The translations under genes and the position numbers were made by a program. Positions 1-64,000 of a stretch of DNA of 64,000 nt are shown in pieces (the stretch's first letter is position 1; the number at the start of each line of letters is the position of its first letter). The DNA is from Terriglobia bacterium (GTDB lineage: Bacteria; Acidobacteriota; Terriglobia; Acidiferrales; UBA7541): NCBI GenBank assembly GCA_020073705.1, contig JAIQES010000019.1, forward strand, positions 1 to 64,000, given 5' to 3'. A model generated the notes under the pieces. That model was not told the DNA's origin. It saw only the letters and a program-made list of their open reading frames with translations, and searched no databases.

Positions 1-54
1 GGAAATGACGGTCACTCGTTGTAGTTCCTTTGCACTCAACGTGTACGTCTCCAT

Positions 55-102
55 AGGGGTGACATTTTCACGTTGCTGTAAAGGGGTGACAGAATTATGG
101 AG
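55..102. repeat. Short direct repeats resembling an IS end remnant
   Basis: The ten-base string AGGGGTGACA occurs at 55-64 and again at 82-91, and the pair is flanked by a perfect six-base inverted repeat (CTCCAT at 49-54, ATGGAG at 97-102). Repeated GGGGTGACA boxes remind me of the terminal repeats of IS21-like elements, but no transposase is visible in the window. It may be a decayed element end lying outside the window edge, or chance. Confidence 0.3.
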
Positions 103-146
103 CTAAGACACGGCATTTGTGCGGCGATGCAGGCAAGGCGGACTTT

Positions 147-155
147 TGCTATGAT
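147..155 (+). promoter_or_regulatory. Candidate extended -10 promoter of hemE
   Basis: TGCTATGAT at 147-155 fits an extended -10 element (TG, one base, then a hexamer one mismatch from TATAAT). No good -35 box lies at the usual distance, which extended -10 promoters tolerate. Transcription would begin near 162 and leave a leader of about 15 bases before the hemE ATG at 177. Confidence 0.35.
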
Positions 156-176
156 GCAAGAGTCGCCTGACCGCCG

Positions 177-1253
177 ATGACCCTATCGACTCAAACCCTG
201 AACCGCAAGGCGCTATTCCTTCGCGCCTGCCGTTGTGAACCCGTCGAACGCGTGCCGGTATGGATTATGCGTCAGGCCGGGCGTTATCTGCCCGAATACC
301 GCGCCATACGTAAGAAACACAATTTCCTGGAAGTCTGCAAGACGCCGGATCTAGCCGTAGAAGTTTCGCTACAGCCCTACCGCGTCCTGGGCGTGGACGC
401 AGTCATCGTATTCTCCGATATCCTGATTCCCGCCGGTGCGATGGGTCTGCCATTCGAACTCACCGATAAGGGCCCCGTCATCGAATCGCCCCTTCGAACC
501 GCCGCGCAAATTCGCAAACTTGCGGTATTCGACCCGGAGCAGGAAACCGGTTTCCTGATGGAAGCGATTCGCAGGCTCAGCCGGGAGTTAGGACCGAACG
601 TGCCGGTGTTGGGATTCGCGGCAGCCCCGTGGACGCTGGCATGTTACATGATCGAAGGGCACGGGAAAGAAGGATTCCCGTCCGCTAAGACGATGCTCTA
701 CGCCGATCCGGATCTCTTCCGCGCGCTGCTGGGGCGCATCGCCAGCGCCACGACTGAATATCTGCGCGCGCAGATCGCTGCGGGCGCCGCTGCTGTTCAA
801 CTATTTGATACGTGGGTTGGCGAACTGACGCTCGACCAGTACCGCGAATTCGCGTTGCCGGCCACGCAGCGTTTGATCGACGAAATCGGCGCTGGCGATG
901 CCCCGGTGATCCTTTATACGAAGGCGTCGAATCACCTGATTTCCGCCGTGGCGGAATCGGGTGCGAGCGTGCTCAGCGTGGACTGGCGCGCCGATTTGTC
1001 GGCTCTGCGGGAACAGCTTGGGACGCGCGTGGCGCTGCAGGGTAATGTCGACCCGTGCGTGTTGCTCGGTCCCGAAGAGGGCGTGCGGCGCGCGGCCCGC
1101 GAGGCCGTCGAGAAAACGGGCGGCATCGGCCACATCCTGAATCTCGGACACGGGATCCTGCAACAGACGCCGGTGGAAAACGCGCGCGTATTTGTCAGCG
1201 CCGGGCAAAGCGCTCCGGTCGCGGCGGATGCGCGACTGGAAGGGGCGCGCTAA
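177..1253 (+). CDS. hemE: Uroporphyrinogen decarboxylase
   Basis: This cytoplasmic enzyme removes four acetate carboxyl groups from uroporphyrinogen III to give coproporphyrinogen III in haem synthesis. The 358-residue length is normal for the family. Both family signatures are present: RQAGRYLPEYR near residue 32 and PWTLACYMIEG near residue 150. The invariant Asp of the VFSDIL stretch, which contacts the pyrrole nitrogens, is kept. The ATG at 177 is used because the first signature then falls at its usual distance from the N-terminus. It is the first gene of a three-gene haem cluster, with only nine bases before hemN, so co-transcription is likely. Confidence 0.97.
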   Translation: MTLSTQTLNRKALFLRACRCEPVERVPVWIMRQAGRYLPEYRAIRKKHNFLEVCKTPDLAVEVSLQPYRVLGVDAVIVFSDILIPAGAMGLPFELTDKGPVIESPLRTAAQIRKLAVFDPEQETGFLMEAIRRLSRELGPNVPVLGFAAAPWTLACYMIEGHGKEGFPSAKTMLYADPDLFRALLGRIASATTEYLRAQIAAGAAAVQLFDTWVGELTLDQYREFALPATQRLIDEIGAGDAPVILYTKASNHLISAVAESGASVLSVDWRADLSALREQLGTRVALQGNVDPCVLLGPEEGVRRAAREAVEKTGGIGHILNLGHGILQQTPVENARVFVSAGQSAPVAADARLEGAR

Positions 1254-1262
1254 GACCCTGCC

Positions 1263-2675
1263 ATGACCGAATCGAGCCTCCATCTGCAGTTGAACCGGGA
1301 ACGCTTCGAAATCTCCGAAGCGTTCCTCGAGAAATACAATCGCCCGGGCCCGCGCTATACCAGCTACCCCACCGCGCCTGTTTGGCAAGATGATTTCGGG
1401 CCGGACGACCTGGAACAGTTCTACGCAACCGCGAATGCCGCGCGCACGCCCGTCTCGCTCTACATGCACCTTCCCTTCTGCGAGAGCCTATGCCTGTTCT
1501 GCGCGTGCAACGTAGTGATCACGAAGGATCACAGCGTTGCGCCGCCGTACATCGCGACACTCGAGCGGGAAATCGATCACGTCAGCCGATTCGTTTCCCG
1601 AGAGAGGCCGGTGGTACAGTTCCACTGGGGCGGCGGCACGCCGACGTACTTGACTCCGGAACAGATGGAGCAGCTCTTCCGCTACACGGCAGAGCGGTTT
1701 ACCTTCGCAGCCGACGCGGAAATCGGCATCGAGATCGACCCACGCGTCACGACACGCGCTCACCTGGAGACGCTCCGGCTCCTCGGCTTCAACCGCCTGA
1801 GCATGGGCATCCAGGATTTCCATCCTGAGGTGCAGCAAGCTGTTCACCGCATCCAGCCGCTTGAGATGACGCGCGATCTGATCGCCGGGGCACGCCAGCT
1901 TGGCTTCGACAGCATCAATGTGGATTTGATCTACGGCCTGCCGCTGCAAACCGCCGAGCGCTTTGCTCATACGGTCGAGCAGGTGGTCGCATTAGCCCCG
2001 GACCGCGTCGCCATGTTCAGCTACGCGCATGTTCCCTGGTTGCACAAACAGCAAGGCGCTCTGGCGACACGGCTGCCTGAGGGAATGGAGAAGTTCCGCA
2101 TTTTCCGCGCGGGACTCGAGCACTTCCATGACGCCGGGTATCTTTACATCGGCATGGACCATTTCGCGCGGCCAAACGACGAGCTTGCCGTGGCGCAACG
2201 CGAGCGCACGTTGCACCGCAATTTCCAGGGCTACACGACCAAGGCAGGCGCGGACCTTTACGGCATGGGTGTAAGTGCAATCAGCGGTGTCGGCAATTGC
2301 TACGCGCAGAATGAGCGCGTGGTCGCTCCGTACCGCGAACGCGTCGGGCGCCGCGGCATCGCCACCATGCGCGGCTACCGCTTGAGCGATGACGACCTGC
2401 TTCGCCGCGCCGTCATCAGTCGAATCCTGTGCCATGGCGTTCTGCACAAGAGTGAAATTGAACGGGAATTCAGCATCGTATTCGACGAGACATTCGCCGG
2501 CGAAATCGCACGGCTAGGCGGCTTTGTGTCCGACGGCCTGGTCGAACTCGACGGCGATTTGATCCGCACCTCCCTATTAGGGCGAATATTCATCCGCAAC
2601 ATCGCGATGGTCTTTGATCCTTATCTCGAAAAACAGAAGCTCGAGAGCCGCCCGCTGTTTTCAAAGACGCTCTGA
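1263..2675 (+). CDS. hemN: Oxygen-independent coproporphyrinogen III oxidase (radical SAM)
   Basis: HemN decarboxylates two propionate side chains of coproporphyrinogen III to vinyl groups without oxygen, using S-adenosylmethionine and a [4Fe-4S] cluster. The cluster motif CESLCLFC lies at residues 73-80, followed by a further Cys at 82, matching the CxxxCxxCxC arrangement of the E. coli enzyme. The GGGTPTYL stretch corresponds to the SAM-binding glycine motif. The C-terminal HemN domain is present, and 470 residues is the expected full length, so this is a true HemN rather than the shorter HemW chaperone. It sits nine bases after hemE and about 18 bases before hemY. Confidence 0.96.
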   Translation: MTESSLHLQLNRERFEISEAFLEKYNRPGPRYTSYPTAPVWQDDFGPDDLEQFYATANAARTPVSLYMHLPFCESLCLFCACNVVITKDHSVAPPYIATLEREIDHVSRFVSRERPVVQFHWGGGTPTYLTPEQMEQLFRYTAERFTFAADAEIGIEIDPRVTTRAHLETLRLLGFNRLSMGIQDFHPEVQQAVHRIQPLEMTRDLIAGARQLGFDSINVDLIYGLPLQTAERFAHTVEQVVALAPDRVAMFSYAHVPWLHKQQGALATRLPEGMEKFRIFRAGLEHFHDAGYLYIGMDHFARPNDELAVAQRERTLHRNFQGYTTKAGADLYGMGVSAISGVGNCYAQNERVVAPYRERVGRRGIATMRGYRLSDDDLLRRAVISRILCHGVLHKSEIEREFSIVFDETFAGEIARLGGFVSDGLVELDGDLIRTSLLGRIFIRNIAMVFDPYLEKQKLESRPLFSKTL

Positions 2676-2693
2676 CAGACGGATCGAGGTCTC

Positions 2694-4112
2694 GTGTCCA
2701 TTCCGGCGCTAACTCCGTTTCCTGCGGTTGTCATTGGCGGGGGAATTTCAGGCCTGGCGTGCGCCTATCGTCTGCAACAAGCCGGGATTCCCGTGCTGCT
2801 GTTAGACGCCGGGAGCCGATGCGGTGGCGTCATCTCAACAAGAGAGATAGATGGGTTTCGCTTCGAGCTCGGCCCGCAGAGCTTTCTCTCCACCGAACCG
2901 CTGCTCAAGCTTATCGAGGGGCTCGGCTTGAACGATGAACTGCTGCGCGCGGACTCGCGCGCCCCGCGATACATTCTCTTGGGCGGGAAGTTGATCCCGG
3001 CGCCTCTTGCGCCACCGTCCTTGCTGACAACGCGGTTGCTGGGCCCGCGCACGAAGTGGCGGCTTTTCACCGAGATTTTCCGCCGCACTCATCCACCTGC
3101 TGCCGATGAATCCATCGCTTCGTTTGTACGCCGAAAATTCGGCGATGAACTGCTCGACCGGCTTGTCGCTCCTTTCGTTTCGGGCATATATGCCGGCGAC
3201 CCGGAAAGGTTGAGCTTGCGCGCTGCGTTTCCAAAGCTCCATGAATTTGAGGCCAAGTACGGAAGCATATTGCGGGGAGCGATGAAATCGCGCCCCGCAA
3301 AGGGTGCGCCCCGGTCCGGGCTGTGTTCGTTCCGCGACGGAATGGAGACCCTGCCGCGGGCACTCGGCGCCCGCCTGGGCGATACGTTACAAACTGAAAC
3401 GACTGTAGCGGAGGTACGCCGCGGCAAGACGAACGGGAAGTCGTGGTTTGAACTGGATGTCACCTACCAGGATCACCACGAGACTCTTACGGCCAGCGCT
3501 GTCATCGTGGCTGCGCCGGCGGATGCAGCTTCCGAAATTCTGAAAGGCGTCTCGAAAACATTCGCTGCGCCATTTGCGCGAATCGACTACGCGCCCGTCG
3601 CCGTGGTGGCCGCAGGCTATCGCCGCGACCACGTCCGGCATGCAGGCAATGGATTCGGATTCCTGGTGCCGCGCAGCGAAGGACTACACATACTGGGCAC
3701 GGTATGGAATTCGTCGCTCTTCCCCGGACGCGCACCGGAGGAGATGGCATGTTTCACCAGCTTTGCCGGCGGCGCCACGGACCCCGAATTGTGCGAACTA
3801 AGCGAGGATGAGATCGCGGAGACCGCATGCGGCGAAGTTGAACAGGTCCTCGGCATCACCGGGAAGCCTGTGACACGCATGGTCCATTGCCACGCGCGCG
3901 CCTTGCCCCAGTACAACCTGGGCCACTCCGAAACGGTCTCGGCGCTCGCCGCAGCCACTTCCTCCGTGCCGGGATTGTTTCTCACAGGAAATTATCTGTC
4001 TGGACCTGCGATTGGAGCTTGTGTCGAACAGTCCAATCAAACTGCCGATGCGGCCCGCATCTATCTGGCGTCGATCGGGGTTGCGGGTGTGGGGGCCGTC
4101 GCGCACGCCTGA
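2694..4112 (+). CDS. hemY: Protoporphyrinogen oxidase (FAD, oxygen-dependent type)
   Basis: The product oxidises protoporphyrinogen IX (or coproporphyrinogen III in some bacteria) by six electrons, using FAD. The N-terminal dinucleotide-binding motif GGGISGLACAYRL is at residues 15-27. The C-terminus carries the amine-oxidase family ending 'FLTGNYLSGPAIGACVEQ'. The length of 472 residues is typical. Translation starts at a GTG (2694). It follows hemN closely, so the last three visible steps of the pathway to protoporphyrin are encoded together. Ferrochelatase is not in the window. Which substrate is used cannot be read from the sequence alone. Confidence 0.93.
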   Translation: MSIPALTPFPAVVIGGGISGLACAYRLQQAGIPVLLLDAGSRCGGVISTREIDGFRFELGPQSFLSTEPLLKLIEGLGLNDELLRADSRAPRYILLGGKLIPAPLAPPSLLTTRLLGPRTKWRLFTEIFRRTHPPAADESIASFVRRKFGDELLDRLVAPFVSGIYAGDPERLSLRAAFPKLHEFEAKYGSILRGAMKSRPAKGAPRSGLCSFRDGMETLPRALGARLGDTLQTETTVAEVRRGKTNGKSWFELDVTYQDHHETLTASAVIVAAPADAASEILKGVSKTFAAPFARIDYAPVAVVAAGYRRDHVRHAGNGFGFLVPRSEGLHILGTVWNSSLFPGRAPEEMACFTSFAGGATDPELCELSEDEIAETACGEVEQVLGITGKPVTRMVHCHARALPQYNLGHSETVSALAAATSSVPGLFLTGNYLSGPAIGACVEQSNQTADAARIYLASIGVAGVGAVAHA

Positions 4113-4213
4113 ACGACTTTGTATTATCAAGCCGGAGGTGGTGACTGATATAGGAAGGCAGACGATGATGGCTATGCCGACTTAGGCCACAATCAAGTGA
4201 GCGAGGCGGCGAC

Positions 4214-4870
4214 TCACTTTGTCTGTTTTTCCTTCAATCGTCGATAGTAGGAGTGGCTGGTGTGCAGGGCCGCAACCGGGTTGTGCCCCAAGACACGGTC
4301 CTTGGCAACCAGCACGGTCGCGGGCGCACGTGAGTGCATGAAAAACAAACTATCGTGGCCCACGCACAGCCCGATCACCACATTCAGTTGCGTGCCGGCA
4401 CTGGCCAACAGCGTGGCTTGGGCAACCGGGTTGCATAAGGCCTCGAAGCAGCCCGGACTCACCTTCTCTTCGTCCTTCAACCCAACCTTCTCCTTGTCGA
4501 TCGAACCCACTTTGCAGCAGATTGCCTCCACTTCAAAGCCGTTGGCGAGGAAAATCTCACGCGCGACTTTGGCTTCCTCCATGAGGCCCACGCAATGAGC
4601 GATTCCCAGTCTGGTAGCCCCAATGCGGTGGGCAAAGTCCATGATCTCCTGGATGCGCGTGTTGCGGCAGTAACCGGCAGACTCCGTGCGCGCAGATTCG
4701 CACGCCAGCTTTCGCAGGTCCTCGTCCTCCAGATAAGTCTGTTCGATGGCTGCCAACTGCTCGGATTCCTCTTTCATGGGGCAAAACGAAGGTGACTTCT
4801 TTGTATTCGGCTCAAAGGTACAGGCCCTGACGCCACAGAGCGGGCAGCAGAGTCCGGCTGGATTTTCCAT
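4214..4870 (-). CDS. DUF1847 family cysteine-rich protein
   Basis: The 218-residue protein belongs to the DUF1847 family, whose members carry conserved cysteines and are thought to bind metal; the function is unknown. Cysteines cluster in the N-terminus (CCPLCGVRAC, then a further FCP), with more in the middle and C-terminal half (ICCKVG, SPGC, LCNPV, GLCVGHDS). I chose the ATG at 4870 because GGAGGAG lies nine bases upstream. The open frame continues to 4945, but that extension lacks a ribosome site. No signal peptide is evident from this start. It faces away from the haem operon and ends about 100 bases from it. Confidence 0.8.
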   Translation of the reverse strand: MENPAGLCCPLCGVRACTFEPNTKKSPSFCPMKEESEQLAAIEQTYLEDEDLRKLACESARTESAGYCRNTRIQEIMDFAHRIGATRLGIAHCVGLMEEAKVAREIFLANGFEVEAICCKVGSIDKEKVGLKDEEKVSPGCFEALCNPVAQATLLASAGTQLNVVIGLCVGHDSLFFMHSRAPATVLVAKDRVLGHNPVAALHTSHSYYRRLKEKQTK

Positions 4871-5219
4871 GATGACAATCTCCTCCGTTAGGTATTCACC
4901 CAAGAATCTAATAGGAATTCCCGATTTAGACCTCTGGCCTTGCATCGTACTCTTCTCCTGCTCTCCTCACAACGAATTTGCCATCCGAGCAGGCTCCACA
5001 AGCTCCGAAGGAGAGTTGAAATGACTGGTTTTGTTTCTCACCCATTTGGTGTGTACCCGCAGGGCGTCCTCACGCCATTCAAGCCCCCCCATAAACACAG
5101 ATGACGGCGCGCGCCCGAAGGTTCGTTTGGTGGGGTTCAAATTGGAAATCCGGGAGTAATATGTCCCGGGGGGCTCCGCTCAACTTGCGCAACCGTCCCC
5201 CGATGCGCAGCCTCCAGCA
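4871..5219. other. Gap with a possible 27-codon ORF and lost anti-sigma 5' region
   Basis: No established gene occupies this stretch. An ATG at 5021 preceded by GGAGAG opens a 27-codon frame ending at 5104, which resembles nothing I know. From 5160 to 5219 the frame of the downstream anti-sigma-like gene stays open without a start codon, and its conceptual translation ends in PPAVLRGK, resembling the linker that normally follows the zinc-binding half of RskA-type anti-sigma factors. This suggests that the 5' half of that gene has been lost. Confidence 0.35.
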
Positions 5220-5834
5220 GTGTTGCGAGGAAAAATCGTGAGACCCAACAGCACGCCCCGCAGTCCAGCACAAAGTGTGGCCCCATTCCAGAAGGCTCCG
5301 GCAAAGCGCCCGATCTTCCCCGTGTGGGCCTGGGTTGCGGCGGCGGCACTCTCCTTGGTCACGGGATACTCGATTCGCAAGATGATGATTCAAACCACGC
5401 AAATGGCCACACTGCGCCGGCAAATGAACCTCGCGGCGCTGCAAAACCGGGCGCTTCAGGATCAGCTGGAACTGGGCCGGCAAGTCGCCGCCCTCATGAT
5501 GTCGCCGGATTCGATGCCTCTCAAGCTCATGCCAGGGGACGCGAAGATGCCCGTCATACATGCCTACCTGCATCCGCACATGGGTGTGGCCATCACCGCC
5601 GATCAGATGCCGCCGATGCCTGCGGCGCGCACGTTGCAGCTTTGGTTTGTGCCGAAAAAGGGACAGCCGCTGAGCGTGGCAATTTTCCGTCCCGATTCGC
5701 AAGGCCAAGTGGCAATGGTGGCTCCTGTCAATATGGCTATGAATGAGATTGCTGCCTTAGCCGTCTCCGAAGAGCCCGCAGGTGGCAGCTCACACCCCAC
5801 CACGGCTCCCTCCTGGATTGCGCAACTCCATTGA
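5220..5834 (+). CDS. RskA-like anti-sigma-K C-terminal domain protein, N-terminally truncated
   Basis: From the GTG at 5220 the product has 204 residues: a short Pro-rich lead, one transmembrane segment (residues 32-48), a coiled-coil-like stretch, then the RskA C-terminal domain. That domain ends in the typical pattern 'AVSEEPAGGSSHPTTAPSW'. In full-length anti-sigma factors a cytoplasmic HxxxCxxC zinc domain that binds the ECF sigma factor precedes the helix, and it is absent here. The reading frame is open upstream only to a stop at 5157. No sigma-factor gene is adjacent, which is unusual. It is either a decayed gene or a sigma-independent membrane sensor domain. Confidence 0.7.
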   Translation: MLRGKIVRPNSTPRSPAQSVAPFQKAPAKRPIFPVWAWVAAAALSLVTGYSIRKMMIQTTQMATLRRQMNLAALQNRALQDQLELGRQVAALMMSPDSMPLKLMPGDAKMPVIHAYLHPHMGVAITADQMPPMPAARTLQLWFVPKKGQPLSVAIFRPDSQGQVAMVAPVNMAMNEIAALAVSEEPAGGSSHPTTAPSWIAQLH

Positions 5835-5872
5835 ACGTGCGTCGTTCCCGCACTCTCGGCGCGCAGCGTTTG

Positions 5873-6394
5873 TTAGTTCGTGCGTTTGGCGCGCGCGGCG
5901 ATCCTGGCCTTGCGGCGCTCGCCAGCCTCGCGATAACGGCGCCGCTCTTCGTGTGTCTTTGGAATCAGCGGAGGCACTAGACTCGGGTTACCGCTTTGGT
6001 CGATGGCGACGAAGGTCAGAAAAGCCGTGGTTGTGTGCTTCCGCTCGCCCGTGATGAAATTTTCCGAGAAGACTTCCACGCCCACTTCGATTGAGGTCGT
6101 GAACGCGCGGTTCACCTGGGACTCGAGCACGATGAGTTCGCCCACGCGGATCGGATTGAGGAAGTCCAAATGATCCACGGACGCGGTAACCGCTTGGCGA
6201 TGGCAGTGCCGGTGCGTGGCGATCGCACCGGCGATGTCGATAAGGTGCATGACACGCCCTCCGAGGATGTTTCCGAGAGGGTTTGCGTCCTCGGGAAGCG
6301 CAACTTCTATCATTTCGGTGCGCGATGCGCGGACCGATCGGCCGGGCAGTGCATTCTTGCGGTTAACCTTCGAGAACTTGACGGATCGTTTCAT
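5873..6394 (-). CDS. Acyl-CoA thioesterase, hotdog fold (YciA/BFIT type)
   Basis: The protein is a hotdog-fold hydrolase that releases CoA from acyl-CoA. The signature region has the order NPLGNILGGRVMHLIDIAGAI, with the usual Asn/Gly and Asp residues of the YciA-like active site, followed by the HLDFLNPIRVGE strand pattern. The C-terminal tail is strongly basic (RRKARIAARAKRTN). I use the ATG at 6394, giving 173 residues. A longer frame starting at 6466 would overlap the start codon of the divergent TPR gene and is less likely. Substrate chain length cannot be inferred. Confidence 0.85.
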   Translation of the reverse strand: MKRSVKFSKVNRKNALPGRSVRASRTEMIEVALPEDANPLGNILGGRVMHLIDIAGAIATHRHCHRQAVTASVDHLDFLNPIRVGELIVLESQVNRAFTTSIEVGVEVFSENFITGERKHTTTAFLTFVAIDQSGNPSLVPPLIPKTHEERRRYREAGERRKARIAARAKRTN

Positions 6395-6420
6395 GCGCAG
6401 CTCCGGATTCCGGCGACGAT

Positions 6421-6449
6421 TTGGTGTTTGGTCCCAGGATGAATATAAT
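6421..6449 (+). promoter_or_regulatory. Candidate sigma-70 promoter of the TPR gene
   Basis: TTGGTG at 6421-6426 and a perfect TATAAT at 6444-6449 are separated by 17 bases. Transcription would start near 6456, only about nine bases before the ATG at 6465, so the message would be almost leaderless. The promoter lies over the upstream in-frame extension of the thioesterase gene on the other strand. Confidence 0.5.
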
Positions 6450-6464
6450 ACGCGCTTATTAGCC

Positions 6465-6791
6465 ATGACCCAACCACAGAAGAAAACACGCCGCGAAATG
6501 CTCGAAGAGTTCGTCGCTGCGAAGCCGAATGACGCGTTCGCCCGCTACGGTCTGGCGATGGATTGCGCCAACGCGGGCGATTCGGAAGATGCCGACCTGC
6601 ATTTCAAGACACTGATCGAGGCGCATCCCGAATATATTGCCGCCTACTTCCAGTACGGCCAGTTCCTTGCCCGGGCCGAACGCACGGACGAGGCTCGGTC
6701 CACCCTCACCGCCGGTATCGCCACGGCCCGGCGCGCGGGCGACGATCACGCCCGCTCTGAGCTGGAAGCGGCGCTCGCGGAACTTGGCTGA
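6465..6791 (+). CDS. Small TPR-repeat protein
   Basis: This 108-residue cytoplasmic protein carries one to two tetratricopeptide repeats in the middle (FARYGLAMDCANAGDSEDAD, then PEYIAAYFQYGQFLARAERTDEAR). Such repeats mediate protein-protein contacts; the partner is unknown. The N-terminus is basic (QPQKKTRREML). The start at 6465 is favoured because a consensus-like promoter ends just upstream and the protein begins directly with the conserved part. The same frame is open further upstream, but that part lies opposite the thioesterase gene. Confidence 0.75.
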   Translation: MTQPQKKTRREMLEEFVAAKPNDAFARYGLAMDCANAGDSEDADLHFKTLIEAHPEYIAAYFQYGQFLARAERTDEARSTLTAGIATARRAGDDHARSELEAALAELG

Positions 6792-6945
6792 ACGGGGCCT
6801 CCCGCTCCCGATCCTAAAAGTCACATTTTCTTCAGTATGGCCTGCCCGTTACTAGGCGGCGTCACGACTTCCCTGCGCGCTTGCCCACCCCCCTGACGAG
6901 TGCTAGCTTCAGATGAGTGCTTCTCCTTGCGGAGACTCGCAAACC

Positions 6946-8091
6946 ATGGCTCTGAGCATTGATGATCTGCTGCGCCGCGCGGTTGAAACCAAAGCGTCGG
7001 ACCTGCACCTGAAGGTCGGCAATCACCCATATCTGCGAGTGGACGGCACACTCAATCCGCTCAGCGATATTCCCCGCGTCACGCCGGAAGAGATGCTTTC
7101 CATGGCGTTCAGCATGATGACCAACCGCCAGAAACAGAAATTCAAGGAAACCGCCGAGCTTGACATGGCGTACGGCGTCGCCGGTCTGGGCCGCTTCCGC
7201 GTCAACGTGTTCCAGCAACGCGGGAACGTCGGCATGGTGCTTCGCGTTATCCCGACCAAGATCCGCACGGTTGAAGAGCTAGACCTGCCGCGCGTGGTCG
7301 AGACGATCTGCCAGGAGCAGCGCGGCTTGGTATTGGTGACCGGCACGACCGGATCGGGCAAGTCCACGACGCTCGCTGCGATGATTGACCGCATCAACAC
7401 GACGCGCTCCGACCACGTCATCACGATTGAAGACCCGATCGAGTTCCTGCACCGCGACAAGAAGAGCTTCATCAACCAGCGCGAAGTCGAGGTGGACACT
7501 GCAAACTTCTCGACCGCACTGCGCGCCGGACTTCGCCAGGACCCCGACGTCATCCTCGTCGGCGAAATGCGCGACCTCGAGACCATTGCCACGGCCCTGC
7601 TTGCCGCGGAAACCGGCCACCTGGTCTTCTCTACCCTGCACACGCTCGACGCCACGGAAACGATTCAACGTATCATCGCAGTATTTCCGCCGCCCGAGCA
7701 GAAGCAGATTCGCTTGCAGATGGCCGCTACGCTCAAGGCCGTCATCAGCCAGCGTCTGGTGCGCCGCGCCGACGAAAAGGGGCGCGTCCCGGCGGTCGAG
7801 GTCATGATCGCCACCGGGTACATCCGCGATTGCATTATCAACCCCGACAAGACGCGCCTGATCCATGACGCTATCGCCGCTGGCACCAGCCAGTACGGCA
7901 TGCAGACGTTTGACCAATCTCTGTTCGACCTCTACACCCGCAACCTCATTACGTACGAAGAAGCCCTGATCCGCGCCTCCAACCCCGACGATTTCAAGCT
8001 GCGTGTTCAGGGGATCCGCTCCGCCTCCGATTCCGCAAGGGAAGAGATGGAACGCACCATGACCGAGTTCGAGCGCTTCGGCCAGCGATAG
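6946..8091 (+). CDS. pilT: Type IV pilus retraction ATPase PilT
   Basis: PilT is the hexameric cytoplasmic ATPase that depolymerises type IV pili and powers twitching motility. The protein opens with the typical IDDLLRRAVETKASDLHLKVG. It has Walker A (GTTGSGKSTT, about residues 133-142), an Asp box (ITIEDPIEFLH), Walker B (DPDVILVGEMRD) and the His box (ETGHLVFSTLHT). From the ATG at 6946 it has 381 residues, slightly above the usual 345-370. An ATG at 6913 would add eleven residues, but GGAG lies upstream of 6946. No other pilus gene is next to it, although pilT is often detached from the main pil cluster. Confidence 0.93.
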   Translation: MALSIDDLLRRAVETKASDLHLKVGNHPYLRVDGTLNPLSDIPRVTPEEMLSMAFSMMTNRQKQKFKETAELDMAYGVAGLGRFRVNVFQQRGNVGMVLRVIPTKIRTVEELDLPRVVETICQEQRGLVLVTGTTGSGKSTTLAAMIDRINTTRSDHVITIEDPIEFLHRDKKSFINQREVEVDTANFSTALRAGLRQDPDVILVGEMRDLETIATALLAAETGHLVFSTLHTLDATETIQRIIAVFPPPEQKQIRLQMAATLKAVISQRLVRRADEKGRVPAVEVMIATGYIRDCIINPDKTRLIHDAIAAGTSQYGMQTFDQSLFDLYTRNLITYEEALIRASNPDDFKLRVQGIRSASDSAREEMERTMTEFERFGQR

Positions 8092-8193
8092 TTCTTATCC
8101 GCAGGAATTTGCTCAGTGTTGTGAATTGTGGGTCGCGGCTGTTGTGGTGAGCTGAAGCGAACCATTAGCCGCGACATTTCGACCTGCACTCGA

Positions 8194-8212
8194 TCAGGGC
8201 TTCAGCCCCTGA
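8194..8212. repeat. Short hairpin-forming repeat
   Basis: TCAGGGCTTCAGCCCCTGA is a near-perfect inverted repeat between pilT and recX. It resembles REP-like palindromes (AGGGGCTNAAGCCCCT type) that I associate with Acidobacteriota intergenic regions. It could also act as a weak RNA hairpin, but no T-tract follows. Confidence 0.4.
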
Positions 8213-8309
8213 AGTCCTTGCAACGTTGTTACTGACGGTCTTCAACCTCAACCTCCCGTACTTCGTCACTTTCCTTTACTTCCGTTTCCTGCCCCTCTAT
8301 GCTTTGCCC

Positions 8310-8834
8310 ATGCGCTCCTCTCCCCGCAAACTTTCCAGTGAGACCGACCTCTACACGGCCGCGATCAACGGCCTGGCGCGCCGCGCCTATTCGGTTTATG
8401 AGATGCGAACCTATCTGGAACGTCGCGCCGGGGACAAGACTGCCGTGGGGCGTATTCTGGATCGTCTCAAGCAGCAGAAGCTGCTCGACGACGCGCGCTA
8501 TGCGCGGCAATTTGTGCGCTTGCGCGCCGAAATACGCAAGCAGGGCTCGTTTCGCATCGCACGAGATCTTCGCGCTCGTGGAGTGCCCGACCGTCACATT
8601 GAAGCCGCCCTTGCGGAACGCGCCGCCGAATCCGATGAAAGCGAAATCGTGCGCGCGCGCCTGGTACGCCGGCTCAAATCGTTGCGCGGCCCGCTCGATG
8701 AGCGGTCCACCGCTTCGCTCTACCGCAGCCTGCTCCGCGCGGGGTTCTCCGCCGACACGATTCGCCGGGAGTTGCGCGCCTTGCCAAAGATTTCCGTTGA
8801 CGAATTTCCTGACACGCCAAGTGAAGACACTTAG
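8310..8834 (+). CDS. recX: Regulatory protein RecX
   Basis: RecX binds RecA filaments and modulates recombination and the SOS response. The product is rich in Arg and Glu and made of three-helix repeats. The typical RecX stretches are present: a tandem of 'LxRRAYSVYEMRTYLERR', then 'LLDDARYARQFVRLRAE' and 'GSFRIARDLRARGV'. Length from the ATG at 8310 is 174 residues, normal for the family. An upstream ATG at 8226 would add a hydrophobic 28-residue extension that other RecX proteins lack. recA is not adjacent, unlike in many bacteria. Confidence 0.85.
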   Translation: MRSSPRKLSSETDLYTAAINGLARRAYSVYEMRTYLERRAGDKTAVGRILDRLKQQKLLDDARYARQFVRLRAEIRKQGSFRIARDLRARGVPDRHIEAALAERAAESDESEIVRARLVRRLKSLRGPLDERSTASLYRSLLRAGFSADTIRRELRALPKISVDEFPDTPSEDT

Positions 8835-8902
8835 TCAAAGGTTTCCGATCTGTTAAGACATCGTATGAACGGATGGAAACAGTCTTCCCTATTGACCTGA
8901 GA

Positions 8903-8931
8903 TTGACACGAAAACGCGGATGGCGTATGTT
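8903..8931 (+). promoter_or_regulatory. Strong sigma-70-type promoter of the ferritin-like gene
   Basis: A perfect TTGACA at 8903-8908 is followed after exactly 17 bases by TATGTT at 8926-8931. Transcription should begin near 8938, about 40 bases before the ATG at 8979. It is one of the two best promoter matches I found in the window, which suggests that the ferritin-ferredoxin pair is well expressed. Confidence 0.65.
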
Positions 8932-8978
8932 CGCGAAGATGAAGTTGGAATCACAAATTCCAGTTGGGAGGCCCCTCC

Positions 8979-9590
8979 ATGCCTGAGAAGATGGTCGTGA
9001 AGCACGGTGACGTGAATCACAGGGTCGGCGTCGAAGTGATCCGCGCTCGAGGCGTCGACGTTGAAAAACTGATCAAGATGCTTGTGGCCAACGCGGCGGC
9101 CGAGTTCGCAAGCACCTATTATTACTACACCATTCTGCGCATGAACCTTGCGGGTCACGAGGATTACAAAGAGATCTGCGAAGATGCGCGGCTCGAGGAC
9201 CGCGCGCATTGGGAATTAATCGTGCCCCGCATCTATGAGCTGGGCGGCAACTTGCCCAACGACCTTAAGGCGTTTCATGACCTGGCGGGCTGCCCCGCCG
9301 CGAAGCTGCCGGACCCGCCCACGGCCGTCAATATTCTCACGCTTCTTCTCGAATCCGAACGCTGCGCGATCCGCAGTTGGAGCGCGGTGTGTGACGTGAC
9401 TTTCGGCAAGGACCCGCGGACCTACGACATGGCTTCTCGGATCCTGAACGAGGAGATTGAACACGAGGCTTGGTTCATCGAGCTTCTGGCGCATGAACGC
9501 GACGGCAAGTCCATCCCCTCCGGCCATTTCCGCAGGGGCGAGCCGGGTGAGGCTCCATACAGCAAGAACCGTGGATTCTACAACCCGTAG
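8979..9590 (+). CDS. Dps-like ferritin-family protein (DPSL type)
   Basis: The product is a four-helix ferritin-like protein that probably oxidises and stores iron and protects against peroxide. Two helix pairs carry Glu and ExxH ligands: AAEFAS with EDRAH, and LESER with EEIEH. This fits an intrasubunit di-iron site as in bacterioferritin-like and Dps-like (DPSL) proteins rather than classical Dps. Two cysteines, at residues 105 (AGCP) and 129 (SERC), have the spacing of the paired Cys described for archaeal DPSL 'thioferritins'. The ATG at 8979 has GGGAGG eight bases upstream. A ferredoxin gene follows after 11 bases. Confidence 0.82.
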
Positions 9591-9601
9591 GATCTGGCTT
9601 C

Positions 9602-9988
9602 GTGCGGCGGATCTTGCGGCGAAACACAGCCAATGAACGGCGTCGAACGATACCAGAGTATTTTCAGGTAACGCTTAGCACCCCGTTCGGCGAGCGCGTT
9701 GTGACCGCTGGTAGAAATCAACATATCTGGGACGCGGCGCAAGCGGCCGGGATATCTCTACCCGCCATTTGCCATCAGGGGCGTTGCCTGACATGTGCAG
9801 CGCAACTGCTGGAACCCGGCGAGTTCGACGCGCGTGATGCCGAGAGCTACTTCCCCCAGGACCGTGAGGCGGGTTTCGTTCTGCTGTGCACTGCGAAGCC
9901 TTGCTCGGACCTCCGCCTTAGAACCCATGCCGAGGCTCAAATGCGCAGACACCGGCTGAAGTGCGGACTGCCCGCACCATATGCCTGA
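9602..9988 (+). CDS. [2Fe-2S] ferredoxin (plant type)
   Basis: This 128-residue protein carries a 2Fe-2S ferredoxin domain. The motif CHQGRCLTC supplies three cluster ligands in the CxxxxCxxC pattern, and LLCTAKP supplies the fourth. A basic extension of about 18 residues precedes the domain, and a 15-residue tail follows it. The start is a GTG at 9602, 11 bases after the ferritin-like gene, so the two are very probably co-transcribed. By analogy with Bfd and bacterioferritin it may deliver electrons for iron release, which is an inference from position only. Confidence 0.88.
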   Translation: MRRILRRNTANERRRTIPEYFQVTLSTPFGERVVTAGRNQHIWDAAQAAGISLPAICHQGRCLTCAAQLLEPGEFDARDAESYFPQDREAGFVLLCTAKPCSDLRLRTHAEAQMRRHRLKCGLPAPYA

Positions 9989-9991
9989 CTC

Positions 9992-10228
9992 TCAGCCCTT
10001 CTTTTGTTCCAGTTCTGCCCACCGAGTATAAAGGTTATCTACGGTTTTCTGCGCTTCTTCCATTTGGGCACATGCGGTTTGGAGCAGGAGTGTATGGCTG
10101 GTGATCGCGAGATCTTCCAGTGCAGCACGTTTGGCGTGAAGCTCCTGCTCCGCCTCGACGATTCGCTTTTCGATGGTGGAAATCTCGCGGACTTCTAGGC
10201 AGGAGGGCTTCTTTTTTGTAACTACCAT
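9992..10228 (-). CDS. Stand-alone coiled-coil protein resembling the ABC-F (Uup) C-terminal domain
   Basis: The 78-residue product reads like the C-terminal coiled-coil domain of ABC-F ATPases such as Uup. It has a REISTIEKRIVEAEQEL helix, a short turn around LEDLAIT, and a second helix ending in DNLYTRWAELEQ. No ATPase domain is encoded next to it. The ATG at 10228 is preceded by GAGGG at seven bases, so it appears to be translated on its own. In Uup that domain binds DNA or the ribosome. Alternatively it is a leftover of a lost ABC-F gene. It converges on the ferredoxin gene with three bases between them. Confidence 0.6.
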   Translation of the reverse strand: MVVTKKKPSCLEVREISTIEKRIVEAEQELHAKRAALEDLAITSHTLLLQTACAQMEEAQKTVDNLYTRWAELEQKKG

Positions 10229-10409
10229 CTGCGTTCCCTCGACGGCCGCAGGGGAGCGCCACAATATGGGTGACTGGTTATATCTGCCGTCGCGGAAGGC
10301 ACACGCGCCATGAGCATTTTTCGAGAGCGCGGCTTATCGACGGTTGACTTCTTGCCACGAGTTTCGTGTCACCGTTATTGTGACACCTACAGGCTTTGTC
10401 TGGATTCCG

Positions 10410-10553
10410 CTAAAACCAATCGCTGCGATAGGCCACCCACCAGCTGAGAACCCCCAGTGGAATCGTTGCTCCGAGCGCCCACCAAAATGGCAAAGCAAGA
10501 TCAGCCACCAGGCCCAACACACTGAACGTGGTCCAGAAGATCTTTCGTTCCAT
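10410..10553 (-). CDS. 47-residue hydrophobic membrane protein
   Basis: ATG at 10553 to TAG at 10410 encodes 47 residues with the pattern MERKIF, a hydrophobic helix (VLGLVADLALPFWWALGA), a second hydrophobic run ending in GVLSWWVAYRSDWF, and a stop. The composition and the WVAYRSDWF ending match a tiny conserved membrane protein that I recall from Acidobacteriota, but its function is unknown. No strong ribosome site precedes the ATG. It would span the membrane once or form a hairpin. Confidence 0.6.
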   Translation of the reverse strand: MERKIFWTTFSVLGLVADLALPFWWALGATIPLGVLSWWVAYRSDWF

Positions 10554-10756
10554 GTGTTTATTTTAGCCTGAAGGCATACGAGAGAAGAAGTTGCTGTAAT
10601 GTTCTCGATAATATTGGTCCGTCCGGCGAATCATCAGCTAAGTGCTCCCATAAAGTAGCGGTTGTTGCCTGATTTGACCAGCACCAAGGCAAATTTCGGG
10701 GCCGCGAATTCTACTTGACTGCAGCACTATTCGGGTGTCAGCTACGCTCATCAGTG

Positions 10757-10774
10757 AGTGAGCGTCTGCTCACT
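10757..10774. promoter_or_regulatory. Palindromic operator candidate
   Basis: AGTGAGC (10757-10763) and GCTCACT (10768-10774) form a perfect 7-base inverted repeat around GTCT, just before the ribosome site (GAGGAG) of the flavoprotein gene at 10790. The geometry suits a dimeric repressor such as a TetR-family protein, or a short RNA hairpin in the leader. No regulator gene is adjacent. Confidence 0.45.
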
Positions 10775-10789
10775 TGAGGAGAAAAGTCC

Positions 10790-12472
10790 ATGACTCCAAT
10801 CACGCGACGCGAATTCGTAAAAGGCGTGGCACTGACACCTCTGGGCCTCACTTCCGTCGGCACTATGGCACAGCAAACAGCGCAGGCGTCCGGCGATCGT
10901 TTCGATATTGTGGTCGCTGGTGCCGGACACAACAGCCTCGTTACCGCCGCGTACCTGGCCAAGGCGGGCTACAAGGTCCTCGTCCTGGAGGGCCGGCCTG
11001 TCGTCGGCGGAGGCGCCGAAACAACGTCCGCAACGATGGTCGGGTTCAAAGATGATCTCTGCTCTACGGGCCATACCGGGATTCAAAACAACCCGATGTT
11101 AAACGAACTCAAACTACGGGATTATGGACTTGAGTATCTCTTTCCTGATCCGTTTTTCCATATGCCGTTTGCCGACGGCAGCTCTTTCACGATGTGGCGC
11201 AATCTGGATCGCACAGCCGCAGAATTCGGCAAGTTTTCGAAAAAGGATGAGGCCGCTTTCCGGCGCATTTACGCGGAGTATCAGACAATTGGGCCAGCAT
11301 TGGAAGCGAACCAATTCCTGCCAGTTGGCTGGGGAAAGCCGATGAATGAGCTCATGGCCGGTATTCCCCGTTTGGGTTTGTGGCAGCGCCGCATGGCGAT
11401 GTCCGCTTGGGACAACATTTGCGATAACTACGAGGACGAGCACAACCGAAATTTTCTGGTAACCCTTGCTCTGCTCGGGCCTCTGACGGATCCGATCTAT
11501 CCGGGGACCGGAATGTCGGCCTTCGGGACCGCCGCTCTGCTGAAGTGGGGCCGCCCATGCGCAAAAGGCGGCGCCGGGCAACTGACGCAGGCACTGGCGC
11601 GATTCATCGAGGCGCATAACGGCGTGATCGAGGTCAACAAACCCGTGACGCGGCTAATCATTGAAAACGGCAAGTGCACGGGAGTGGAATGCGCTGACGG
11701 CAGCACTTTTCACGCTGACAAAGCGGTGCTCTCGACCATCCACATCAAGCAGTTGGTGAACATGGCGCCGCGCGAGTTGTGGGGCCAGGGCTTCATGGAT
11801 GGTGTAGATACGTGGAAGGAAGAACAAGGCTCCATCTTCGCCGGAAATTACGCTTTGAAGGAGGCTCCGCAGTATGGAGGGCCACATTCGGCGCCCGCAG
11901 TCATGATTTCGCCAAACCCGACACGCGTTTTGCTAAACGGCTACGACATAGGCGTCGGAAATGCCAATTTCGACGAGCCGCCGATGCTAGCGGAATGCTT
12001 GACGGTGATCGACCCCTCGCGCGCACCGGCGGGGATGCACACGCTCAAGCTCATGAGCTGCCAACCATACAGTTTGAAAGAAGGGCCCGAACACTGGGAC
12101 AAGATCAAGAAGCAGGTTGCCGATGCACAACTGAAGTACCTGCGGCGCTTCGCACCCAATCTGACCGATGACAAGATCCTCGGGGAGTTCATCCAGACGC
12201 CGCTAGATATCGAGCGCATGAATCCTGCGTTCTGGCACGGCAGCGTTCATGCCGGGGCCGGTGGCGCCTCTCAGTCTGGAGCAATGCGTCCGGTACCCGG
12301 CTGGGCGCAATATCGCATGCCGATACACGGCCTGTATCAAACCGGCGCCTGCACGTACCCAGGAGGTTCGATATCAGGAGCGCCGGGGCGGAATGCAGCG
12401 ATGGTGATGCTCAAGGATTTTGGCACCAGCATCGAGCAGGTGGTGGACAAGACCGAAAGCAAGAAAACGTAA
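10790..12472 (+). CDS. Tat-exported phytoene-desaturase-like FAD oxidoreductase
   Basis: The 560-residue protein starts with a twin-arginine signal (TRREFVKG followed by a moderately hydrophobic stretch and AQAS), so it should be exported folded with its FAD. The Rossmann motif is DIVVAGAGHNSLVTAAYLAKAG (split around residue 41), followed by LEGRPVVGGGAET. The C-terminus has the family ending YQTGACTYPGGSISGAPGRNAA. The family (NAD(P)/FAD oxidoreductases related to CrtI and animal PYROXD2) acts on varied lipophilic substrates; the substrate here is unknown. A five-haem cytochrome c gene follows after 36 bases, suggesting that electrons leave to cytochrome rather than oxygen. Confidence 0.85.
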   Translation: MTPITRREFVKGVALTPLGLTSVGTMAQQTAQASGDRFDIVVAGAGHNSLVTAAYLAKAGYKVLVLEGRPVVGGGAETTSATMVGFKDDLCSTGHTGIQNNPMLNELKLRDYGLEYLFPDPFFHMPFADGSSFTMWRNLDRTAAEFGKFSKKDEAAFRRIYAEYQTIGPALEANQFLPVGWGKPMNELMAGIPRLGLWQRRMAMSAWDNICDNYEDEHNRNFLVTLALLGPLTDPIYPGTGMSAFGTAALLKWGRPCAKGGAGQLTQALARFIEAHNGVIEVNKPVTRLIIENGKCTGVECADGSTFHADKAVLSTIHIKQLVNMAPRELWGQGFMDGVDTWKEEQGSIFAGNYALKEAPQYGGPHSAPAVMISPNPTRVLLNGYDIGVGNANFDEPPMLAECLTVIDPSRAPAGMHTLKLMSCQPYSLKEGPEHWDKIKKQVADAQLKYLRRFAPNLTDDKILGEFIQTPLDIERMNPAFWHGSVHAGAGGASQSGAMRPVPGWAQYRMPIHGLYQTGACTYPGGSISGAPGRNAAMVMLKDFGTSIEQVVDKTESKKT

Positions 12473-12508
12473 GTGGAATAGGGCAGCCTTGCGTCAGGTC
12501 TGGACGGA

Positions 12509-13084
12509 ATGGGAGATATGTTGACGACGAGAAGAAAAGAGGTCCTCGCTGCGGTCGTGGTCGGGCCAATGCTGGCGGCAGTCTTCCTCATCGCGTTTGG
12601 CGTATCGGCACAGTCACAAGGTGTCCAGCAACAGGAGGTGCCGAATAACCCAGCGGTTCCCGCACCGCCCGTACAGCCGATCCCTTATAGCCACAAGACA
12701 CATTTGGCCAACGGCCTGGAATGCCAGACGTGCCACACAAATCCGGAGCCCGGCGCCCTGATGACGTTCCCGGCTGCGAGCACATGCATGGCCTGCCACA
12801 ACACGGTTGCCAAGGACAAGCCTGCCGTCGTGAAGCTTGCAGAGTTTGCCCAATCACAACAACCCATCTCCTGGGTACGCGTTTACAGCGTGCTGCCCGG
12901 CGTGCAATGGAGCCACCGCAAACACATACAAGCCGGCATGAAGTGTGAGACCTGCCACGGGCCAGTTGCAGAAATGGACGCAATGGCAATGGTCACCAGC
13001 GTCACAGCTATGGGAACGTGCATTAATTGTCATCAGATGAAAAACGCAAAAACCGTCTGTAACACGTGTCATCTGTGGCCATAG
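12509..13084 (+). CDS. Membrane-anchored five-haem cytochrome c (c3/c7-like)
   Basis: After an N-terminal transmembrane anchor (EVLAAVVVGPMLAAVFLIAF) and a Pro-rich linker, the 191-residue protein has five CxxCH haem sites: CQTCH, CMACH, CETCH, CINCH and CNTCH. His residues in YSHKTH and WSHRKH stand where cytochromes of the c3/c7 family place distal ligands. It should sit on the periplasmic face of the membrane and shuttle electrons. An alternative ATG lies at 12518. It follows the flavoprotein gene closely and probably accepts its electrons (inference). A gap of 267 bases separates it from trpC. Confidence 0.88.
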   Translation: MGDMLTTRRKEVLAAVVVGPMLAAVFLIAFGVSAQSQGVQQQEVPNNPAVPAPPVQPIPYSHKTHLANGLECQTCHTNPEPGALMTFPAASTCMACHNTVAKDKPAVVKLAEFAQSQQPISWVRVYSVLPGVQWSHRKHIQAGMKCETCHGPVAEMDAMAMVTSVTAMGTCINCHQMKNAKTVCNTCHLWP

Positions 13085-13351
13085 ATCCCCCGTGCTCGGA
13101 GAGGGCGGACCACACGCAATCTAGATCGGCTTGAAACTCATGTTCTAGCCGCCGCTGCTGGATTCAACAGCGCTCAAACTGTCCTATTCACGAATAGTTT
13201 CCGCCGGTTCCCCACATAGCCGCTCATACGCCGCATCGTATTCACTGACGATACCCGCTCTGCTGGATTTCTTCTGATAAGCGCCGTTGTCGGGAATTAT
13301 CTATTACGTCCGGTTCGCACATCATTGACTCACTGAGCGAGGGAAGATAGC

Positions 13352-14194
13352 ATGATTGTTTCCGTCTCCGCTCTTATCGAAACCAGAGACATGCCAATGG
13401 CGGCAGAGACCAAATCCGGGACTGTGCTTGACCGAATCGTCGAGGCGCGCCGCGCCGCGATTGCTCACCGCCGGAAGAGTGTTCCCGAGACGGTGCTGCG
13501 ATTCGGCGTGAAGCAAGCACTGCCTGTCCGGGACTTTGCTGCGGCACTCAGCCGCGAATCACTCAATGTGATCGCTGAGCTGAAGAAGGCGTCGCCTTCC
13601 CGCGGCTTGATTCGCGCTGATTTTGACCCGGTCGGCCTGGCTAAAGGGTTGGAAGCCGCCGGGGCTGCCGCGCTTTCCGTGCTGACCGAAGAGGAGTTTT
13701 TTCAGGGCGATTTGAAGTATATGCGCGACGCACGCGCGGCGATCGGTTTGCCGGTGCTGCGGAAGGATTTCATCATTGATCCGTGGCAAGTCTGGGAAGC
13801 GCGGGCGGCCAATGCGGATTCGTTCCTGTTGATTGTCGCTGCGTTGAGTGACGCGTGTCTTGCAGAATTGCTTGCATTGGGCCGCGAGCTTGGAATGGAG
13901 CCGCTCGTGGAAGTCCACACCCGGCAGGAACTGACGCGGGCTTTGGCCGTGGGCGCACGCATCATTGGCGTCAACAATCGCGACCTCCGCACGCTCGAAG
14001 TACGGGTCGAAATGTCGTATGAATTGATCGCGGCCATCCCCGATCAGTGCATTGCCGTGTGTGAATCCGGTCTGCGCTCGCATGAGGACCTGACTCGCCT
14101 TCGGGCGGCGGGATTTGATGCTTTCCTGATCGGCGAGCATTTGATGCTCCAGCCCGACCCGGCTGCGGCGCTGCGTGTGCTGCTTGGCTCTTAG
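13352..14194 (+). CDS. trpC: Indole-3-glycerol phosphate synthase
   Basis: TrpC closes the indole ring from carboxyphenylaminodeoxyribulose phosphate. The barrel signatures are present: VIAELKKASPSRG, LSVLTEEEFFQG, LRKDFIIDPWQ, and VNNRDLRT. The catalytic Lys/Glu residues lie in these segments. The ATG at 13352 has GAGGG upstream, but it adds about 15 residues to the family's usual N-terminus; ATGs at 13391 and 13397 are alternatives. It opens the trpCFBA run and overlaps the largest trpF frame. No tryptophan-codon leader peptide was seen upstream. Confidence 0.95.
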   Translation: MIVSVSALIETRDMPMAAETKSGTVLDRIVEARRAAIAHRRKSVPETVLRFGVKQALPVRDFAAALSRESLNVIAELKKASPSRGLIRADFDPVGLAKGLEAAGAAALSVLTEEEFFQGDLKYMRDARAAIGLPVLRKDFIIDPWQVWEARAANADSFLLIVAALSDACLAELLALGRELGMEPLVEVHTRQELTRALAVGARIIGVNNRDLRTLEVRVEMSYELIAAIPDQCIAVCESGLRSHEDLTRLRAAGFDAFLIGEHLMLQPDPAAALRVLLGS

Positions 14195-14199
14195 TGCTC

Positions 14200-14898
14200 A
14201 TGCCATCTAACCGACTTATTCTTCGGGAGACGCCTTGCCGGGCGCGCGCCACGATCCCCGGGTTGCCGGCAGTGACTCGTGTTAAAATTTGCGGGATAAC
14301 CACTTGGGATGATGCGCGCTTGTCCGTTGACCTGGGGGCTTCCGCGCTCGGATTCAATTTCTATCCGTCCAGTCCGCGTGCCATCAGCCCCGCGGACGCG
14401 TGGAACATCATTCGGCGTCTTCCGCCGTTTGTCGAAGCGGTAGGCGTATTCGTGAACTGGCCAACGCTGGTGGTGGATGCGCTGGCAAGAGCTTTGCGTT
14501 TGAATACGGTGCAACTCCACGGCGAGGAATCGCCGCAGGAAATGGCGGAGCTGGCGAAAACGCATCGGGTGATCAAGGCGATACAGGTGGGGCGAGGATT
14601 TCGGCCGGCGGGGATCTCCCGTTACCGGCGCGCCGACGGGATTCTGCTCGATGGATTCGCGCGCAGACTGCACGGCGGTACGGGCCGCACGCTCGATTGG
14701 AATCTTGCGCGCGCCGCGCGGCGCTATGGCCGCATCATTCTGGCAGGCGGCTTGACGCCGGAGAATATCGCCGAGGCCATTCGAGTCGCCCAACCTTACG
14801 CCGTGGACGTCGCCAGCGGTGTCGAGGCGCGCCCCGGCCTGAAGGACCCCACGCGCTTGCGGGCTCTGTTTGCCGCTGTCGAGGCTGCGCGTGGGTAG
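14200..14898 (+). CDS. trpF: Phosphoribosylanthranilate isomerase
   Basis: TrpF carries out the Amadori rearrangement in tryptophan synthesis. RVKICGIT contains the catalytic Cys. The other conserved stretches are ALGFNFYPSSPR, VGVFVNW, LDGF and ILAGGLTPENI, followed by DVASGVE with a phosphate-binding role. The start is uncertain: GTG 14194 overlaps the trpC stop, ATG 14200 gives 232 residues, and GTG 14272 would place RVKICGI directly at the N-terminus as in most homologues. A palindromic repeat separates it from trpB. Confidence 0.93.
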   Translation: MPSNRLILRETPCRARATIPGLPAVTRVKICGITTWDDARLSVDLGASALGFNFYPSSPRAISPADAWNIIRRLPPFVEAVGVFVNWPTLVVDALARALRLNTVQLHGEESPQEMAELAKTHRVIKAIQVGRGFRPAGISRYRRADGILLDGFARRLHGGTGRTLDWNLARAARRYGRIILAGGLTPENIAEAIRVAQPYAVDVASGVEARPGLKDPTRLRALFAAVEAARG

Positions 14899-14903
14899 CC
14901 CTT

Positions 14904-14969
14904 TGTAGCGCCACCCTTCAGGGTGGCATCAAGATTGCCGCACATGCCCGCCTAAAGGCGGGCGCTACA
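14904..14969. repeat. Palindromic intergenic repeat (REP/BIME-like)
   Basis: The outer arms TGTAGCGCC (14904-14912) and GGCGCTACA (14961-14969) are exact inverted copies. Each half contains its own smaller hairpin: CCACCC/GGGTGG in the left half and GCCCGCC/GGCGGGC in the right half. Elements of this form are scattered between genes in Acidobacteriota as I know them. Here it lies inside the trp operon, between trpF and trpB, where it could affect mRNA stability. Confidence 0.65.
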
Positions 14970-15002
14970 TGGCTCGAATAGGTTAATTTGGAAGGGGAAC
15001 TG

Positions 15003-16214
15003 TTGACCACCGCTACACAAATCTGGCCAGACACGAAAGGCCACTTCGGTCCATACGGAGGGCGTTATGTCCCCGAGACGCTCGTTGCGCCGCTCGAGGA
15101 ACTCGAGCGCGCGTACGAGGAGGCGCGGAGGGACCCGAATTTTCAGCGCGAACTGGATTCCTTGCTGAAGAATTTCGCCGGGCGTCCCACGCCGCTGCAA
15201 TTTGCTTCGCGGCTTACCGAGCATTTGGGCGGCCCGCGCATCTACATCAAACGCGAAGACCTGCTGCATACCGGGGCGCACAAGATCAACAACTGCCTCG
15301 GCCAGGGCTTGCTGGCCGTGCGGATGGGGAAGCGCCGCGTCATCGCCGAAACCGGCGCGGGACAGCACGGAGTCGCCACGGCAACGGTAGCGGCGCGGCT
15401 TGGCCTTGCATGCGTGGTCTACATGGGCACCGAGGATATGGAGCGCCAGAGGCTCAATGTCTTCCGCATGCGTTTGCTCGGCGCCGAAGTCGTGGGAGTG
15501 AATTCCGGCAGCCGCACGCTCAAGGATGCGATTAACGAAGCGATGCGCGATTGGGTCACGAACGTCCGCACGACACATTATCTGCTCGGATCGGTATTAG
15601 GCGCGCACCCGTATCCCGCCATGGTGCGCGATTTTCAACGCGTTATTGGCGTCGAAGCGCGCGCCCAGATCCTGGAAGCCGAAGGCCATCTGCCAGATCT
15701 GCTCGTCGCTTGCGTGGGCGGCGGCTCGAATGCGATCGGCTTGTTCCACGCATTTCTGGACGATCCGAACGTGAAATTGCTCGGCGTCGAAGCTGGGGGA
15801 CGCGGCACTACGCTCGGCGAGCACGCCGCGCGCCTGGCTGCGGCGGCTGGCTACTCCGGCGCGCGCCCCGGCGTCCTCCAAGGGACGTATTCCTACGTCC
15901 TGCAGACACCCGACGGCCAGATTGCGGCTACGCATTCGGTTTCGGCGGGTCTCGACTATCCTGCGATCGGTCCCGAGCACGCCTGGCTGGCCGACCGGCA
16001 TCGCGCCGAGTACACGGCTGTGAGCGATGACGCTGCGGTCGCCGCCGCGCGCACCCTTGCTCGAATGGAAGGCATCATCCCGGCTCTCGAGTCGGCGCAC
16101 GCGCTAGCCGAATTAATCGTGCGTGCGCCAAAGATGCCGCGCGATTCGGTTGTCATTCTGAATCTTTCGGGCCGGGGCGATAAAGACATGGAAATTCTCG
16201 CCCGGTATTTGTAG
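15003..16214 (+). CDS. trpB: Tryptophan synthase beta chain
   Basis: TrpB condenses indole with serine using pyridoxal phosphate. The PLP lysine lies in the motif HTGAHKINN. The phosphate-binding GGGSNAIG and the catalytic Glu region are conserved, and the start of the protein ([15 protein letters not shown]) is the family signature. I prefer the TTG at 15003 because AAGGGGA lies just upstream, giving 403 residues. A further TTG at 14988 is possible. It lies six bases before trpA and is expected to form the alpha2-beta2 complex with it. Confidence 0.96.
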
Positions 16215-16220
16215 GACGCC

Positions 16221-17075
16221 GTGGCTCATGCGACGACAACGATGACGAATCCATCCCGCATTTCGCGCCGGTTTGCCGGCCTGCGCCGCACGGGTGAACT
16301 GGGCTTGGTCGCGTATCTCACTGCGGGTGATCCGTCGCTCGCCGCGAGCGAGCAGTTCGTGCTCGCGCTGGCGGAGGCGGGCGCCGACGTGATCGAGCTT
16401 GGCGTGCCCTTCAGCGATCCGGTGGCCGACGGTCCGGTGATCCAGCGAGCCAGCGAGCGCGCTTTGCGCGGCGGGACGACGCTCGCCGGCGTGCTCCTCC
16501 TGGTGAAGTCTTTGCGTGCAAAGACCGATGTGCCGCTTGTGCTGTTCAGTTATTTCAATCCCGTCTTGCAGATGGGGCTTGAGAGATTCGGCGACGCGGC
16601 CAAGGCCGCCGGGGCCGACGGCGTTTTGATCACCGACCTTACACCAGAGGAAGCCGGCGCATACCGCGCCGTGATGTCCTCGCGCGGGCTCGACACGATT
16701 TTCCTGGCCGCGCCAACTTCGACCGATGAGCGCCTTGCGCTCATCGCGAAATCGTCGAGCGGATTCCTGTATCTGATCTCCCGCACGGGCGTAACGGGCG
16801 CAAAAGATCAACTGGCAGATGAGTTGCCGGCCCTGGCGAGACGCGTACGACGCTTTACTGAGCTTCCGATCGCCGTCGGCTTCGGCATTTCGCTTCCGGA
16901 ACACGTAGCGGCGCTTGCAGGACTGGCCGACGCCGCCGTTGTTGGCTCGGCGCTGGTCGAAGAGATCGAGCGGGCCGGGACGGTCGAAGCGGGGGCCGAA
17001 GCGCTGGCGGCGCGTGTCAGATTATTGAAGGGTGCCGGAGTGGCCGGGATGAGCCGGCGGGAGCCACGCGCATGA
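16221..17075 (+). CDS. trpA: Tryptophan synthase alpha chain
   Basis: TrpA splits indole-3-glycerol phosphate to indole, which tunnels to TrpB. The conserved segments are VAYLTAGDPS, the catalytic Glu in VIELGVPFSDPVADGPVIQ, the catalytic Asp in GVLITDLTPEEA, and the phosphate loop in VGFGIS. Translation starts at GTG 16221 or ATG 16242. The C-terminal tail is a little long and basic. The stop overlaps the start of the chorismate mutase gene (ATGA type), so the two are translationally coupled. Confidence 0.96.
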   Translation: MAHATTTMTNPSRISRRFAGLRRTGELGLVAYLTAGDPSLAASEQFVLALAEAGADVIELGVPFSDPVADGPVIQRASERALRGGTTLAGVLLLVKSLRAKTDVPLVLFSYFNPVLQMGLERFGDAAKAAGADGVLITDLTPEEAGAYRAVMSSRGLDTIFLAAPTSTDERLALIAKSSSGFLYLISRTGVTGAKDQLADELPALARRVRRFTELPIAVGFGISLPEHVAALAGLADAAVVGSALVEEIERAGTVEAGAEALAARVRLLKGAGVAGMSRREPRA

Positions 17076-17362
17076 GCATCGAAGATTGGCGTCGAAAAAT
17101 TGATGAAATCGACCGTCGGCTCGTGGAGCTGTTGAACGAGCGTTCGCGCTGCGTGGTCGAGATCGGCCGGATCAAGCAATCGACCGGCGAGGCGCTCTAC
17201 CAGCCCGATCGCGAGCATCAGGTTCTCGACGAGGCCGTGCGCGCCAATCCCGGCCCGCTTCCGGACGCTGCGATTCGCCGCCTGTTTGAGCGCATCCTGG
17301 ATGAGGCGCGCTCGGTTGAGCGCACGTTGATGCGAGGCGGCGATGGGGGAAAGAAAAGTTAA
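17072..17362 (+). CDS. aroQ: Chorismate mutase, AroQ class
   Basis: The 96-residue all-helical protein converts chorismate to prephenate. The start RRKIDEIDRRLVELLNERSR provides the first active-site Arg, and VVEIGRIKQ supplies the Lys and second Arg in the canonical AroQ order. The third helix is RRLFERILDEARSVE. It is a monofunctional mutase placed between trpA, whose stop codon it overlaps, and the DAHP synthase gene. This puts the branch point of phenylalanine/tyrosine synthesis in the tryptophan operon. Confidence 0.92.
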   Translation: MSIEDWRRKIDEIDRRLVELLNERSRCVVEIGRIKQSTGEALYQPDREHQVLDEAVRANPGPLPDAAIRRLFERILDEARSVERTLMRGGDGGKKS

Positions 17363-17401
17363 AGCGCGCTCGTGTTGATCGAAGGAGGAAGAGGAACTGC
17401 G

Positions 17402-18421
17402 ATGGTAGTCGTAATGCAGGAAGGCGCGAACGAAGAGCAAATCCAGCATGTCATTGACCGTCTGGTGACGATGGGATTTGACGTGCATCGCTCGACTGGC
17501 GCGTCACAGACGGTTCTGGGCGCCGTGGGGGTCCACGCAGACTTTGATCCGCGGGACATCGAGGTAATTGACGGCGTGCGCGAGGTCGTGCGCATCACGC
17601 AGCCCTACAAGCTGGCCAGCCGCGCGTTTCGCCCGCAGGGAACCGTGGTTGAACTGCCAGGGGGCGTGCGGATTGGCGGAACAGAAGTCGTCGTTGCCGC
17701 GGGTCCCTGCTCGGTTGAATCGCCGAAACAGATTCAACTCATTGCCGGGCGCGTAGCGAAAGCGGGCGCGAAGATTCTTCGCGGCGGGGCGTTCAAGCCG
17801 CGCAGTTCGCCTTACAGCTTTCAGGGACACGGCGAAAAAGGGCTTCAGATGATGCGTGAGGCGGCGGACAAAGCCGGCTTGCTCGTCTGCAGCGAGGTGA
17901 TGGACGCGTCGCAAATCCAGTTGATGCTGCCCTACGTCGATATTCTGCAAGTGGGCGCGCGCAACATGCAGAACTATTATTTGCTCCGCGCGCTCGGAAT
18001 AGTCAGGAAGCCCGTGCTCCTCAAGCGCGGAATGTGCGCGACGATCGAAGAACTCCTGCTGAGCGCCGAGTACATCATGGCCGGCGGCAACTACAACGTC
18101 ATTCTTTGCGAGCGCGGCATCCGCACATTTGAGACCTATACGCGCAACACGCTCGATATCGCCGCGATCCCCGTTATCAAAAAACTCTCGCACCTTCCCA
18201 TTATTGCCGATCCGTCGCATGGCACGGGACGCCGCGACAAAGTTCCTCCCATGGCTCGGGCGGCGGTTGCGGCGGGCGCCGATGGCCTGCTCCTCGAAGT
18301 GCACAACGATCCGGAGCATGCGTTTTCCGATGGCGCCCAGTCGCTCTTCTTCGAGCAGTTTGAAAAACTCATGGCCGAACTTCGTATCATTGCTCCAGCC
18401 GTCGGCCGGACCATCGCATAA
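17402..18421 (+). CDS. aroF: 3-deoxy-7-phosphoheptulonate synthase with N-terminal regulatory domain
   Basis: This is the first enzyme of the shikimate pathway, condensing phosphoenolpyruvate with erythrose 4-phosphate. It is the Thermotoga/Bacillus-like (AroAI-beta) type. A ferredoxin-like, ACT-resembling domain (about residues 1-70, starting MVVVMQEGA) precedes the barrel. The barrel has [34 protein letters not shown] and [11 protein letters not shown] use ATG 17402 because GAGGAA lies seven bases upstream and homologues begin there; an upstream GTG at 17372 is open. The N-terminal domain commonly mediates feedback inhibition by tyrosine or phenylalanine. Confidence 0.95.
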
Positions 18422-18424
18422 GCC

Positions 18425-19309
18425 ATGGCCGCCTCCTTCCGACGTGTCGCGATTCTTGGCACAGGATTGATCGGCGGCTCGTTTGCGCTCGCGCTCCGGA
18501 AGTATGCGCCGGGCGCCGTCGTGGCCGGTTGGGATAAAGAGCACGTCCTGCGGCACGCGCGCGAACGGGGGGCGATCGACGAAGGTTTTGGAGAGCTTCC
18601 GCTCGTGGTCGCCGGCGCGGATCTGATTTACGTGGCGCTTCCGGTAGGACACACGATCGAGCTGCTCCCAGAGCTGGCGCGGCTGGCCTCACCGCAAGCG
18701 CTGGTCACTGACGCATCGAGCACAAAACGGTCCGTCTGCGCCGCGGCGGCCGAATGTTTCTCCGCGAATGGTGGTGCGTGCTTTCTCGGGGGACATCCGA
18801 TGGCGGGGAAGGAAATTTCCGGGATTGCGGCGGCCGACGCGGAGTTATTTCGTGGCTCTAAATACGCGCTGATCCGCAAGCCGCGTAACGAAAACAAGGT
18901 TGCGCCGGGCGATCCGCGCATCACGAAATTCGTTGCGCTCCTTAAGAGATTGGGGGCGGAGCCGGTGTGGCTCGATGCCGAAACGCACGACCGCGCCGCC
19001 GCGATTGTCTCGCACCTTCCGCAGCTTCTCGCCGTGGCACTCGCCGGAGTCGTGCGCGATCAGACGGATGAAACCGGATTGCCCGTGACCCTCGCGGGCC
19101 GCGGCCTCCGCGACGCGCTCCGCCTCGCGGGAAGCCCCTATTCGGTCTGGCGGGATATTATTCTCACCAACAGCGACAATTTAGATCGCGCGCTAGACCA
19201 GTTGATTCAATCGCTCGAGCAGCTTCGCGGCGATCTCCGGACGCGCGCGCTCGAAGAAAAATTCGCCGCCGCCGGTGAACTGTACAAGATTCTCCGCGAC
19301 ATGCAGTAG
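18425..19309 (+). CDS. tyrA: Prephenate dehydrogenase
   Basis: TyrA oxidises prephenate (or arogenate) towards tyrosine with NAD(P)+. The Rossmann motif is ILGTGLIGGSFALAL near residue 10, with Asp (GWDKEH) after the second strand suggesting NAD+. GGHPMAGKE is the catalytic segment with the active-site His, followed by 'SHLPQLLAVALA'. At 294 residues it is the monofunctional form without an ACT domain. It lies four bases after aroF and ends the aromatic amino acid run. Confidence 0.95.
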   Translation: MAASFRRVAILGTGLIGGSFALALRKYAPGAVVAGWDKEHVLRHARERGAIDEGFGELPLVVAGADLIYVALPVGHTIELLPELARLASPQALVTDASSTKRSVCAAAAECFSANGGACFLGGHPMAGKEISGIAAADAELFRGSKYALIRKPRNENKVAPGDPRITKFVALLKRLGAEPVWLDAETHDRAAAIVSHLPQLLAVALAGVVRDQTDETGLPVTLAGRGLRDALRLAGSPYSVWRDIILTNSDNLDRALDQLIQSLEQLRGDLRTRALEEKFAAAGELYKILRDMQ

Positions 19310-19360
19310 ACTAAGGGAGCGATTTCGTTAAGAATTTCAAGCGATTGGGAGCCGGAACCG

Positions 19361-20059
19361 ATGGATAAGCGCGTAGCCAACGCCGATGCGGCGATTGCGA
19401 AACTGTTTGATGGCGCCACAATTCTAGTGGGCGGGTTCGGGACGTGCGGCATTCCCGAGAACCTCATTGCCGCCGCGCGCCGCAAGGGCACGAAAAATCT
19501 TACGTGCGTGTCAAACAACGCGGGCACGACGGATTTCGGCCTCGGGTTGCTGCTCCAGACCCATCAGATTCGGAAGATGATCGCCAGCTATGTCGGCGAG
19601 AACAAACTGTTCGAACAGCAGGTGTTGAGCGGCGAGGTCGAGGTCGAGCTCAATCCGCAGGGAACCCTCGCCGAGCGAATGCGCACGGGCGGCGCAGGGA
19701 TTCCGGCGTTCTATACGCCGACCGGCGTGGGGACGATGATCGCGGAAGGGAAAGAGGTTCGCGAGTTCAACGGACGCAAATATATTCTCGAGCGCTGGCT
19801 GCGCGGCGATTTCGCCTTCATCAAGGCATGGAAAGGCGACCGCTGGGGAAACCTCATCTATCGAAAGACCACGCGGAATTTCAATCCCGTGATGGCGACG
19901 GCGGCAGATTACGTGATCGCCGAAGTGGAAGAGTTAGTCGATCTGGGATCGCTCAGTCCCGATGGCGTTCATACGCCGGGAATTTTCGTGGACGCTATCT
20001 TTCAGGGAACGAAATACGAAAAGCGGATCGAAAAGAGAACCGTGCGAAAGCGCGCGTAA
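19361..20059 (+). CDS. scoA: 3-oxoacid CoA-transferase subunit A
   Basis: Together with the next gene this encodes succinyl-CoA:3-oxoacid (or acetoacetate/3-oxoadipate) CoA-transferase. The family pattern is present: [12 protein letters not shown] near residue 25, then [33 protein letters not shown]. The 232-residue length is that of the alpha subunits. A GGGAG ribosome site lies upstream. It may serve ketone-body use or the last steps of aromatic degradation. Substrate specificity cannot be settled by inspection. Confidence 0.92.
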
Positions 20060-20089
20060 TGCTCCAGCGCGCACGTGGAAGGGGAGAAG

Positions 20090-20758
20090 ATGGCGGAATC
20101 AGAAGATAATAAGCGGGAATTGATAGCCCGCCGCGTCGCACAGGAGCTGCGCGACGGCTTCTACGCGAACCTCGGCATCGGCACACCCACCCTGGTCGCG
20201 AATTATATTCCGGCGGGGATGGAGGTCATCCTGGAATCGGAAAACGGCATGCTTGGGGTCGGGCCATTTCCTTTCGTGGGTGAAGAAGATCCGGACCTGA
20301 TCAACGCGGGGAAGGAGACCGTCACCGAGATTCCTGGAACAAGTTATTTCTCGAGCGCCGACTCGTTTGGCATGATCCGAGGCGGACATGTGGACCTAAC
20401 CGTGCTGGGCGCGCTGCAAGTGGATGAAAAAGGCAACCTCGCGAATTGGGCGATTCCCGGCAAGATGCTGAAGGGCATGGGTGGAGCGATGGACCTGGTA
20501 GCCGGCGCCCGGCGCGTCATCATCGCGATGGAACATGCGACGAAGGATGGTCAGCCTAAGATTCTTAACAAGTGCACTCTGCCTCTCACCGGTATCGAGG
20601 TCGTGGACCTGATCGTTACCGAGCTAGCGGTCATCGAAGTCACGCCCGAGGGGCTGGTGCTGCGCGAGGTGGCGCCGGGCGTCACTCCGGAGGCGGTACA
20701 GAAAGTCACCGAGCCGAAATTGCGCGTCGCCGAAGATTTGAAGACCATATCGTTATGA
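20090..20758 (+). CDS. scoB: 3-oxoacid CoA-transferase subunit B
   Basis: The beta subunit provides the catalytic Glu that forms the glutamyl-CoA intermediate, seen in [13 protein letters not shown]. Other conserved parts are [37 protein letters not shown] and MEHATKDG. The ATG at 20090 is preceded by AAGGGGAG; a GTG at 20075 is an alternative. It follows scoA after about 30 bases, and the two subunits should form a heterotetramer. Confidence 0.92.
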
Positions 20759-20853
20759 GGCCCCCGGAAGAGGATCTCAAACGGTCGTGGGGGGCTAACG
20801 CTTGGCGCACGAAAAACTAGCAGGCGCCGGCACGCGACCCACGTCCGGCTAAA

Positions 20854-21198
20854 ATGGTTCTGTCATCTGAGAGCGAGGCAAGCACATCGTTGGAGCCTAA
20901 CTCAATCATCATCCTGAGCCTGCACAGCCCCAAGGAGAAATTGTGGGGGGCGCTCGTTTCCATGAACTCGGCCGGGGTGACGGTGCGCGGCATCGACTTG
21001 AATTCCTTCGACGATTTCATCCGGCAGGTTCTGGATCCGGAAGGAGAGCGCATTGGCTTGCCAACGCTGTTTTTTCCCATGCAGCGCGTCGAGCGGATCG
21101 CGCTCGACGAGCCGCACGGCTCCATCCCTTCGCTGGCCGAGCGATTTGAGCAGAGAGTTGGCCGCTCTTTGCGAGATTACCTCGCGCTCTTCGTCTGA
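20854..21198 (+). CDS. Conserved hypothetical protein (114 residues)
   Basis: I do not know a function for this protein. It is soluble and mixed alpha/beta, with a core pattern of LHSPKEKLWGALVSMNSAGVTV followed by RGIDLNSFDDFIRQ and a FFPMQRVERIALDE segment. The sequence is reminiscent of a small protein seen repeatedly in Acidobacteriota genomes. It lies 22 bases before the phosphatidyltransferase gene and may be co-transcribed with it. Confidence 0.7.
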   Translation: MVLSSESEASTSLEPNSIIILSLHSPKEKLWGALVSMNSAGVTVRGIDLNSFDDFIRQVLDPEGERIGLPTLFFPMQRVERIALDEPHGSIPSLAERFEQRVGRSLRDYLALFV

Positions 21199-21220
21199 GC
21201 TGCAGTAGAATCCATAAGTA

Positions 21221-21772
21221 ATGACGTCCCGCATCCTGACCGTTCCGAACCAACTCACGTTCCTCCGGCTCGGATTCTTGCCGTTTTTCATCATTTCGAT
21301 TCATTACCGCTGGTACGATGTGGCACTCGGCATACTTATCGTAGCCGGTCTAACGGACGGGCTGGACGGCCTGCTGGCACGCTCGCTCAATCAGAAGACG
21401 GCGCTGGGCGCCTATCTCGACCCGATTGCGGATAAACTGCTGCTCTCCTCTTCGTTTCTTGTGCTGGCTCTCGACGGGAAGATCCGTTGGTGGCTCGCGA
21501 CGTTGGTGCTCAGTCGCGACATCCTGCTTCTTACCTCGGCCGCAGTCATTCTTGTCGTCGTGGGTTACCGGCCCTTCCCGCCGAGCGTCTTCGGCAAGCT
21601 CACCACGGCGCTGCAAATCCTGCTCGTGTTTGCCGTAGTGCTGCTGGCCGTGACGGAATGGCACTGGCTGCAGTTCGTCCGAATAGTTCTGGGATACCTT
21701 GTCGCCGGCTTTACGGTGTTTTCAGGCTTTCACTACAGTATCGTCGTTTCCCGCCGACTGAGCGATCAATAG
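21221..21772 (+). CDS. CDP-alcohol phosphatidyltransferase (PgsA-like)
   Basis: This integral membrane enzyme transfers a phosphatidyl group from CDP-diacylglycerol to an alcohol, most often glycerol 3-phosphate. The signature DGx2ARx8Gx3Dx3D is intact in the stretch beginning DGLLARS and ending LDPIAD (about residues 50-70), including the metal-binding Asp residues. Four to five hydrophobic helices follow. The 183-residue length suits PgsA. Phosphatidylglycerophosphate synthase is the most likely activity, but cardiolipin or inositol-type enzymes share the motif. Confidence 0.87.
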   Translation: MTSRILTVPNQLTFLRLGFLPFFIISIHYRWYDVALGILIVAGLTDGLDGLLARSLNQKTALGAYLDPIADKLLLSSSFLVLALDGKIRWWLATLVLSRDILLLTSAAVILVVVGYRPFPPSVFGKLTTALQILLVFAVVLLAVTEWHWLQFVRIVLGYLVAGFTVFSGFHYSIVVSRRLSDQ

Positions 21773-21848
21773 AGAATAGCGCCAACTTCTTCGGCTTTGA
21801 GGTGTGCAACAATGTAGCGGGAATCAGTGGCTGGCCCGCGCTCATGCC

Positions 21849-22766
21849 TCAGACATTCTGCAGGTAGTTCCAGAACATGAAACCGAAGCTGACGGCTACG
21901 GCGATGCCCGCGAGCCATCCCAGTAAATCGGCGCGCCGGCGCTCGGTGACGTCCAAAGGCGGTCGATCAGCCATGACTCGACCGAGCAGGTAACCCGCTG
22001 CAAGCCCGCCTAAGTGCGCCGCGTTATCGGTACCTCTCATGATGATACCTAGGACGGCGATATAAATGAGCCATCGAATCAAAGAGCTGCGGAGGGCTCG
22101 TGCCGCGAGACTCTTCCGGTCGCTCGTGGCTGCAAGCAGCACACCGATCAGACCGAGCAACGCAGCAGAAGCGCCGACGCTGAAGTGTCCCATCGAGGAG
22201 CTGGCCACATATCCAGCCACGCCGGTTGCAAGATAAAGAAAAAGATATCGCGCCGATCCGTACATTTCCTCGACCATCGGACCGATGTCCATCAGCACCC
22301 ACATGTTGAACCCAATGTGCAGCAATCCGCCGTGAAGAAATACCGCCGTCACCAGACGCCAGGGTTGCGCGAAGTTATACGGCAAGGGAAGGGATGCGCC
22401 CAGACGATAATTTACCTGCGTCGCAATTCCGCCGAGATTCATCAGGCCGCCCTGCGGTGCGCCGAATCCCTGCAGCTTGGTTGTGATGATGATCGCCAGG
22501 CCGTACATCACGCAGCAGATCGTAAGCAAAGCATACGTTACCGGAGAGGTTTGCGGCATCCAGCGTCCCAGGGTCTTGCTGGCTGCGGCGAAAGAGTACT
22601 TCATGCTCGCGCCGCACTGATGGCATTTCGTAGCCGCTGCACCTACCAGCGTGCCGCAAGCGGGGCAGAGCCGCGGACGCATTTGTTTCGGTTCGGACCG
22701 GAACATCCCTGCGAGCTGGCTGCGCCAGCGGTCAAGTTTGTAGCGCCATCGGATAGGAAGCGGCAC
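21849..22766 (-). CDS. Rhomboid intramembrane serine protease with N-terminal zinc ribbon
   Basis: The protein cleaves transmembrane substrates within the membrane. A cytoplasmic zinc ribbon (CPACG, then CHQCG) precedes six or so membrane helices. The rhomboid fingerprints are HGGLLHIGFNMW, the catalytic Ser in VGASAALLGLIG, and the catalytic His in NAAHLGGLAAGYLLG. I chose GTG 22766 because AAGGAG lies six bases upstream. An ATG at 22787 lies further out without such a site and overlaps the divergent promoter. The product has 305 residues. Confidence 0.9.
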   Translation of the reverse strand: MPLPIRWRYKLDRWRSQLAGMFRSEPKQMRPRLCPACGTLVGAAATKCHQCGASMKYSFAAASKTLGRWMPQTSPVTYALLTICCVMYGLAIIITTKLQGFGAPQGGLMNLGGIATQVNYRLGASLPLPYNFAQPWRLVTAVFLHGGLLHIGFNMWVLMDIGPMVEEMYGSARYLFLYLATGVAGYVASSSMGHFSVGASAALLGLIGVLLAATSDRKSLAARALRSSLIRWLIYIAVLGIIMRGTDNAAHLGGLAAGYLLGRVMADRPPLDVTERRRADLLGWLAGIAVAVSFGFMFWNYLQNV

Positions 22767-22775
22767 GTTGTCTCC

Positions 22776-22804
22776 TTGCCGGAACATTTTTGCCTGACTA
22801 TAAT
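22776..22804 (+). promoter_or_regulatory. Strong sigma-70-type promoter
   Basis: TTGCCG at 22776-22781 and a perfect TATAAT at 22799-22804 are separated by 17 bases. It points towards the small gene at 22863 and the rlpA-like gene behind it, with a start near 22811. It lies directly upstream of the divergent rhomboid gene, so the two transcripts may compete. Confidence 0.6.
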
Positions 22805-22862
22805 AGCCGGAATTCGGCGCAGACGCGAAACTCGTATCGTTCAGTTCGTGGAGAGTGCTGCT

Positions 22863-23048
22863 GTGGAAAAATTCGAGAAATTCGGACGCCAGCTAGACCC
22901 TGAACTTGAGAAGCTACAGTCCGTGCTCGAAAAGGAAATCAAGCCGGCGACCAAGCAAAAGGCCGCCGCTGTCTTGCGCCAGGTGTCAGAGCGGCTTGCC
23001 AAATTGGCCGAAGAGATTGAGGCGCAGCATGTAGAGAAACAGCCATGA
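22863..23048 (+). CDS. Small charged helical protein (61 residues)
   Basis: GTG 22863 opens a 61-residue protein that is almost entirely helical and highly charged, with segments such as FEKFGRQLDPELEKLQ and LAKLAEEIEAQH. GGAG lies nine bases upstream, and a consensus-like promoter lies a further 50 bases up. It resembles small conserved Acidobacteriota proteins but has no known role. It precedes the rlpA-like gene by four bases, suggesting co-transcription. Confidence 0.55.
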   Translation: MEKFEKFGRQLDPELEKLQSVLEKEIKPATKQKAAAVLRQVSERLAKLAEEIEAQHVEKQP

Positions 23049-23052
23049 AGCG

Positions 23053-23853
23053 GTGCGCAACGTGAATGAGTGCATTCCCGGTCCGATTGTACGGCTTTCT
23101 CGGTTTGGCTGGCTTGCCAGTTTGCTCGTCGTTGCTCTTGCTGCGGCAGGTTGCGCGGGCCGTCACCCTGTCGCAAGCTCCGCCCCTTCAACTTCGTCTC
23201 CCCAGCCGGAGCCCGCTCCCGCACAGCCGCCTCCTATTTCGAGTTCCATGCAGCCGCCAACCAGCAGCGCGCCTTTCGTTCCGGGCATTTACGTCGAGCA
23301 GGGCGTTGCGTCGTGGTATGGTGTGCCGTTTCACGGGCGCCGTGCCGCCGACGGCGAAATCTTCGACATGAACTCGCTGGTGGCAGCGCACCGCACGCTC
23401 CCGTTTGGCAGCATCCTGCGCGTCACGAACCTGAACAACGGCCGCCAGATTGATGTTCGCGTCATTGACCGCGGCCCTTTCGTCGAAGGACGCATCCTCG
23501 ACCTGGCGCGGGCTGCGGCAGCCGGACTCGGCATGATCGGCACCGGCACCGCTCCCGTGCGCATTGAGATGCTCTCGGGCCCGAGTCCTGCCAATGGAGA
23601 TTTCACCGTGCAGGTGGGCGCATTTGCCGACCGGGCCAATGCCGAGCGCCTGCGCGACCGCTTGCTCGCGCGGTACCAGCCCATATTTATTCAGGATTTT
23701 GACGCACCAAACGGCCATTTCTACCGCGTCCGCGTCGGCCGCGTTCCGAATCCCGACGCCGCGCAACAGCTTGCCGCACAATTGCGGAATAGCGATGGAT
23801 TTCAGACTTTTGTCATGCGGCTAGATCAAACCATCGATCCGCACGGGAATTAG
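23053..23853 (+). CDS. rlpA: RlpA-like lipoprotein with SPOR domain
   Basis: RlpA proteins act at the septum as lytic transglycosylases that prefer denuded glycan strands. The 266-residue product has a lipoprotein signal (hydrophobic run ending in AAAGC near residue 34) and a Pro/Ser-rich linker. The double-psi beta barrel follows (GVASWYG, TLPFGSILRVTN, VIDRGPF, with the catalytic Asp in the last motif). A C-terminal SPOR domain (FTVQVGAFADRANAERLRDRL) binds septal peptidoglycan. It should be attached to the outer membrane. Confidence 0.9.
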   Translation: MRNVNECIPGPIVRLSRFGWLASLLVVALAAAGCAGRHPVASSAPSTSSPQPEPAPAQPPPISSSMQPPTSSAPFVPGIYVEQGVASWYGVPFHGRRAADGEIFDMNSLVAAHRTLPFGSILRVTNLNNGRQIDVRVIDRGPFVEGRILDLARAAAAGLGMIGTGTAPVRIEMLSGPSPANGDFTVQVGAFADRANAERLRDRLLARYQPIFIQDFDAPNGHFYRVRVGRVPNPDAAQQLAAQLRNSDGFQTFVMRLDQTIDPHGN

Positions 23854-23893
23854 AAGGACATTCGAATTCAACTCTGGATGCTGAGGAATCATT

Positions 23894-24235
23894 ATGGATG
23901 ATTGTCTGTTCTGCAAGATCGGCCGAAAAGAAATTCCCGCAAAGCTGGTGTACGAGGACGAGGCAATCTTCGCGTTTGAGGATATCCATCCGCAGGCGCC
24001 GGCCCACGTCCTGATTTGTCCGAGGAAGCACGTCGTTTCGCTCACCGATGCCACGGCTGAGGACACGGCGATGCTCGGGCGCCTGCAATTGGTGGCTGCA
24101 AAGCTCGCCACGGATCGCAAGCTGACCGACGGTTATCGTACGATCATCAACAACGGCCGCGGCGCCGGGCAGTCCGTATTTCACCTCCATTTGCACTTGC
24201 TGGGCGGACGCGTGTTCCGCTGGCCTCCCGGATAA
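23894..24235 (+). CDS. HIT family nucleotide-binding hydrolase (HinT-like)
   Basis: The 113-residue protein has the histidine triad in FHLHLHLLGG, where the central His is the nucleophile for cleaving phosphoramidates such as adenosine 5'-monophosphoramidate. The N-terminus CLFCKIGRKEIPAKLVYEDE with two Cys is typical of HinT-like proteins and may bind zinc. It is cytoplasmic and full length. It lies 40 bases after the rlpA-like gene. Confidence 0.92.
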   Translation: MDDCLFCKIGRKEIPAKLVYEDEAIFAFEDIHPQAPAHVLICPRKHVVSLTDATAEDTAMLGRLQLVAAKLATDRKLTDGYRTIINNGRGAGQSVFHLHLHLLGGRVFRWPPG

Positions 24236-24251
24236 ACGAATCCGCCGCGCC

Positions 24252-24977
24252 CTATTCACGATACAGAAAATTCAGCCGCACGCGGCCGACTTCGATCAGA
24301 TCACCGTCATGGAGCTTGGTCAGGCCGCCGATTTCGATCCCATTGATCTTCGGCACGCGGTCCCCACGGCCAAGGTAGTAGCCGTCCTCGTGCTTGTTGA
24401 TCTGCGCGGCGATGTTCGGCGTGAACCAGCCGCGGAATCTGACCGTCGCCATGTCCGAGCGGCCGATCACCGTCAGTTTTCCCGCGAGCCGGTATTCTCT
24501 TTGGTCGGTACGGCCGCGGAGAACGACGAGTGTCGGAACGCGCAAACGATCCGGAGCGAGCTGAGAACGCTCACCGGCGGCGGCCGCCTGATCGAGCATT
24601 TCGCGCCGCTCGCGTGTATCGAGGACCATCGTTTCGTTCACGCGCGGAGCCGGCGCTTTCCGCCACGCATCCACGGGCAGCGCGGCGTCGTGCGATTGGT
24701 CCACAAGAATGTGATGCTTGCCGATCAAGATGGCATCGCCGTCTTTGAGCATGGCGCGCTCGACGCGAATATCGTTCAGGAACGACCCGTTGAGGCTGTT
24801 CAAGTCTTCGACCACCAACGATCCGGCCTCGACATAAACGCGCGCGTGATAATTCGAAACGGCCAGATTGTCGATGGGGATGTCGTTGTCCGGCGCGCGT
24901 CCGATCGTCACCGGACGGGTCCCAAGTGGAACCTCCTTCAGTACCACGCCCTGGAATTTCAGGAGGAGTCTCGACAT
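24252..24977 (-). CDS. Protein with two FHA domains
   Basis: FHA domains bind phosphothreonine peptides. The first domain (about residues 15-80) has IGRAPDNDIPIDNLAVSNYHA and then LNSLNGSFLND, with the conserved Gly-Arg, Ser and His. The second (about residues 150-235) has VIGRSDMATVRF and a more divergent core. A linker rich in charged residues joins them. The first domain looks competent for phosphothreonine binding. It lies next to the PP2C phosphatase gene on the same strand, so it probably reads signals from Ser/Thr kinases such as the one at 33550-35466. Confidence 0.87.
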   Translation of the reverse strand: MSRLLLKFQGVVLKEVPLGTRPVTIGRAPDNDIPIDNLAVSNYHARVYVEAGSLVVEDLNSLNGSFLNDIRVERAMLKDGDAILIGKHHILVDQSHDAALPVDAWRKAPAPRVNETMVLDTRERREMLDQAAAAGERSQLAPDRLRVPTLVVLRGRTDQREYRLAGKLTVIGRSDMATVRFRGWFTPNIAAQINKHEDGYYLGRGDRVPKINGIEIGGLTKLHDGDLIEVGRVRLNFLYRE

Positions 24978-25010
24978 CTCTGCTCTCCACCGGCCGTAGC
25001 CGATCGAACC

Positions 25011-25823
25011 TTACCCGGAGTTCCGCTTCCAGATCTTCAGACGATCGAGCACGCTGTCGGATATCTGAAGGATGCGCACGATGATTACACTGACGTTGTC
25101 GACGCCGCCGTTTTCATTGGCCAGTTCGACGAGCCGGTCCGCCGCAGCCTGAGCGCTTGTGGTTGTCAGGAGCGTACTCGCGATTTCAGGATCGGTGACC
25201 ATACGTGTTAGCCCGTCCGAGCACAGCAAGAGGGTGTCCCCTACAAGCAATATCTGTTCGTCGGCGTCCACTTCCACTGTCGCATTCGCCCCCACAGCTC
25301 GTGTCAGCACGCTTTGAAACTCGCTCGTATCGGCTTCCTGCGCCGTCATGATGCCGATTCGCACTTTCTCGGCCACCAGCGAATGGTCGGCCGTTAGCTG
25401 CGTAAGCGACCCGGCGCGCAGCAAATACGCGCGGCTGTCGCCCACATGCGCCAACGAAAGCCGCTGGCCTTCGATCCAGGCCGCTACGATCGTTGCTCCC
25501 ATGCCCTTCTGTTCGGGATTGGCGCTTGCCATCTCGAAAACCTTGCGGTTCGCGAGATGGACAGCGCTTGCCAGGCGGTTGGTGCGTTCCGAGACATCCG
25601 GTTGCGGCTCTCCAAAGGTCGGTGTCGCACGGCTGTTTTCGGCCTGCCGGCAGTGGGTCACAATCGTTTGGACTGCAAGCGAGCTTGCTACCTCGCCATG
25701 TGCTTCGCCGCCCATTCCATCCGACAGGACGTAGAGGTTCAGCGCCGGCTCAACTTCGTAGCAGTCTTCATTGTTTTTTCGGACGCGCCCAAGATCAGTG
25801 CGTGCGCCGGTTTCTATGCGCAA
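25011..25823 (-). CDS. PP2C-family Ser/Thr protein phosphatase
   Basis: This metal-dependent phosphatase reverses the action of Hanks-type Ser/Thr kinases. The conserved PP2C segments are present in order: RKNNEDCYEV, LSDGMGGEAHGEVAS, AHVGDSRAYLLR, LLCSDGLTRMV and GGVDNVSVIIV, including the Asp residues that hold two Mn/Mg ions. The 270-residue protein lacks a membrane segment and should be cytoplasmic. It lies 33 bases upstream of the FHA gene, so the two form an operon. Confidence 0.92.
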   Translation of the reverse strand: MRIETGARTDLGRVRKNNEDCYEVEPALNLYVLSDGMGGEAHGEVASSLAVQTIVTHCRQAENSRATPTFGEPQPDVSERTNRLASAVHLANRKVFEMASANPEQKGMGATIVAAWIEGQRLSLAHVGDSRAYLLRAGSLTQLTADHSLVAEKVRIGIMTAQEADTSEFQSVLTRAVGANATVEVDADEQILLVGDTLLLCSDGLTRMVTDPEIASTLLTTTSAQAAADRLVELANENGGVDNVSVIIVRILQISDSVLDRLKIWKRNSG

Positions 25824-26098
25824 AGAGGCCCTCTTTCGATCAGTTACATGGTTGCTTACATCTCAAAGGCGTTCGACGGTCAAATGACGCGCTTATACCA
25901 CTCTGAGACGCATTGCGCCACTCAAAGGCAGGCTAGCAAACCGGTCCTGTGTACGCAATAGCCTGTAAGACAAATAGTTACGTTCTTTTACGACAACACG
26001 CACTTTGCCCCGGTATGCGGCGCCGCCTGATTCCGGTATACTTTCATTTTGCGGAGAGCGCGCAGAAAACTCACCGCTGTCGGTCCCGCATCCGGTTC

Positions 26099-28063
26099 AT
26101 GCCGAAACTTCGAGAAATCTGGCACTTTGAGCGGTCCCCGGCCGCTCCGCTTGCACGTCCACTTGGCCGCCGGTACACACTTCGCGTATTGCCTCGTCCG
26201 TCTGGCGGACGGCGCATCGCCATGCCGCACTCTGGCGAAGCCTCCATCGTTTGTCTTGCAGACCTAGCCCGCGATGATCTGGCCATTTTGCGCCGTTTCG
26301 CACGGCGCGAGCCGCGCGTCCGGCTGATTGGCATATCGCCAAACGGTGCGGATGGCGCGCACGCCGCGGGATGCTTCGATACGCTTCCGCGTAAGGCAGC
26401 TTCCGCGCTGGTGCGCAAGACGGTCGCTGCGGCCTTTGCCAACATCGAGCTTGCGCAGCGCGAGCGCGCCGCCCGCACGGAACTCGAGCGTGCCGAGCGC
26501 GAGATGGAAGAACTGAACCGCATCGGCGTCGCGTTGTCGGAGACGCACGATGTCAGCGCGCTACTCGAAATCATCCTGTCCAAAGCCCGTGAGATCACTG
26601 GGGCGGACGCCGGTTCCCTTTACCTGGTTGAGGAGACGCGCCCCGACGCACTCGAAGCGGACCGTGGGGATCGGCATCTTCGCTTCAAGCTCACGCAAAA
26701 CGACAGTTTGCAGTTTCCCTTCGCGGAATTCGTGCTTCCGATGCGCGAAGATTCCTTGGCGGGTTATACGGCTGTGCGTGGAGAGGTCATCAATCTTGCC
26801 GATGCCCATCACATCCCGCGCGGCCGTCCGTACCGATTTAACCGGCGCTACGACGAAGAGACCGGCTATCAAACGCGCTCCTTGCTCACGTTGCCGATGA
26901 AAAATGGCCGCGGCGAGGTCATCGGAGTCCTGCAACTGATCAATTGCAAGCTCCATCCCGCCGCCCGGCTGACCAGCCCCGAAGCCGTGGCGCGGGAAGT
27001 GCGGCCCTTTTCCGAGCGCGCGGTGCGGCTGACACTTTCACTTGCATCGCAGGCCGCTGTCGCCTACGAAAATAGCCGTTTGTACCAGGACATCGAGAAA
27101 CTTTTCGAAGGCTTCGTTCAGGCTGCTATCACCGCAATTGAGCAGCGCGATCCCACTACTTCAGGCCATTCGCAGCGCGTCTCGCTAATGACTTTGGGTC
27201 TGGCGGAGATCGTGGACCGCGTCGAAACCGGCGCCTATGCCGCAACCCATTTCGCGCCGGAACAAATGAAGGAAATTCGCTATGCGGCCTTGCTGCATGA
27301 CTTCGGGAAAGTCGGCGTCCGTGAAGAAGTGCTGGTCAAGTCGGAAAAGCTTTATCCAACACAAATGAATATCATCGCGCATCGCTTCGATTATCTCTTC
27401 AAGGATCTCGAAGCCAGCTTGGAGCGCGAGAAGTTTCAGGCGTTGCTGGAGCTCGATCGGGCAGAAGCGCTTTCCCGCATTGCATCGCTCGAACAGGAAT
27501 ACCACCTCCGACGGACCGATCTGGAGAACGCCTTACGGGCTATCGTGCAAGCAAACGAGCCGACGGTGTTGCCCGAGGGACAGTTCGATCGCCTATTCGA
27601 AATCGCGCGCCAAACCTATAGGGATCCGCGCGGTTTCGAATGGCCGGTCTTGACACCGGAAGAAGTCCGCTTCCTCTCCATCCCGAAAGGAACTCTTGAT
27701 CCCGACGAGCGCGCCCAAATCGAATCGCACGTCATTCACAGTTTCAACTTTCTCCTGCAGATTCCGTGGACCAAGGAAATCCGTGAGATCCCTCGCATTG
27801 TCCGTGCGCACCATGAGAAATTGAACGGCACGGGCTACCCGTACAAGTTGAAGGCCGACGAAATCCCCGTCCAGGCGAAGATCATGACCATCTGCGATAT
27901 TTTTGACGCGCTCTCCGCAGCCGATCGGCCTTACAAGAAGGCCGTCCCACCCGAACGTGCGCTGAATATTCTGGAGATGTCCGTCAAGGAGCACGAACTC
28001 GACCCCGATCTTTACCGCCTTTTCCTTGAAGCGAAAATATTCAACCATGCGAGCAAGTACTGA
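26099..28063 (+). CDS. GAF and HD-GYP domain signalling protein
   Basis: From ATG 26099 the protein has 654 residues: a receiver-like N-terminus without an obvious phosphorylatable Asp, a short coiled coil, a GAF domain (about residues 140-330) and an HD-GYP domain. The HD-GYP core has TSGHSQRVS, LLHDFGKVG, HHEKLNGTGYP and a metal-binding stretch, CDIFDALSAADRPYKK, so c-di-GMP hydrolysis is expected. Between the HD and the next metal His lies an insertion of roughly 100 residues that is mostly helical and unusual for this family. It diverges from the PP2C/FHA pair. Confidence 0.88.
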   Translation: MPKLREIWHFERSPAAPLARPLGRRYTLRVLPRPSGGRRIAMPHSGEASIVCLADLARDDLAILRRFARREPRVRLIGISPNGADGAHAAGCFDTLPRKAASALVRKTVAAAFANIELAQRERAARTELERAEREMEELNRIGVALSETHDVSALLEIILSKAREITGADAGSLYLVEETRPDALEADRGDRHLRFKLTQNDSLQFPFAEFVLPMREDSLAGYTAVRGEVINLADAHHIPRGRPYRFNRRYDEETGYQTRSLLTLPMKNGRGEVIGVLQLINCKLHPAARLTSPEAVAREVRPFSERAVRLTLSLASQAAVAYENSRLYQDIEKLFEGFVQAAITAIEQRDPTTSGHSQRVSLMTLGLAEIVDRVETGAYAATHFAPEQMKEIRYAALLHDFGKVGVREEVLVKSEKLYPTQMNIIAHRFDYLFKDLEASLEREKFQALLELDRAEALSRIASLEQEYHLRRTDLENALRAIVQANEPTVLPEGQFDRLFEIARQTYRDPRGFEWPVLTPEEVRFLSIPKGTLDPDERAQIESHVIHSFNFLLQIPWTKEIREIPRIVRAHHEKLNGTGYPYKLKADEIPVQAKIMTICDIFDALSAADRPYKKAVPPERALNILEMSVKEHELDPDLYRLFLEAKIFNHASKY

Positions 28064-28157
28064 TACGCTGTCTGGAGAAGAGGCTTCCATCGGCCTGACG
28101 ACAATTCTGCGCCGGGTCGATTTCCTGATGAGGCATGCGTCGCGGTAGAATCCAGCC

Positions 28158-29072
28158 ATGTCGCTCAGGCGAATTCGCGGCAAGAAGTATCTCACGCGCG
28201 CCATTCTGACGATTCTTGTGGCCGCCTGCCCGGTCATTGCTGTGGCCCAGGCGCATCCCAAAGCACAAACCCCGGCGCCGCGAATCATCGTCCTTCCACA
28301 GAAAGCGATTGCGGGTGCGCCAGCAACGCTCGCCGTGCTCGACGCTGCCGGCCGTACGTTACCCAACGTCGTCGTGGAACTTTCCACCGGCCAGAAAGTC
28401 ACCACGGATGTTACGGGCCGTGCGTTGTTCACAGCGCCCAGTGAAGCAGGCGTACTGACCGCACAGATCTCGGGCCGGAACACCATTAAATCCTCAATGG
28501 TTGTGAATTTTCCAGATCCCACACCTCAGGCTTCCTCCGAAAGTCCTTCAGCAGGTCTGCGCGTGCTTTCTTATCCGCATTTTCTATCGATCCACGACCA
28601 ATTCACAATTGAGGGCGCCGGTTTTCGCGGCGAGGCGGACGCCAATCGCGTTTTCCTGGCCGACCAGTTGTGCCTTGTGCTTGCGTCGTCCCCAGTTTCG
28701 CTTGTGGTTCTCCCCGGGTTGCACATTCCGATCGGAGCGGCAGGGCTGCGTTTGAGCGTCGCGGGACTCAGCGCGGGACCCAATCCGGTGGTACTGGTGC
28801 TACTGGAATTTAGCGGTCCGGCGGAGGCGGTGAATGTGGGCGCTCAAGGCAAACTCACTGTCCATGTGTACGGCGCCAGGGAACGCCTGGTTGTCGAGGT
28901 CCGCAACGGCTCGCCGGAAATCATCCAGCTTCCGCGCGGGAACGTGCAGCGCGTGACGACTTCCGGCGGCGAGCCCAATGCCGCGGAAATCGAAATGAAG
29001 TTTCTCGCCCCTGGCAATTATACGGTCACGGCGCGGCTCATCCCGGCCGCCTCCGGGTTGCCGGACCTGTAA
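28158..29072 (+). CDS. Exported protein with Ig-like domains
   Basis: I do not recognise a specific family. The 304-residue protein has a Sec signal peptide (basic start, hydrophobic run ILTILVAACPVIAVAQA). The rest is beta-rich and looks like two or three Ig-like or IPT-type domains. The first is a carboxypeptidase-regulatory-like repeat (AVLDAAGRTLPNVVVELSTGQKVTTD, split). A second contains FTIEGAGFRGEADANRVFL, resembling an IPT/TIG repeat. It is probably periplasmic or surface-exposed. Confidence 0.65.
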   Translation: MSLRRIRGKKYLTRAILTILVAACPVIAVAQAHPKAQTPAPRIIVLPQKAIAGAPATLAVLDAAGRTLPNVVVELSTGQKVTTDVTGRALFTAPSEAGVLTAQISGRNTIKSSMVVNFPDPTPQASSESPSAGLRVLSYPHFLSIHDQFTIEGAGFRGEADANRVFLADQLCLVLASSPVSLVVLPGLHIPIGAAGLRLSVAGLSAGPNPVVLVLLEFSGPAEAVNVGAQGKLTVHVYGARERLVVEVRNGSPEIIQLPRGNVQRVTTSGGEPNAAEIEMKFLAPGNYTVTARLIPAASGLPDL

Positions 29073-29090
29073 ACGGCGCGCCAAACACTT

Positions 29091-29477
29091 GTGGCCTGTC
29101 GCGCGCTTGCGACTGCAAGCTGGGCCGCGCGCATCGCTCGCCTTATCCGTCAAATCGATAGAGCGCCGCAGGACATCGCGCAGATCCGCGCGGAGCTCCA
29201 ACCGATGCTGGACGGCAATCCCTCCGGAGAGTTCGCTTTTCTCTTGGAGTCCGCATGGCAGGAATTTCAGAAGAAGGATGGAGTGCTATTTCTCGGGTGT
29301 TTCGAGCGCCTTCGCGGGCGCTTCGGGCAGGACGCCTTGGGCCATCTGGTCAAGAGCATCCCGCGCCCGGTCCAGTTTGCGGTCCGCCTCACTATAACTC
29401 TGCTGAGCGTTGCGCAGATGGGTTCCCAACTTCTCATATACAGCGGCGAAATTGTCCCACTGTGTCTTGAGTCCTGA
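29091..29477 (+). CDS. Doubtful hypothetical protein overlapping rmuC
   Basis: From GTG 29091 the first 65 residues look protein-like (LIRQIDRAPQDIAQIRAEL, then GEFAFLLESAWQEFQKKD). The remaining 64 codons run antisense through the 3' end of rmuC and look like shadow sequence. The protein-like part ends exactly where rmuC ends on the other strand. It may be a truncated gene whose end was replaced by a rearrangement, or chance. Confidence 0.3.
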   Translation: MACRALATASWAARIARLIRQIDRAPQDIAQIRAELQPMLDGNPSGEFAFLLESAWQEFQKKDGVLFLGCFERLRGRFGQDALGHLVKSIPRPVQFAVRLTITLLSVAQMGSQLLIYSGEIVPLCLES

Positions 29478-30374
29478 CAGGCTGGCGTGTAAGCGCAGGG
29501 CGTTTTCTTCAATCTGCAGACCCTTCAAACCCATCAGTATCACACTGAGGTGGGCGTAGAGCGAGTTTGGTGAAACCGGAATTACGTGTTTCTGCCGGCA
29601 GTATACATCGAGTGGCACACCCTTCGAATCGCTGGACATCAGCAGTTCGTAGTAGACGCCTTCCGAGGGAACGAACATCAGCGCGAAATCGAGTGTGTTT
29701 TCACCGGGCACGATATATTTCTTGGCGATGGCATCGGCGTGATTGCGCACGGCCACGACAAAGCCCTTGCGAGCTTCTTCCCCCTCTGCCAACATGCGGC
29801 GAAAGTCATCCAGGGGAAATTTCGAGTCGATGGGAACCAGTTTGTCGCCGAAACGGACCGCCGCGTCGACGATTTCGCCGCTCGAAAAACGGTGCTGCAT
29901 TTCGTATGCCGCAATTGGGAGCGTGTCCGCAAGCATGCGCTCGAGCGCAACCTCCCCAAGCAGGCCGCGTGTTTTCGCGCCGCCCAGAACGCCTTCAATG
30001 GCTTTCGCGGCGTCCGACAAATCGCGGCCGGATTGCTCCACCTTGCCAAGCTGCTGTTGCAGCGTGCCCATGATCGTCGTGGCTGACTGCAACTGCACCG
30101 ATACGGCGCGCTGCGCATCAGAAACCAGTGTCCCCGTGGACGCCATGCCACTCTGCACCTGCTGCGAAACCTGTCCAAGCTGCTGAGTGACCGATTGACT
30201 CAGTTGGCCAAGTTGTGCCGTGAGGCCCTGCGCCTGTGTCACAAGCAGATTTTGCATTTCCTGCCGCAGCGCGAAAGCCTCTCTCTCCGTGCGCCGCTGT
30301 GTCCACGTTGCTGCGGTCCAAGCTGCTACACCTGCTGCCACCACTACAATTGCGATGATGACGCCCCAATTCAT
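29286..30374 (-). CDS. rmuC: RmuC-family DNA recombination protein
   Basis: RmuC-family proteins carry a nuclease-like fold and limit recombination at inverted repeats. The 362-residue product has an N-terminal membrane anchor (VIIAIVVVAAGVAAWTAATW) and a coiled-coil region rich in Gln and Leu. The RmuC core follows: GLLGEVALERML, VRFGDKLVPIDSKFPLDDF, FALMFVPSEGVYYELL and VSPNSLYAHLSVI. Length is slightly shorter than in enterobacteria. Transcription is towards the hypothetical gene at 28158. Confidence 0.9.
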   Translation of the reverse strand: MNWGVIIAIVVVAAGVAAWTAATWTQRRTEREAFALRQEMQNLLVTQAQGLTAQLGQLSQSVTQQLGQVSQQVQSGMASTGTLVSDAQRAVSVQLQSATTIMGTLQQQLGKVEQSGRDLSDAAKAIEGVLGGAKTRGLLGEVALERMLADTLPIAAYEMQHRFSSGEIVDAAVRFGDKLVPIDSKFPLDDFRRMLAEGEEARKGFVVAVRNHADAIAKKYIVPGENTLDFALMFVPSEGVYYELLMSSDSKGVPLDVYCRQKHVIPVSPNSLYAHLSVILMGLKGLQIEENALRLHASLSGLKTQWDNFAAVYEKLGTHLRNAQQSYSEADRKLDRARDALDQMAQGVLPEAPAKALETPEK

Positions 30375-30535
30375 CCTGCCCTCACCATCCTTCTGCTTCC
30401 TATGGCGACCGAAGAGATGTTGTGCGATGCCACTTTATCGCGTTTCGGCCCAAGTGGCTATGCGCCACAATTGTGCATCTGGATGAAGAATGGATCTAGT
30501 GGCCGATCGGAATGATTGGAAAAACGCGCGGAAAC

Positions 30536-33163
30536 CTAGGGAAGCAGTTGGGTCACCAGGCGTCTCAGCCGTTCGCGGTCTTCTGGTTTCATGTGTACGA
30601 ATTCGACTCCCGTTCCAATGGGTGAAACGTTGCGCACCACCGCAGTGGATTGAATCCTCCGCAGTCTCGAACGAATCTCCATTTGCACGGACTCGCCGAC
30701 AGCAAGCCTGAGGTCGGATTCCAGGAATGCTCCGCCGAGGCTGACGGTTCGCACGCGGGCTACGCCGCCATGTGTTCCCGCGATGGCCGCGGGAAGTGGC
30801 GACGGCAAATGCACGCGGAGATATCGTCGAGGACGTGCGTGCGCCCCGCCGGATTTGGCGAGCGCCTTCTCAGCCGTGCGCGCTCGCGCCGATGAGGGAC
30901 GGTTTTCGAGCAGGCCCAGCGTTTCTTCTGCCGCCGCACGCAATGCGGCGGGTTCGGTGTGCGCCAGCCCGTTGCGCTCCCTCACGATTCGCAGCAGAAG
31001 CGGCGCTGCTTCCGCCACGCGCATCCGGCCGAGCGCTTCGGCTGCCTTGATACGGAAATAAATGTCGCGCAGTCCCAAATGCTCTCCTGCGACCACCTTC
31101 AGCAAAAGTGGGATGGCGGATGTTTCGTGCGCGAACCCGAGATGATCGATCATGCAGGGGACGACCATGGCATGTGCTTCCGCAACCGTGGCCAGGAACG
31201 CCTGCGCGGATGCCGCAACCACCGGCGGATTCGTCCAATGCGTGAGTTCACTGACCGCAAGGTCCTGCAAACTCCATTCCCAGCTTGCCAGCGCACGCGG
31301 CAGGGCGTTCGCCAGGCGTTTCGGATCGGCGGATGCGAGCAGGTGAATTGCGGTGGCAATGCGCTGACGGCGTGGTTCATATAGCCGCGATTCCAGAGCG
31401 CCGAGCACGGGCTCGCCCGTTCCGTGAACCAATCGCACCATCGCGGGAAATGAATCCATTCCATCGGGGGCCGTCAGCAGAAGGCCGAGACGGTCGATCA
31501 GGCGATCCGGACATCTTCGCAGCAGGCGCGGGATTACGGGGTTGAGCGGCCGGTTGGCCAGAGCTTCGTCCACCAAATAAAGCCACTGCTCGTCATTGAG
31601 TATACGCGCAACCAGAGTGGCGATATGCGCGTGCTCTTCATCCCGTGGCGAGGACTCGAGTGTTTCGAGTATCCGCTCGAACTCGGCGTATTCGCGCTTT
31701 GCCAGCGACACCCGCGCCAGGTTTTCCACAACCGCGGACAGCAGTCCCGCAATCCCCGGCGAAGTCTCCCGCAGTAGTGCCTGCACGATTCCGCGGCCAA
31801 ACTCGGTTGCCGAACCGTGCGGCCACAGGCGCTCGATCTGTTGCGCAAGCTCTGCCAATCCCGCGGCCACGGACCGGCGCGCCTTGCCTTCCTCCGATTC
31901 CAGGCACTTTGCATAGGACAAGAGCACGGAGCGTCCTTCGCGGCCCGCTGCTTCGGATTTCTTGCTCTCTGCCGCGGCCAGTGGCTCGAGGAATCTGGCG
32001 ACCACGGCCGCTGGCACGCACCACGCATCGTGTCCGCGCAACGTCCTAGTTTTTTCCCGTGCTGGCAGTGCGTTCCAGAATTTTTCGCAGAGCGCTGCGA
32101 CACGCGTCTCGTCATGCTGGGCGTTCCCGAAGCGGGCGTTGCCGCCATGGACGGCGTCATTTCGCTCCCGGTCGAGCCGTATCAGCAAAGGGATAAGTTC
32201 CGGCGGGGCTGTGCGGCCCGCGTCGAACTCCTGTTTCACGAACGCAAGCATCAGGGCGTCGGTCAGGCGTCCCAGATATGGCTCAAAGGTCTCACCTTCC
32301 CGCGGCTTCACGTGTGAGACGCCGTATACGACCAGTGATACCGCGGACTGATCGCTGCCTGACACCACCGAATGAATCCGCCGAGCCACATCTTCGGCTG
32401 AAGTTTGCGTGTCTGGATCGCGCGGCGGGGCTAGTCTTGCCACAAGCCGCAACGTTGCCGCCACTTGTTCAAAGTTTGCTTCTGGCTGTGCCATCGTTTC
32501 GCGCGAATGAGGAGAACTTTGCGGCGCATCATCATAGGCGAGCACCGCCGACACCAGACTCGCCAGCAGCACCGAATCGCGCCTTTCGGTTGGAACATTC
32601 AGGCGGATTCCAATAACTCGTTGTTCCCGAAGCCACGTATCCCATGATTTTCGCGAAGCCGTATCGCCGGGCGTCGCGCTGCGCGGGACTCGACTGATCT
32701 CGTGCGCCAACAGATCGAGTTCGCCCACATTGATCTGAGGAGAGAACAGGAGCGAACAAATCCCCCCGCGCAGCAGCTCCTCCGCCAGGGCGCGCAGCTC
32801 ACCGCGCGGATCGTTCAGCAATTCACCGGCGTTCGCGTCGTACCGCGGCAAGATGATTCCGTTACGTTCCACCGCAAACACCAGCGGGGACTGTGAGGCG
32901 AGGACCACACGCAGCTGTTGTTCCGCCGATGCCAGAATTTCCATCAGGCGCGGATGATTTCGTTGGTAGAGCCGGGCTGCGCCCACCAGCACACGGAACT
33001 GCCGCAAGAAACCGATCGCCGCCGCATCTCCGCTCGAAACGGTCGTGCGTCCCGGCGCCACACTCGTTCGTGAGGCTTCCCCGCGCCCGGAAATGATTGG
33101 CGCCGCCTCCACGACCGGCACTTCCTCGGCCGGCGGTGGATTCGTGTTAGCGAAGACTTTCAT
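30536..33163 (-). CDS. Large HEAT-like repeat protein with C-terminal PilZ domain
   Basis: The 875-residue protein has no signal peptide. Its long middle part is alpha-helical with HEAT-like repeats (for example IPLLLKVVAGEHLGLRDI and AAEALGRMRVAEAAPLLLRI). The last 105 residues form a PilZ domain, the common c-di-GMP receptor, beginning with the RRYLR (RxxxR) motif. The second PilZ motif reads TVSLGG instead of the usual D/NxSxxG, so ligand binding is uncertain. It follows the Ser/Thr kinase gene on the same strand after 386 bases. It probably scaffolds a c-di-GMP-responsive complex. Confidence 0.78.
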   Translation of the reverse strand: MKVFANTNPPPAEEVPVVEAAPIISGRGEASRTSVAPGRTTVSSGDAAAIGFLRQFRVLVGAARLYQRNHPRLMEILASAEQQLRVVLASQSPLVFAVERNGIILPRYDANAGELLNDPRGELRALAEELLRGGICSLLFSPQINVGELDLLAHEISRVPRSATPGDTASRKSWDTWLREQRVIGIRLNVPTERRDSVLLASLVSAVLAYDDAPQSSPHSRETMAQPEANFEQVAATLRLVARLAPPRDPDTQTSAEDVARRIHSVVSGSDQSAVSLVVYGVSHVKPREGETFEPYLGRLTDALMLAFVKQEFDAGRTAPPELIPLLIRLDRERNDAVHGGNARFGNAQHDETRVAALCEKFWNALPAREKTRTLRGHDAWCVPAAVVARFLEPLAAAESKKSEAAGREGRSVLLSYAKCLESEEGKARRSVAAGLAELAQQIERLWPHGSATEFGRGIVQALLRETSPGIAGLLSAVVENLARVSLAKREYAEFERILETLESSPRDEEHAHIATLVARILNDEQWLYLVDEALANRPLNPVIPRLLRRCPDRLIDRLGLLLTAPDGMDSFPAMVRLVHGTGEPVLGALESRLYEPRRQRIATAIHLLASADPKRLANALPRALASWEWSLQDLAVSELTHWTNPPVVAASAQAFLATVAEAHAMVVPCMIDHLGFAHETSAIPLLLKVVAGEHLGLRDIYFRIKAAEALGRMRVAEAAPLLLRIVRERNGLAHTEPAALRAAAEETLGLLENRPSSARARTAEKALAKSGGAHARPRRYLRVHLPSPLPAAIAGTHGGVARVRTVSLGGAFLESDLRLAVGESVQMEIRSRLRRIQSTAVVRNVSPIGTGVEFVHMKPEDRERLRRLVTQLLP

Positions 33164-33549
33164 TCTCGCTATAGTTCCTGTTCCTCAGTGCGCCGAAATA
33201 TCAAGCGCGCGTGAAACGCCAGCTTTCTTGTGACATGAATCGGCAACACCCGCGACAGCGGAGAATTACAGGCCTGGTCTCCGGCCCGGCGGTCATCATC
33301 TATCCCACCCAGAGGACCTATATTCCCAGATTGGAAGCAAGCCACCTGCCGCCAGAATGCGCCCGTAGGTTATTGAATTACAGGGGATTGCTAGGCGATG
33401 GATGCCTATGAATAAACCTCCGGGAAAGCCGTGTGTAGGAAAGTTACAAGCACGGGAGCCGGGTTCTAGATGAAAAAACATCTCTTTTCCACTTCGAATG
33501 TGTTTGCGAATAGTTTTTGCGGGCTGCATTTCTCGCTGTCATGCGGGAC
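33164..33549. other. Intergenic region, no gene seen
   Basis: These 386 bases separate the kinase gene from the HEAT-like/PilZ gene on the same strand and are likely to hold the promoter of the latter. I found no convincing -35/-10 pair, RNA gene or repeat in it. Confidence 0.4.
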
Positions 33550-35466
33550 CTATTGCTGCCCGAGAAGTTCGGTGAACTGCATAGTTTGCCCCGGCCGAAT
33601 CAGGAGCGTCCGGTGCGCATTTGCAAACCCGTGAAGCGTCAACAGAACTTCATGCTCACCCTGTGGCATCTCGACTCGCGCGGGAGTCCGCAGCCCCGTA
33701 TCGGTACCGTCCACAAGAATTTCAGCGCCCTGTGGCGCCGAGTGGATCCACACCCAGCCTGCTTCCGCCACTCTCGGAATCTCTTCCCGTCCGTTGGCGT
33801 ATCCGATATCGTCGATTATCCGGACTCCCGCGGGCACTTTGTGCAGATGATTCAGCAACTCGCTGTGTTCGCGCGGAGTCAACTGCCCGGAAATGGTCAG
33901 CGTGTTCCCGGTCACTTGCATCTTCACCTTGTCCGAAAGCGAAAGTCCCGCCAGTTCCGATCCTAATGTTGATTTTAATGAGTTGGCCGCTGGTGTTGCG
34001 GAAAAGCTCGCTGGTTCTTGCGGCGGAGTTGCTTTTTCCACGGATCCGGTCGGGGGTACCGCAGAAGGCTCAGGAGTCTTCGACGGAACCTTAGGAGCAA
34101 GCGTCTGCTGTGGCGCAAGGTTTTCCTCTGGGGCGGTGGGTGCTGTCTTTGGGGCAGGCGGCGCAGCTTGAGAAAAGGTGTCGGGTTTCGTGTCCGGCGT
34201 CCCATTGTTCGCCGCCGGAGCCATCGGCGAAGCCACCGCCGGAGTTATCGAAGATCCCGCCGGCTGATGCATGCGCTGCCATATGTCCAGCATGGGCGGC
34301 CAGATCCGATAGCTGGCGAATCCGATAATGCCGAGCAGGATCACCGTCAACACGAGACTCCCGCGTTTTTTCGCGGTCTCCTGCTCTTCTTCGGTGACCC
34401 ACGGAACCGGCCGTACGGGCGCTTCCATGGCATTCGTGCGCGCATTCGAAGCGACATTGAGAGACCGGGCAGGCTGAGTGGCCGCGCGAGTTCCTCCCGC
34501 CATAGCCTGCGTATTTACGGGGGACATCTTTACCGTTGTATCCGGGCCCACCAAGTCATGGTAGCTTTTCAGGGCGCCCAACAATTCGTGGCAATTCTGG
34601 AATCGCAGGGATGGATCCTTTGCCAACGCGCGCGTAATGACTTCTGAAAGTCCGGGATGAATCGAGGAGTCGAGCGACCGCGGAGGGATGGGTTCTTCGT
34701 TGATGATCTTGTAGATGACTGTGGTGATGTTCTCTCCGGGAAACGGTTTCTCGCCGGTCATCAGTTCGTAAAGGATCACGCCCACGGAAAAAATGTCCGA
34801 GCGGCCATCCACGGGTTTGCCCTTCACCTGCTCGGGCGACATATAGGATGGAGTACCCATGACGTGCGCGGTCTGCGCCGTGCCAAACTGGAGGATTTTC
34901 GCTGTGCCGAAGTCGGTGATCTTGACGGTGTCGTCGGCGGTAAGCATCAGGTTCGCCGGCTTGATGTCGCGGTGGACGACGTTGCGCTGGTGCGCGAAAT
35001 CGAGTGCCGAGCAGACTTGCTCCATCAGCCGCATGACGCGCGGCAGCGGAAACAATTGGCGCGCGTCGAGCAGCGTCTGGAGGCTCCGCCCTTCCACCAA
35101 CTCCATCGTGATGTAGAAATTGCCCTCTTCCTCGCCTGCGTCATGGGCCACGACGATATTCGGATGGCTCAGCAGCCCCGCTGCGCGCGCTTCAGTCTGG
35201 AAACGGCTGACCAGTTCCTCGCGCGACATTCCTGTCCCCGCTTCCGATAGGTGCATCGTCTTGACCGCGACGTCGCGGCCGATCACCGGATCATGCGCGC
35301 GATACACCACACCCATGGCGCCGCGGCCTAATTCTTCGCGGAGTTCGTAACGCCCTGCTTTGGTCAGGGTAGGCACGGTTATTTTGACACGCGGGCGCGC
35401 TGGTTTCTTCCTCGGATCCGGCAGGGCCGGGCCAGCAGGAATGGCATCAATGGCACTGGCGCACAA
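33550..35466 (-). CDS. Transmembrane Ser/Thr protein kinase with BON-like and PEGA domains
   Basis: The 638-residue protein has a Hanks-type kinase domain (about residues 40-300): the glycine loop GRGAMGVVY, VAVKTM with the ATP lysine, HRDIKPANLML with the catalytic Asp, DFGTAKI and GTPSYMSPEQ. A juxtamembrane linker, one transmembrane helix (VLTVILLGIIGFASYRIWP), a Pro/Ala/Thr-rich extracytoplasmic stretch, a BON-like segment and a C-terminal PEGA domain follow. The start is a TTG at 35466. The external part may sense envelope state. The FHA and PP2C proteins at 24.2-25.8 kb are plausible partners. Confidence 0.9.
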   Translation of the reverse strand: MCASAIDAIPAGPALPDPRKKPARPRVKITVPTLTKAGRYELREELGRGAMGVVYRAHDPVIGRDVAVKTMHLSEAGTGMSREELVSRFQTEARAAGLLSHPNIVVAHDAGEEEGNFYITMELVEGRSLQTLLDARQLFPLPRVMRLMEQVCSALDFAHQRNVVHRDIKPANLMLTADDTVKITDFGTAKILQFGTAQTAHVMGTPSYMSPEQVKGKPVDGRSDIFSVGVILYELMTGEKPFPGENITTVIYKIINEEPIPPRSLDSSIHPGLSEVITRALAKDPSLRFQNCHELLGALKSYHDLVGPDTTVKMSPVNTQAMAGGTRAATQPARSLNVASNARTNAMEAPVRPVPWVTEEEQETAKKRGSLVLTVILLGIIGFASYRIWPPMLDIWQRMHQPAGSSITPAVASPMAPAANNGTPDTKPDTFSQAAPPAPKTAPTAPEENLAPQQTLAPKVPSKTPEPSAVPPTGSVEKATPPQEPASFSATPAANSLKSTLGSELAGLSLSDKVKMQVTGNTLTISGQLTPREHSELLNHLHKVPAGVRIIDDIGYANGREEIPRVAEAGWVWIHSAPQGAEILVDGTDTGLRTPARVEMPQGEHEVLLTLHGFANAHRTLLIRPGQTMQFTELLGQQ

Positions 35467-35792
35467 CCTTGCGATGCCGCTGGGCCTCCGGCGCAGGGGC
35501 AGCCATCACCCCAGGGGAACCGCCGGGATCATACAAGAACTTCTAATTAAACATAGCCCCCGGCGGAAGGAGCGTCAACGATGTTGAGGCACGATGTTCC
35601 GGAGTAGCAATGGCGCTCGTGCGCTCCGGTTCCCATGCCGAATTCATCGTGAGGAGTTCTTCGCAAGAATATCCGCTAAGGCTGTTTTGTTCTCGGATGC
35701 CTGTTTCCAAACGTATGTAATAGTTTTGTATTTTCGTTCCTGCGTCATCGTTAGCGACTCGGCGGAGTGTTAGGATTTCTGCAGAGGCTAAT
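35467..35792. other. Divergent intergenic region, no gene seen
   Basis: These 326 bases separate the divergently transcribed kinase and radical SAM genes and should contain both promoters. No box pair with acceptable spacing and no repeat or RNA gene was recognised. Confidence 0.4.
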
Positions 35793-37442
35793 ATGGAAAT
35801 CCACCCCAAGAAAAAGCATGCCCGCGTACTGCTGAGTTCGGTCTTCGGGCCTTACGCGCAAGATGACGAATTTGGCAGCCGCTCCATCAACCCCATGGAG
35901 CTCTATCACAACCAAGTTACCCGGGCGCAAGGCAGTTTTTCGCTTCGCATGTTTCATCGCTCGTGGGGCATTATGATGATTCAGGCGAACATCTCCGCAC
36001 CTTGTACTGTGCTGGATTTTCCTGAGCGTGAAGACTTTGCCCGTGAATTAACCACGAACCGCTACGACATCGTTGGTATTTCTTCCATCATCGTGAACAT
36101 CGGCAAGGTCAGGGAGATGTGCCGGATGGTGCGAGAACTTTCACCGGATTCGGTAATCGTGGTGGGCGGACATGTTGCGGCTGTTCCAGGCCTGGAAACG
36201 ATGATCGACGCCGACCACATCGTGAAGGGTGAAGGCATCTCCTGGATGCGGCGATATCTGGGAGAAGACGAGCACGCCCCGATCCGCCATCCAGCCATTG
36301 TTTCCGGCCTGCAGACTAGAATCATGGGACTGCGCCTGCCGCAGTGGAAAGGCGGGACGGCAGCCGCAATCATCCCGTCGGTAGGCTGTCCCATGGGGTG
36401 CAACTTCTGCACCACGTCGTCTTTTTTCGGCGGCAAGGGAAAGTTTGTCAATTTTTATGAAACTGGCGATGAACTATTTGACGTGATGTGCCAGATCGAA
36501 TCAGAGCTCAAGGTAAAATCGTTCTTCATGATGGACGAGAACTTCCTGCTCTATCGTCAGCGCGCCATGCGCTTGCTGGAACGCATGAAGGAGGCGGGCA
36601 AGAGCTGGGAGCTTTCGGTCTTTTCTTCCGCCAATGCCCTCCGCAAATACACCATGCAGGAATTGGTGGAACTGGGCGTCTCCTGGGTGTGGATGGGTTT
36701 GGAATCTCCCAACTCCACCTATGGCAAGCTGCAGGGTGTGGACACAACGCAACTCACGCGAGAACTGCGCGAACACGGCATACGAGTGCAGGGGTCTACC
36801 ATCATTGGATTAGAGCACCACACGCCAGAAAATATGACCGAAGAAATCGAGCAGGCGGTTGGCTATCAGACCGACTTCCACCAGTTCATGCTGTACACGC
36901 CGGTGCCTGGCACGCCGCTTTATAAGGAGATGGCCGAACAGGGCCGGCTTTTGACAGACATTGATCCTGCTGATATCCATGGGCAATTCAAGTTCAACTT
37001 CCGGCACGCAGCGATTTCCCGGGATGATTCCAAAAAGTTCCTGGACTGGGCATTCTGGCGCGATTTCGAGCGCAACGGACCGAGCCTTTATCGCATGTGC
37101 CAGACCATGCTTCAGGGCTGGCAACGCTATAAGGACTACCCGGATTCCCGGGTCCGCGAGCGATTCGCACGAGAGATGAAGAAACTGAGCAGCTCTTACA
37201 ACGCGGCGCTCTGGGTGATGGAGCGGGAGTTCAGGAAGGTCAACCAAGAAGTGAGTGAGCGGATTCACAAGCTGCGGCGGGCAGTTGAAAAGGAGTCCCC
37301 CGTGATCGCACGCCTCGCGGCAATCTTTGCCGGCCCGGCATTGTTGTGGACCACGCGGCGAGAGGAAAAGCGGCTGGCAGCCGGACAAACCTATGAACCC
37401 CCAACCTTTACCGAGCGCAGCAACTGGGTTTCCACTTCCTAG
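35793..37442 (+). CDS. B12-binding radical SAM enzyme
   Basis: The 549-residue protein combines an N-terminal cobalamin-binding-like domain (about residues 60-170, with YDIVGISSI and VIVVGGHVAAVPG) with a radical SAM barrel whose cluster motif is CPMGCNFC near residue 197. A helical C-terminal region of about 150 residues follows. The architecture is that of methyltransferases and lipid- or pigment-modifying enzymes such as HpnP, HpnR and BchE. The B12 domain lacks an obvious DxHxxG His ligand, so base-off binding is uncertain. The substrate is unknown; no pathway partner is adjacent. Confidence 0.82.
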   Translation: MEIHPKKKHARVLLSSVFGPYAQDDEFGSRSINPMELYHNQVTRAQGSFSLRMFHRSWGIMMIQANISAPCTVLDFPEREDFARELTTNRYDIVGISSIIVNIGKVREMCRMVRELSPDSVIVVGGHVAAVPGLETMIDADHIVKGEGISWMRRYLGEDEHAPIRHPAIVSGLQTRIMGLRLPQWKGGTAAAIIPSVGCPMGCNFCTTSSFFGGKGKFVNFYETGDELFDVMCQIESELKVKSFFMMDENFLLYRQRAMRLLERMKEAGKSWELSVFSSANALRKYTMQELVELGVSWVWMGLESPNSTYGKLQGVDTTQLTRELREHGIRVQGSTIIGLEHHTPENMTEEIEQAVGYQTDFHQFMLYTPVPGTPLYKEMAEQGRLLTDIDPADIHGQFKFNFRHAAISRDDSKKFLDWAFWRDFERNGPSLYRMCQTMLQGWQRYKDYPDSRVRERFAREMKKLSSSYNAALWVMEREFRKVNQEVSERIHKLRRAVEKESPVIARLAAIFAGPALLWTTRREEKRLAAGQTYEPPTFTERSNWVSTS

Positions 37443-37531
37443 CTCGATAGCCTCCGCCTCCGTCCTGACTTGTGAACATCAGTCTTCCAATATCCGGTTT
37501 GCAGAAGAGCTGATAATCTGAGAAAGATGCG

Positions 37532-37888
37532 ATGCTGAAGGTCAAACGCATCTACGATCAGCCGGTAAAGAGCGACGGCTTTCGCGTACTGGTTGACCGA
37601 CTGTGGCCTCGCGGCATCTCCAAGCAGCGAGCGCGCCTGGATCTTTGGATGAAAGAGATCGCTCCTTCGGACGCGCTGCGCAAATGGTTCGCGCATGACC
37701 CGAAGCGCTGGACAGGATTTGCGGCGAGATATGGCAAGGAACTGAGAAACAAAAAGGAACTCATGCGGCAAATCAAAGAACTCGAAGCGGAGCACGGCAC
37801 CATTACGTTGCTCTATTCCGCCCGCGATGAGCAGCACAATCAGGCCGCCGCGCTCCGCCAATTCATCAAGGGCGTTCACTCCTCGTGA
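37532..37888 (+). CDS. DUF488 (YeaO-like) family protein
   Basis: The 118-residue protein matches the DUF488 family: VKRIYDQP, then RVLVDRLWPRGISK, KEIAPSDALRKWFAHDP and TLLYSARDEQHNQA. The family has conserved Arg, Asp and His residues suggestive of an enzyme, but the reaction is unknown. It is soluble. Its stop overlaps the GTG start of the uracil-DNA glycosylase gene, so the two are translationally coupled. Confidence 0.88.
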   Translation: MLKVKRIYDQPVKSDGFRVLVDRLWPRGISKQRARLDLWMKEIAPSDALRKWFAHDPKRWTGFAARYGKELRNKKELMRQIKELEAEHGTITLLYSARDEQHNQAAALRQFIKGVHSS

Positions 37889-38610
37889 CGCCGCAAGACC
37901 GGCTTGCTGCTCTGGAGCGCGAGATCACGGCCTGCCGCAAGTGTCCTCGCCTGGTGCGTTATCGTGAGGAAATCGCGCGCACCAAGCGCCGCGCCTATCG
38001 CGACTGGACCTACTGGGGGCGTCCCGTGCCGGCCTTCGGCGATCTCCAGGCTGATCTGGTAATCGTCGGCCTGGCGCCCGCCGCGCATGGCGCCAACCGC
38101 ACGGGCCGGATGTTCACCGGGGACCGCTCAGGGGACTTCCTGTACCAGCAGCTATATGACGCGGGCTTCGCCAATCAGCCGCACTCGAAACGCTCCGATG
38201 ACGGCCTTGTCCTCAAGGACGCATTGATCACCGCTGCGGTTCGCTGCGCTCCACCCGACAACAAACCGCTGCCGGAAGAAATCCGCAATTGCTCGCCGTA
38301 TCTGGAAGAGGAACTGGCGCTCGTCCAGCCGCGCACGGTCCTTGCCCTCGGACGCGTCGCGCTCAACACCTATCTCGACCTTTTGAAGACACAGGGGCTG
38401 ATTCGATCGCGCGCCGCCTACCCGTTCTCCCACGGCGCCAGCTTTGTCCTCCCAGGAGATCTTCCCCGACTGTTCGCCGCCTATCACCCCAGCCAGCAAA
38501 ATACGCAGACCGGACGCCTGACACCGGCTATGTTCGCGCGCGTTCTGCGGCAGATTCGGCAATTCTTGAAGAGACGAAGGTCTAGTCTGCCGGCACGTCA
38601 GAGTGAGTGA
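37885..38610 (+). CDS. Uracil-DNA glycosylase, family 5 (UDGb) type
   Basis: The enzyme removes uracil and other deaminated bases from DNA. The N-terminal CRKCPRL and the later VRCAPP and NCSPYLE cysteines are the four ligands of the [4Fe-4S] cluster. Motif 1 ([19 protein letters not shown]) and the [13 protein letters not shown] motif fit family 5 rather than family 4, which has a GEAPG motif. It starts with GTG 37885 overlapping the DUF488 stop. Its 3' end overlaps the convergent RND gene by 29 bases. Confidence 0.88.
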
Positions 38611-41600
38611 GATCCGTAACAGCCGAACGCCGGAAGCGTTTCGCCAGCCGATCGAACGCGAGATAGACCACAGGGGTCGTGAACAGGGTCAACGCCTGGC
38701 TGAAAATCAAGCCGCCGACAATCGCAATTCCCAGCGGCCTGCGCAGTTCCGCGCCTGTTCCACCGCCAAGAGCCAGAGGCAAGCCGCCCAACATGGCCGC
38801 CATCGTGGTCATCAGAATCGGCCGGAAACGCAGCAGACATGCTTGATAGATCGCGTCCAGCGGACTTTTCCCACCCTTGCGCTCCGCCTCGAGCGCAAAG
38901 TCAATCATCATGATCGCGTTCTTCTGCACGATGCCGATGAGCAGAATGATGCCGATCAGCGCGATCACGCTAAACTCAGTCCGCGTAATCAGCAGACCCA
39001 GCAGAGCGCCCACACCGGCTGACGGCAGTGTCGAGAGAATCGTAATCGGATGGATGTAACTTTCATAGAGCACCCCCAGCACGATATACACCGTCACCAG
39101 CGCGGCCAGGATCAAAATAGGCTCATTCGCCAGCGACGCCTGGAAGGCCTGCGCACTTCCCTGGAACCCGGCGTGAACGCTCGCCGGCAGCGCGATTTCC
39201 TGTTGTGCCTGCTTGATTACATCCACGGCCTGTCCGAGCGAAACCCCCTCCGCCAGGTTGAACGAAAGCGTCACCACCGGGAATTGCCCCTGGTGATTCA
39301 CCGCGACGGGAGTTACCTCCGAAGAAAACTGCGTGAAGGCGCTCAGCGGAACCTGTGTTCCGTTGGTTGAACGCACATAGATTTGTTTGAGCGCATCCGG
39401 ATTTTGCTGGAATGTCGGATTCAATTCGAGCACGACATGATACTGATTCAACTGCGTAAATATTGTGGATACCTGACGCTGGCCGAATGCGTCGTACAAC
39501 GTGTCGTCAATCGTTTGTGGCAGAATTCCCAGCCGAGATGCCGTGTCGCGATCGATCGTGATCGTTTCCTGCAACCCGCGATCCTGCTGGTCGCTCGCCA
39601 CATCACGCAATTGCGGCAATGCGTTCAATTTATCGGCCAATTTCGGAGCCCAATCCGCCAGTTCCTTTCCGTCCGCATCTTCCATCGTATATTGGAATTG
39701 CGTGCGGCTAATGCGGTCTTCCACAGTCAGATCCTGCACGGGCTGCAAGTAGAGCGTAATTCCTTTGACGTCGCCCAGCTTTGTCTGAAGCCGGCGAATA
39801 ATATCAGGGGCATCATCGGTCCGTTCCTCGCGGGGCTTCAGGTTGATTTGCACGCGCCCGCTGTTGGGCTGCATGTTTGTGCCGTCAATGCCGATGAACG
39901 AAGACAAGCTCACTACATCCGGGTCTTTCAAGATGACTCTTGCCAGAGCTCGCTGCCGCTCCGCCAGGGCCGTAAACGAAATCGTCGCCGGAGCTTCCGA
40001 AATACCCAATATCACGCCTGTATCTTGCACCGGGAAAAAGCCCTTGGGAATAATAAGGAACAGGAAAATGGTGAGAGCGAGCGTCCCTACAGTTACCACC
40101 AGGGTGGCAGGTTGGTGCTGCAACACGAATCGCAAGATCACCGAGTAACGATCGATGATCCAGTTCAGTGAATCTTCCGAGGCCCGGTAGAACCAGCTCT
40201 TTTCCGATTGTTCCCGGTGACGCAGAAGCTTCGAGCACATCATCGGCGTGAGCGTCAACGACACGATTGCCGAAACCAGAATCGTCACGCTCAGTGTGAC
40301 GGCAAACTCCTGGAACAACCGCCCGACAACGTCCTGCATGAACAGCAGAGGAATCAGCACGGCGATCAGCGAAACCGTCAGCGAAAGAATCGTGAATCCG
40401 ATCTGTTCGGAACCTTTCAAAGCGGCCTGCAACGGCGGCTCACCCTCTTCGATATAGCGGGTGATGTTTTCGATCATCACGATTGCATCGTCGACGACGA
40501 ACCCGGTCGAAATGGTCAGCGCCATCAGCGACAGGTTGTCCAGGCTGTAACCAAGCAGGTACATCACGCCGAAGGTGCCCACCAGCGAAAGCGGTACGGC
40601 CACGCTGGGGATGGCCGTCGCCGAGAGGCTGCGCAGAAACAGGAAGATCACCAGGACGACTAGCACAACCGTCAACATCAACTCAAACTGCACATCTTTC
40701 ACCGACGCGCGGATCGTGGTGGTGCGGTCGGTCAGAATCGAAACCTGAACAGAGGAGGGCAACGACGCTTTTAACTGCGGCAGCAGATTCTGGATGCGAT
40801 CCACCACGTTGATGATATTCGCTCCCGGTTGTCGCTGGATGTTGACGATCACGGCAGGCGTATCGTTTTCCCAGGCAGCTTGCCTCACATTTTCCGCGCC
40901 ATCAACCACATTGGCCACGTCCTCGATTCGCACCGGCGCGCCATTCTTATACGCGATGACGATTGGCTTATATGTGTCGCTGGTGAGCAACTGATCGTTT
41001 GCCCAGATTGTAAACGCCTGGTGCGGTGTATCCAGATTGCCCTTGGCCTGGTTCACGTTCGCCTGGCCTAGTGCAGTGCGTAAGTCTTCCAGGCTCAAGC
41101 CATAGGAGGCCAGCGCCGTGGGGTTTGCTTGAATTCGCACCGCCGGCTTCTGACCGCCGCTGATGCTCACCAGGCCGACGCCCGGTAATTGCGAAACTTT
41201 CTGCGAAAGGACCGTGTCGGCGAGATCTTCCAGTTTCATCAATGGCAACGTGTCCGAGGTAAGTGCCAGCGTGATGACGGGAGTGTCGGCGGGGTTCGTC
41301 TTGCTGTAAATCGGGGGATTCGGAAGGTTTGTGGGCAAAAAAGTCGTTGCAGCGTTAATGGCAGCTTGTACCTGCTGCTCGGCAACGTCGATATTCAGAT
41401 CCAGCACAAATTGGAGCGTAATCAGCGAAGCTCCGAATGAACTGGTCGACGTCATCTGGTTAAGGCCCGGGATTTGGCCGAATTGCCGTTCCAGCGGTGT
41501 CGTCACCGACGAGGCCATCACCTCAGGACTTGCCCCCGGATAAAACGTGAGAACCTGAATCGTGGGATAGTCCACCTGCGGCAGGGCTGAAACAGGGAGT

Positions 41601-41692
41601 TGCCGGTAGGCCACGGCCCCGGCCAGCAGAATCGCGGCCATCAGCAGAGAGGTGGCGACCGGACGAAGAATAAATGGTTTGGAAGGATTCAT
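38582..41692 (-). CDS. RND efflux pump inner-membrane protein (MdtB/MdtC-like)
   Basis: This 1036-residue proton-driven transporter has twelve transmembrane helices and two large periplasmic loops. It begins with [19 protein letters not shown] and carries the HAE1-family features, including the proton-relay region [16 protein letters not shown] with paired Asp residues in helix 4. Sequence style is closest to MdtB/MdtC. It directly follows the membrane-fusion protein gene, whose stop lies at the start codon. No outer-membrane channel gene is nearby, so a TolC-like partner must come from elsewhere. Substrates are unknown. Confidence 0.93.
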
Positions 41693-43129
41693 TTAGTTCT
41701 GTTTTCCTGCTTGTTTATGCTTGGAAAATCCCTGAGGTCCGGAATCTCCGCCCGCTCCCGAATTTCTTCCCGGTCTCAGATCACCATTGGGTCTGCCAGT
41801 TCCCGCAACTCCATCAGCTCTCCCGGGACCATTCGGCCGTGCAGCCCCGCCCGTCCTGGAAGCGCGATCGGACCTCGATGACTCACGAGGACCGTTGCCC
41901 GAACTGTTGGGTGAAGCACCGTGGGCTTCCACCGTTGCGCCCGCCTGCAGCCTGTCCTGTCCGTCCACCACCACCTGATCACCTTCTGCAATACCGCTGG
42001 CAATCAGGGAGATGTTGCCTTGCGTCATATCCACATTCACCGGCTGCAAATTTGCATGGCCGTTCTTCACGGTATACACGTAATTGCCCTGTGTCCCCTG
42101 CTGGATGGCAGCGAGTGGAACAACGATGGCATCCTTGCGCACGGCAAGCATCAGCCGGATGTTTATAAACTGGTTGGGCCAGAGAGAAAGGTCATGATTG
42201 TCGAACACGGCCTTGAATCGAGCCGTTCCTGTAGTGGGATCAATCTGATTGTCGATGGTCACTAGCTTGCCGGTTGCGAGCTTGGTTTGGTCGTCGCGGC
42301 TGTAGGCTTCGACCGTCAATTCCGCTTTCTCCATGTGCTTGATCACATCCTGCAGACTGTCTTCCGGGAGAGTAAATAATGCAGCGATCGGCTGGACCTG
42401 CGTGATGACGACAAGTCCGTTGGGATCCGACGCACGAATCATATTGCCCTGATCGACGAGCCGCAATCCGACCCGGCCACTCAGAGGCGCCGTAATCTTG
42501 CAATAGACCAGTTGCAACTTTTGATTGTCAATCTGCGCCTGATCCGCGCGGATCGCTCCTTCGAGTTGTCCGACGGTCGCATTCTGCGTGTCCACCTGTT
42601 GCTGCGCGACCACGCCCTCCTTATGCAACTGGTCATAGCGCGCATAATCGATTTTCGCATTGTTGAGCTGGGCCTGGTCCCGGGCCAGTTGTCCCTCCAT
42701 TTGCTCCAATGCAACTTGGAAGGGGCGCGGGTCGATTTCCGCAAGGAGGTCGCCTTCCTTTACAAATTGGCCCTCCTTAAAATAGACCTTCTGAAGCTGC
42801 CCGTCGACTCGGCTTTTCACGGTGACCGTATTGAAAGGCGTCACCGACCCGAGGCCTGAGAGGTAGTACGGGATGTCCTGCTTCAGAGCCGGCGCGACTG
42901 TTACAGAGACCGGGCCAAGCGAAGAGCCCCTGCCACCGCGAGCCGGTGCTGCCTTGCTTTCGGCCGCAACGCGTGAGCGATAGAAGAAATACCCTCCTCC
43001 AGCAAGGGCCACAATAATGAGGAACCACAGCCAGCCCCGCTTTCGCGGGCGACCAGACCTATCCACCCGGGGGTGGAAATCGGATGGAGTTTGCGATGCG
43101 CTGTCGTGCGAGGGTTCAGAAATGGCCAT
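41693..43129 (-). CDS. RND efflux membrane-fusion protein (MdtA-like)
   Basis: The 478-residue periplasmic adaptor has an N-terminal membrane anchor (WLWFLIIVALAGGGYFFY). The usual lipoyl, alpha-hairpin and beta-barrel domains follow (VKSRVDGQLQKVYFKEGQFVKEGD, split; KITAPLSGRVGLRLVDQGN). It ends in an unusual tail of about 70 residues rich in Gly, Arg, Pro and Ser, which looks disordered and is not part of the family fold. It is the first gene of a two-gene operon with the pump. Confidence 0.92.
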   Translation of the reverse strand: MAISEPSHDSASQTPSDFHPRVDRSGRPRKRGWLWFLIIVALAGGGYFFYRSRVAAESKAAPARGGRGSSLGPVSVTVAPALKQDIPYYLSGLGSVTPFNTVTVKSRVDGQLQKVYFKEGQFVKEGDLLAEIDPRPFQVALEQMEGQLARDQAQLNNAKIDYARYDQLHKEGVVAQQQVDTQNATVGQLEGAIRADQAQIDNQKLQLVYCKITAPLSGRVGLRLVDQGNMIRASDPNGLVVITQVQPIAALFTLPEDSLQDVIKHMEKAELTVEAYSRDDQTKLATGKLVTIDNQIDPTTGTARFKAVFDNHDLSLWPNQFINIRLMLAVRKDAIVVPLAAIQQGTQGNYVYTVKNGHANLQPVNVDMTQGNISLIASGIAEGDQVVVDGQDRLQAGATVEAHGASPNSSGNGPRESSRSDRASRTGGAARPNGPGRADGVAGTGRPNGDLRPGRNSGAGGDSGPQGFSKHKQAGKQN

Positions 43130-43494
43130 ATCATCCTGTCAGTTCATATCGTGAGAGTTAGTCCAATTACATTGACGTCTCCGCCAGAGGCCAGGTTACG
43201 CATCAAGTTGGCTCTGTTTTGCTCGAAACGAAAAACACTCGATGCGATTTGAGGTTGGCCTTGAACGCACGGACAGGTCAACGCAACGCGGAATTAAGCC
43301 TTGGAGAGTAAAGTGGCGGCACCGAAAACAGGCCGAGCACGTAACCCGTTTATAGCTGATTCGATTTCTTCGAAGCGAATACAATAACCAAAGATGCGTT
43401 TTCAGCGGCTCTTGGATCTCTTCGACATCCCATTGGAGCGCTGATCGAGGACCCCCCCTGAGAGAGGCCCCTGCGAGTCAGACTCACTTTCGCG
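43130..43494. other. Leader region between GAF-ANTAR gene and RND operon
   Basis: These 365 bases hold no gene. They lie downstream of an ANTAR antiterminator gene and upstream of the efflux operon on the same strand. A palindrome-like stretch, ATTCGATTTCTTCGAAGCGAAT at 43359-43380 (given here only for its symmetry), could be an operator. I looked for paired hexaloop hairpins of the ANTAR target type and could not identify them by eye. Confidence 0.3.
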
Positions 43495-44190
43495 CTATTC
43501 GCTCAAACCGCGTTTTACATCTTCGCTCAGGACGATGGCCTCCGCCACATCCTTCATCGATTTGCGCCGCTGCCTGCTCTGCCGTTGAATTGTGAGATAT
43601 GCCTCTTCTTCTGTGACTCTGAGTTCGCGCTGGAGAATCCCTTTCGCGCGCTCGACCAGTTTCCGCGTCTCCAGTTTTTCAGAGAGATGCAGGTTTTCGC
43701 TCTCAAGCCGCGCCATCTCAATTTCCGCTCCCACCAGAAATCCGATGGTCGATATCAGCTTGATTTCGTGCTCCGTATACTCGTGTGGTTCACGATTCTG
43801 CAGGTTGATGACCCCTACGACCCGGCCACGACAAAGCACGGGAACCGATAGGAATGCCTCGAACCGATCCTCGGGCAAATCCTTGAACAGTTGAAAGCGC
43901 GGATCCTGCGAAGCGTTGAGCGCCACGGCAACCGGCTGCTCGTGCTGCGCCACCCAACCCGTGATGCCCTGCCCCAGCCTCAACTTCAGCCGGTCTACGA
44001 CATCGGGATGCGCATTCTTGGACGCGCGGAGGATCAATTCACCATCCTCAAGCGCATAGAGAAAGCAGGAATCGCAGCTTACCAGCGAGGCGGCGAAATC
44101 AACGATCTGTGTCAGCACTTCTTGCAGGGGGTTTGCCGCTGCCATGCGGCTAGCCATCTTGTGGAGGAATTCAACTTCAGAATCGTTGCC
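43495..44190 (-). CDS. GAF-ANTAR antitermination regulator
   Basis: The 231-residue protein has a GAF sensor domain (about residues 15-160) and a C-terminal ANTAR domain (about residues 175-230). The ANTAR part reads LVERAKGILQRELRVTEEEAYLTIQ, with the conserved A-K-G and Tyr/Ile positions used for RNA binding. Such proteins bind paired hairpins in leader RNA and prevent termination. I use ATG 44190; GTG 44220 is an alternative and neither has a clear ribosome site. The gene precedes the RND operon, which it may control. Confidence 0.85.
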   Translation of the reverse strand, partial: GNDSEVEFLHKMASRMAAANPLQEVLTQIVDFAASLVSCDSCFLYALEDGELILRASKNAHPDVVDRLKLRLGQGITGWVAQHEQPVAVALNASQDPRFQLFKDLPEDRFEAFLSVPVLCRGRVVGVINLQNREPHEYTEHEIKLISTIGFLVGAEIEMARLESENLHLSEKLETRKLVERAKGILQRELRVTEEEAYLTIQRQSRQRRKSMKDVAEAIVLSEDVKRGLSE

Positions 44191-44320
44191 CATAGTTTGC
44201 TTGAATGCGCCGGTATCCACGACACAAGGTTAAGTCGCGGAGCCTCCATTGTCCAATTCTTACTATAAATGCAAACGATAAGCCATTTTTCTCCTGTCAA
44301 AGTAGGCAGGGGAAATCCGA

Positions 44321-45199
44321 CTACCTTGCGGGGGTTCGCTTCTGCCGCAGAATCTCGGCGCTATGCTGGGCCGTTTCGTTCACCAGATACCCCATCTTGG
44401 GATGCGTGGGCTCGATGTCCGCCGTGAAGCCATAGTCCCGAAGTCTTTCAGACGTAACTGGTCCGATCGACGCAATCAGCATTCGAGAAAACGCTCGGCG
44501 CACTGCCTCTTCCTGATTCATTTCCCCCGCCACATGGAGCAGGTGGTTGACCTGCATCGCTGTTGTGAACAAGACAACATCGATCTCATCACGCGCAATC
44601 GCCGTGACGGCGGCGCGGAGGGGCCCCAGATCCTCCGGCAAACCCCATTCGTAGACCGGGACGGAGGTTACCCGCGCTCCGCGCTCTGAAAGGCCCGCCA
44701 ACAGACCCGGATTGGAGGTGCCGTATTCCTGAACCGCCACCCGGCGCCCCTTCAGGGGTAGCGAGTCCGTCCTTTCGTCGAGCGCCAGCAGGAGTTCACG
44801 CCAGGTATTGGGTTCGGGCGCAGCAAGCGCCACGGGAACTCCCAGCTCCTTCAGCACGGCCACGGGTTTCGGACCGCGCGCCACGACCGCAATCTTCCGC
44901 AGTGCGGCCACAAACTGATCGAGGGGATAGAGGGTCTCCACAACGCGAGCGAGCGTCCGCGTCCCAACTCCGGTCAGAAAGATGACCATGTCAAAACCGC
45001 CATCGAAGAGCATGCGGGCAAACGCCAGCCCTTCGGTGTTGGACTCGAGCGGCACCTCGCGCATCGAGGGAGCAACCAACGCTTCGCCGCCGTTGTTGGC
45101 GATCAACTTTGCCATTTCCGGCGCGCGGCGGCTTTCGAGCGCCAGCACGCGCAGACCTGCAAAGCCGTTCATCGGGTTTCGAGGTTCCACGACCATCAT
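44321..45199 (-). CDS. hemD: Uroporphyrinogen-III synthase
   Basis: HemD cyclises hydroxymethylbilane and inverts ring D to give uroporphyrinogen III. The sequence has the two-domain HemD layout with low overall conservation: LRVLALESRRAPEMAKLIANNGGEAL (split), FLTGVGTRTL, the hinge, VPVYEW, DVVLFTTAMQVNHLL and IASIGPVTSERLRDYG, which are the typical family positions. The length is 292 residues. It is far from hemE-hemN-hemY and stands alone here, divergent from the LVIVD gene. A fusion to other haem genes is not seen. Confidence 0.88.
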   Translation of the reverse strand: MMVVEPRNPMNGFAGLRVLALESRRAPEMAKLIANNGGEALVAPSMREVPLESNTEGLAFARMLFDGGFDMVIFLTGVGTRTLARVVETLYPLDQFVAALRKIAVVARGPKPVAVLKELGVPVALAAPEPNTWRELLLALDERTDSLPLKGRRVAVQEYGTSNPGLLAGLSERGARVTSVPVYEWGLPEDLGPLRAAVTAIARDEIDVVLFTTAMQVNHLLHVAGEMNQEEAVRRAFSRMLIASIGPVTSERLRDYGFTADIEPTHPKMGYLVNETAQHSAEILRQKRTPAR

Positions 45200-45551
45200 T
45201 ATGATGCAGAATTCGAAAGGCGCGATAGGAGATTTCCCTCGCAGGGCAGTCTCGGCTGTGTGAGGAACTTCGAAGCAAGTGTTTGCCCATCAAGTCGATA
45301 CCGTCCCGTCTATGGCACACAGTTACGGACGAACTATTTGAAATCGTGGGTCGGCCTACGCAGCTGCCTATTTTCTAGTTCGGGCGAGCGAACCAGAGGC
45401 TTTCCTCCAATGAGGATCGGCAATTAATTCTGCTGGATTGATTCCAAGTAATGTAAGATGCGCACGAGCAAGGGGACCAAATAGGAAATTCAGGGCAAAA
45501 ACTTGGCATGAGCGGTGATATTTGCAGCGTTTGCCGATGTGGAGGCTTGCA
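45200..45551. other. Divergent intergenic region, no gene seen
   Basis: The 352 bases between hemD and the LVIVD gene should contain both promoters. I found a good ribosome site (GGAGG before ATG 45552) but no convincing promoter box pair and no repeat. Confidence 0.4.
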
Positions 45552-46961
45552 ATGATTGTGCGCACAAGGGTTGGACTGCTTCTCGGAGTAGCGATTACCC
45601 TGGTTGTTGGCGGCCTTGTGGAGCCGCGAGCTAGGGCGCAGGCGAAGCCCGAGGCCAAGAACGTGGTCCTGGTCGGGCACAACGATCTCAACGGCCACGG
45701 CGATGGCGGCGAGGGTCTGGCGATCCAGCAATGGCCCGACGGCCGCCGGTTGCTCTATCTGGCGCACGAGGACGTGGAATGGTGCCTCAGCGTGGTGGAC
45801 GTGACGCATCCCGAAAAACCCGTCATGGTCACCGAGTTGCCGTCACCCAACCCAGGCACCACGCGCTGCGATTCGCTGGGCCTTTCCGGCAACGTGCTGG
45901 CGGTGGCGGACCAGACCAACAAGCGCGGACAGAAGACTGCGGGAATGTGGGTGCTCGACGTCTCCGACTTCGGCCGTGTGCAAAAAGCCAAGACGCTGCA
46001 GGATCTGCAGCTCTCTTTCTTCGACACCTCCGGCCCATTCTCGCGGGGCGCGCACTGCTTGTGGTTCACCGACGGCCAATTCGCGCATTTGACCACGGGC
46101 ATGCCGGACTTCGAGCCGACCAATTCGAAGGACGATCAATTCTACGTGATCGTGGATTTGCGCGATCCGCGGCATCCGAAAGAGGTAGGACGCTGGTGGT
46201 ATCCCGGCACGCACAAGGACGACGCCTGCCTGCCCGGCTGCCTGCCGCCGCGCCATGCCAAATTCGACGACGCCTACCGGCCGCACAACATCGAGGTGTT
46301 TGCGGATCGTCCCGATCGCGCCTACGTGGGCTACATCGACGGTGGGGCGCTGATCCTCGACATCTCGGGTCTGGCCGACGTGAAGGCCGACCGCGCGAAG
46401 AGCTTCACGCCGAAACTAATTGGCCAGGCGAAGTTCTCGCCGCCGTACACGGCGTGGACGCACACCTTCCAGCCGCTTCCCGGTGAACAATATGCGCTCG
46501 TTTCCGATGAAGACGTGCAAGACAACTGCAAGGATGCGCCCAAGCTGGTGTGGCTGCTGGACATTCGCGCCGAGACCAATCCGATGGTCATCGACACCGC
46601 TCCGCTGCACGCCACCGACGGCGAACTGTGCAAGCGCGGCGGCCGGTTTGGCGCCCACAACCTGCATCCGAATTTTCCCGACGCGACTTCCGCGAAGCTG
46701 AAGAACACCACCGTAGCAAGCTGGTTCAACGGCGGCGTGCGTATCTTCCACATCGCGCCCGGCCCAGCGGGGGTTCCGGACGCGCCTCCGCACCTCGATG
46801 AGATCGGCTACTACATGCCGGCGGGCTTGCCGAAAAATCCGGGTGGCACTGCGCAGATCAATCACGCCATCGTGGACGAGCACGGCCTGATCTACGCCAA
46901 CGACCGCTTCACCGGCGGACTGTACATCCTGAAATACACGGGAACGGTTCCGCTGGACTAG
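45552..46961 (+). CDS. Exported LVIVD-repeat beta-propeller-like protein
   Basis: The 469-residue protein has a Sec signal peptide (RTRVGLLLGVAITLVVGGLV, then ARAQA). Repeats follow in which a beta strand such as LSVVDVTHPEKP, WVLDVSD or YVIVDLRDPRHPKEVGRW recurs, as in LVIVD-repeat propellers. Several His, Asp and Cys residues (for example DACLPGCLPPRH) could bind metal. The function is not known. ATG 45552 has GGAGG six bases upstream. The PQQ dehydrogenase gene follows about 170 bases later; whether they work together is unclear. Confidence 0.75.
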   Translation: MIVRTRVGLLLGVAITLVVGGLVEPRARAQAKPEAKNVVLVGHNDLNGHGDGGEGLAIQQWPDGRRLLYLAHEDVEWCLSVVDVTHPEKPVMVTELPSPNPGTTRCDSLGLSGNVLAVADQTNKRGQKTAGMWVLDVSDFGRVQKAKTLQDLQLSFFDTSGPFSRGAHCLWFTDGQFAHLTTGMPDFEPTNSKDDQFYVIVDLRDPRHPKEVGRWWYPGTHKDDACLPGCLPPRHAKFDDAYRPHNIEVFADRPDRAYVGYIDGGALILDISGLADVKADRAKSFTPKLIGQAKFSPPYTAWTHTFQPLPGEQYALVSDEDVQDNCKDAPKLVWLLDIRAETNPMVIDTAPLHATDGELCKRGGRFGAHNLHPNFPDATSAKLKNTTVASWFNGGVRIFHIAPGPAGVPDAPPHLDEIGYYMPAGLPKNPGGTAQINHAIVDEHGLIYANDRFTGGLYILKYTGTVPLD

Positions 46962-47154
46962 CGAACTGTCCCTACCAAAAAGTCCGCCCTTACTGAAGCA
47001 GTTGAATTTGCAAAGCCGCAGTGTATAGGCTGCCAGAGCCATGGAAGGGGCCGAAAGCCGGAAGGCAATGGATTTTCTGCTAAACAATCCTATTGACGCT
47101 CCGGGAGACACGGGGTAAACGTATGGCTGCGTGGCCAGAGAAATGGGGTGCCCT

Positions 47155-49257
47155 ATGCTCGACGACATCGCGATGCGTCACAAGGCGTCCCGAAGATTAG
47201 CATTGGCAGCGGCGGCAGTCTGTATTCTAGCGATCAGTTGCGGCCGCAGTCGCGTAGCGGTAGTGGATGACGCTGCGCTTGCGGCAGCAGACGTGGACCC
47301 CGCGAACTGGATTACCTACGGCCACACGTACTCCGAGCAGCGTTTTAGCCGCCTTCAACAAGTCAACGAGCAGACCGTAAGCCAGCTCGGCCTCACGTGG
47401 TCTTTCGATCTCGGAACCCTGCGCGGACTCGAAGCGACGCCACTGGTCAAGGACGGCGTGCTGTACACGACGAGCGCGTGGAGTCTCGTATACGCGTTTG
47501 ATGCGCGAACAGGTCACCTGCAATGGCAATACGATCCGCATGTCCCGAAGGACCACGCGAAGTTCGTATGCTGCGATGTGGTCAACCGCGGCGTCGCGCT
47601 CTACCGGGGCCGCGTATATGTCGGGGCGCTCGATGGCCGCCTCATCGCGCTCGAGGCCAAAACAGGCGCAGTGGTCTGGGAAGTTCAAACGACGCCCAAG
47701 GACGGCCCGTATGCGATCACTGGTGCGCCTCGGATCGCAAAGGGGCGCGTGATCATTGGAAACGCCGGGTCGGAGTACGCAACGCGCGGCTACATCTCGG
47801 CATACGACGCGGAGACTGGCAATCTGATCTGGCGGACGTATACCGTGCCCGGCGACCCGTCAAAGCCGTTCGAGTCCGAGGCCATGCGCCACGCGGCAGC
47901 CACCTGGTCGGGTGAGTGGTGGAAGGCAGGCGGCGGTGGAAGCGTGTGGGACACGATTGTGTACGATCCAGAACTTGACTTCGTATACTTCGGCACCGGG
48001 AACGGTTCGCCTTGGTATGACCGGCTGCGCAGCAAGGGCGACAATCTCTACATCGCTTCCATCGTCGCGCTTCGCGCCGGCAACGGGGAACAGGTCTGGC
48101 ACTATCAGACGACGCCCGGAGACAACTGGGACTACGACGCGACGGAGCCACTGATGCTCGCCACTCTCACGATCGAAGGATGGCAACGTCGTGTATTGAT
48201 GCAGGCGAACAAGAACGGTTTTTTCTATGAGCTGGACCGGGAGACGGGCAAGCTCATTTCGGTGCGTCCCTATGCTGAGATCAATTGGGCCACAGGCATC
48301 GATTCCAACGGGCGTCCCTTTGAGAACGCTGCGACCCGGGAACTCAAGGACGCGACAATCGTAAGGCCCTCGAGCGCAGGCGCACACAACTGGCACCCAA
48401 TGTCGTTCAATCCCGTTACGGGGCTTGTGTATATGGGAGTCCTCGACGCCACGTCCCTTCAAGCGGTGACACCCGGCTGGAAGATTAACCTGCATGACCA
48501 GATCACCGGGCTCGATAGGGCCTACCGCGGACCGGTGCGCGAGCAATGGCTTAAGATGAAACCAAGGGGATGGCTTGTGGCTTGGGACCCAGTGGCCCAA
48601 CGCGAAGTGTGGCAGGTCGAACACCCTGCGCCGGGCAGCAGCGGAGGAACGCTGGCCACCGCTGGCAACCTCGTTTTTCAGGGACGAGCAGACGGAAAAC
48701 TTCAGGCCTATCGGGCGACCGATGGCAAGGTGCTGTGGGAATTCGACACTGGAACCGGGATTATGGCGCCACCTATGACGTACCAAGTGGGCGGCACCCA
48801 ATACGTTGCGGTACTCGCCGGATGGGGCGGACCCGAGGTGCTCGGCAATCGGGCCACCGGCAAAGGAAAGGTTGGGCCGGGAAAACTTTTGTCGTTCTCG
48901 CTTGGAGGGTCGGCGACGCTCCCTCATTACGAGCGAGTGGTCCCACCAGTTCCGACGCCAACTTTCCATCTGGCGGCTTCTCGGACCGAAATCGAAAAGG
49001 GTCGCGTACTGTTCGCCGCCTTCTGTGCACGCTGCCATGGCGCAGAGGTGGTGAGTGGCGGGTCGGTAACTGACTTGCGTTTCTCCGCAACGCCGACACA
49101 CGAGATGTTCGAGGAGATCGTGCGGGGTGGGGCGCGGCGGGTGCTGGGAATGCCCTCGTTCTCGGAGGACCTCACTTCACCGCAGGTTCGACTCATTCAC
49201 GCATACGTTCTCGACCGCGCGCGTGAGTCGGCGCGAATAGACGCTGCGCCTCGGTAA
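47155..49257 (+). CDS. PQQ-dependent alcohol dehydrogenase with cytochrome c domain (quinohaemoprotein), probably lanthanide-dependent
   Basis: This exported oxidase couples alcohol oxidation by pyrroloquinoline quinone to a C-terminal cytochrome c. A lipoprotein-like signal (CILAISC) is followed by an eight-bladed propeller with W-motifs, the adjacent Cys-Cys pair in KFVCCDVV and GNGSPW. The cytochrome c domain has CARCH and a Met ligand in GMPSF. The catalytic Asp in NWDYDATEP is followed two residues later by Asp (codon at 48136), where calcium enzymes usually have Ala, Ser or Thr. That points to a lanthanide ion. The start could also be 47131, 47143 or 47173. Confidence 0.92.
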   Translation: MLDDIAMRHKASRRLALAAAAVCILAISCGRSRVAVVDDAALAAADVDPANWITYGHTYSEQRFSRLQQVNEQTVSQLGLTWSFDLGTLRGLEATPLVKDGVLYTTSAWSLVYAFDARTGHLQWQYDPHVPKDHAKFVCCDVVNRGVALYRGRVYVGALDGRLIALEAKTGAVVWEVQTTPKDGPYAITGAPRIAKGRVIIGNAGSEYATRGYISAYDAETGNLIWRTYTVPGDPSKPFESEAMRHAAATWSGEWWKAGGGGSVWDTIVYDPELDFVYFGTGNGSPWYDRLRSKGDNLYIASIVALRAGNGEQVWHYQTTPGDNWDYDATEPLMLATLTIEGWQRRVLMQANKNGFFYELDRETGKLISVRPYAEINWATGIDSNGRPFENAATRELKDATIVRPSSAGAHNWHPMSFNPVTGLVYMGVLDATSLQAVTPGWKINLHDQITGLDRAYRGPVREQWLKMKPRGWLVAWDPVAQREVWQVEHPAPGSSGGTLATAGNLVFQGRADGKLQAYRATDGKVLWEFDTGTGIMAPPMTYQVGGTQYVAVLAGWGGPEVLGNRATGKGKVGPGKLLSFSLGGSATLPHYERVVPPVPTPTFHLAASRTEIEKGRVLFAAFCARCHGAEVVSGGSVTDLRFSATPTHEMFEEIVRGGARRVLGMPSFSEDLTSPQVRLIHAYVLDRARESARIDAAPR

Positions 49258-49419
49258 GTCGCGTGGCGTGCTGCGCACGCCCAAGCGGAGATTACTGATG
49301 GCTGACGAGAACGGTCCCTCTACGACTTCAGCCACTATTCTCCAACTGAACGATCAGCTTTGCAGAGATAGGTCCTGACAAGAATGCGAATTCAAGGTTC
49401 GAGCCGCCTTGCCTGTGGA

Positions 49420-49508
49420 CTCTGTGTTCTTCGTGCTCTCCGTGTTGAGGTTTTTCTGCATGGAAGAGAAAAAGACTTAACACAAAGCGCACAGAGGGCG
49501 CGGAGAAC
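49420..49508. repeat. Long imperfect inverted repeat in a gene-free stretch
   Basis: The region 49258-49685 contains no gene. Within it, 49420-49450 (CTCTGTGTTCTTCGTGCTC and onwards) is an imperfect inverted copy of 49476-49508 (AACACAAAGCGCACAGAGGG and onwards), with a short A/T-rich centre. Elements of this 'CTCTGTGTTC...' type recur between genes in Acidobacteriota as I remember them. It is best read as a dispersed palindromic repeat. Confidence 0.6.
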
Positions 49509-49685
49509 TTTCTATAGCGCGTCAATGTTGATATCACCGCCAGATATTGTAGGCCATTTATTGTCATTCCTTAGGGCGTTTGGGCAGGAAACTGCCCGGT
49601 GTATACTCGTGACTGCCCCGGAGCCAATCCGCGCGTCCGAGTTATAGGGCAACAGTTTCATCAAGTTCAGAGGGGAAGGGTACCC

Positions 49686-50636
49686 GTGAGGATCGACGTT
49701 CATGCGCACTACTTTCCGGTGGAATACCTGGATCGCTTGGACCGATATGGGGGAAACCAGGCCACTCTATTTATTCGAAAAGCGAAGCTCGCCTCGGCGG
49801 ATTTTCGCGATCTTGAAAACCACTTTCGCAATATGGACCTTGCAAGAGTTGACATGCAAGTGCTCTCCGTTTCGAGCCAGCTTCCCTATTTCGCGAACGA
49901 AAATGAAGCAGTAGATGCCGCGAGGCTCGCTAATGACATCTACGCCCGCGTTGTGCGCGAGCACCCGAAGCGCTTCGCGGCCTTCGCGTGCACTCCGCTG
50001 CCGCATATTGCGGCATCGATCGATGAAATGCGCCGCGCGCTCGATGATCTGGGAATGGCGGGCGTGACCGCCGGCACGATGGTCCTCGAAAAGAGCATCG
50101 CCGACTCAGCTTTTGACGGATTCTTTGCCGAGCTCAATCGCCGCAAAGCGATTCTCTTCATTCATCCGACCGGCGGCAGCGTCGGGTCGCAACTGATCGA
50201 GTCCACCAATTTGACTTGGCCCATTGGCGCACCGCTCGAGGATACGGTCTGCATGCTGCAATTCATGCAGGCGAATATTCCAATCCGGTTTCCGGACATC
50301 AAGATCATTCTGCCTCACCTCGGCGGCTTTGCTCCTTTCCTGACGGCCCGCCTGGACCAGTTGAAGGGACGTTTCCTGCCGGGCTCCTCCGTGCTGCCCA
50401 GCATTCAGGCAAAGTATTTTTGGTACGACAGTGTAAATGGCAATCCGTCGGCGCTCCGGTGCACGCAGGAAGCCGTCGGCTCAGATCGGCTCTTGCTCGG
50501 GACGGACTACCCGTTCTGGCGCGATGATGCATTCAAACTGTGCGTGGATTATGTGAGTGAGGCCGGACTATCGGCGGCAGATGTGGATCGCATCCTCGGC
50601 GGGAATGCGGAACGATTACTCGGGTTGACTTCCTGA
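49686..50636 (+). CDS. Metal-dependent amidohydrolase/decarboxylase (Amidohydro_2, ACMSD-like)
   Basis: The 316-residue TIM-barrel protein has the metal-binding motif DVHAHYFP at the start, FIHPTGG, LPHLGGFAPF, and the catalytic Asp in GTDYPFW. This order is that of the amidohydrolase-2 family, which includes aminocarboxymuconate-semialdehyde decarboxylase and gamma-resorcylate decarboxylase. GTG 49686 has GGGGAAGGG upstream and puts the HxH motif at residues 5-7; a frame open from 49599 is longer but unlikely. Its position next to two Mo-hydroxylase sets suggests aromatic or heteroaromatic ring catabolism. Confidence 0.85.
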   Translation: MRIDVHAHYFPVEYLDRLDRYGGNQATLFIRKAKLASADFRDLENHFRNMDLARVDMQVLSVSSQLPYFANENEAVDAARLANDIYARVVREHPKRFAAFACTPLPHIAASIDEMRRALDDLGMAGVTAGTMVLEKSIADSAFDGFFAELNRRKAILFIHPTGGSVGSQLIESTNLTWPIGAPLEDTVCMLQFMQANIPIRFPDIKIILPHLGGFAPFLTARLDQLKGRFLPGSSVLPSIQAKYFWYDSVNGNPSALRCTQEAVGSDRLLLGTDYPFWRDDAFKLCVDYVSEAGLSAADVDRILGGNAERLLGLTS

Positions 50637-50666
50637 GGGGTCATCCCGGAGGCTGATTCGTTCAGG

Positions 50667-51539
50667 CTAGCTGACCGGCTCGCGCAAGGCCTTTCGAAAC
50701 ACTCTCCGCAAGAAAATGTGAATCAGATGCCGCTTGTACTCGACGCTGCCTTCGTGGTCGTCGACTAAATCGGCGGCGTCCGCAATCAGGTCCGCAGCTT
50801 CGGGCAGCCGTTTCTCAACCTCTCCGCGAGAGCCTGTGAGTACCTTTTCGGCTTCCACGCCGCGGGTTGGAAAAGGACAGACGCAACCCACGGCAACTCG
50901 AGCGGATGTAAACGTACGCCCATCGTCCGGTGTCTCCATCCACAATCCCAAGCCGAGCGTAGGGCGCTCATGCACTTGAAATTTCATGTAGCCGGCCCGG
51001 TGGCTTGGCTTCGCGCATGGAACTGTAATTTTCGTAAGGACCTCGCCGGGCAGAAAATTGTTGGCGTATGCGCCCGCGATGAGCTCGGCGACGGGGATTT
51101 CCCTGGCGCCTGTCGCGCTCTCCGCCCTCACCGTGCCTCCCAGAACCAGCAGCAAGGTGGCCGGATCCGAATGCGGCTCGGCAAAACAAAGATTGCCGCC
51201 TAATGTTCCTGTGACGCGCACGCGCACATTCGCCACTTGAGACTCCATTTCCGCCAGGGCGGGCTGATTTTGTCGCACGATGGCTGAGCGCTCAATGCTG
51301 CGGTGGGCCGACGTGGCGCCAATCTCCAGAGAGCCGTTGCGCACATTGATCGAGTTGAGGCCGAGAATGACTTTGAGGTCGATCAGGTGGCGATAGTTCA
51401 AGGCCGCATGCTTCATGGCGAGCAGGAGTTCCGTGCCGCCGGCGTAGATACCCGCATCGTCGCCGTACTGCGCCAGCATCTGCGAGGCTTCCAGCACGCT
51501 GGCTGGCTGATGTATTTCGAAACGGCTAAGTGTGGTCAT
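50667..51539 (-). CDS. FAD-binding subunit of a molybdenum hydroxylase (CoxM-type), set 1
   Basis: The 290-residue protein is the middle subunit of xanthine-dehydrogenase/CODH-family enzymes and carries FAD. Typical segments are YAGGTELLLAMK, LEIGATSAHRSIE, VRVTGTLGGNLCFAEPHSDPATLLL (split) and the C-terminal EYKRHLIHIFLRRV. The FAD-contacting GGT and GGN are intact. It is the last gene of the minus-strand set G-S-L-M and is separated from the large subunit by 166 bases holding a palindromic element. Confidence 0.9.
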   Translation of the reverse strand: MTTLSRFEIHQPASVLEASQMLAQYGDDAGIYAGGTELLLAMKHAALNYRHLIDLKVILGLNSINVRNGSLEIGATSAHRSIERSAIVRQNQPALAEMESQVANVRVRVTGTLGGNLCFAEPHSDPATLLLVLGGTVRAESATGAREIPVAELIAGAYANNFLPGEVLTKITVPCAKPSHRAGYMKFQVHERPTLGLGLWMETPDDGRTFTSARVAVGCVCPFPTRGVEAEKVLTGSRGEVEKRLPEAADLIADAADLVDDHEGSVEYKRHLIHIFLRRVFRKALREPVS

Positions 51540-51567
51540 AGGTTATGTGCAGTCAGGCTTCTGATGC

Positions 51568-51659
51568 TGTCATTCCGAGCGCAGCGAGGAATCTCTCTTT
51601 CTTTATTGTTCTCACATTCAGAAGAGAGATTCCTCATCGCTTCGCTCTTCGGAATGACA
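51568..51659. mobile_element. MITE-like palindromic element between set-1 large and FAD subunit genes
   Basis: TGTCATTCCGAGCGCAGCGA at the left end is an inverted near-copy of the right end, which closes with CGGAATGACA at 51659. The inner arms GGAATCTCTC and GAGAGATTCC continue the match, giving a 92-base near-perfect hairpin. It carries no gene. Elements with TGTCATTCCGAGCGAAGCGAGGAATCT ends (split) are common intergenic repeats in soil bacteria. It interrupts an otherwise tightly packed operon. Confidence 0.75.
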
Positions 51660-51705
51660 CCGTGGCAAGGCCTTCAAGCAATTGTGAAGCTACCCATCTT
51701 CCGTG

Positions 51706-53988
51706 CTAAGTGGACGCACGCGCCTTTTTCTCCTGCAAAGCTTTCCAAACGCGCTCGGGCGTCAGAGGCAGCGTTCTCATTCGCACGCCCGTGGCCTGGT
51801 GCAGCGCATTCGCGATGCAGGGGGAGATCGGATTAACGGCACCTTCACCGCCGCCCTTGGCGCCGTAGGGCCCAACGCCATCGCGATTCTGCACCAGCTT
51901 CATTTCCACGTTGTTGGCCAGATCGGAAAAACGTGGCACTCGGTATTCGAGCATCGTTCCGTTCATCAATTGCTGCCCGTCGTAGATCAATTCTTCGAAC
52001 AAACCGGCTCCCAGGCCCATGGTGGCCGCTCCGAGGTCCTGACCCTCCGTCATTGCCGGGTTAATCGCCAAGCCTACGTCACCGATCGTGACCAGCGATT
52101 CTAAAGTGATTCTTCCTGTTTCTTCGTCGAGGGCGATCTCCACGCCTACCACGCCGATTTCCCAGAATACGGGGACTAATTTCAGATCGCCCGCCTTGCG
52201 AAGATAGGCCCGGCCGATGATGCTGCAGCCCTCCATTTGAAAGTATTTCTCGAGGATTTCGGACCAGGTCAAACGGGTCTCGCCGGAACGTATCCCGCCG
52301 CGTTCTTCCACTAACGCTTCCGCCGGAACTCCCAATACTTCAGCAGCCATCACCTTGCACTGGGCGATTGCCTCGCGACACGCTTCCAGCACCGCACGGC
52401 CCATCAACGTGGTCGTCCGGCTAGCGCCGGTGGAGCGTTCGAACAATGTCACCGCAGTGTCGGAACCGACGAGTCTGACCTTTTCCAGGGGCACTCCCAT
52501 TTCTTCCGCCGCGATTTGAGCCAGGACGGTATGGCTGCCCTGGCCGATCTCCGTGCTTCCGCTCAACACGGATACCGAACCATCCGCGTAGATTTGCACC
52601 ATCGCCAGCGTCACCGGATGCGCTCCGGCATCGCTCGCCGAGCAGCACACCGCGCGCCCGCGTCCTGGCGCCAGGGGACGGTCCATCCGCAACATCCGGG
52701 CAGCCTCACGAACATCGCCAGGCAAATCCGCGTCGATGGGACGCATGCCTGGATGGATCGACTCGCGGCTCTGCGCAAGATTTTTCAGCCGGAACTCGAC
52801 CGAGTCGCAGCCTGATTTTTCCGCAAGCTCATCGATCTGGGATTCTCCGGGAAACGTAACCTGCGCCCCGCCCAAACCACGATAGGAACTTGCGGGCACC
52901 GTATTCGTATACACCGCGAAACAATCAATCTTCACATTGGGAATGCGGTAGGGTCCGACGATTCGATTGGCGGCCTTTCGGCAGACCATGGGGCTATTTT
53001 CCGCGTATGCGCCGGTATTCAGGTGAATGGTCGCTTGTCGCGCCACAAGTTGACCCTTCGCATCCGCGGCAGTACGGATGCGAACCCGCGCATCATCTCC
53101 GCGTGTCGTGAGGAAGGCTTCTTCGACGCTCAATTGCAGCTTTACGGGCCGTCCTGCCTTCCACGAACACGCTGCAACAAGCGGCTCAATTTTCGTGTAG
53201 GACTTGCTGCCGTAGCCGCCGCCGACGTACGGCACAATCACGCGCACACTGTTGAGCGGCAGGCCGAAAACCTGAGCCAGGTCATGGCGCACCATGAAAG
53301 GATGTTGCGCCGAGGAGTACACCGTCAACTGCCCCTTCGCATCGTAATCGGCGATGGCGACATATGGCTCCATGGCATACGCATACACCATGGGGAAGTA
53401 GAATTCGCCTTCGGCGATGTGCGCGGCCACGGCAAAAGCAGCGTCTACATCTCCCCACGCGACGTGCACCGCCTGGCAGATGTTTCCAGCCGCGCCCGGG
53501 AAATCGTCGAAACCTCGGAAGGCTCCATCGGCGAAGTCCGTTTCGTGGATGCGAGGAGTTCCTTGCGCCAGCGCTGTGTCAACATCGAGTATGGCGTCGA
53601 GCTCCTCGTATTCGACGACGATCTTGCCCAGGGCTTCCTGCGCTGTTAATTCGTCTTCGGCGATTACGGCTGCGACCGGCTCGCCCACAAAGCGGACCTG
53701 GCCGATCGCAATCAACGGATGATCTCTTACGCCATGGCCGTAATATGGACTCAGACCTTTAAGATCGCCGCCAGTTAACACATCAATCAACCCGGGCTGG
53801 CTCTTGGCCTGGGAGATGTCGATGGAAAGAATTCGGGCGCGGGCAAACGGGCTGCGGAGAACTTTTGCCCAGGCCATGTGTTCAACGGCCATGTCGCTGG
53901 TATAGACGGCGCTCCCCGTCACTTTCGCGATGCCATCGCCGCGGGGGACAGAATGATTGACGACTGCGAATTCGCTGCGTTCCTTCAC
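51706..53988 (-). CDS. Molybdopterin-binding large subunit of a xanthine-dehydrogenase/CODH-family hydroxylase, set 1
   Basis: The 760-residue subunit holds the molybdenum-cytosine- or -pterin cofactor. Conserved parts are GIAKVTGSAVYTSD, GGGYGSKSYTKIEPL, SSYRGLGGAQ, the cofactor-binding GQGSHTVLAQIAAEE and the catalytic Glu in GGGEGAVNPISP. The CODH active-site loop with Cys (AYxCSFR) is absent, so CO oxidation is excluded. GTG 53988 overlaps the stop of the small-subunit gene (GTGA), with AGGA upstream; a frame open to 54060 is not needed. The substrate is probably an aromatic heterocycle or aldehyde. Confidence 0.92.
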   Translation of the reverse strand: MKERSEFAVVNHSVPRGDGIAKVTGSAVYTSDMAVEHMAWAKVLRSPFARARILSIDISQAKSQPGLIDVLTGGDLKGLSPYYGHGVRDHPLIAIGQVRFVGEPVAAVIAEDELTAQEALGKIVVEYEELDAILDVDTALAQGTPRIHETDFADGAFRGFDDFPGAAGNICQAVHVAWGDVDAAFAVAAHIAEGEFYFPMVYAYAMEPYVAIADYDAKGQLTVYSSAQHPFMVRHDLAQVFGLPLNSVRVIVPYVGGGYGSKSYTKIEPLVAACSWKAGRPVKLQLSVEEAFLTTRGDDARVRIRTAADAKGQLVARQATIHLNTGAYAENSPMVCRKAANRIVGPYRIPNVKIDCFAVYTNTVPASSYRGLGGAQVTFPGESQIDELAEKSGCDSVEFRLKNLAQSRESIHPGMRPIDADLPGDVREAARMLRMDRPLAPGRGRAVCCSASDAGAHPVTLAMVQIYADGSVSVLSGSTEIGQGSHTVLAQIAAEEMGVPLEKVRLVGSDTAVTLFERSTGASRTTTLMGRAVLEACREAIAQCKVMAAEVLGVPAEALVEERGGIRSGETRLTWSEILEKYFQMEGCSIIGRAYLRKAGDLKLVPVFWEIGVVGVEIALDEETGRITLESLVTIGDVGLAINPAMTEGQDLGAATMGLGAGLFEELIYDGQQLMNGTMLEYRVPRFSDLANNVEMKLVQNRDGVGPYGAKGGGEGAVNPISPCIANALHQATGVRMRTLPLTPERVWKALQEKKARAST

Positions 53989-54458
53989 TTTTGTCCTCGC
54001 AGCTCCGTTGCGGCCTGGCGAATCGCTTTCAGGATCGGCAAGTAGCCCGTACAACGGCACAAGTTGCCATTCATGTGCGCAACGATCTCCGCGTCTGTAA
54101 CGTTACTATTTTCATCCAGGAGCGATTTCGCAGCCAGAATCATCCCCGGCGTGCAGAATCCACATTGAAATGCGAAGTTATCGAGAAATGCCTGCTGCAA
54201 CGGGTGCAGGCGTCCCGATTCGTCCGCCAATCCTTCAATCGTAGTGACCCGCTTGCCACGGACCTCATAGGCAAGGAAGGTGCAGGCGCTCACGGGAAGA
54301 TCGTCGACTAGCACCGTACAGCTGCCGCACACTTGGGCCTCGCAGGATACTTTCACTCCCGTCAAGCGGCAGCGTCCTCGCAAAACCTCAGCGAGCGTTT
54401 CTCTCTGCTCAATTTCGAGGATGGTCGGCTTTCCGTTCAACTCGAAGCCAATATTCAC
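53985..54458 (-). CDS. [2Fe-2S] small subunit of the molybdenum hydroxylase, set 1
   Basis: The 157-residue subunit carries two [2Fe-2S] clusters that pass electrons from Mo to FAD. The ferredoxin cluster ligands are CEAQVCGSC with a later Cys in SACTF. The second cluster has CGFCTPGMI and CRCTGY, all intact. Its stop overlaps the GTG of the large subunit, and its start overlaps the stop of the CoxG-like gene (ATGA), so the set is translationally coupled. Confidence 0.94.
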   Translation of the reverse strand: MNIGFELNGKPTILEIEQRETLAEVLRGRCRLTGVKVSCEAQVCGSCTVLVDDLPVSACTFLAYEVRGKRVTTIEGLADESGRLHPLQQAFLDNFAFQCGFCTPGMILAAKSLLDENSNVTDAEIVAHMNGNLCRCTGYLPILKAIRQAATELRGQK

Positions 54459-54922
54459 GAGCGCTCCTTTGCAAATTGCCCCTGGATGTTTCTTGCGAAC
54501 TCGGCGAAAGCTTGAGTCGTCCTCCGCCGAATCGGAACTGCGCCGAGCGTTGCAAGTTTACCCAACACTTCAATGGACGCTTCGAAATGCATTTGCGTCC
54601 CGGACAATGCAGGGCTCAAGGCAACCTGCATGGACCCGGTCATGCGGTTCAATCCCATCGCATCGGCGCCCTTGATAGTGGCTTTCAACAACGATGGTTC
54701 CACGGTTTCGGTGATGCACACGTCTAAATTCATTGTGATTTTGAACGGGCCAATTCTCTCGCTCACTTTGGCGGCGTACGCTTCCTTTCCCTCTTCATGC
54801 AAGGGTGCGACGCTTTCGACGCCTGCCAACAGACCCGTTAGACGTGGTGTGTCGCGCAGCAGCTTCCAAACTTCCTCGACCGAAGCGCTGAGAGGCAACT
54901 CTTCTGCGAGCTTCAACAGCAT
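54455..54922 (-). CDS. CoxG-like SRPBCC protein, set 1
   Basis: The 155-residue protein belongs to the CoxG family with an SRPBCC fold (LLKLAEELPLSASVEEVWKLL, split; DTPRLTGLLAGVESV). CoxG has been reported to bind menaquinone or to anchor CO dehydrogenase to the membrane, although here the hydrophobic C-terminal helix expected for anchoring is not obvious. It leads the minus-strand set. Its role with non-CODH hydroxylases is unknown. Confidence 0.85.
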   Translation of the reverse strand: MLLKLAEELPLSASVEEVWKLLRDTPRLTGLLAGVESVAPLHEEGKEAYAAKVSERIGPFKITMNLDVCITETVEPSLLKATIKGADAMGLNRMTGSMQVALSPALSGTQMHFEASIEVLGKLATLGAVPIRRRTTQAFAEFARNIQGQFAKERS

Positions 54923-54951
54923 TGTGCGACCCGCGCCAATTTTTCTATCTC

Positions 54952-55062
54952 CTAGAGTTCCTTGGGGAGCGAATAAAGCGGCAGTGTCTTTCCCGGCGGA
55001 AGACCTTCCTCGACGGCATTGGCCAACTTCACACTCATCGCCAACATCATCAGTTCTTTCAT
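54952..55062 (-). pseudogene. Short fragment of an unrecognised gene
   Basis: ATG 55062 to TAG 54954-54952 reads 36 residues with a protein-like ending (AMSVKLANAVEEGLPPGKTL, then LYSLPKEL). The same frame stays open upstream to about 55114 with a natural-looking sequence (ARGKYGTRDFEYKPE) but no start codon. I take it as the C-terminal remnant of a gene, or a very small gene. It lies 29 bases before the CoxG-like gene of set 1. Confidence 0.3.
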
Positions 55063-55191
55063 TTCTGGTTTATACTCGAAATCTCTTGTACCATATTTTC
55101 CGCGAGCTGTCTGCGCCTAACTCACCACGGCACTGTCTAGCATTTCTGCTGACGGTTGAGTTGGGTGTGCTCCGGTTAAGGAAAACTTTAG

Positions 55192-56037
55192 ATGCAGGAA
55201 AACATCCAAATGGGAACTTTTGAGACTTCTGATGGCTGCGCCATCGAGTTTACGATACGCCCTGCGCGGGACCCTGGCGCACGGCGGATCGTATTGATTC
55301 ATTCTTTGGCGCTCGACCGCAGCATCTGGGACGGCGTTGCGGCGAGACTTGCCGGCCAGGCGGAAATCTTAACCTACGACTGCCGTGGACACGGACGTTC
55401 CGGGCGGAATGCTGCGCCGTTCACAACGGAGCTTTTCGCGCGGGACCTGGCGGAACTTCTTGACCACGTGGGCTGGCCGGCCGCCGCGGTTGCAGGTGCC
55501 TCGATGGGCGGGTGCGTTGCTCTAGCGTTTGCCGGGCTGTATCCGTTGCGGGTAAGCGCCCTGGGGTTGATCGACACGACGGCTTGGTACGGTGAGGACG
55601 CTCCCAAGAAGTGGCGCGAGCGCGCCGCCACGGCCCGCTCAAAAGGCCTTGCGGGAATGATCGAGTTTCAGTCTACGCGATGGTTCAGTGACCATTTTCG
55701 CAGTTCGCATCCAGAGGTGGTCAAAGCAAACAGCAGGATATTACTGGCCAACGATGTGGATTGCTATGCCGCGACTTGCATCATGCTCGGCGACGCTGAC
55801 ATGCGGCCATATCTTCAGTCACTGCGCATGCCGGTCGCGGTGATCGTGGGTGAAGAGGACTATGCCACGCCTCCGGCTATGTCGCGGCAGTTGCATGAAG
55901 CGATTCACGGCTCCACGCTCACGATACTTCCGGGCGCGCGGCACCTCACTCCGATCGAGAGTCCAGAACAGATCGCTTCGCAGCTTCTGGCACTCCTACA
56001 CGGCGTTGGCTCTCAACAGGGGGCAGCCGAGGAATAG
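55192..56037 (+). CDS. Alpha/beta hydrolase (3-oxoadipate enol-lactonase-like)
   Basis: The 281-residue protein has the alpha/beta hydrolase triad: the nucleophile Ser in GASMGGC, the acid near VGEEDYATPP, and His in GARHLTPIE. The oxyanion part IHSLALDRSIWD and YDCRGHGRSG look like PcaD-type enol-lactonases. Substrate is not certain. It faces away from set 1 and leads the plus-strand set 2 by 134 bases, so it probably handles a product of ring opening or an amide/ester substrate. Confidence 0.85.
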   Translation: MQENIQMGTFETSDGCAIEFTIRPARDPGARRIVLIHSLALDRSIWDGVAARLAGQAEILTYDCRGHGRSGRNAAPFTTELFARDLAELLDHVGWPAAAVAGASMGGCVALAFAGLYPLRVSALGLIDTTAWYGEDAPKKWRERAATARSKGLAGMIEFQSTRWFSDHFRSSHPEVVKANSRILLANDVDCYAATCIMLGDADMRPYLQSLRMPVAVIVGEEDYATPPAMSRQLHEAIHGSTLTILPGARHLTPIESPEQIASQLLALLHGVGSQQGAAEE

Positions 56038-56171
56038 GCAACGCGCGAAATCCGTCCGTGCTTGACTGATGAGATGAGAAGTCGAGTTCGTCGAGTACTT
56101 GCTCACGGACACGAGGGCGTGTAAGGTTGTTTCAGATTACTTTGCATTTTCTTGAGAAGGATTGACTAAGG

Positions 56172-56645
56172 GTGGCCCTACAAAGCGCAGGAGAAGTCAG
56201 CGTCGACGCAGACCGAGCGGCTGCATTCGGTTTCGTCTCGGACCCGTTGCGTTTGGCCCAGTGCGTTCCAGGATGCCATGATCTACGGGAAATCTCCCCG
56301 GGACGCTATTCGGCGATCGTCACAAGCAAGGTCGCGTTTATTACACTTAGTTTCAAAGTCATGGTTGAGATTGTGAAGATCGAGCCGCCCGATGCGATTG
56401 AAGCGAAGATCACAGGTGACGCCATTGGGCTTGCCGGCCGCGTTGTCGCGACCGCCGGGCTGCGGCTCGGAAGTGCCGGCGACGGCCGCACGGCAATCTC
56501 CTACTCGACCGATGTTGTCTTGACGGGGAAGCTGGGTGGGCTCGGCGAATCCGTCTTTCGAGCTAAAAGCGCCGAACTCGCGCGGGAGTTCGCAACGAAC
56601 CTGAAGGCTGCCATCGAGAAAGAGCCGCGGGAGATGCACGCTTGA
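56172..56645 (+). CDS. CoxG-like SRPBCC protein, set 2
   Basis: This 157-residue protein is a second CoxG-family member and differs clearly from the copy at 54455-54922. Its fold markers are ADRAAAFGFVSDPLRLAQCVPGC and VEIVKIEPPDAIEAKITGDA (split), with LGGLGESVFRAKSAELAREFATNLK near the end. Translation starts at GTG 56172. Its stop overlaps the TTG start of the FAD-subunit gene (TTGA), so it is coupled to the hydroxylase genes. Confidence 0.85.
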   Translation: MALQSAGEVSVDADRAAAFGFVSDPLRLAQCVPGCHDLREISPGRYSAIVTSKVAFITLSFKVMVEIVKIEPPDAIEAKITGDAIGLAGRVVATAGLRLGSAGDGRTAISYSTDVVLTGKLGGLGESVFRAKSAELAREFATNLKAAIEKEPREMHA

Positions 56646-57520
56646 AAAACTTCGAACTGGTTGAACCATCTACCATCGACGAAGCCGTCGCCCTGCTCGA
56701 TCCTGAAGACACCGGTGTGCGAGCGATCGCGGGCGGGACTGCGCTCATGCTGATGATGAAGACGCGGCTGTTCCAGCCGACTCGCCTCGTAAGCCTGCGC
56801 CGGTTGAACGGCGCGCTACGCACCGTGCGTACCGATGAAAATGGAGGGCTGCGCATCGGCGCGTTGACAACCCTCACGGAACTTGAACACTCTCCGCTCG
56901 TCGCGAAAGCCGTGCCCGTGATGAGCCGTGCTTTGCGGACGCTTTCAAACGTGCGAATTCGCAACGTGGCAACGATCGGCGGCCACCTCGCTCACGGCGA
57001 TCCCCACATGGACCTTCCGCCGATCTTGCTGACGCTCGGGGCGCGGGTCCGCGCGGTGAGCTCCCGCGGCGAACGATGGATCGATGTCGCCGATTTGTTC
57101 CTCGGCTACTACCAGACTGCGATCGCACGCGACGAATTGATCGCGGAGGTTGATGTTCCGTTGCAGCCAGTCAACGTTCACACCTGGTACGCGAAGTTTA
57201 CGGCGCTATCGGCCGATGACTGGCCTACGGTCGGGACGGCAGTCTGGTACCGCCTGGAGTCCGGCGTGATTGCCGAGGCCCGCGTCGCGGTCAGCGCGGC
57301 AACCGAGCGCCCCATGCGTGTTCCCAGCGCGGAGGCCGCACTGACCGGTTCATCTCCCACGGTTCAGATGTTTGCAAAGGCTGCGGACGCGGCAGCGGAC
57401 GAAGTGCATCCCCTGGCCGACATCCGTGGCAGCGCTGCTTACAAGCGAGAGATGGTGCGCGTGCACGTGCGCCGCGCGCTGGAACACGCCTCGCGCGCAC
57501 GATCCACAGAGGCAGAATGA
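56642..57520 (+). CDS. FAD-binding subunit of a molybdenum hydroxylase, set 2
   Basis: The 292-residue flavin subunit has IAGGTALMLMMK and IGALTTLTELEHS, followed by SNVRIRNVATIGGHLAHGDPHMDLPP (split) for FAD binding. GGHLAHGDPH replaces the more common GGNLA, a small departure. The C-terminal domain with DIRGSAAYKREMVRVHVRRAL is present. The start is TTG 56642 overlapping the upstream stop. It lies directly before the large subunit, whose ATG overlaps this stop (ATGA). Confidence 0.9.
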   Translation: MKNFELVEPSTIDEAVALLDPEDTGVRAIAGGTALMLMMKTRLFQPTRLVSLRRLNGALRTVRTDENGGLRIGALTTLTELEHSPLVAKAVPVMSRALRTLSNVRIRNVATIGGHLAHGDPHMDLPPILLTLGARVRAVSSRGERWIDVADLFLGYYQTAIARDELIAEVDVPLQPVNVHTWYAKFTALSADDWPTVGTAVWYRLESGVIAEARVAVSAATERPMRVPSAEAALTGSSPTVQMFAKAADAAADEVHPLADIRGSAAYKREMVRVHVRRALEHASRARSTEAE

Positions 57521-59919
57521 CAATACCCGCGCGATTTACAGAACCCGCTGACACAACCGTGGAAGCCCCACCCAAAGCAAAGCGTAAGGCTGCTGTGCGG
57601 CGCGAGGTGGGACGCTCCATCCCACGCCTGGAAAGTCACGCGAAGGTGGACGGCAGCGCAGAATACATCTACCACCTGCGTCTCCCCGGGATGCTGCAGG
57701 GCAAGATTTGCCGCAGCACGGTTCCTCACGGGCGGATTGTGCGGATCGACGCCAGCGCCGCCCTGGCCATCGAAGGCGTTCATGCCGTCATCACCGGTGA
57801 GGATATTCGCACGCTGATCCCAGATCCTTATTATGGGCCTGCTTTTCACGACCAGCCTATTCTCGCGATCGGCAAAGTCCGGTACGTGGGTGAGCCTGTT
57901 GCCGTTGTGCTCGCGGCCGACTTGCACGTCGCGGAAGAAGCGGCTGATCAGGTTGTGGTCGAATACGAGCCGCTTGAGCCGGTTTTCGATGAAGTTGCAG
58001 CCACAAAGCCAGGCGCGCCAATCATCCACGATTCCTTGCGCCCTGCCGGGATGTTCCCCGATCTTCAGTATCTCAAAGGGCGTTCCGGGACAAACGTCGC
58101 GCTCGACGCGCGCGTTCTCCACGGCGATGTTGAGAAAGGGTTCGCGGAGGCCGATCAGGTTTTCGAGAATGTCTTTCGCAGCAGGAAGGTCGTGCACGCG
58201 ACCTTTGAACCCACGGTGTCGCTTGCCGAGCTAAATGGTTCCAATGGATTGACAATTCACACTTCATCGCAGAGCCCGTCGTATGTCCGCGCCGAGGTGA
58301 GCCGCTTGTTAGGTTGGCCCGAAAATCGGGTGCGGGTCCGCACGGCGTTCCTGGGCGGCAGTTTTGGCGCAAAGCTCTACATCAAGCTCGAGGCGCTGGT
58401 GGCTGCCTGCGCACTTCTGGTTCGCAAGCCAGTCCGGATAGGCTTAACGATGGAAGAGGAGTTCTACACCATCACGAAGCACGGAGCGACAGTTCGGATC
58501 AAGACGGGGATGGCGAAGGATGGCCGGATTGTCGCGCGCGAAGTCGAGACGTGGTGGAACGGGGGGGCCTACGCGGACATCGGGCCGCGCGTCTCACAGA
58601 AGTCAGGCTTCACCGCCGCCGGTCCCTACGACATCGAAAATGTCTCGCTCATAAATTATGCTGTATATACCAACGACCCGCCTGCGGGCGCGCTGCGGGG
58701 TTTCGGGATTTCGCAAATCGTGTGGGCGTACGAGTGCCAAAACGACATCATCGCGCGTTCTCTTGGGATCGATCCCCTTGAGTTCCGGCGGCGCAATATC
58801 CTGCACGACGGCCGGCCACACGCGACTGGGACAATAATGACCAACGCGGAGATCGATGAGGTGCTCGATCGGCTGTCCGATCGGATGCACTGGGACGTTC
58901 TTTTCGATCATGGTTCGGGTCCAGTCCGCCGTGGTCGCGGACTGGCCATCGGGTTTAAAGCGTGCATCGCACCAACCACGTCGGTCGCAGTCGTGAATGT
59001 TTATGGCGACGGAAGCTGTTGTGTATCCTGCAGCACCGTTGATATGGGCCAAGGCTCGGATACGGCGATGGCCCAGATCGCGGCCGAGACGCTTGGAATA
59101 TCCACCGAGACGGTACGCGTGATTCATCCGGATACCGACGTGACTCCCTACGATATGGCAACGCTGGGATCGCGTTCGACGTATCACATGGGCAACGCCG
59201 TGCGGCTTGCAGCCGAGGATGCCCGTGCGCAATTGTTGCGGATTGCCGCCGCGACCCTCCAGACAGACATCGAAGAACTCGAATACCGGGATGGCGCCGT
59301 CATTTCGCGTTCTGGCGCCCGGATGACGATGCGCGGGCTCATGCTCGCGCGGTTTGGCATGCAGGCAGGAACCGTGATCGGTATGGGTACGTTCACGCCG
59401 CCATATACAAAGCCGGATCCACGGACCGGTCAGTCCCCGCAAATCACGCCATACTGGATGCTGGCAGGCGCCGCCGCCGAAATCGAGGTCGATACCGAGA
59501 CGGGTCGAATCCGCGTCACCAAACTCGTGAATGTGGGTGATGTAGGCTGCGCGATCAATCCTGCTATCGCGAAACGCCAATTGAATGGCGCGGGGACGAT
59601 GCAGCTCGGGTTTACCCTATTTGAAGAAATGCGATTCAACGAAGGGCAAGTCATCAACGCGAGCCTCGCGGACTACAAGATCCCCGGAATGCTCGATGTC
59701 CCGGAAGATCTCTCGGCTGAGCTTGTGGAGTTTCCCCACGAGCATGGGCCTTTCGGCGCCAAGGGAGTTGGCGAGACAGGCATGTTCAGCGTGTCGCCCG
59801 CGATCGCCAATGCACTGTGCGATGCGATTGGCGTGCGGATCATGGAACTGCCACTTACGCCCGAGCGTGTGCTGAGGGCGATCCGCGAATCAGAAAACCG
59901 CCCTCTGGAGAGCGAATGA
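57517..59919 (+). CDS. Molybdopterin-binding large subunit of a xanthine-dehydrogenase/CODH-family hydroxylase, set 2
   Basis: The 800-residue catalytic subunit starts with a basic, proline-containing lead, then VGRSIPRLESHAKVDGSAEYIY. Typical parts are GGSFGAKLYIKLEALVAAC, the active-site loop GALRGFGISQ near residue 391, the cofactor-binding stretch GQGSDTAMAQIAAETLG, and the catalytic Glu in GVGETGMFSVSPAIANA. It lacks the CODH Cys loop. Active-site residues differ from set 1, so the two enzymes probably act on different substrates or successive positions. Both ends overlap neighbouring genes. Confidence 0.93.
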   Translation: MTIPARFTEPADTTVEAPPKAKRKAAVRREVGRSIPRLESHAKVDGSAEYIYHLRLPGMLQGKICRSTVPHGRIVRIDASAALAIEGVHAVITGEDIRTLIPDPYYGPAFHDQPILAIGKVRYVGEPVAVVLAADLHVAEEAADQVVVEYEPLEPVFDEVAATKPGAPIIHDSLRPAGMFPDLQYLKGRSGTNVALDARVLHGDVEKGFAEADQVFENVFRSRKVVHATFEPTVSLAELNGSNGLTIHTSSQSPSYVRAEVSRLLGWPENRVRVRTAFLGGSFGAKLYIKLEALVAACALLVRKPVRIGLTMEEEFYTITKHGATVRIKTGMAKDGRIVAREVETWWNGGAYADIGPRVSQKSGFTAAGPYDIENVSLINYAVYTNDPPAGALRGFGISQIVWAYECQNDIIARSLGIDPLEFRRRNILHDGRPHATGTIMTNAEIDEVLDRLSDRMHWDVLFDHGSGPVRRGRGLAIGFKACIAPTTSVAVVNVYGDGSCCVSCSTVDMGQGSDTAMAQIAAETLGISTETVRVIHPDTDVTPYDMATLGSRSTYHMGNAVRLAAEDARAQLLRIAAATLQTDIEELEYRDGAVISRSGARMTMRGLMLARFGMQAGTVIGMGTFTPPYTKPDPRTGQSPQITPYWMLAGAAAEIEVDTETGRIRVTKLVNVGDVGCAINPAIAKRQLNGAGTMQLGFTLFEEMRFNEGQVINASLADYKIPGMLDVPEDLSAELVEFPHEHGPFGAKGVGETGMFSVSPAIANALCDAIGVRIMELPLTPERVLRAIRESENRPLESE

Positions 59920-60413
59920 TGAATGAGACACGGCGCATCATTCGGTTCACTTTGAATGGCCGCGCGGCCACGGCCAACATTGCGATTTACGAGACAGTGA
60001 TCGAGGTGCTGCAGCGTGACTTCAATCTTTTTGGAGGGCGCGAGAGCTGTGGCCAAGGACTATGCGGGTGCTGCACGGTGCTCGTAAATGGCACGGCTGT
60101 CTCCGGCTGTCTCTACCTGGCGGCGTTTGTCGACGGTGCCGAAGTGGTAACCGTCGAAGGGCTTGCCGACCGCGGCGTGCTCCATCCAATACAGCAGGCC
60201 TTCGTTTCCAAGACCGGATTTCAATGCGGGTATTGCACGCCGGGATTCATCTTGATGACAGAACAGTTGCTAAAGCGATATCCCCATCCGACCGACGACG
60301 AGATTCGCCATTACCTTTCGGGGAACCTCTGCCGCTGCGCCGCATACCCGGACATCATCGAGGCAGTCAAAGCGGCGGCCAACAAAATACAGGCTGTAGA
60401 GAGCGACCCTTGA
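59916..60413 (+). CDS. [2Fe-2S] small subunit of the molybdenum hydroxylase, set 2
   Basis: The 165-residue electron-transfer subunit has CGQGLCGCC with a later Cys for the first cluster, and CGYCTPGF with NLCRCAAY for the second. In nearly all relatives the last motif is CRCTGY; here Thr-Gly is replaced by Ala-Ala, although the cysteines stay. ATG 59916 overlaps the large-subunit stop (ATGA). It is the last gene of set 2 (order G, FAD, Mo, FeS). Confidence 0.93.
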   Translation: MMNETRRIIRFTLNGRAATANIAIYETVIEVLQRDFNLFGGRESCGQGLCGCCTVLVNGTAVSGCLYLAAFVDGAEVVTVEGLADRGVLHPIQQAFVSKTGFQCGYCTPGFILMTEQLLKRYPHPTDDEIRHYLSGNLCRCAAYPDIIEAVKAAANKIQAVESDP

Positions 60414-60528
60414 CGGCCTGGGCAAGTTTTCTTTTTGTTCTTCCACTACTCACCGCCAGCTACCCCCAGCAAATGCGACCCTAGCGCAATACAGTGACGC
60501 GCACCGCTGGCCGCTCCCATGATGTCTG

Positions 60529-61869
60529 CTAGTCTGGCAGCGATTTACCGCGCGTCTCTGGAAGAAACGGAGCAGCAACGATGCCGAGGATATAGATCAT
60601 GCTTAGGATGACTGCGGCCTTACCGTAACCACCAAAGTAGGTGATCAACGTTCCCGCGAGGAGGGGACCCAAAAACGCAACAAACCGCGGCGCGTTAAAG
60701 CAAAAGCCGATCGCGGTCCCGCGGATTCGGGTTGGATATACTTCCGGGAGCCACGTCGAGCACCACGTGTACTGGCCGAGCGAGAAGACCGCGTTAATAC
60801 CGCACACGACTAAGAGCAGCGCCAAGTTGTGCGTCCATAAGAACAGGACGGGCGTCAAGAAAAGAGCCAGAGCAAACCAAGCGATCGTCACGGGTTTGCG
60901 GCCCCAGGCATCCGCAAAGAAACCGAACCCGATGTATCCGCAGATTGCGCCTGTATTGTAAGACATCCCCGCGAGGCTTGCCCAGATCACTCCCGAAAGG
61001 CCCTGACTGACGGCAACGGAACCAACGTACGCCGGGACCCACGTCGAAATCCCCCACCAACCCAGCGTCGTCGTGGTGGACATCAAAAACGCCGCAATCG
61101 TAAGCCGCCGAGTCCCCGGATTCGCGAACAGATCGAAAAGCGTAAAACGTAGGAGGTGCCGTTCCGCCTCGTCGAGAGGCACTCCACGCTTCTGCGCCGC
61201 GACCGCTTCCCGGCGCTTCCGGTCGGATGCCGCCCACTTTTCGGGTTCATTCATGCCGCGGCGAATCCACCAGGTGGCGAGTGCGGGAAGAATTCCGATC
61301 ACATACATCCACCGCCATGCCGATGGTCCCAAGCCACTGACGAAGAACCACACGGCTGAGGCGATGAAGAATCCAATTCCCAAGCCGCATTGCATGAGTC
61401 CGGCACCTTTGCCGCGATGTTTCTCGGGCCACATCTCGGCGAGCATCGAAGTTCCCGTGCTCCATTCCGAGCCGAGCGCCAGACCGACAATGAAGCGCAG
61501 AACCATAAATGATATCCAGGACCAGGCAAGAGCAGTGAATCCAGTGACAATCGAATATGCGAGGATCGCGTAGATCAGCATCCGCTTGCGGCCGATGTAA
61601 TCGGCCACAATCCCGCCAACGATTCCACCAATCCCCCACCCCAGCAGCGTGATCGCGATCGCCGTTCCCGCATAGAATGGAATCGACGCGTAGCGCGCGG
61701 CCGGCAAGAGTTCGTGAAAGGAGAGAGACACTGTGAGAATCAGTGCGTACGTTTCGTAGCCGTCAAAGAGCCAGCCAAGATTGGCGACGATCAACGTATT
61801 CCACTGGCGCCGATTGAGCGCGCGATACCACGGTCCGGCCCGTTCGACGGCGAGGCCTGCAGTTTGCAT
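60529..61869 (-). CDS. MFS transporter, aromatic-acid type
   Basis: The 446-residue permease has about twelve membrane helices. The first-helix signature GWLFDGYETYALILTVS resembles the DGxD/E motif that benzoate and 4-hydroxybenzoate carriers (AAHS family) use for transport. The loop motif GIVADYIGRKRML is the standard MFS motif A. The protein ends in ETRGKSLPD, as sugar/aromatic porters do. It likely brings in an aromatic acid by proton symport. It converges on set 2. A decayed second copy lies at 63.7 kb. Confidence 0.88.
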   Translation of the reverse strand: MQTAGLAVERAGPWYRALNRRQWNTLIVANLGWLFDGYETYALILTVSLSFHELLPAARYASIPFYAGTAIAITLLGWGIGGIVGGIVADYIGRKRMLIYAILAYSIVTGFTALAWSWISFMVLRFIVGLALGSEWSTGTSMLAEMWPEKHRGKGAGLMQCGLGIGFFIASAVWFFVSGLGPSAWRWMYVIGILPALATWWIRRGMNEPEKWAASDRKRREAVAAQKRGVPLDEAERHLLRFTLFDLFANPGTRRLTIAAFLMSTTTTLGWWGISTWVPAYVGSVAVSQGLSGVIWASLAGMSYNTGAICGYIGFGFFADAWGRKPVTIAWFALALFLTPVLFLWTHNLALLLVVCGINAVFSLGQYTWCSTWLPEVYPTRIRGTAIGFCFNAPRFVAFLGPLLAGTLITYFGGYGKAAVILSMIYILGIVAAPFLPETRGKSLPD

Positions 61870-61941
61870 TTATCAGCCTTTCACTCGCGCGGGCTGCGCA
61901 ATTCAGTCCGCGCGCCACAATGCATGAAATGGCGGCCTTGA

Positions 61942-62136
61942 AGTTTCGTTGAAGAAGTATATCGGAGCCTCGGAAATTCCACCGCAGAAAATGCTCAACA
62001 ACGAAGCGAGCAATTCCAGGGCGCGCTGAATGAGTTCTTCGTTGACGAGGCAATAGGCTGGCAGATGATCGATGGCGAAATCGTGACGCGCGTTGGATGT
62101 TCCGCCAATACACCCTACCTAGACCGATTTATTTAA
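61942..62136 (+). pseudogene. Remnant of an AbiJ-NTD4-like gene
   Basis: On the plus strand, the frame 61942-62136 has no start codon but reads FVEEVYRSLGNS and then a stretch around FQGALNEFFVDEAIGWQMI and DGEIVTR. This is the hallmark of the AbiJ N-terminal domain 4 family (IGWxxxDGEIxxR), found in proteins linked to abortive phage infection. After DGEIVTR the likeness stops, and the frame runs into the 3' end of the UbiD gene. I take it as an internal fragment of a lost defence-type gene. Confidence 0.55.
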
Positions 62137-63625
62137 ACAGCCAAGCCCATTTCTTCTTTGTCGCTTCAAGCAAGGTCGGCGTGGCTTCCGCCACGGGCGG
62201 GAAGTCCTTTGCCTGCACCCGGTCCCAGGGTCTACAGGCGTTAATGATGGCTCGGCTGTTCCAAAGCCGTTTTCTGTCCTTTTCAGCGGGTGGGATCATT
62301 GGATCCAGCGGGTTACTCCAGCACTGTCGCAGAATATCGATGTCGGTCGCCGGATCGGAACGGGTACTGAGCGCCCATATGACATCGTCGCTGTTTGACG
62401 GGTCAATATCGTCGTCGACCACGATGGAATACCGGTTCATCAACGCTCCCGCGCGGCACTGAACTGCAACGTTCGCGGCTTGTGCTGCGTGGCCGGCATA
62501 CTGTTGTTGAATGCTGGTTACTACCCACAGGCGGTTACCCCCCGCTTCAGAAACCCACACCCCTTTTACCCCTGGTATTCCTGCTTTGCGCAACGACTCT
62601 TTGACGAGAGCAGATCGCAAGACGCTGGCAAAGTACGAATAATCGTGCAACGGCCGGCAGGGAGGGGCGCCGAGCAGTATGGGGTCATTGCGATAGTAAA
62701 CCGCTTTAACCCGAACCAGAGTTTCGGGCTTTCTGCCACCAGCGTAATAGCCAGTGAACTCGCCGAAGGGCCCTTCTTCCTGGAGATCTCCTTGGGAACT
62801 AAAACCCTCGATGGCGATTTCAGCATCGGCAGGAATTGGTAAACCCGTTATCGGTCCGCGAATCACAGGCACGCGTTGCCCCGCAATTGCGCCAATCCAC
62901 GCAAATTCGTCGACACCGGTTGGGACTTCCGATCCCCCCATCACCAGAAACAGGGGGTGCGAGCCAAATACGATTACGACAGGGCAAGGCTCATTCTTGT
63001 CCCAGTATTTTTGCCGGATGATATTGCCGTGGTGTCCGCCGGAAATGAACGTGCCGACGGTGTTTTTGCTTTGCCTTTGGACCCTATAGGTTCCTACATT
63101 GGTCCAGCCCGTTTCTGGGTCCTTGTGGATGTGCACACAACCGGTACCAATATAGGGACCGCCATCCAATTCATGCCACATCGGGGCGGGGAAGATGGTC
63201 AGGTCAATGTCCTCGGCGGCGACTTTGTTTTCCATCACCGGCCCATCACCCACATATTCGATCGGATAATCCGCAGTTTTTGATTCGATCAGCCGCAATT
63301 TCTCGCCAATTCTGCCTGTAAGGGCCATGGTATCCAGATTCTCTTCTATACCCATTGTCAGCCCCAACGTTCTCACGTTGAGCATCGCGCCGGTCAAGAC
63401 CCGAAATCCTGGGTGATAGCCGGGAAAGCCGCCAAAGAGAAGCGCTGGACCGCGCCTCTTCGCATTCAGCTCCGTAATCGCGCCGAGTTCCAGGTGAGGG
63501 TCTGCGTTTTCTACTTCCCTCAACTGGCCGATGGCTCTGGCTTTTTCAATCCACACACGAAAATCAAAGGCGCTGGGAGTTGCGCGTGCCACCTTCACAG
63601 GGCTTCCGCTAGTATGGGCAACCAT
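62129..63625 (-). CDS. UbiD-family prenylated-FMN decarboxylase
   Basis: The 498-residue enzyme belongs to the UbiD family, which decarboxylates aromatic or alpha,beta-unsaturated acids with prenylated FMN. The signature EEGPFGEFTGYY (near residues 284-295) contains the catalytic Glu. NVGTYRVQ supplies the Arg near the cofactor, and VVDDDIDPSNSDDVIWAL is a further family marker. AAGGAG lies upstream of ATG 63625. The UbiX flavin prenyltransferase is not in the window. It is not the ubiquinone-pathway enzyme by context, since it lies among hydroxylase and transporter genes. Confidence 0.92.
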   Translation of the reverse strand: MVAHTSGSPVKVARATPSAFDFRVWIEKARAIGQLREVENADPHLELGAITELNAKRRGPALLFGGFPGYHPGFRVLTGAMLNVRTLGLTMGIEENLDTMALTGRIGEKLRLIESKTADYPIEYVGDGPVMENKVAAEDIDLTIFPAPMWHELDGGPYIGTGCVHIHKDPETGWTNVGTYRVQRQSKNTVGTFISGGHHGNIIRQKYWDKNEPCPVVIVFGSHPLFLVMGGSEVPTGVDEFAWIGAIAGQRVPVIRGPITGLPIPADAEIAIEGFSSQGDLQEEGPFGEFTGYYAGGRKPETLVRVKAVYYRNDPILLGAPPCRPLHDYSYFASVLRSALVKESLRKAGIPGVKGVWVSEAGGNRLWVVTSIQQQYAGHAAQAANVAVQCRAGALMNRYSIVVDDDIDPSNSDDVIWALSTRSDPATDIDILRQCWSNPLDPMIPPAEKDRKRLWNSRAIINACRPWDRVQAKDFPPVAEATPTLLEATKKKWAWLFK

Positions 63626-63696
63626 ACAAAATTTCTCCTTCGTACTCTTAACTTTGAACGTCCCTCATGCGCTGCAGGGAGGCTGTTCTCCAATAC

Positions 63697-63868
63697 CGGC
63701 AGCAGCTTGCCGCTGATTTCGGGAAAGAACGGCGCGGCGCAGATGCCGCGCAGTTAAATTGCGCGCACGATTATAACAGTCTTGCCATACCCGCCGAAGT
63801 AAATAATCAGCATTGCGGCAACCAAGGGACCGAGGAGAACCAGGAATCTGGATGCGTTGAAGCCGGGA
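63697..63868 (-). pseudogene. C-terminal remnant of a second MFS transporter
   Basis: On the minus strand this region translates to GFNASRFLVLLGPLV, IIYFGGYGKT, then an in-frame TAA, then CAAPFFPEISGKLLP. It aligns over its whole length with the end of the intact transporter at 60529-61869 (FNAPRFVAFLGPLL, ITYFGGYGKA, VAAPFLPETRGKSLP); a Tyr codon has become TAA. Frame changes upstream of 63868 suggest decay up to the window edge at 64000. It lies upstream of the UbiD gene. Confidence 0.75.
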
Positions 63869-64000
63869 TTTCCGTTTTGACCTCCCGAATGGGCAGCTCT
63901 TATACACCCGAGGCCCTTGAGAGTCGGCATCCCCCCGTTCTGCTTCTACACGCTGGCGGACGGTTCACCGAGAACGTTCTCCGTGAACGGAATCCGCAAC

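Follow-up and report, generated by a model that had tools for sequence, protein, structure and literature searches.

What reaction would be carried out by a flavoprotein of the phytoene desaturase type that carries a twin-arginine (Tat) leader, and where would its electrons go, when the next gene encodes a five-haem cytochrome c? This question is raised by a gene pair in a 64,000-nt stretch of a contig from a soil Terriglobia bacterium (here, the window). CRTI is a membrane-peripheral enzyme that uses O2 or quinones (PMC3382138), in agreement with the original prediction, which described CrtI-like enzymes as usually cytoplasmic or membrane-bound proteins that hand electrons to oxygen or quinone. 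The pair in the window probably encodes a different arrangement, i.e., a periplasmic cytochrome-c-linked flavin dehydrogenase and its five-haem cytochrome.

Organization of the gene pair

The flavoprotein gene (ATG start, by ORF reading) and the cytochrome gene are separated by 36 nt (Table 1). These two genes (one for a phytoene-desaturase/PYROXD2-like FAD enzyme with a twin-arginine signal and, 36 bases downstream, a cytochrome gene with five CxxCH sites), as well as a perfect 7-base inverted repeat by the ribosome site, had been named in the original prediction, and all three were confirmed at the stated positions. The pair is followed by trpC-, trpF-, trpB-, and trpA-like genes (named by sequence) and is preceded by ferritin-like and 2Fe-2S genes and then a gap of ~500 nt; the ferritin-like gene and, after it, the 2Fe-2S ferredoxin-type gene occupy positions 8964–9988 of the window. 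Promoter and terminator scans gave no signal above chance.

Table 1. Features of the flavoprotein–cytochrome locus (window positions).
Feature	Position	Strand	Basis
Perfect 7-bp inverted repeat AGTGAGC-GTCT-GCTCACT (putative element)	10757..10774	+	Sequence; not conserved
Probable ribosome-binding site GAGGAGA	10776..10782	+	Sequence
Tat-exported (predicted) CrtI/CrtO-like FAD oxidoreductase, 560 aa	10790..12472	+	Pfam, NCBIfam, and PDB matches
Tat signal region, TRREFVK and hydrophobic stretch	10790..10885	+	Sequence; motif in 35/38 homologues
ActA-like pentahaem cytochrome c, 191 aa	12509..13084	+	PDB matches, QrcA and c7 models, CxxCH count
Five haem-binding motifs of the cytochrome	12722..13072	+	Conservation over 26 paired cytochromes

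The flavoprotein and its predicted export

The flavoprotein starts with a standard twin-arginine leader (MTPITRREFVKG); its N-terminus (MTPITRREFVKGVALTPLGL) contains the Tat motif TRREFVK, its FAD motif is VVAGAGHNSLVTAAYLAKAGYKVLVLEGRP, and its C-terminal motif is GGSISGAPGRNAA. The Tat pattern [ST]RR.F[VI] was present in 35 of 38 flavoprotein homologues. The best Pfam match was Amino_oxidase (5.2e-16, above the gathering score), with DAO also matched, while the NCBIfam models CrtO (3e-76) and crtI_fam (4.6e-27) matched without reaching their curated cut-offs (257 of 1000 bits and 95 of 238 bits, respectively). Phytoene dehydrogenase (4dgk, 4.5e-15) was the best PDB match, and NicA2 or Pnao chains were absent among the PDB matches at 1e-3; FAD_binding_2 matched weakly (2.1e-5) and over the Rossmann motif only (residues 39–79). 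An AlphaFold2 model built from a six-row alignment had a pLDDT of 37 and did not confirm the fold. The protein shares the FAD motif GAGHN, the C-terminal GG...GAPGRNAA, and the overall profile match with CrtI/CrtO/PYROXD2-like proteins, but differs from these in having a Tat leader and a cytochrome partner and in scoring far under the curated cut-offs. Three flavoprotein copies without a Tat leader (L100:4379-5971, L101:4375-5970, and L089:13144-14748) are located directly 5′ of Tat-bearing copies or of a cytochrome gene; these copies may be cytoplasmic or may be exported as hitchhikers within a heterodimer.

Conservation of the pairing

The genome that contains the window (3.79 Mb, 97% complete) encodes seven flavoprotein copies, i.e., the window copy on contig C44 and six paralogues, which comprise a tandem pair on C25, a tandem array of three on C56, and a single copy on C57. 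Three adjacent pairs are present in this genome: the window pair, one at the 3′ end of the C56 array, and one on C57, with the cytochrome gene coming directly after the flavoprotein gene in both of the latter. Of the 24 close cytochrome homologues in 61 relatives, 23 adjoin a flavoprotein homologue, the lone exception being an orphan cytochrome (G021:C151); high-identity homologues of the two proteins are found in the same lineages of these relatives and are set apart by an identity gap (flavoprotein, at least 50% versus at most 36% for the next; cytochrome, at least 53% versus at most 44%). Counted from the flavoprotein side, by manual reading of the locus outputs (n = 38), 26 copies are directly 5′ of a cytochrome gene, and another five share a tandem array with such a copy; of the other seven, six have no adjacent cytochrome gene and one ends at a contig edge. 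The unpaired copies are full length and have flanking sequence present (two each in L071 and L075, one each in L085 and L097). The adjacency of the two genes is far beyond chance. Pairwise distances of the two partners also correlate (r = 0.64; best permuted value 0.32 in 5000 permutations), a correlation to which shared inheritance contributes.

Across 396 genomes sampled from the phylum, the pair is rare but is present in a distant family (in G429, and also in G451, a relative of G429). Three named Acidobacteria gp2 MAGs have it as well, and a contig scan of genomes with a single protein query returned close gp2 relatives only. A lack of conserved co-occurrence had been named at the outset as evidence against the pairing; co-occurrence was found in the 23 of 24 cases above, in two distant families, and among paralogues. 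In a plasmid search, which covered the sequences searched outside the phylum, the best flavoprotein match (~36%) was to Novosphingobium plasmids; on pNL2, the plasmid whose neighbourhood was read, the match started after the Tat region and no annotated cytochrome was present. These plasmid-borne relatives are located near VOC-family or extradiol dioxygenase genes, hydrolase genes, and SDR genes. Tandem flavoprotein pairs with no cytochrome gene nearby were observed in G000:C25 and G001:C100, where the neighbours are LVIVD/FrsA-like or FrsA-like and TonB-type; the electron acceptor of these tandem copies may be O2 or a cytochrome encoded at another locus.

The cytochrome and its relationship to ActA

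The window cytochrome has an N-terminal hydrophobic stretch and exactly five CxxCH sites (CQTCH, 12722-12736; CMACH, 12785-12799; CETCH, 12944-12958; CINCH, 13019-13033; CNTCH, 13058-13072). Its best PDB matches were ActA of alternative complex III (8k9e, 2.6e-25; 6f0k, 2.3e-23; 6btm; 6lod), and its NCBIfam matches were to QrcA and c7 models; by these matches, it is assigned to the ActA family (i.e., the pentahaem subunit of alternative complex III, ACIII). Exactly five CxxCH sites were found in 26 of 26 paired cytochromes examined, in which H62, H65, H136, H139, and several methionines, including M159 and M168, are also invariant; the invariant His and Met residues can be putative distal haem ligands. 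In ActA, four haems have bis-His ligation and one has His/Met ligation, and the N-terminal helix is an anchor (PMC5928083); the conserved extra His and Met residues of the paired cytochromes equal the ActA ligand count. The hydrophobic stretch of the window cytochrome could be a membrane anchor, as in ActA, or a Sec signal that would be cleaved between ...GVSA and QSQ.

The likeness to ActA (and to QrcA) includes the five CxxCH sites (four within the aligned core), the N-terminal hydrophobic stretch, and the four extra conserved His residues and Met. Unlike the ActA gene, however, the window cytochrome gene is not accompanied by ActB–ActF genes; it is flanked by the flavoprotein gene, its partner, and the trpC-like gene. 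A separate ActA-like gene is located on contig C21 of the same genome, where it adjoins a gene for a 1013-aa iron-sulfur protein resembling ActB; a haem-copper oxidase subunit I gene is also found on C21.

Related cytochromes beside other dehydrogenases

The genes for the next-closest cytochromes (~40–50% identity, five CxxCH) directly follow a GMC oxidoreductase gene at seven loci, and at several of these a Gluconate_2-dh3 (PF13618) gene is found upstream; at one further locus (L116), such a cytochrome gene is clustered with that of a PQQ dehydrogenase of the glucose/quinate/shikimate family. In a tree with midpoint rooting, the 26 CrtI-paired cytochromes formed one group (support 99/94), and a larger supported group added the GMC-paired and PQQ-cluster cytochromes and left out the C21 ActA. 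This cytochrome group is therefore repeatedly tied to extracytoplasmic dehydrogenases of different catalytic families. The GMC/gluconate 2-dehydrogenase subunit 3/cytochrome units of Acidobacteriota resemble the window pair in having a cytochrome of the same pentahaem family directly downstream of an FAD dehydrogenase; however, their FAD catalytic family is different, and several contain the PF13618 subunit, which is missing from the CrtI-like pair. We give about equal weight to both sides of a broader reading, in which an ActA-type pentahaem cytochrome, independent of ACIII, would be a general electron-collecting module for unrelated periplasmic dehydrogenases (CrtI-like FAD, GMC-FAD, PQQ, and possibly molybdenum hydroxylases) in Acidobacteriota, with the CrtI-like branch representing multi-copy, respiratory-chain-linked dehydrogenases for non-carotenoid substrates.

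The GMC loci (L117, L119–L123, and L125) have the gene order GMC oxidoreductase, then ActA-like five-haem cytochrome, and it is possible that they encode an Acidobacteriota-type sugar dehydrogenase complex; no literature joining glucoside 3-dehydrogenase, GMC, and cytochrome c was found. The PQQ cluster (L116:3118-11968) contains genes for a PQQ dehydrogenase, a type II dehydroquinase with a leader-like N-terminus, ThuA, the pentahaem cytochrome, a shikimate-dehydrogenase-like protein, a tannase, and a GH3 protein, and looks like a cluster for extracytoplasmic quinate or gallate-ester degradation.

Gene contexts and substrate class

Several contexts of the flavoprotein genes in relatives include genes for the breakdown of organic compounds. 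In L094, genes for an aldehyde dehydrogenase, a HIBADH-like protein, the E1 and E2 components of a 2-oxoacid dehydrogenase, and an M24 peptidase are followed by those for the flavoprotein, the cytochrome, a 2Fe-2S protein, and a molybdenum hydroxylase; the E1/M24/E2 part of this context recurs in L102. An SDF dicarboxylate symporter gene precedes the flavoprotein gene in L087 and L091, with a similar protein end upstream in L100 and L101, and a TetR gene precedes the flavoprotein and cytochrome genes in L086 and L090. Other loci of relatives contain genes for exported DUF4440 proteins, alpha/beta-hydrolases, a CMD-like protein, and TonB-type outer-membrane proteins. Judged by gene content, these contexts are catabolic and directed at small organic compounds, and they do not point to carotenoids; nor do they lend support to the lipophilic substrate suggested as a possibility in the original prediction. 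As a single genome encodes seven of these flavoproteins, the copies may act on several related substrates, each within a separate catabolic context. Family 9 of the neighbour clustering was rejected, as it represents an ORF antisense to the cytochrome gene.

Proposed electron route and alternative explanations

In the route that we infer, the flavoprotein would fold with FAD in the cytoplasm and would then be exported through Tat, for which the motif is present. A small organic substrate from soil would be oxidised by hydride transfer to FAD; the co-encoded five-haem cytochrome, presumably in complex with the flavoprotein, would reoxidise the reduced FAD and relay electrons along its haem row, from where they may pass to ACIII, a soluble cytochrome, or a haem-copper oxidase. 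The genome contains both an ActA-ActB locus and a haem-copper oxidase gene. Electron flow from substrate to flavin to haem is most strongly favoured by the recurrence of the cytochrome group beside different dehydrogenase families. The original prediction of a periplasmic dehydrogenase wired to a cytochrome is supported as regards an extracytoplasmic flavoprotein with a functional tie to the cytochrome, given the conserved adjacency and the GMC and PQQ relatives, but not as regards the lipophilic substrate and the repressor. Observations that count against the proposed dehydrogenase include the six unpaired flavoproteins, the orphan cytochrome, the three Tat-less copies, and the possibility that the correlation of partner distances reflects shared inheritance; in addition, c7/ActA-type cytochromes also serve reductive paths (e.g., QrcA and Cgr1).

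Electrons might instead flow in reverse, with the cytochrome passing electrons from the quinol pool to a flavoprotein that reduces an unsaturated compound, an explanation that we consider unlikely. CrtI-like retinol saturases are models for such a reaction. Further models are Cgr1/Cgr2 digoxin reduction and fumarate/urocanate-type respiratory reductases, and sets of reductases would fit both multihaem c3/c7 cytochromes and an expansion of paralogues; Cgr2 is Tat-predicted and co-transcribed with Cgr1, a membrane cytochrome of the c3 superfamily (PMC5953540). However, the flavoprotein, a protein of the CrtI/amine-oxidase class, resembles FAD_binding_2 proteins only weakly, the closest relatives of the cytochrome flank GMC and PQQ dehydrogenases, and catabolic neighbours and genome-encoded haem-copper oxidases also argue for oxidation. 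Somewhat less likely still is a periplasmic oxidase, i.e., a flavoprotein that uses O2, beside a cytochrome with a separate function in the operon, such as serving a neighbouring molybdenum hydroxylase. Molybdenum hydroxylase genes are indeed found near the pair in several loci, several flavoprotein paralogues have no adjacent cytochrome gene, Tat flavoproteins without an adjacent cytochrome are mostly fast users of O2 (PMC12224317), and CRTI itself accepts O2 or quinones; the adjacency seen from the cytochrome side, which includes loci without a molybdenum hydroxylase such as the window, and the pairing of cytochrome relatives with other dehydrogenases nevertheless favour a cytochrome-linked enzyme. 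An exported carotenoid or apocarotenoid desaturase or ketolase acting on envelope carotenoids, as might be read from CrtO being the best named model and phytoene dehydrogenase the best structure, is very improbable, given the scores far below the CrtO and crtI_fam cut-offs, the lack of carotenoid genes among the neighbours examined, the seven paralogues in one genome, and the varied catabolic contexts of relatives.

Relation to known systems

A cytochrome-linked dehydrogenase of the kind favoured here has precedents. NicA2 and Pnao of Pseudomonas putida S16, which are Tat flavoproteins of the amine-oxidase fold, have been shown to work as dehydrogenases, with CycN, a co-encoded cytochrome c, as their electron acceptor, and a Tat flavoprotein with an adjacent cytochrome c predicts a cytochrome-using dehydrogenase (PMC9396064, PMC12224317); more than 100 such Tat-flavoprotein/cytochrome pairs have been predicted (PMC12224317). 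The window pair resembles NicA2/Pnao/CycN in combining a Tat FAD protein of the broad amine-oxidase fold (PF01593 matched) with a co-encoded exported cytochrome c, and in its exported-dehydrogenase logic. However, its flavoprotein belongs to the CrtI/CrtO branch, and its cytochrome is of the five-haem ActA type, while CycN is a one-electron acceptor; judging from homology, the pair does not appear to be a member of the NicA2/Pnao family. Cgr1/Cgr2 of Eggerthella lenta also represents an operon of a Tat-predicted flavoprotein and a membrane multihaem cytochrome, but Cgr2 is a fumarate-reductase-type flavoprotein with a [4Fe-4S] cluster and is a reductase.

No open-access literature joining phytoene-desaturase-like proteins, Tat, and cytochrome c was found. 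The exact flavoprotein–cytochrome pairing thus appears to be undescribed, while the principle is known from nicotine-degrading bacteria; the original prediction, which knew of no described system, holds for the exact pair in the open-access literature, but close functional precedents exist (NicA2/Pnao/CycN and the predicted pairs mentioned above). If the proposed function is correct, this Tat-exported, multi-copy, CrtI-like branch would be a new point at which electrons enter respiration in the poorly cultured Acidobacteria of soils, the use of "oxidase" flavoproteins as cytochrome-using dehydrogenases would extend to another branch of the fold, and an ActA-type respiratory subunit would serve several catalytic partners.

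The upstream inverted repeat

The palindrome in the window sits directly 5′ of GAGGAG and the ATG. When 40-nt segments are drawn at random from these genomes, ~2.6% contain an inverted repeat with arms of at least 7 bp and a spacer of at most 12, and the repeat alone is therefore weak evidence. No second match was found in the same genome at zero or one mismatch, and at up to two mismatches, seven sites were found versus 10 for a control pattern. None of the upstream regions of 35 other flavoprotein genes contained the palindrome; inverted repeats were few in these regions and had other sequences. No regulator gene is next to the pair in the window, and a TetR gene beside the pair was seen only in L086 and L090. 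The repressor-operator function originally proposed for this palindrome is not supported, as the repeat is not conserved, is no commoner than the control pattern, and has no adjacent regulator gene in the window. A second, overlapping inverted repeat (ACGCTCA-N8-TGAGCGT; the two repeats together span 10744-10774 of the window) shares an arm region with the palindrome; these overlapping repeats make two alternative hairpins near the ribosome site possible.
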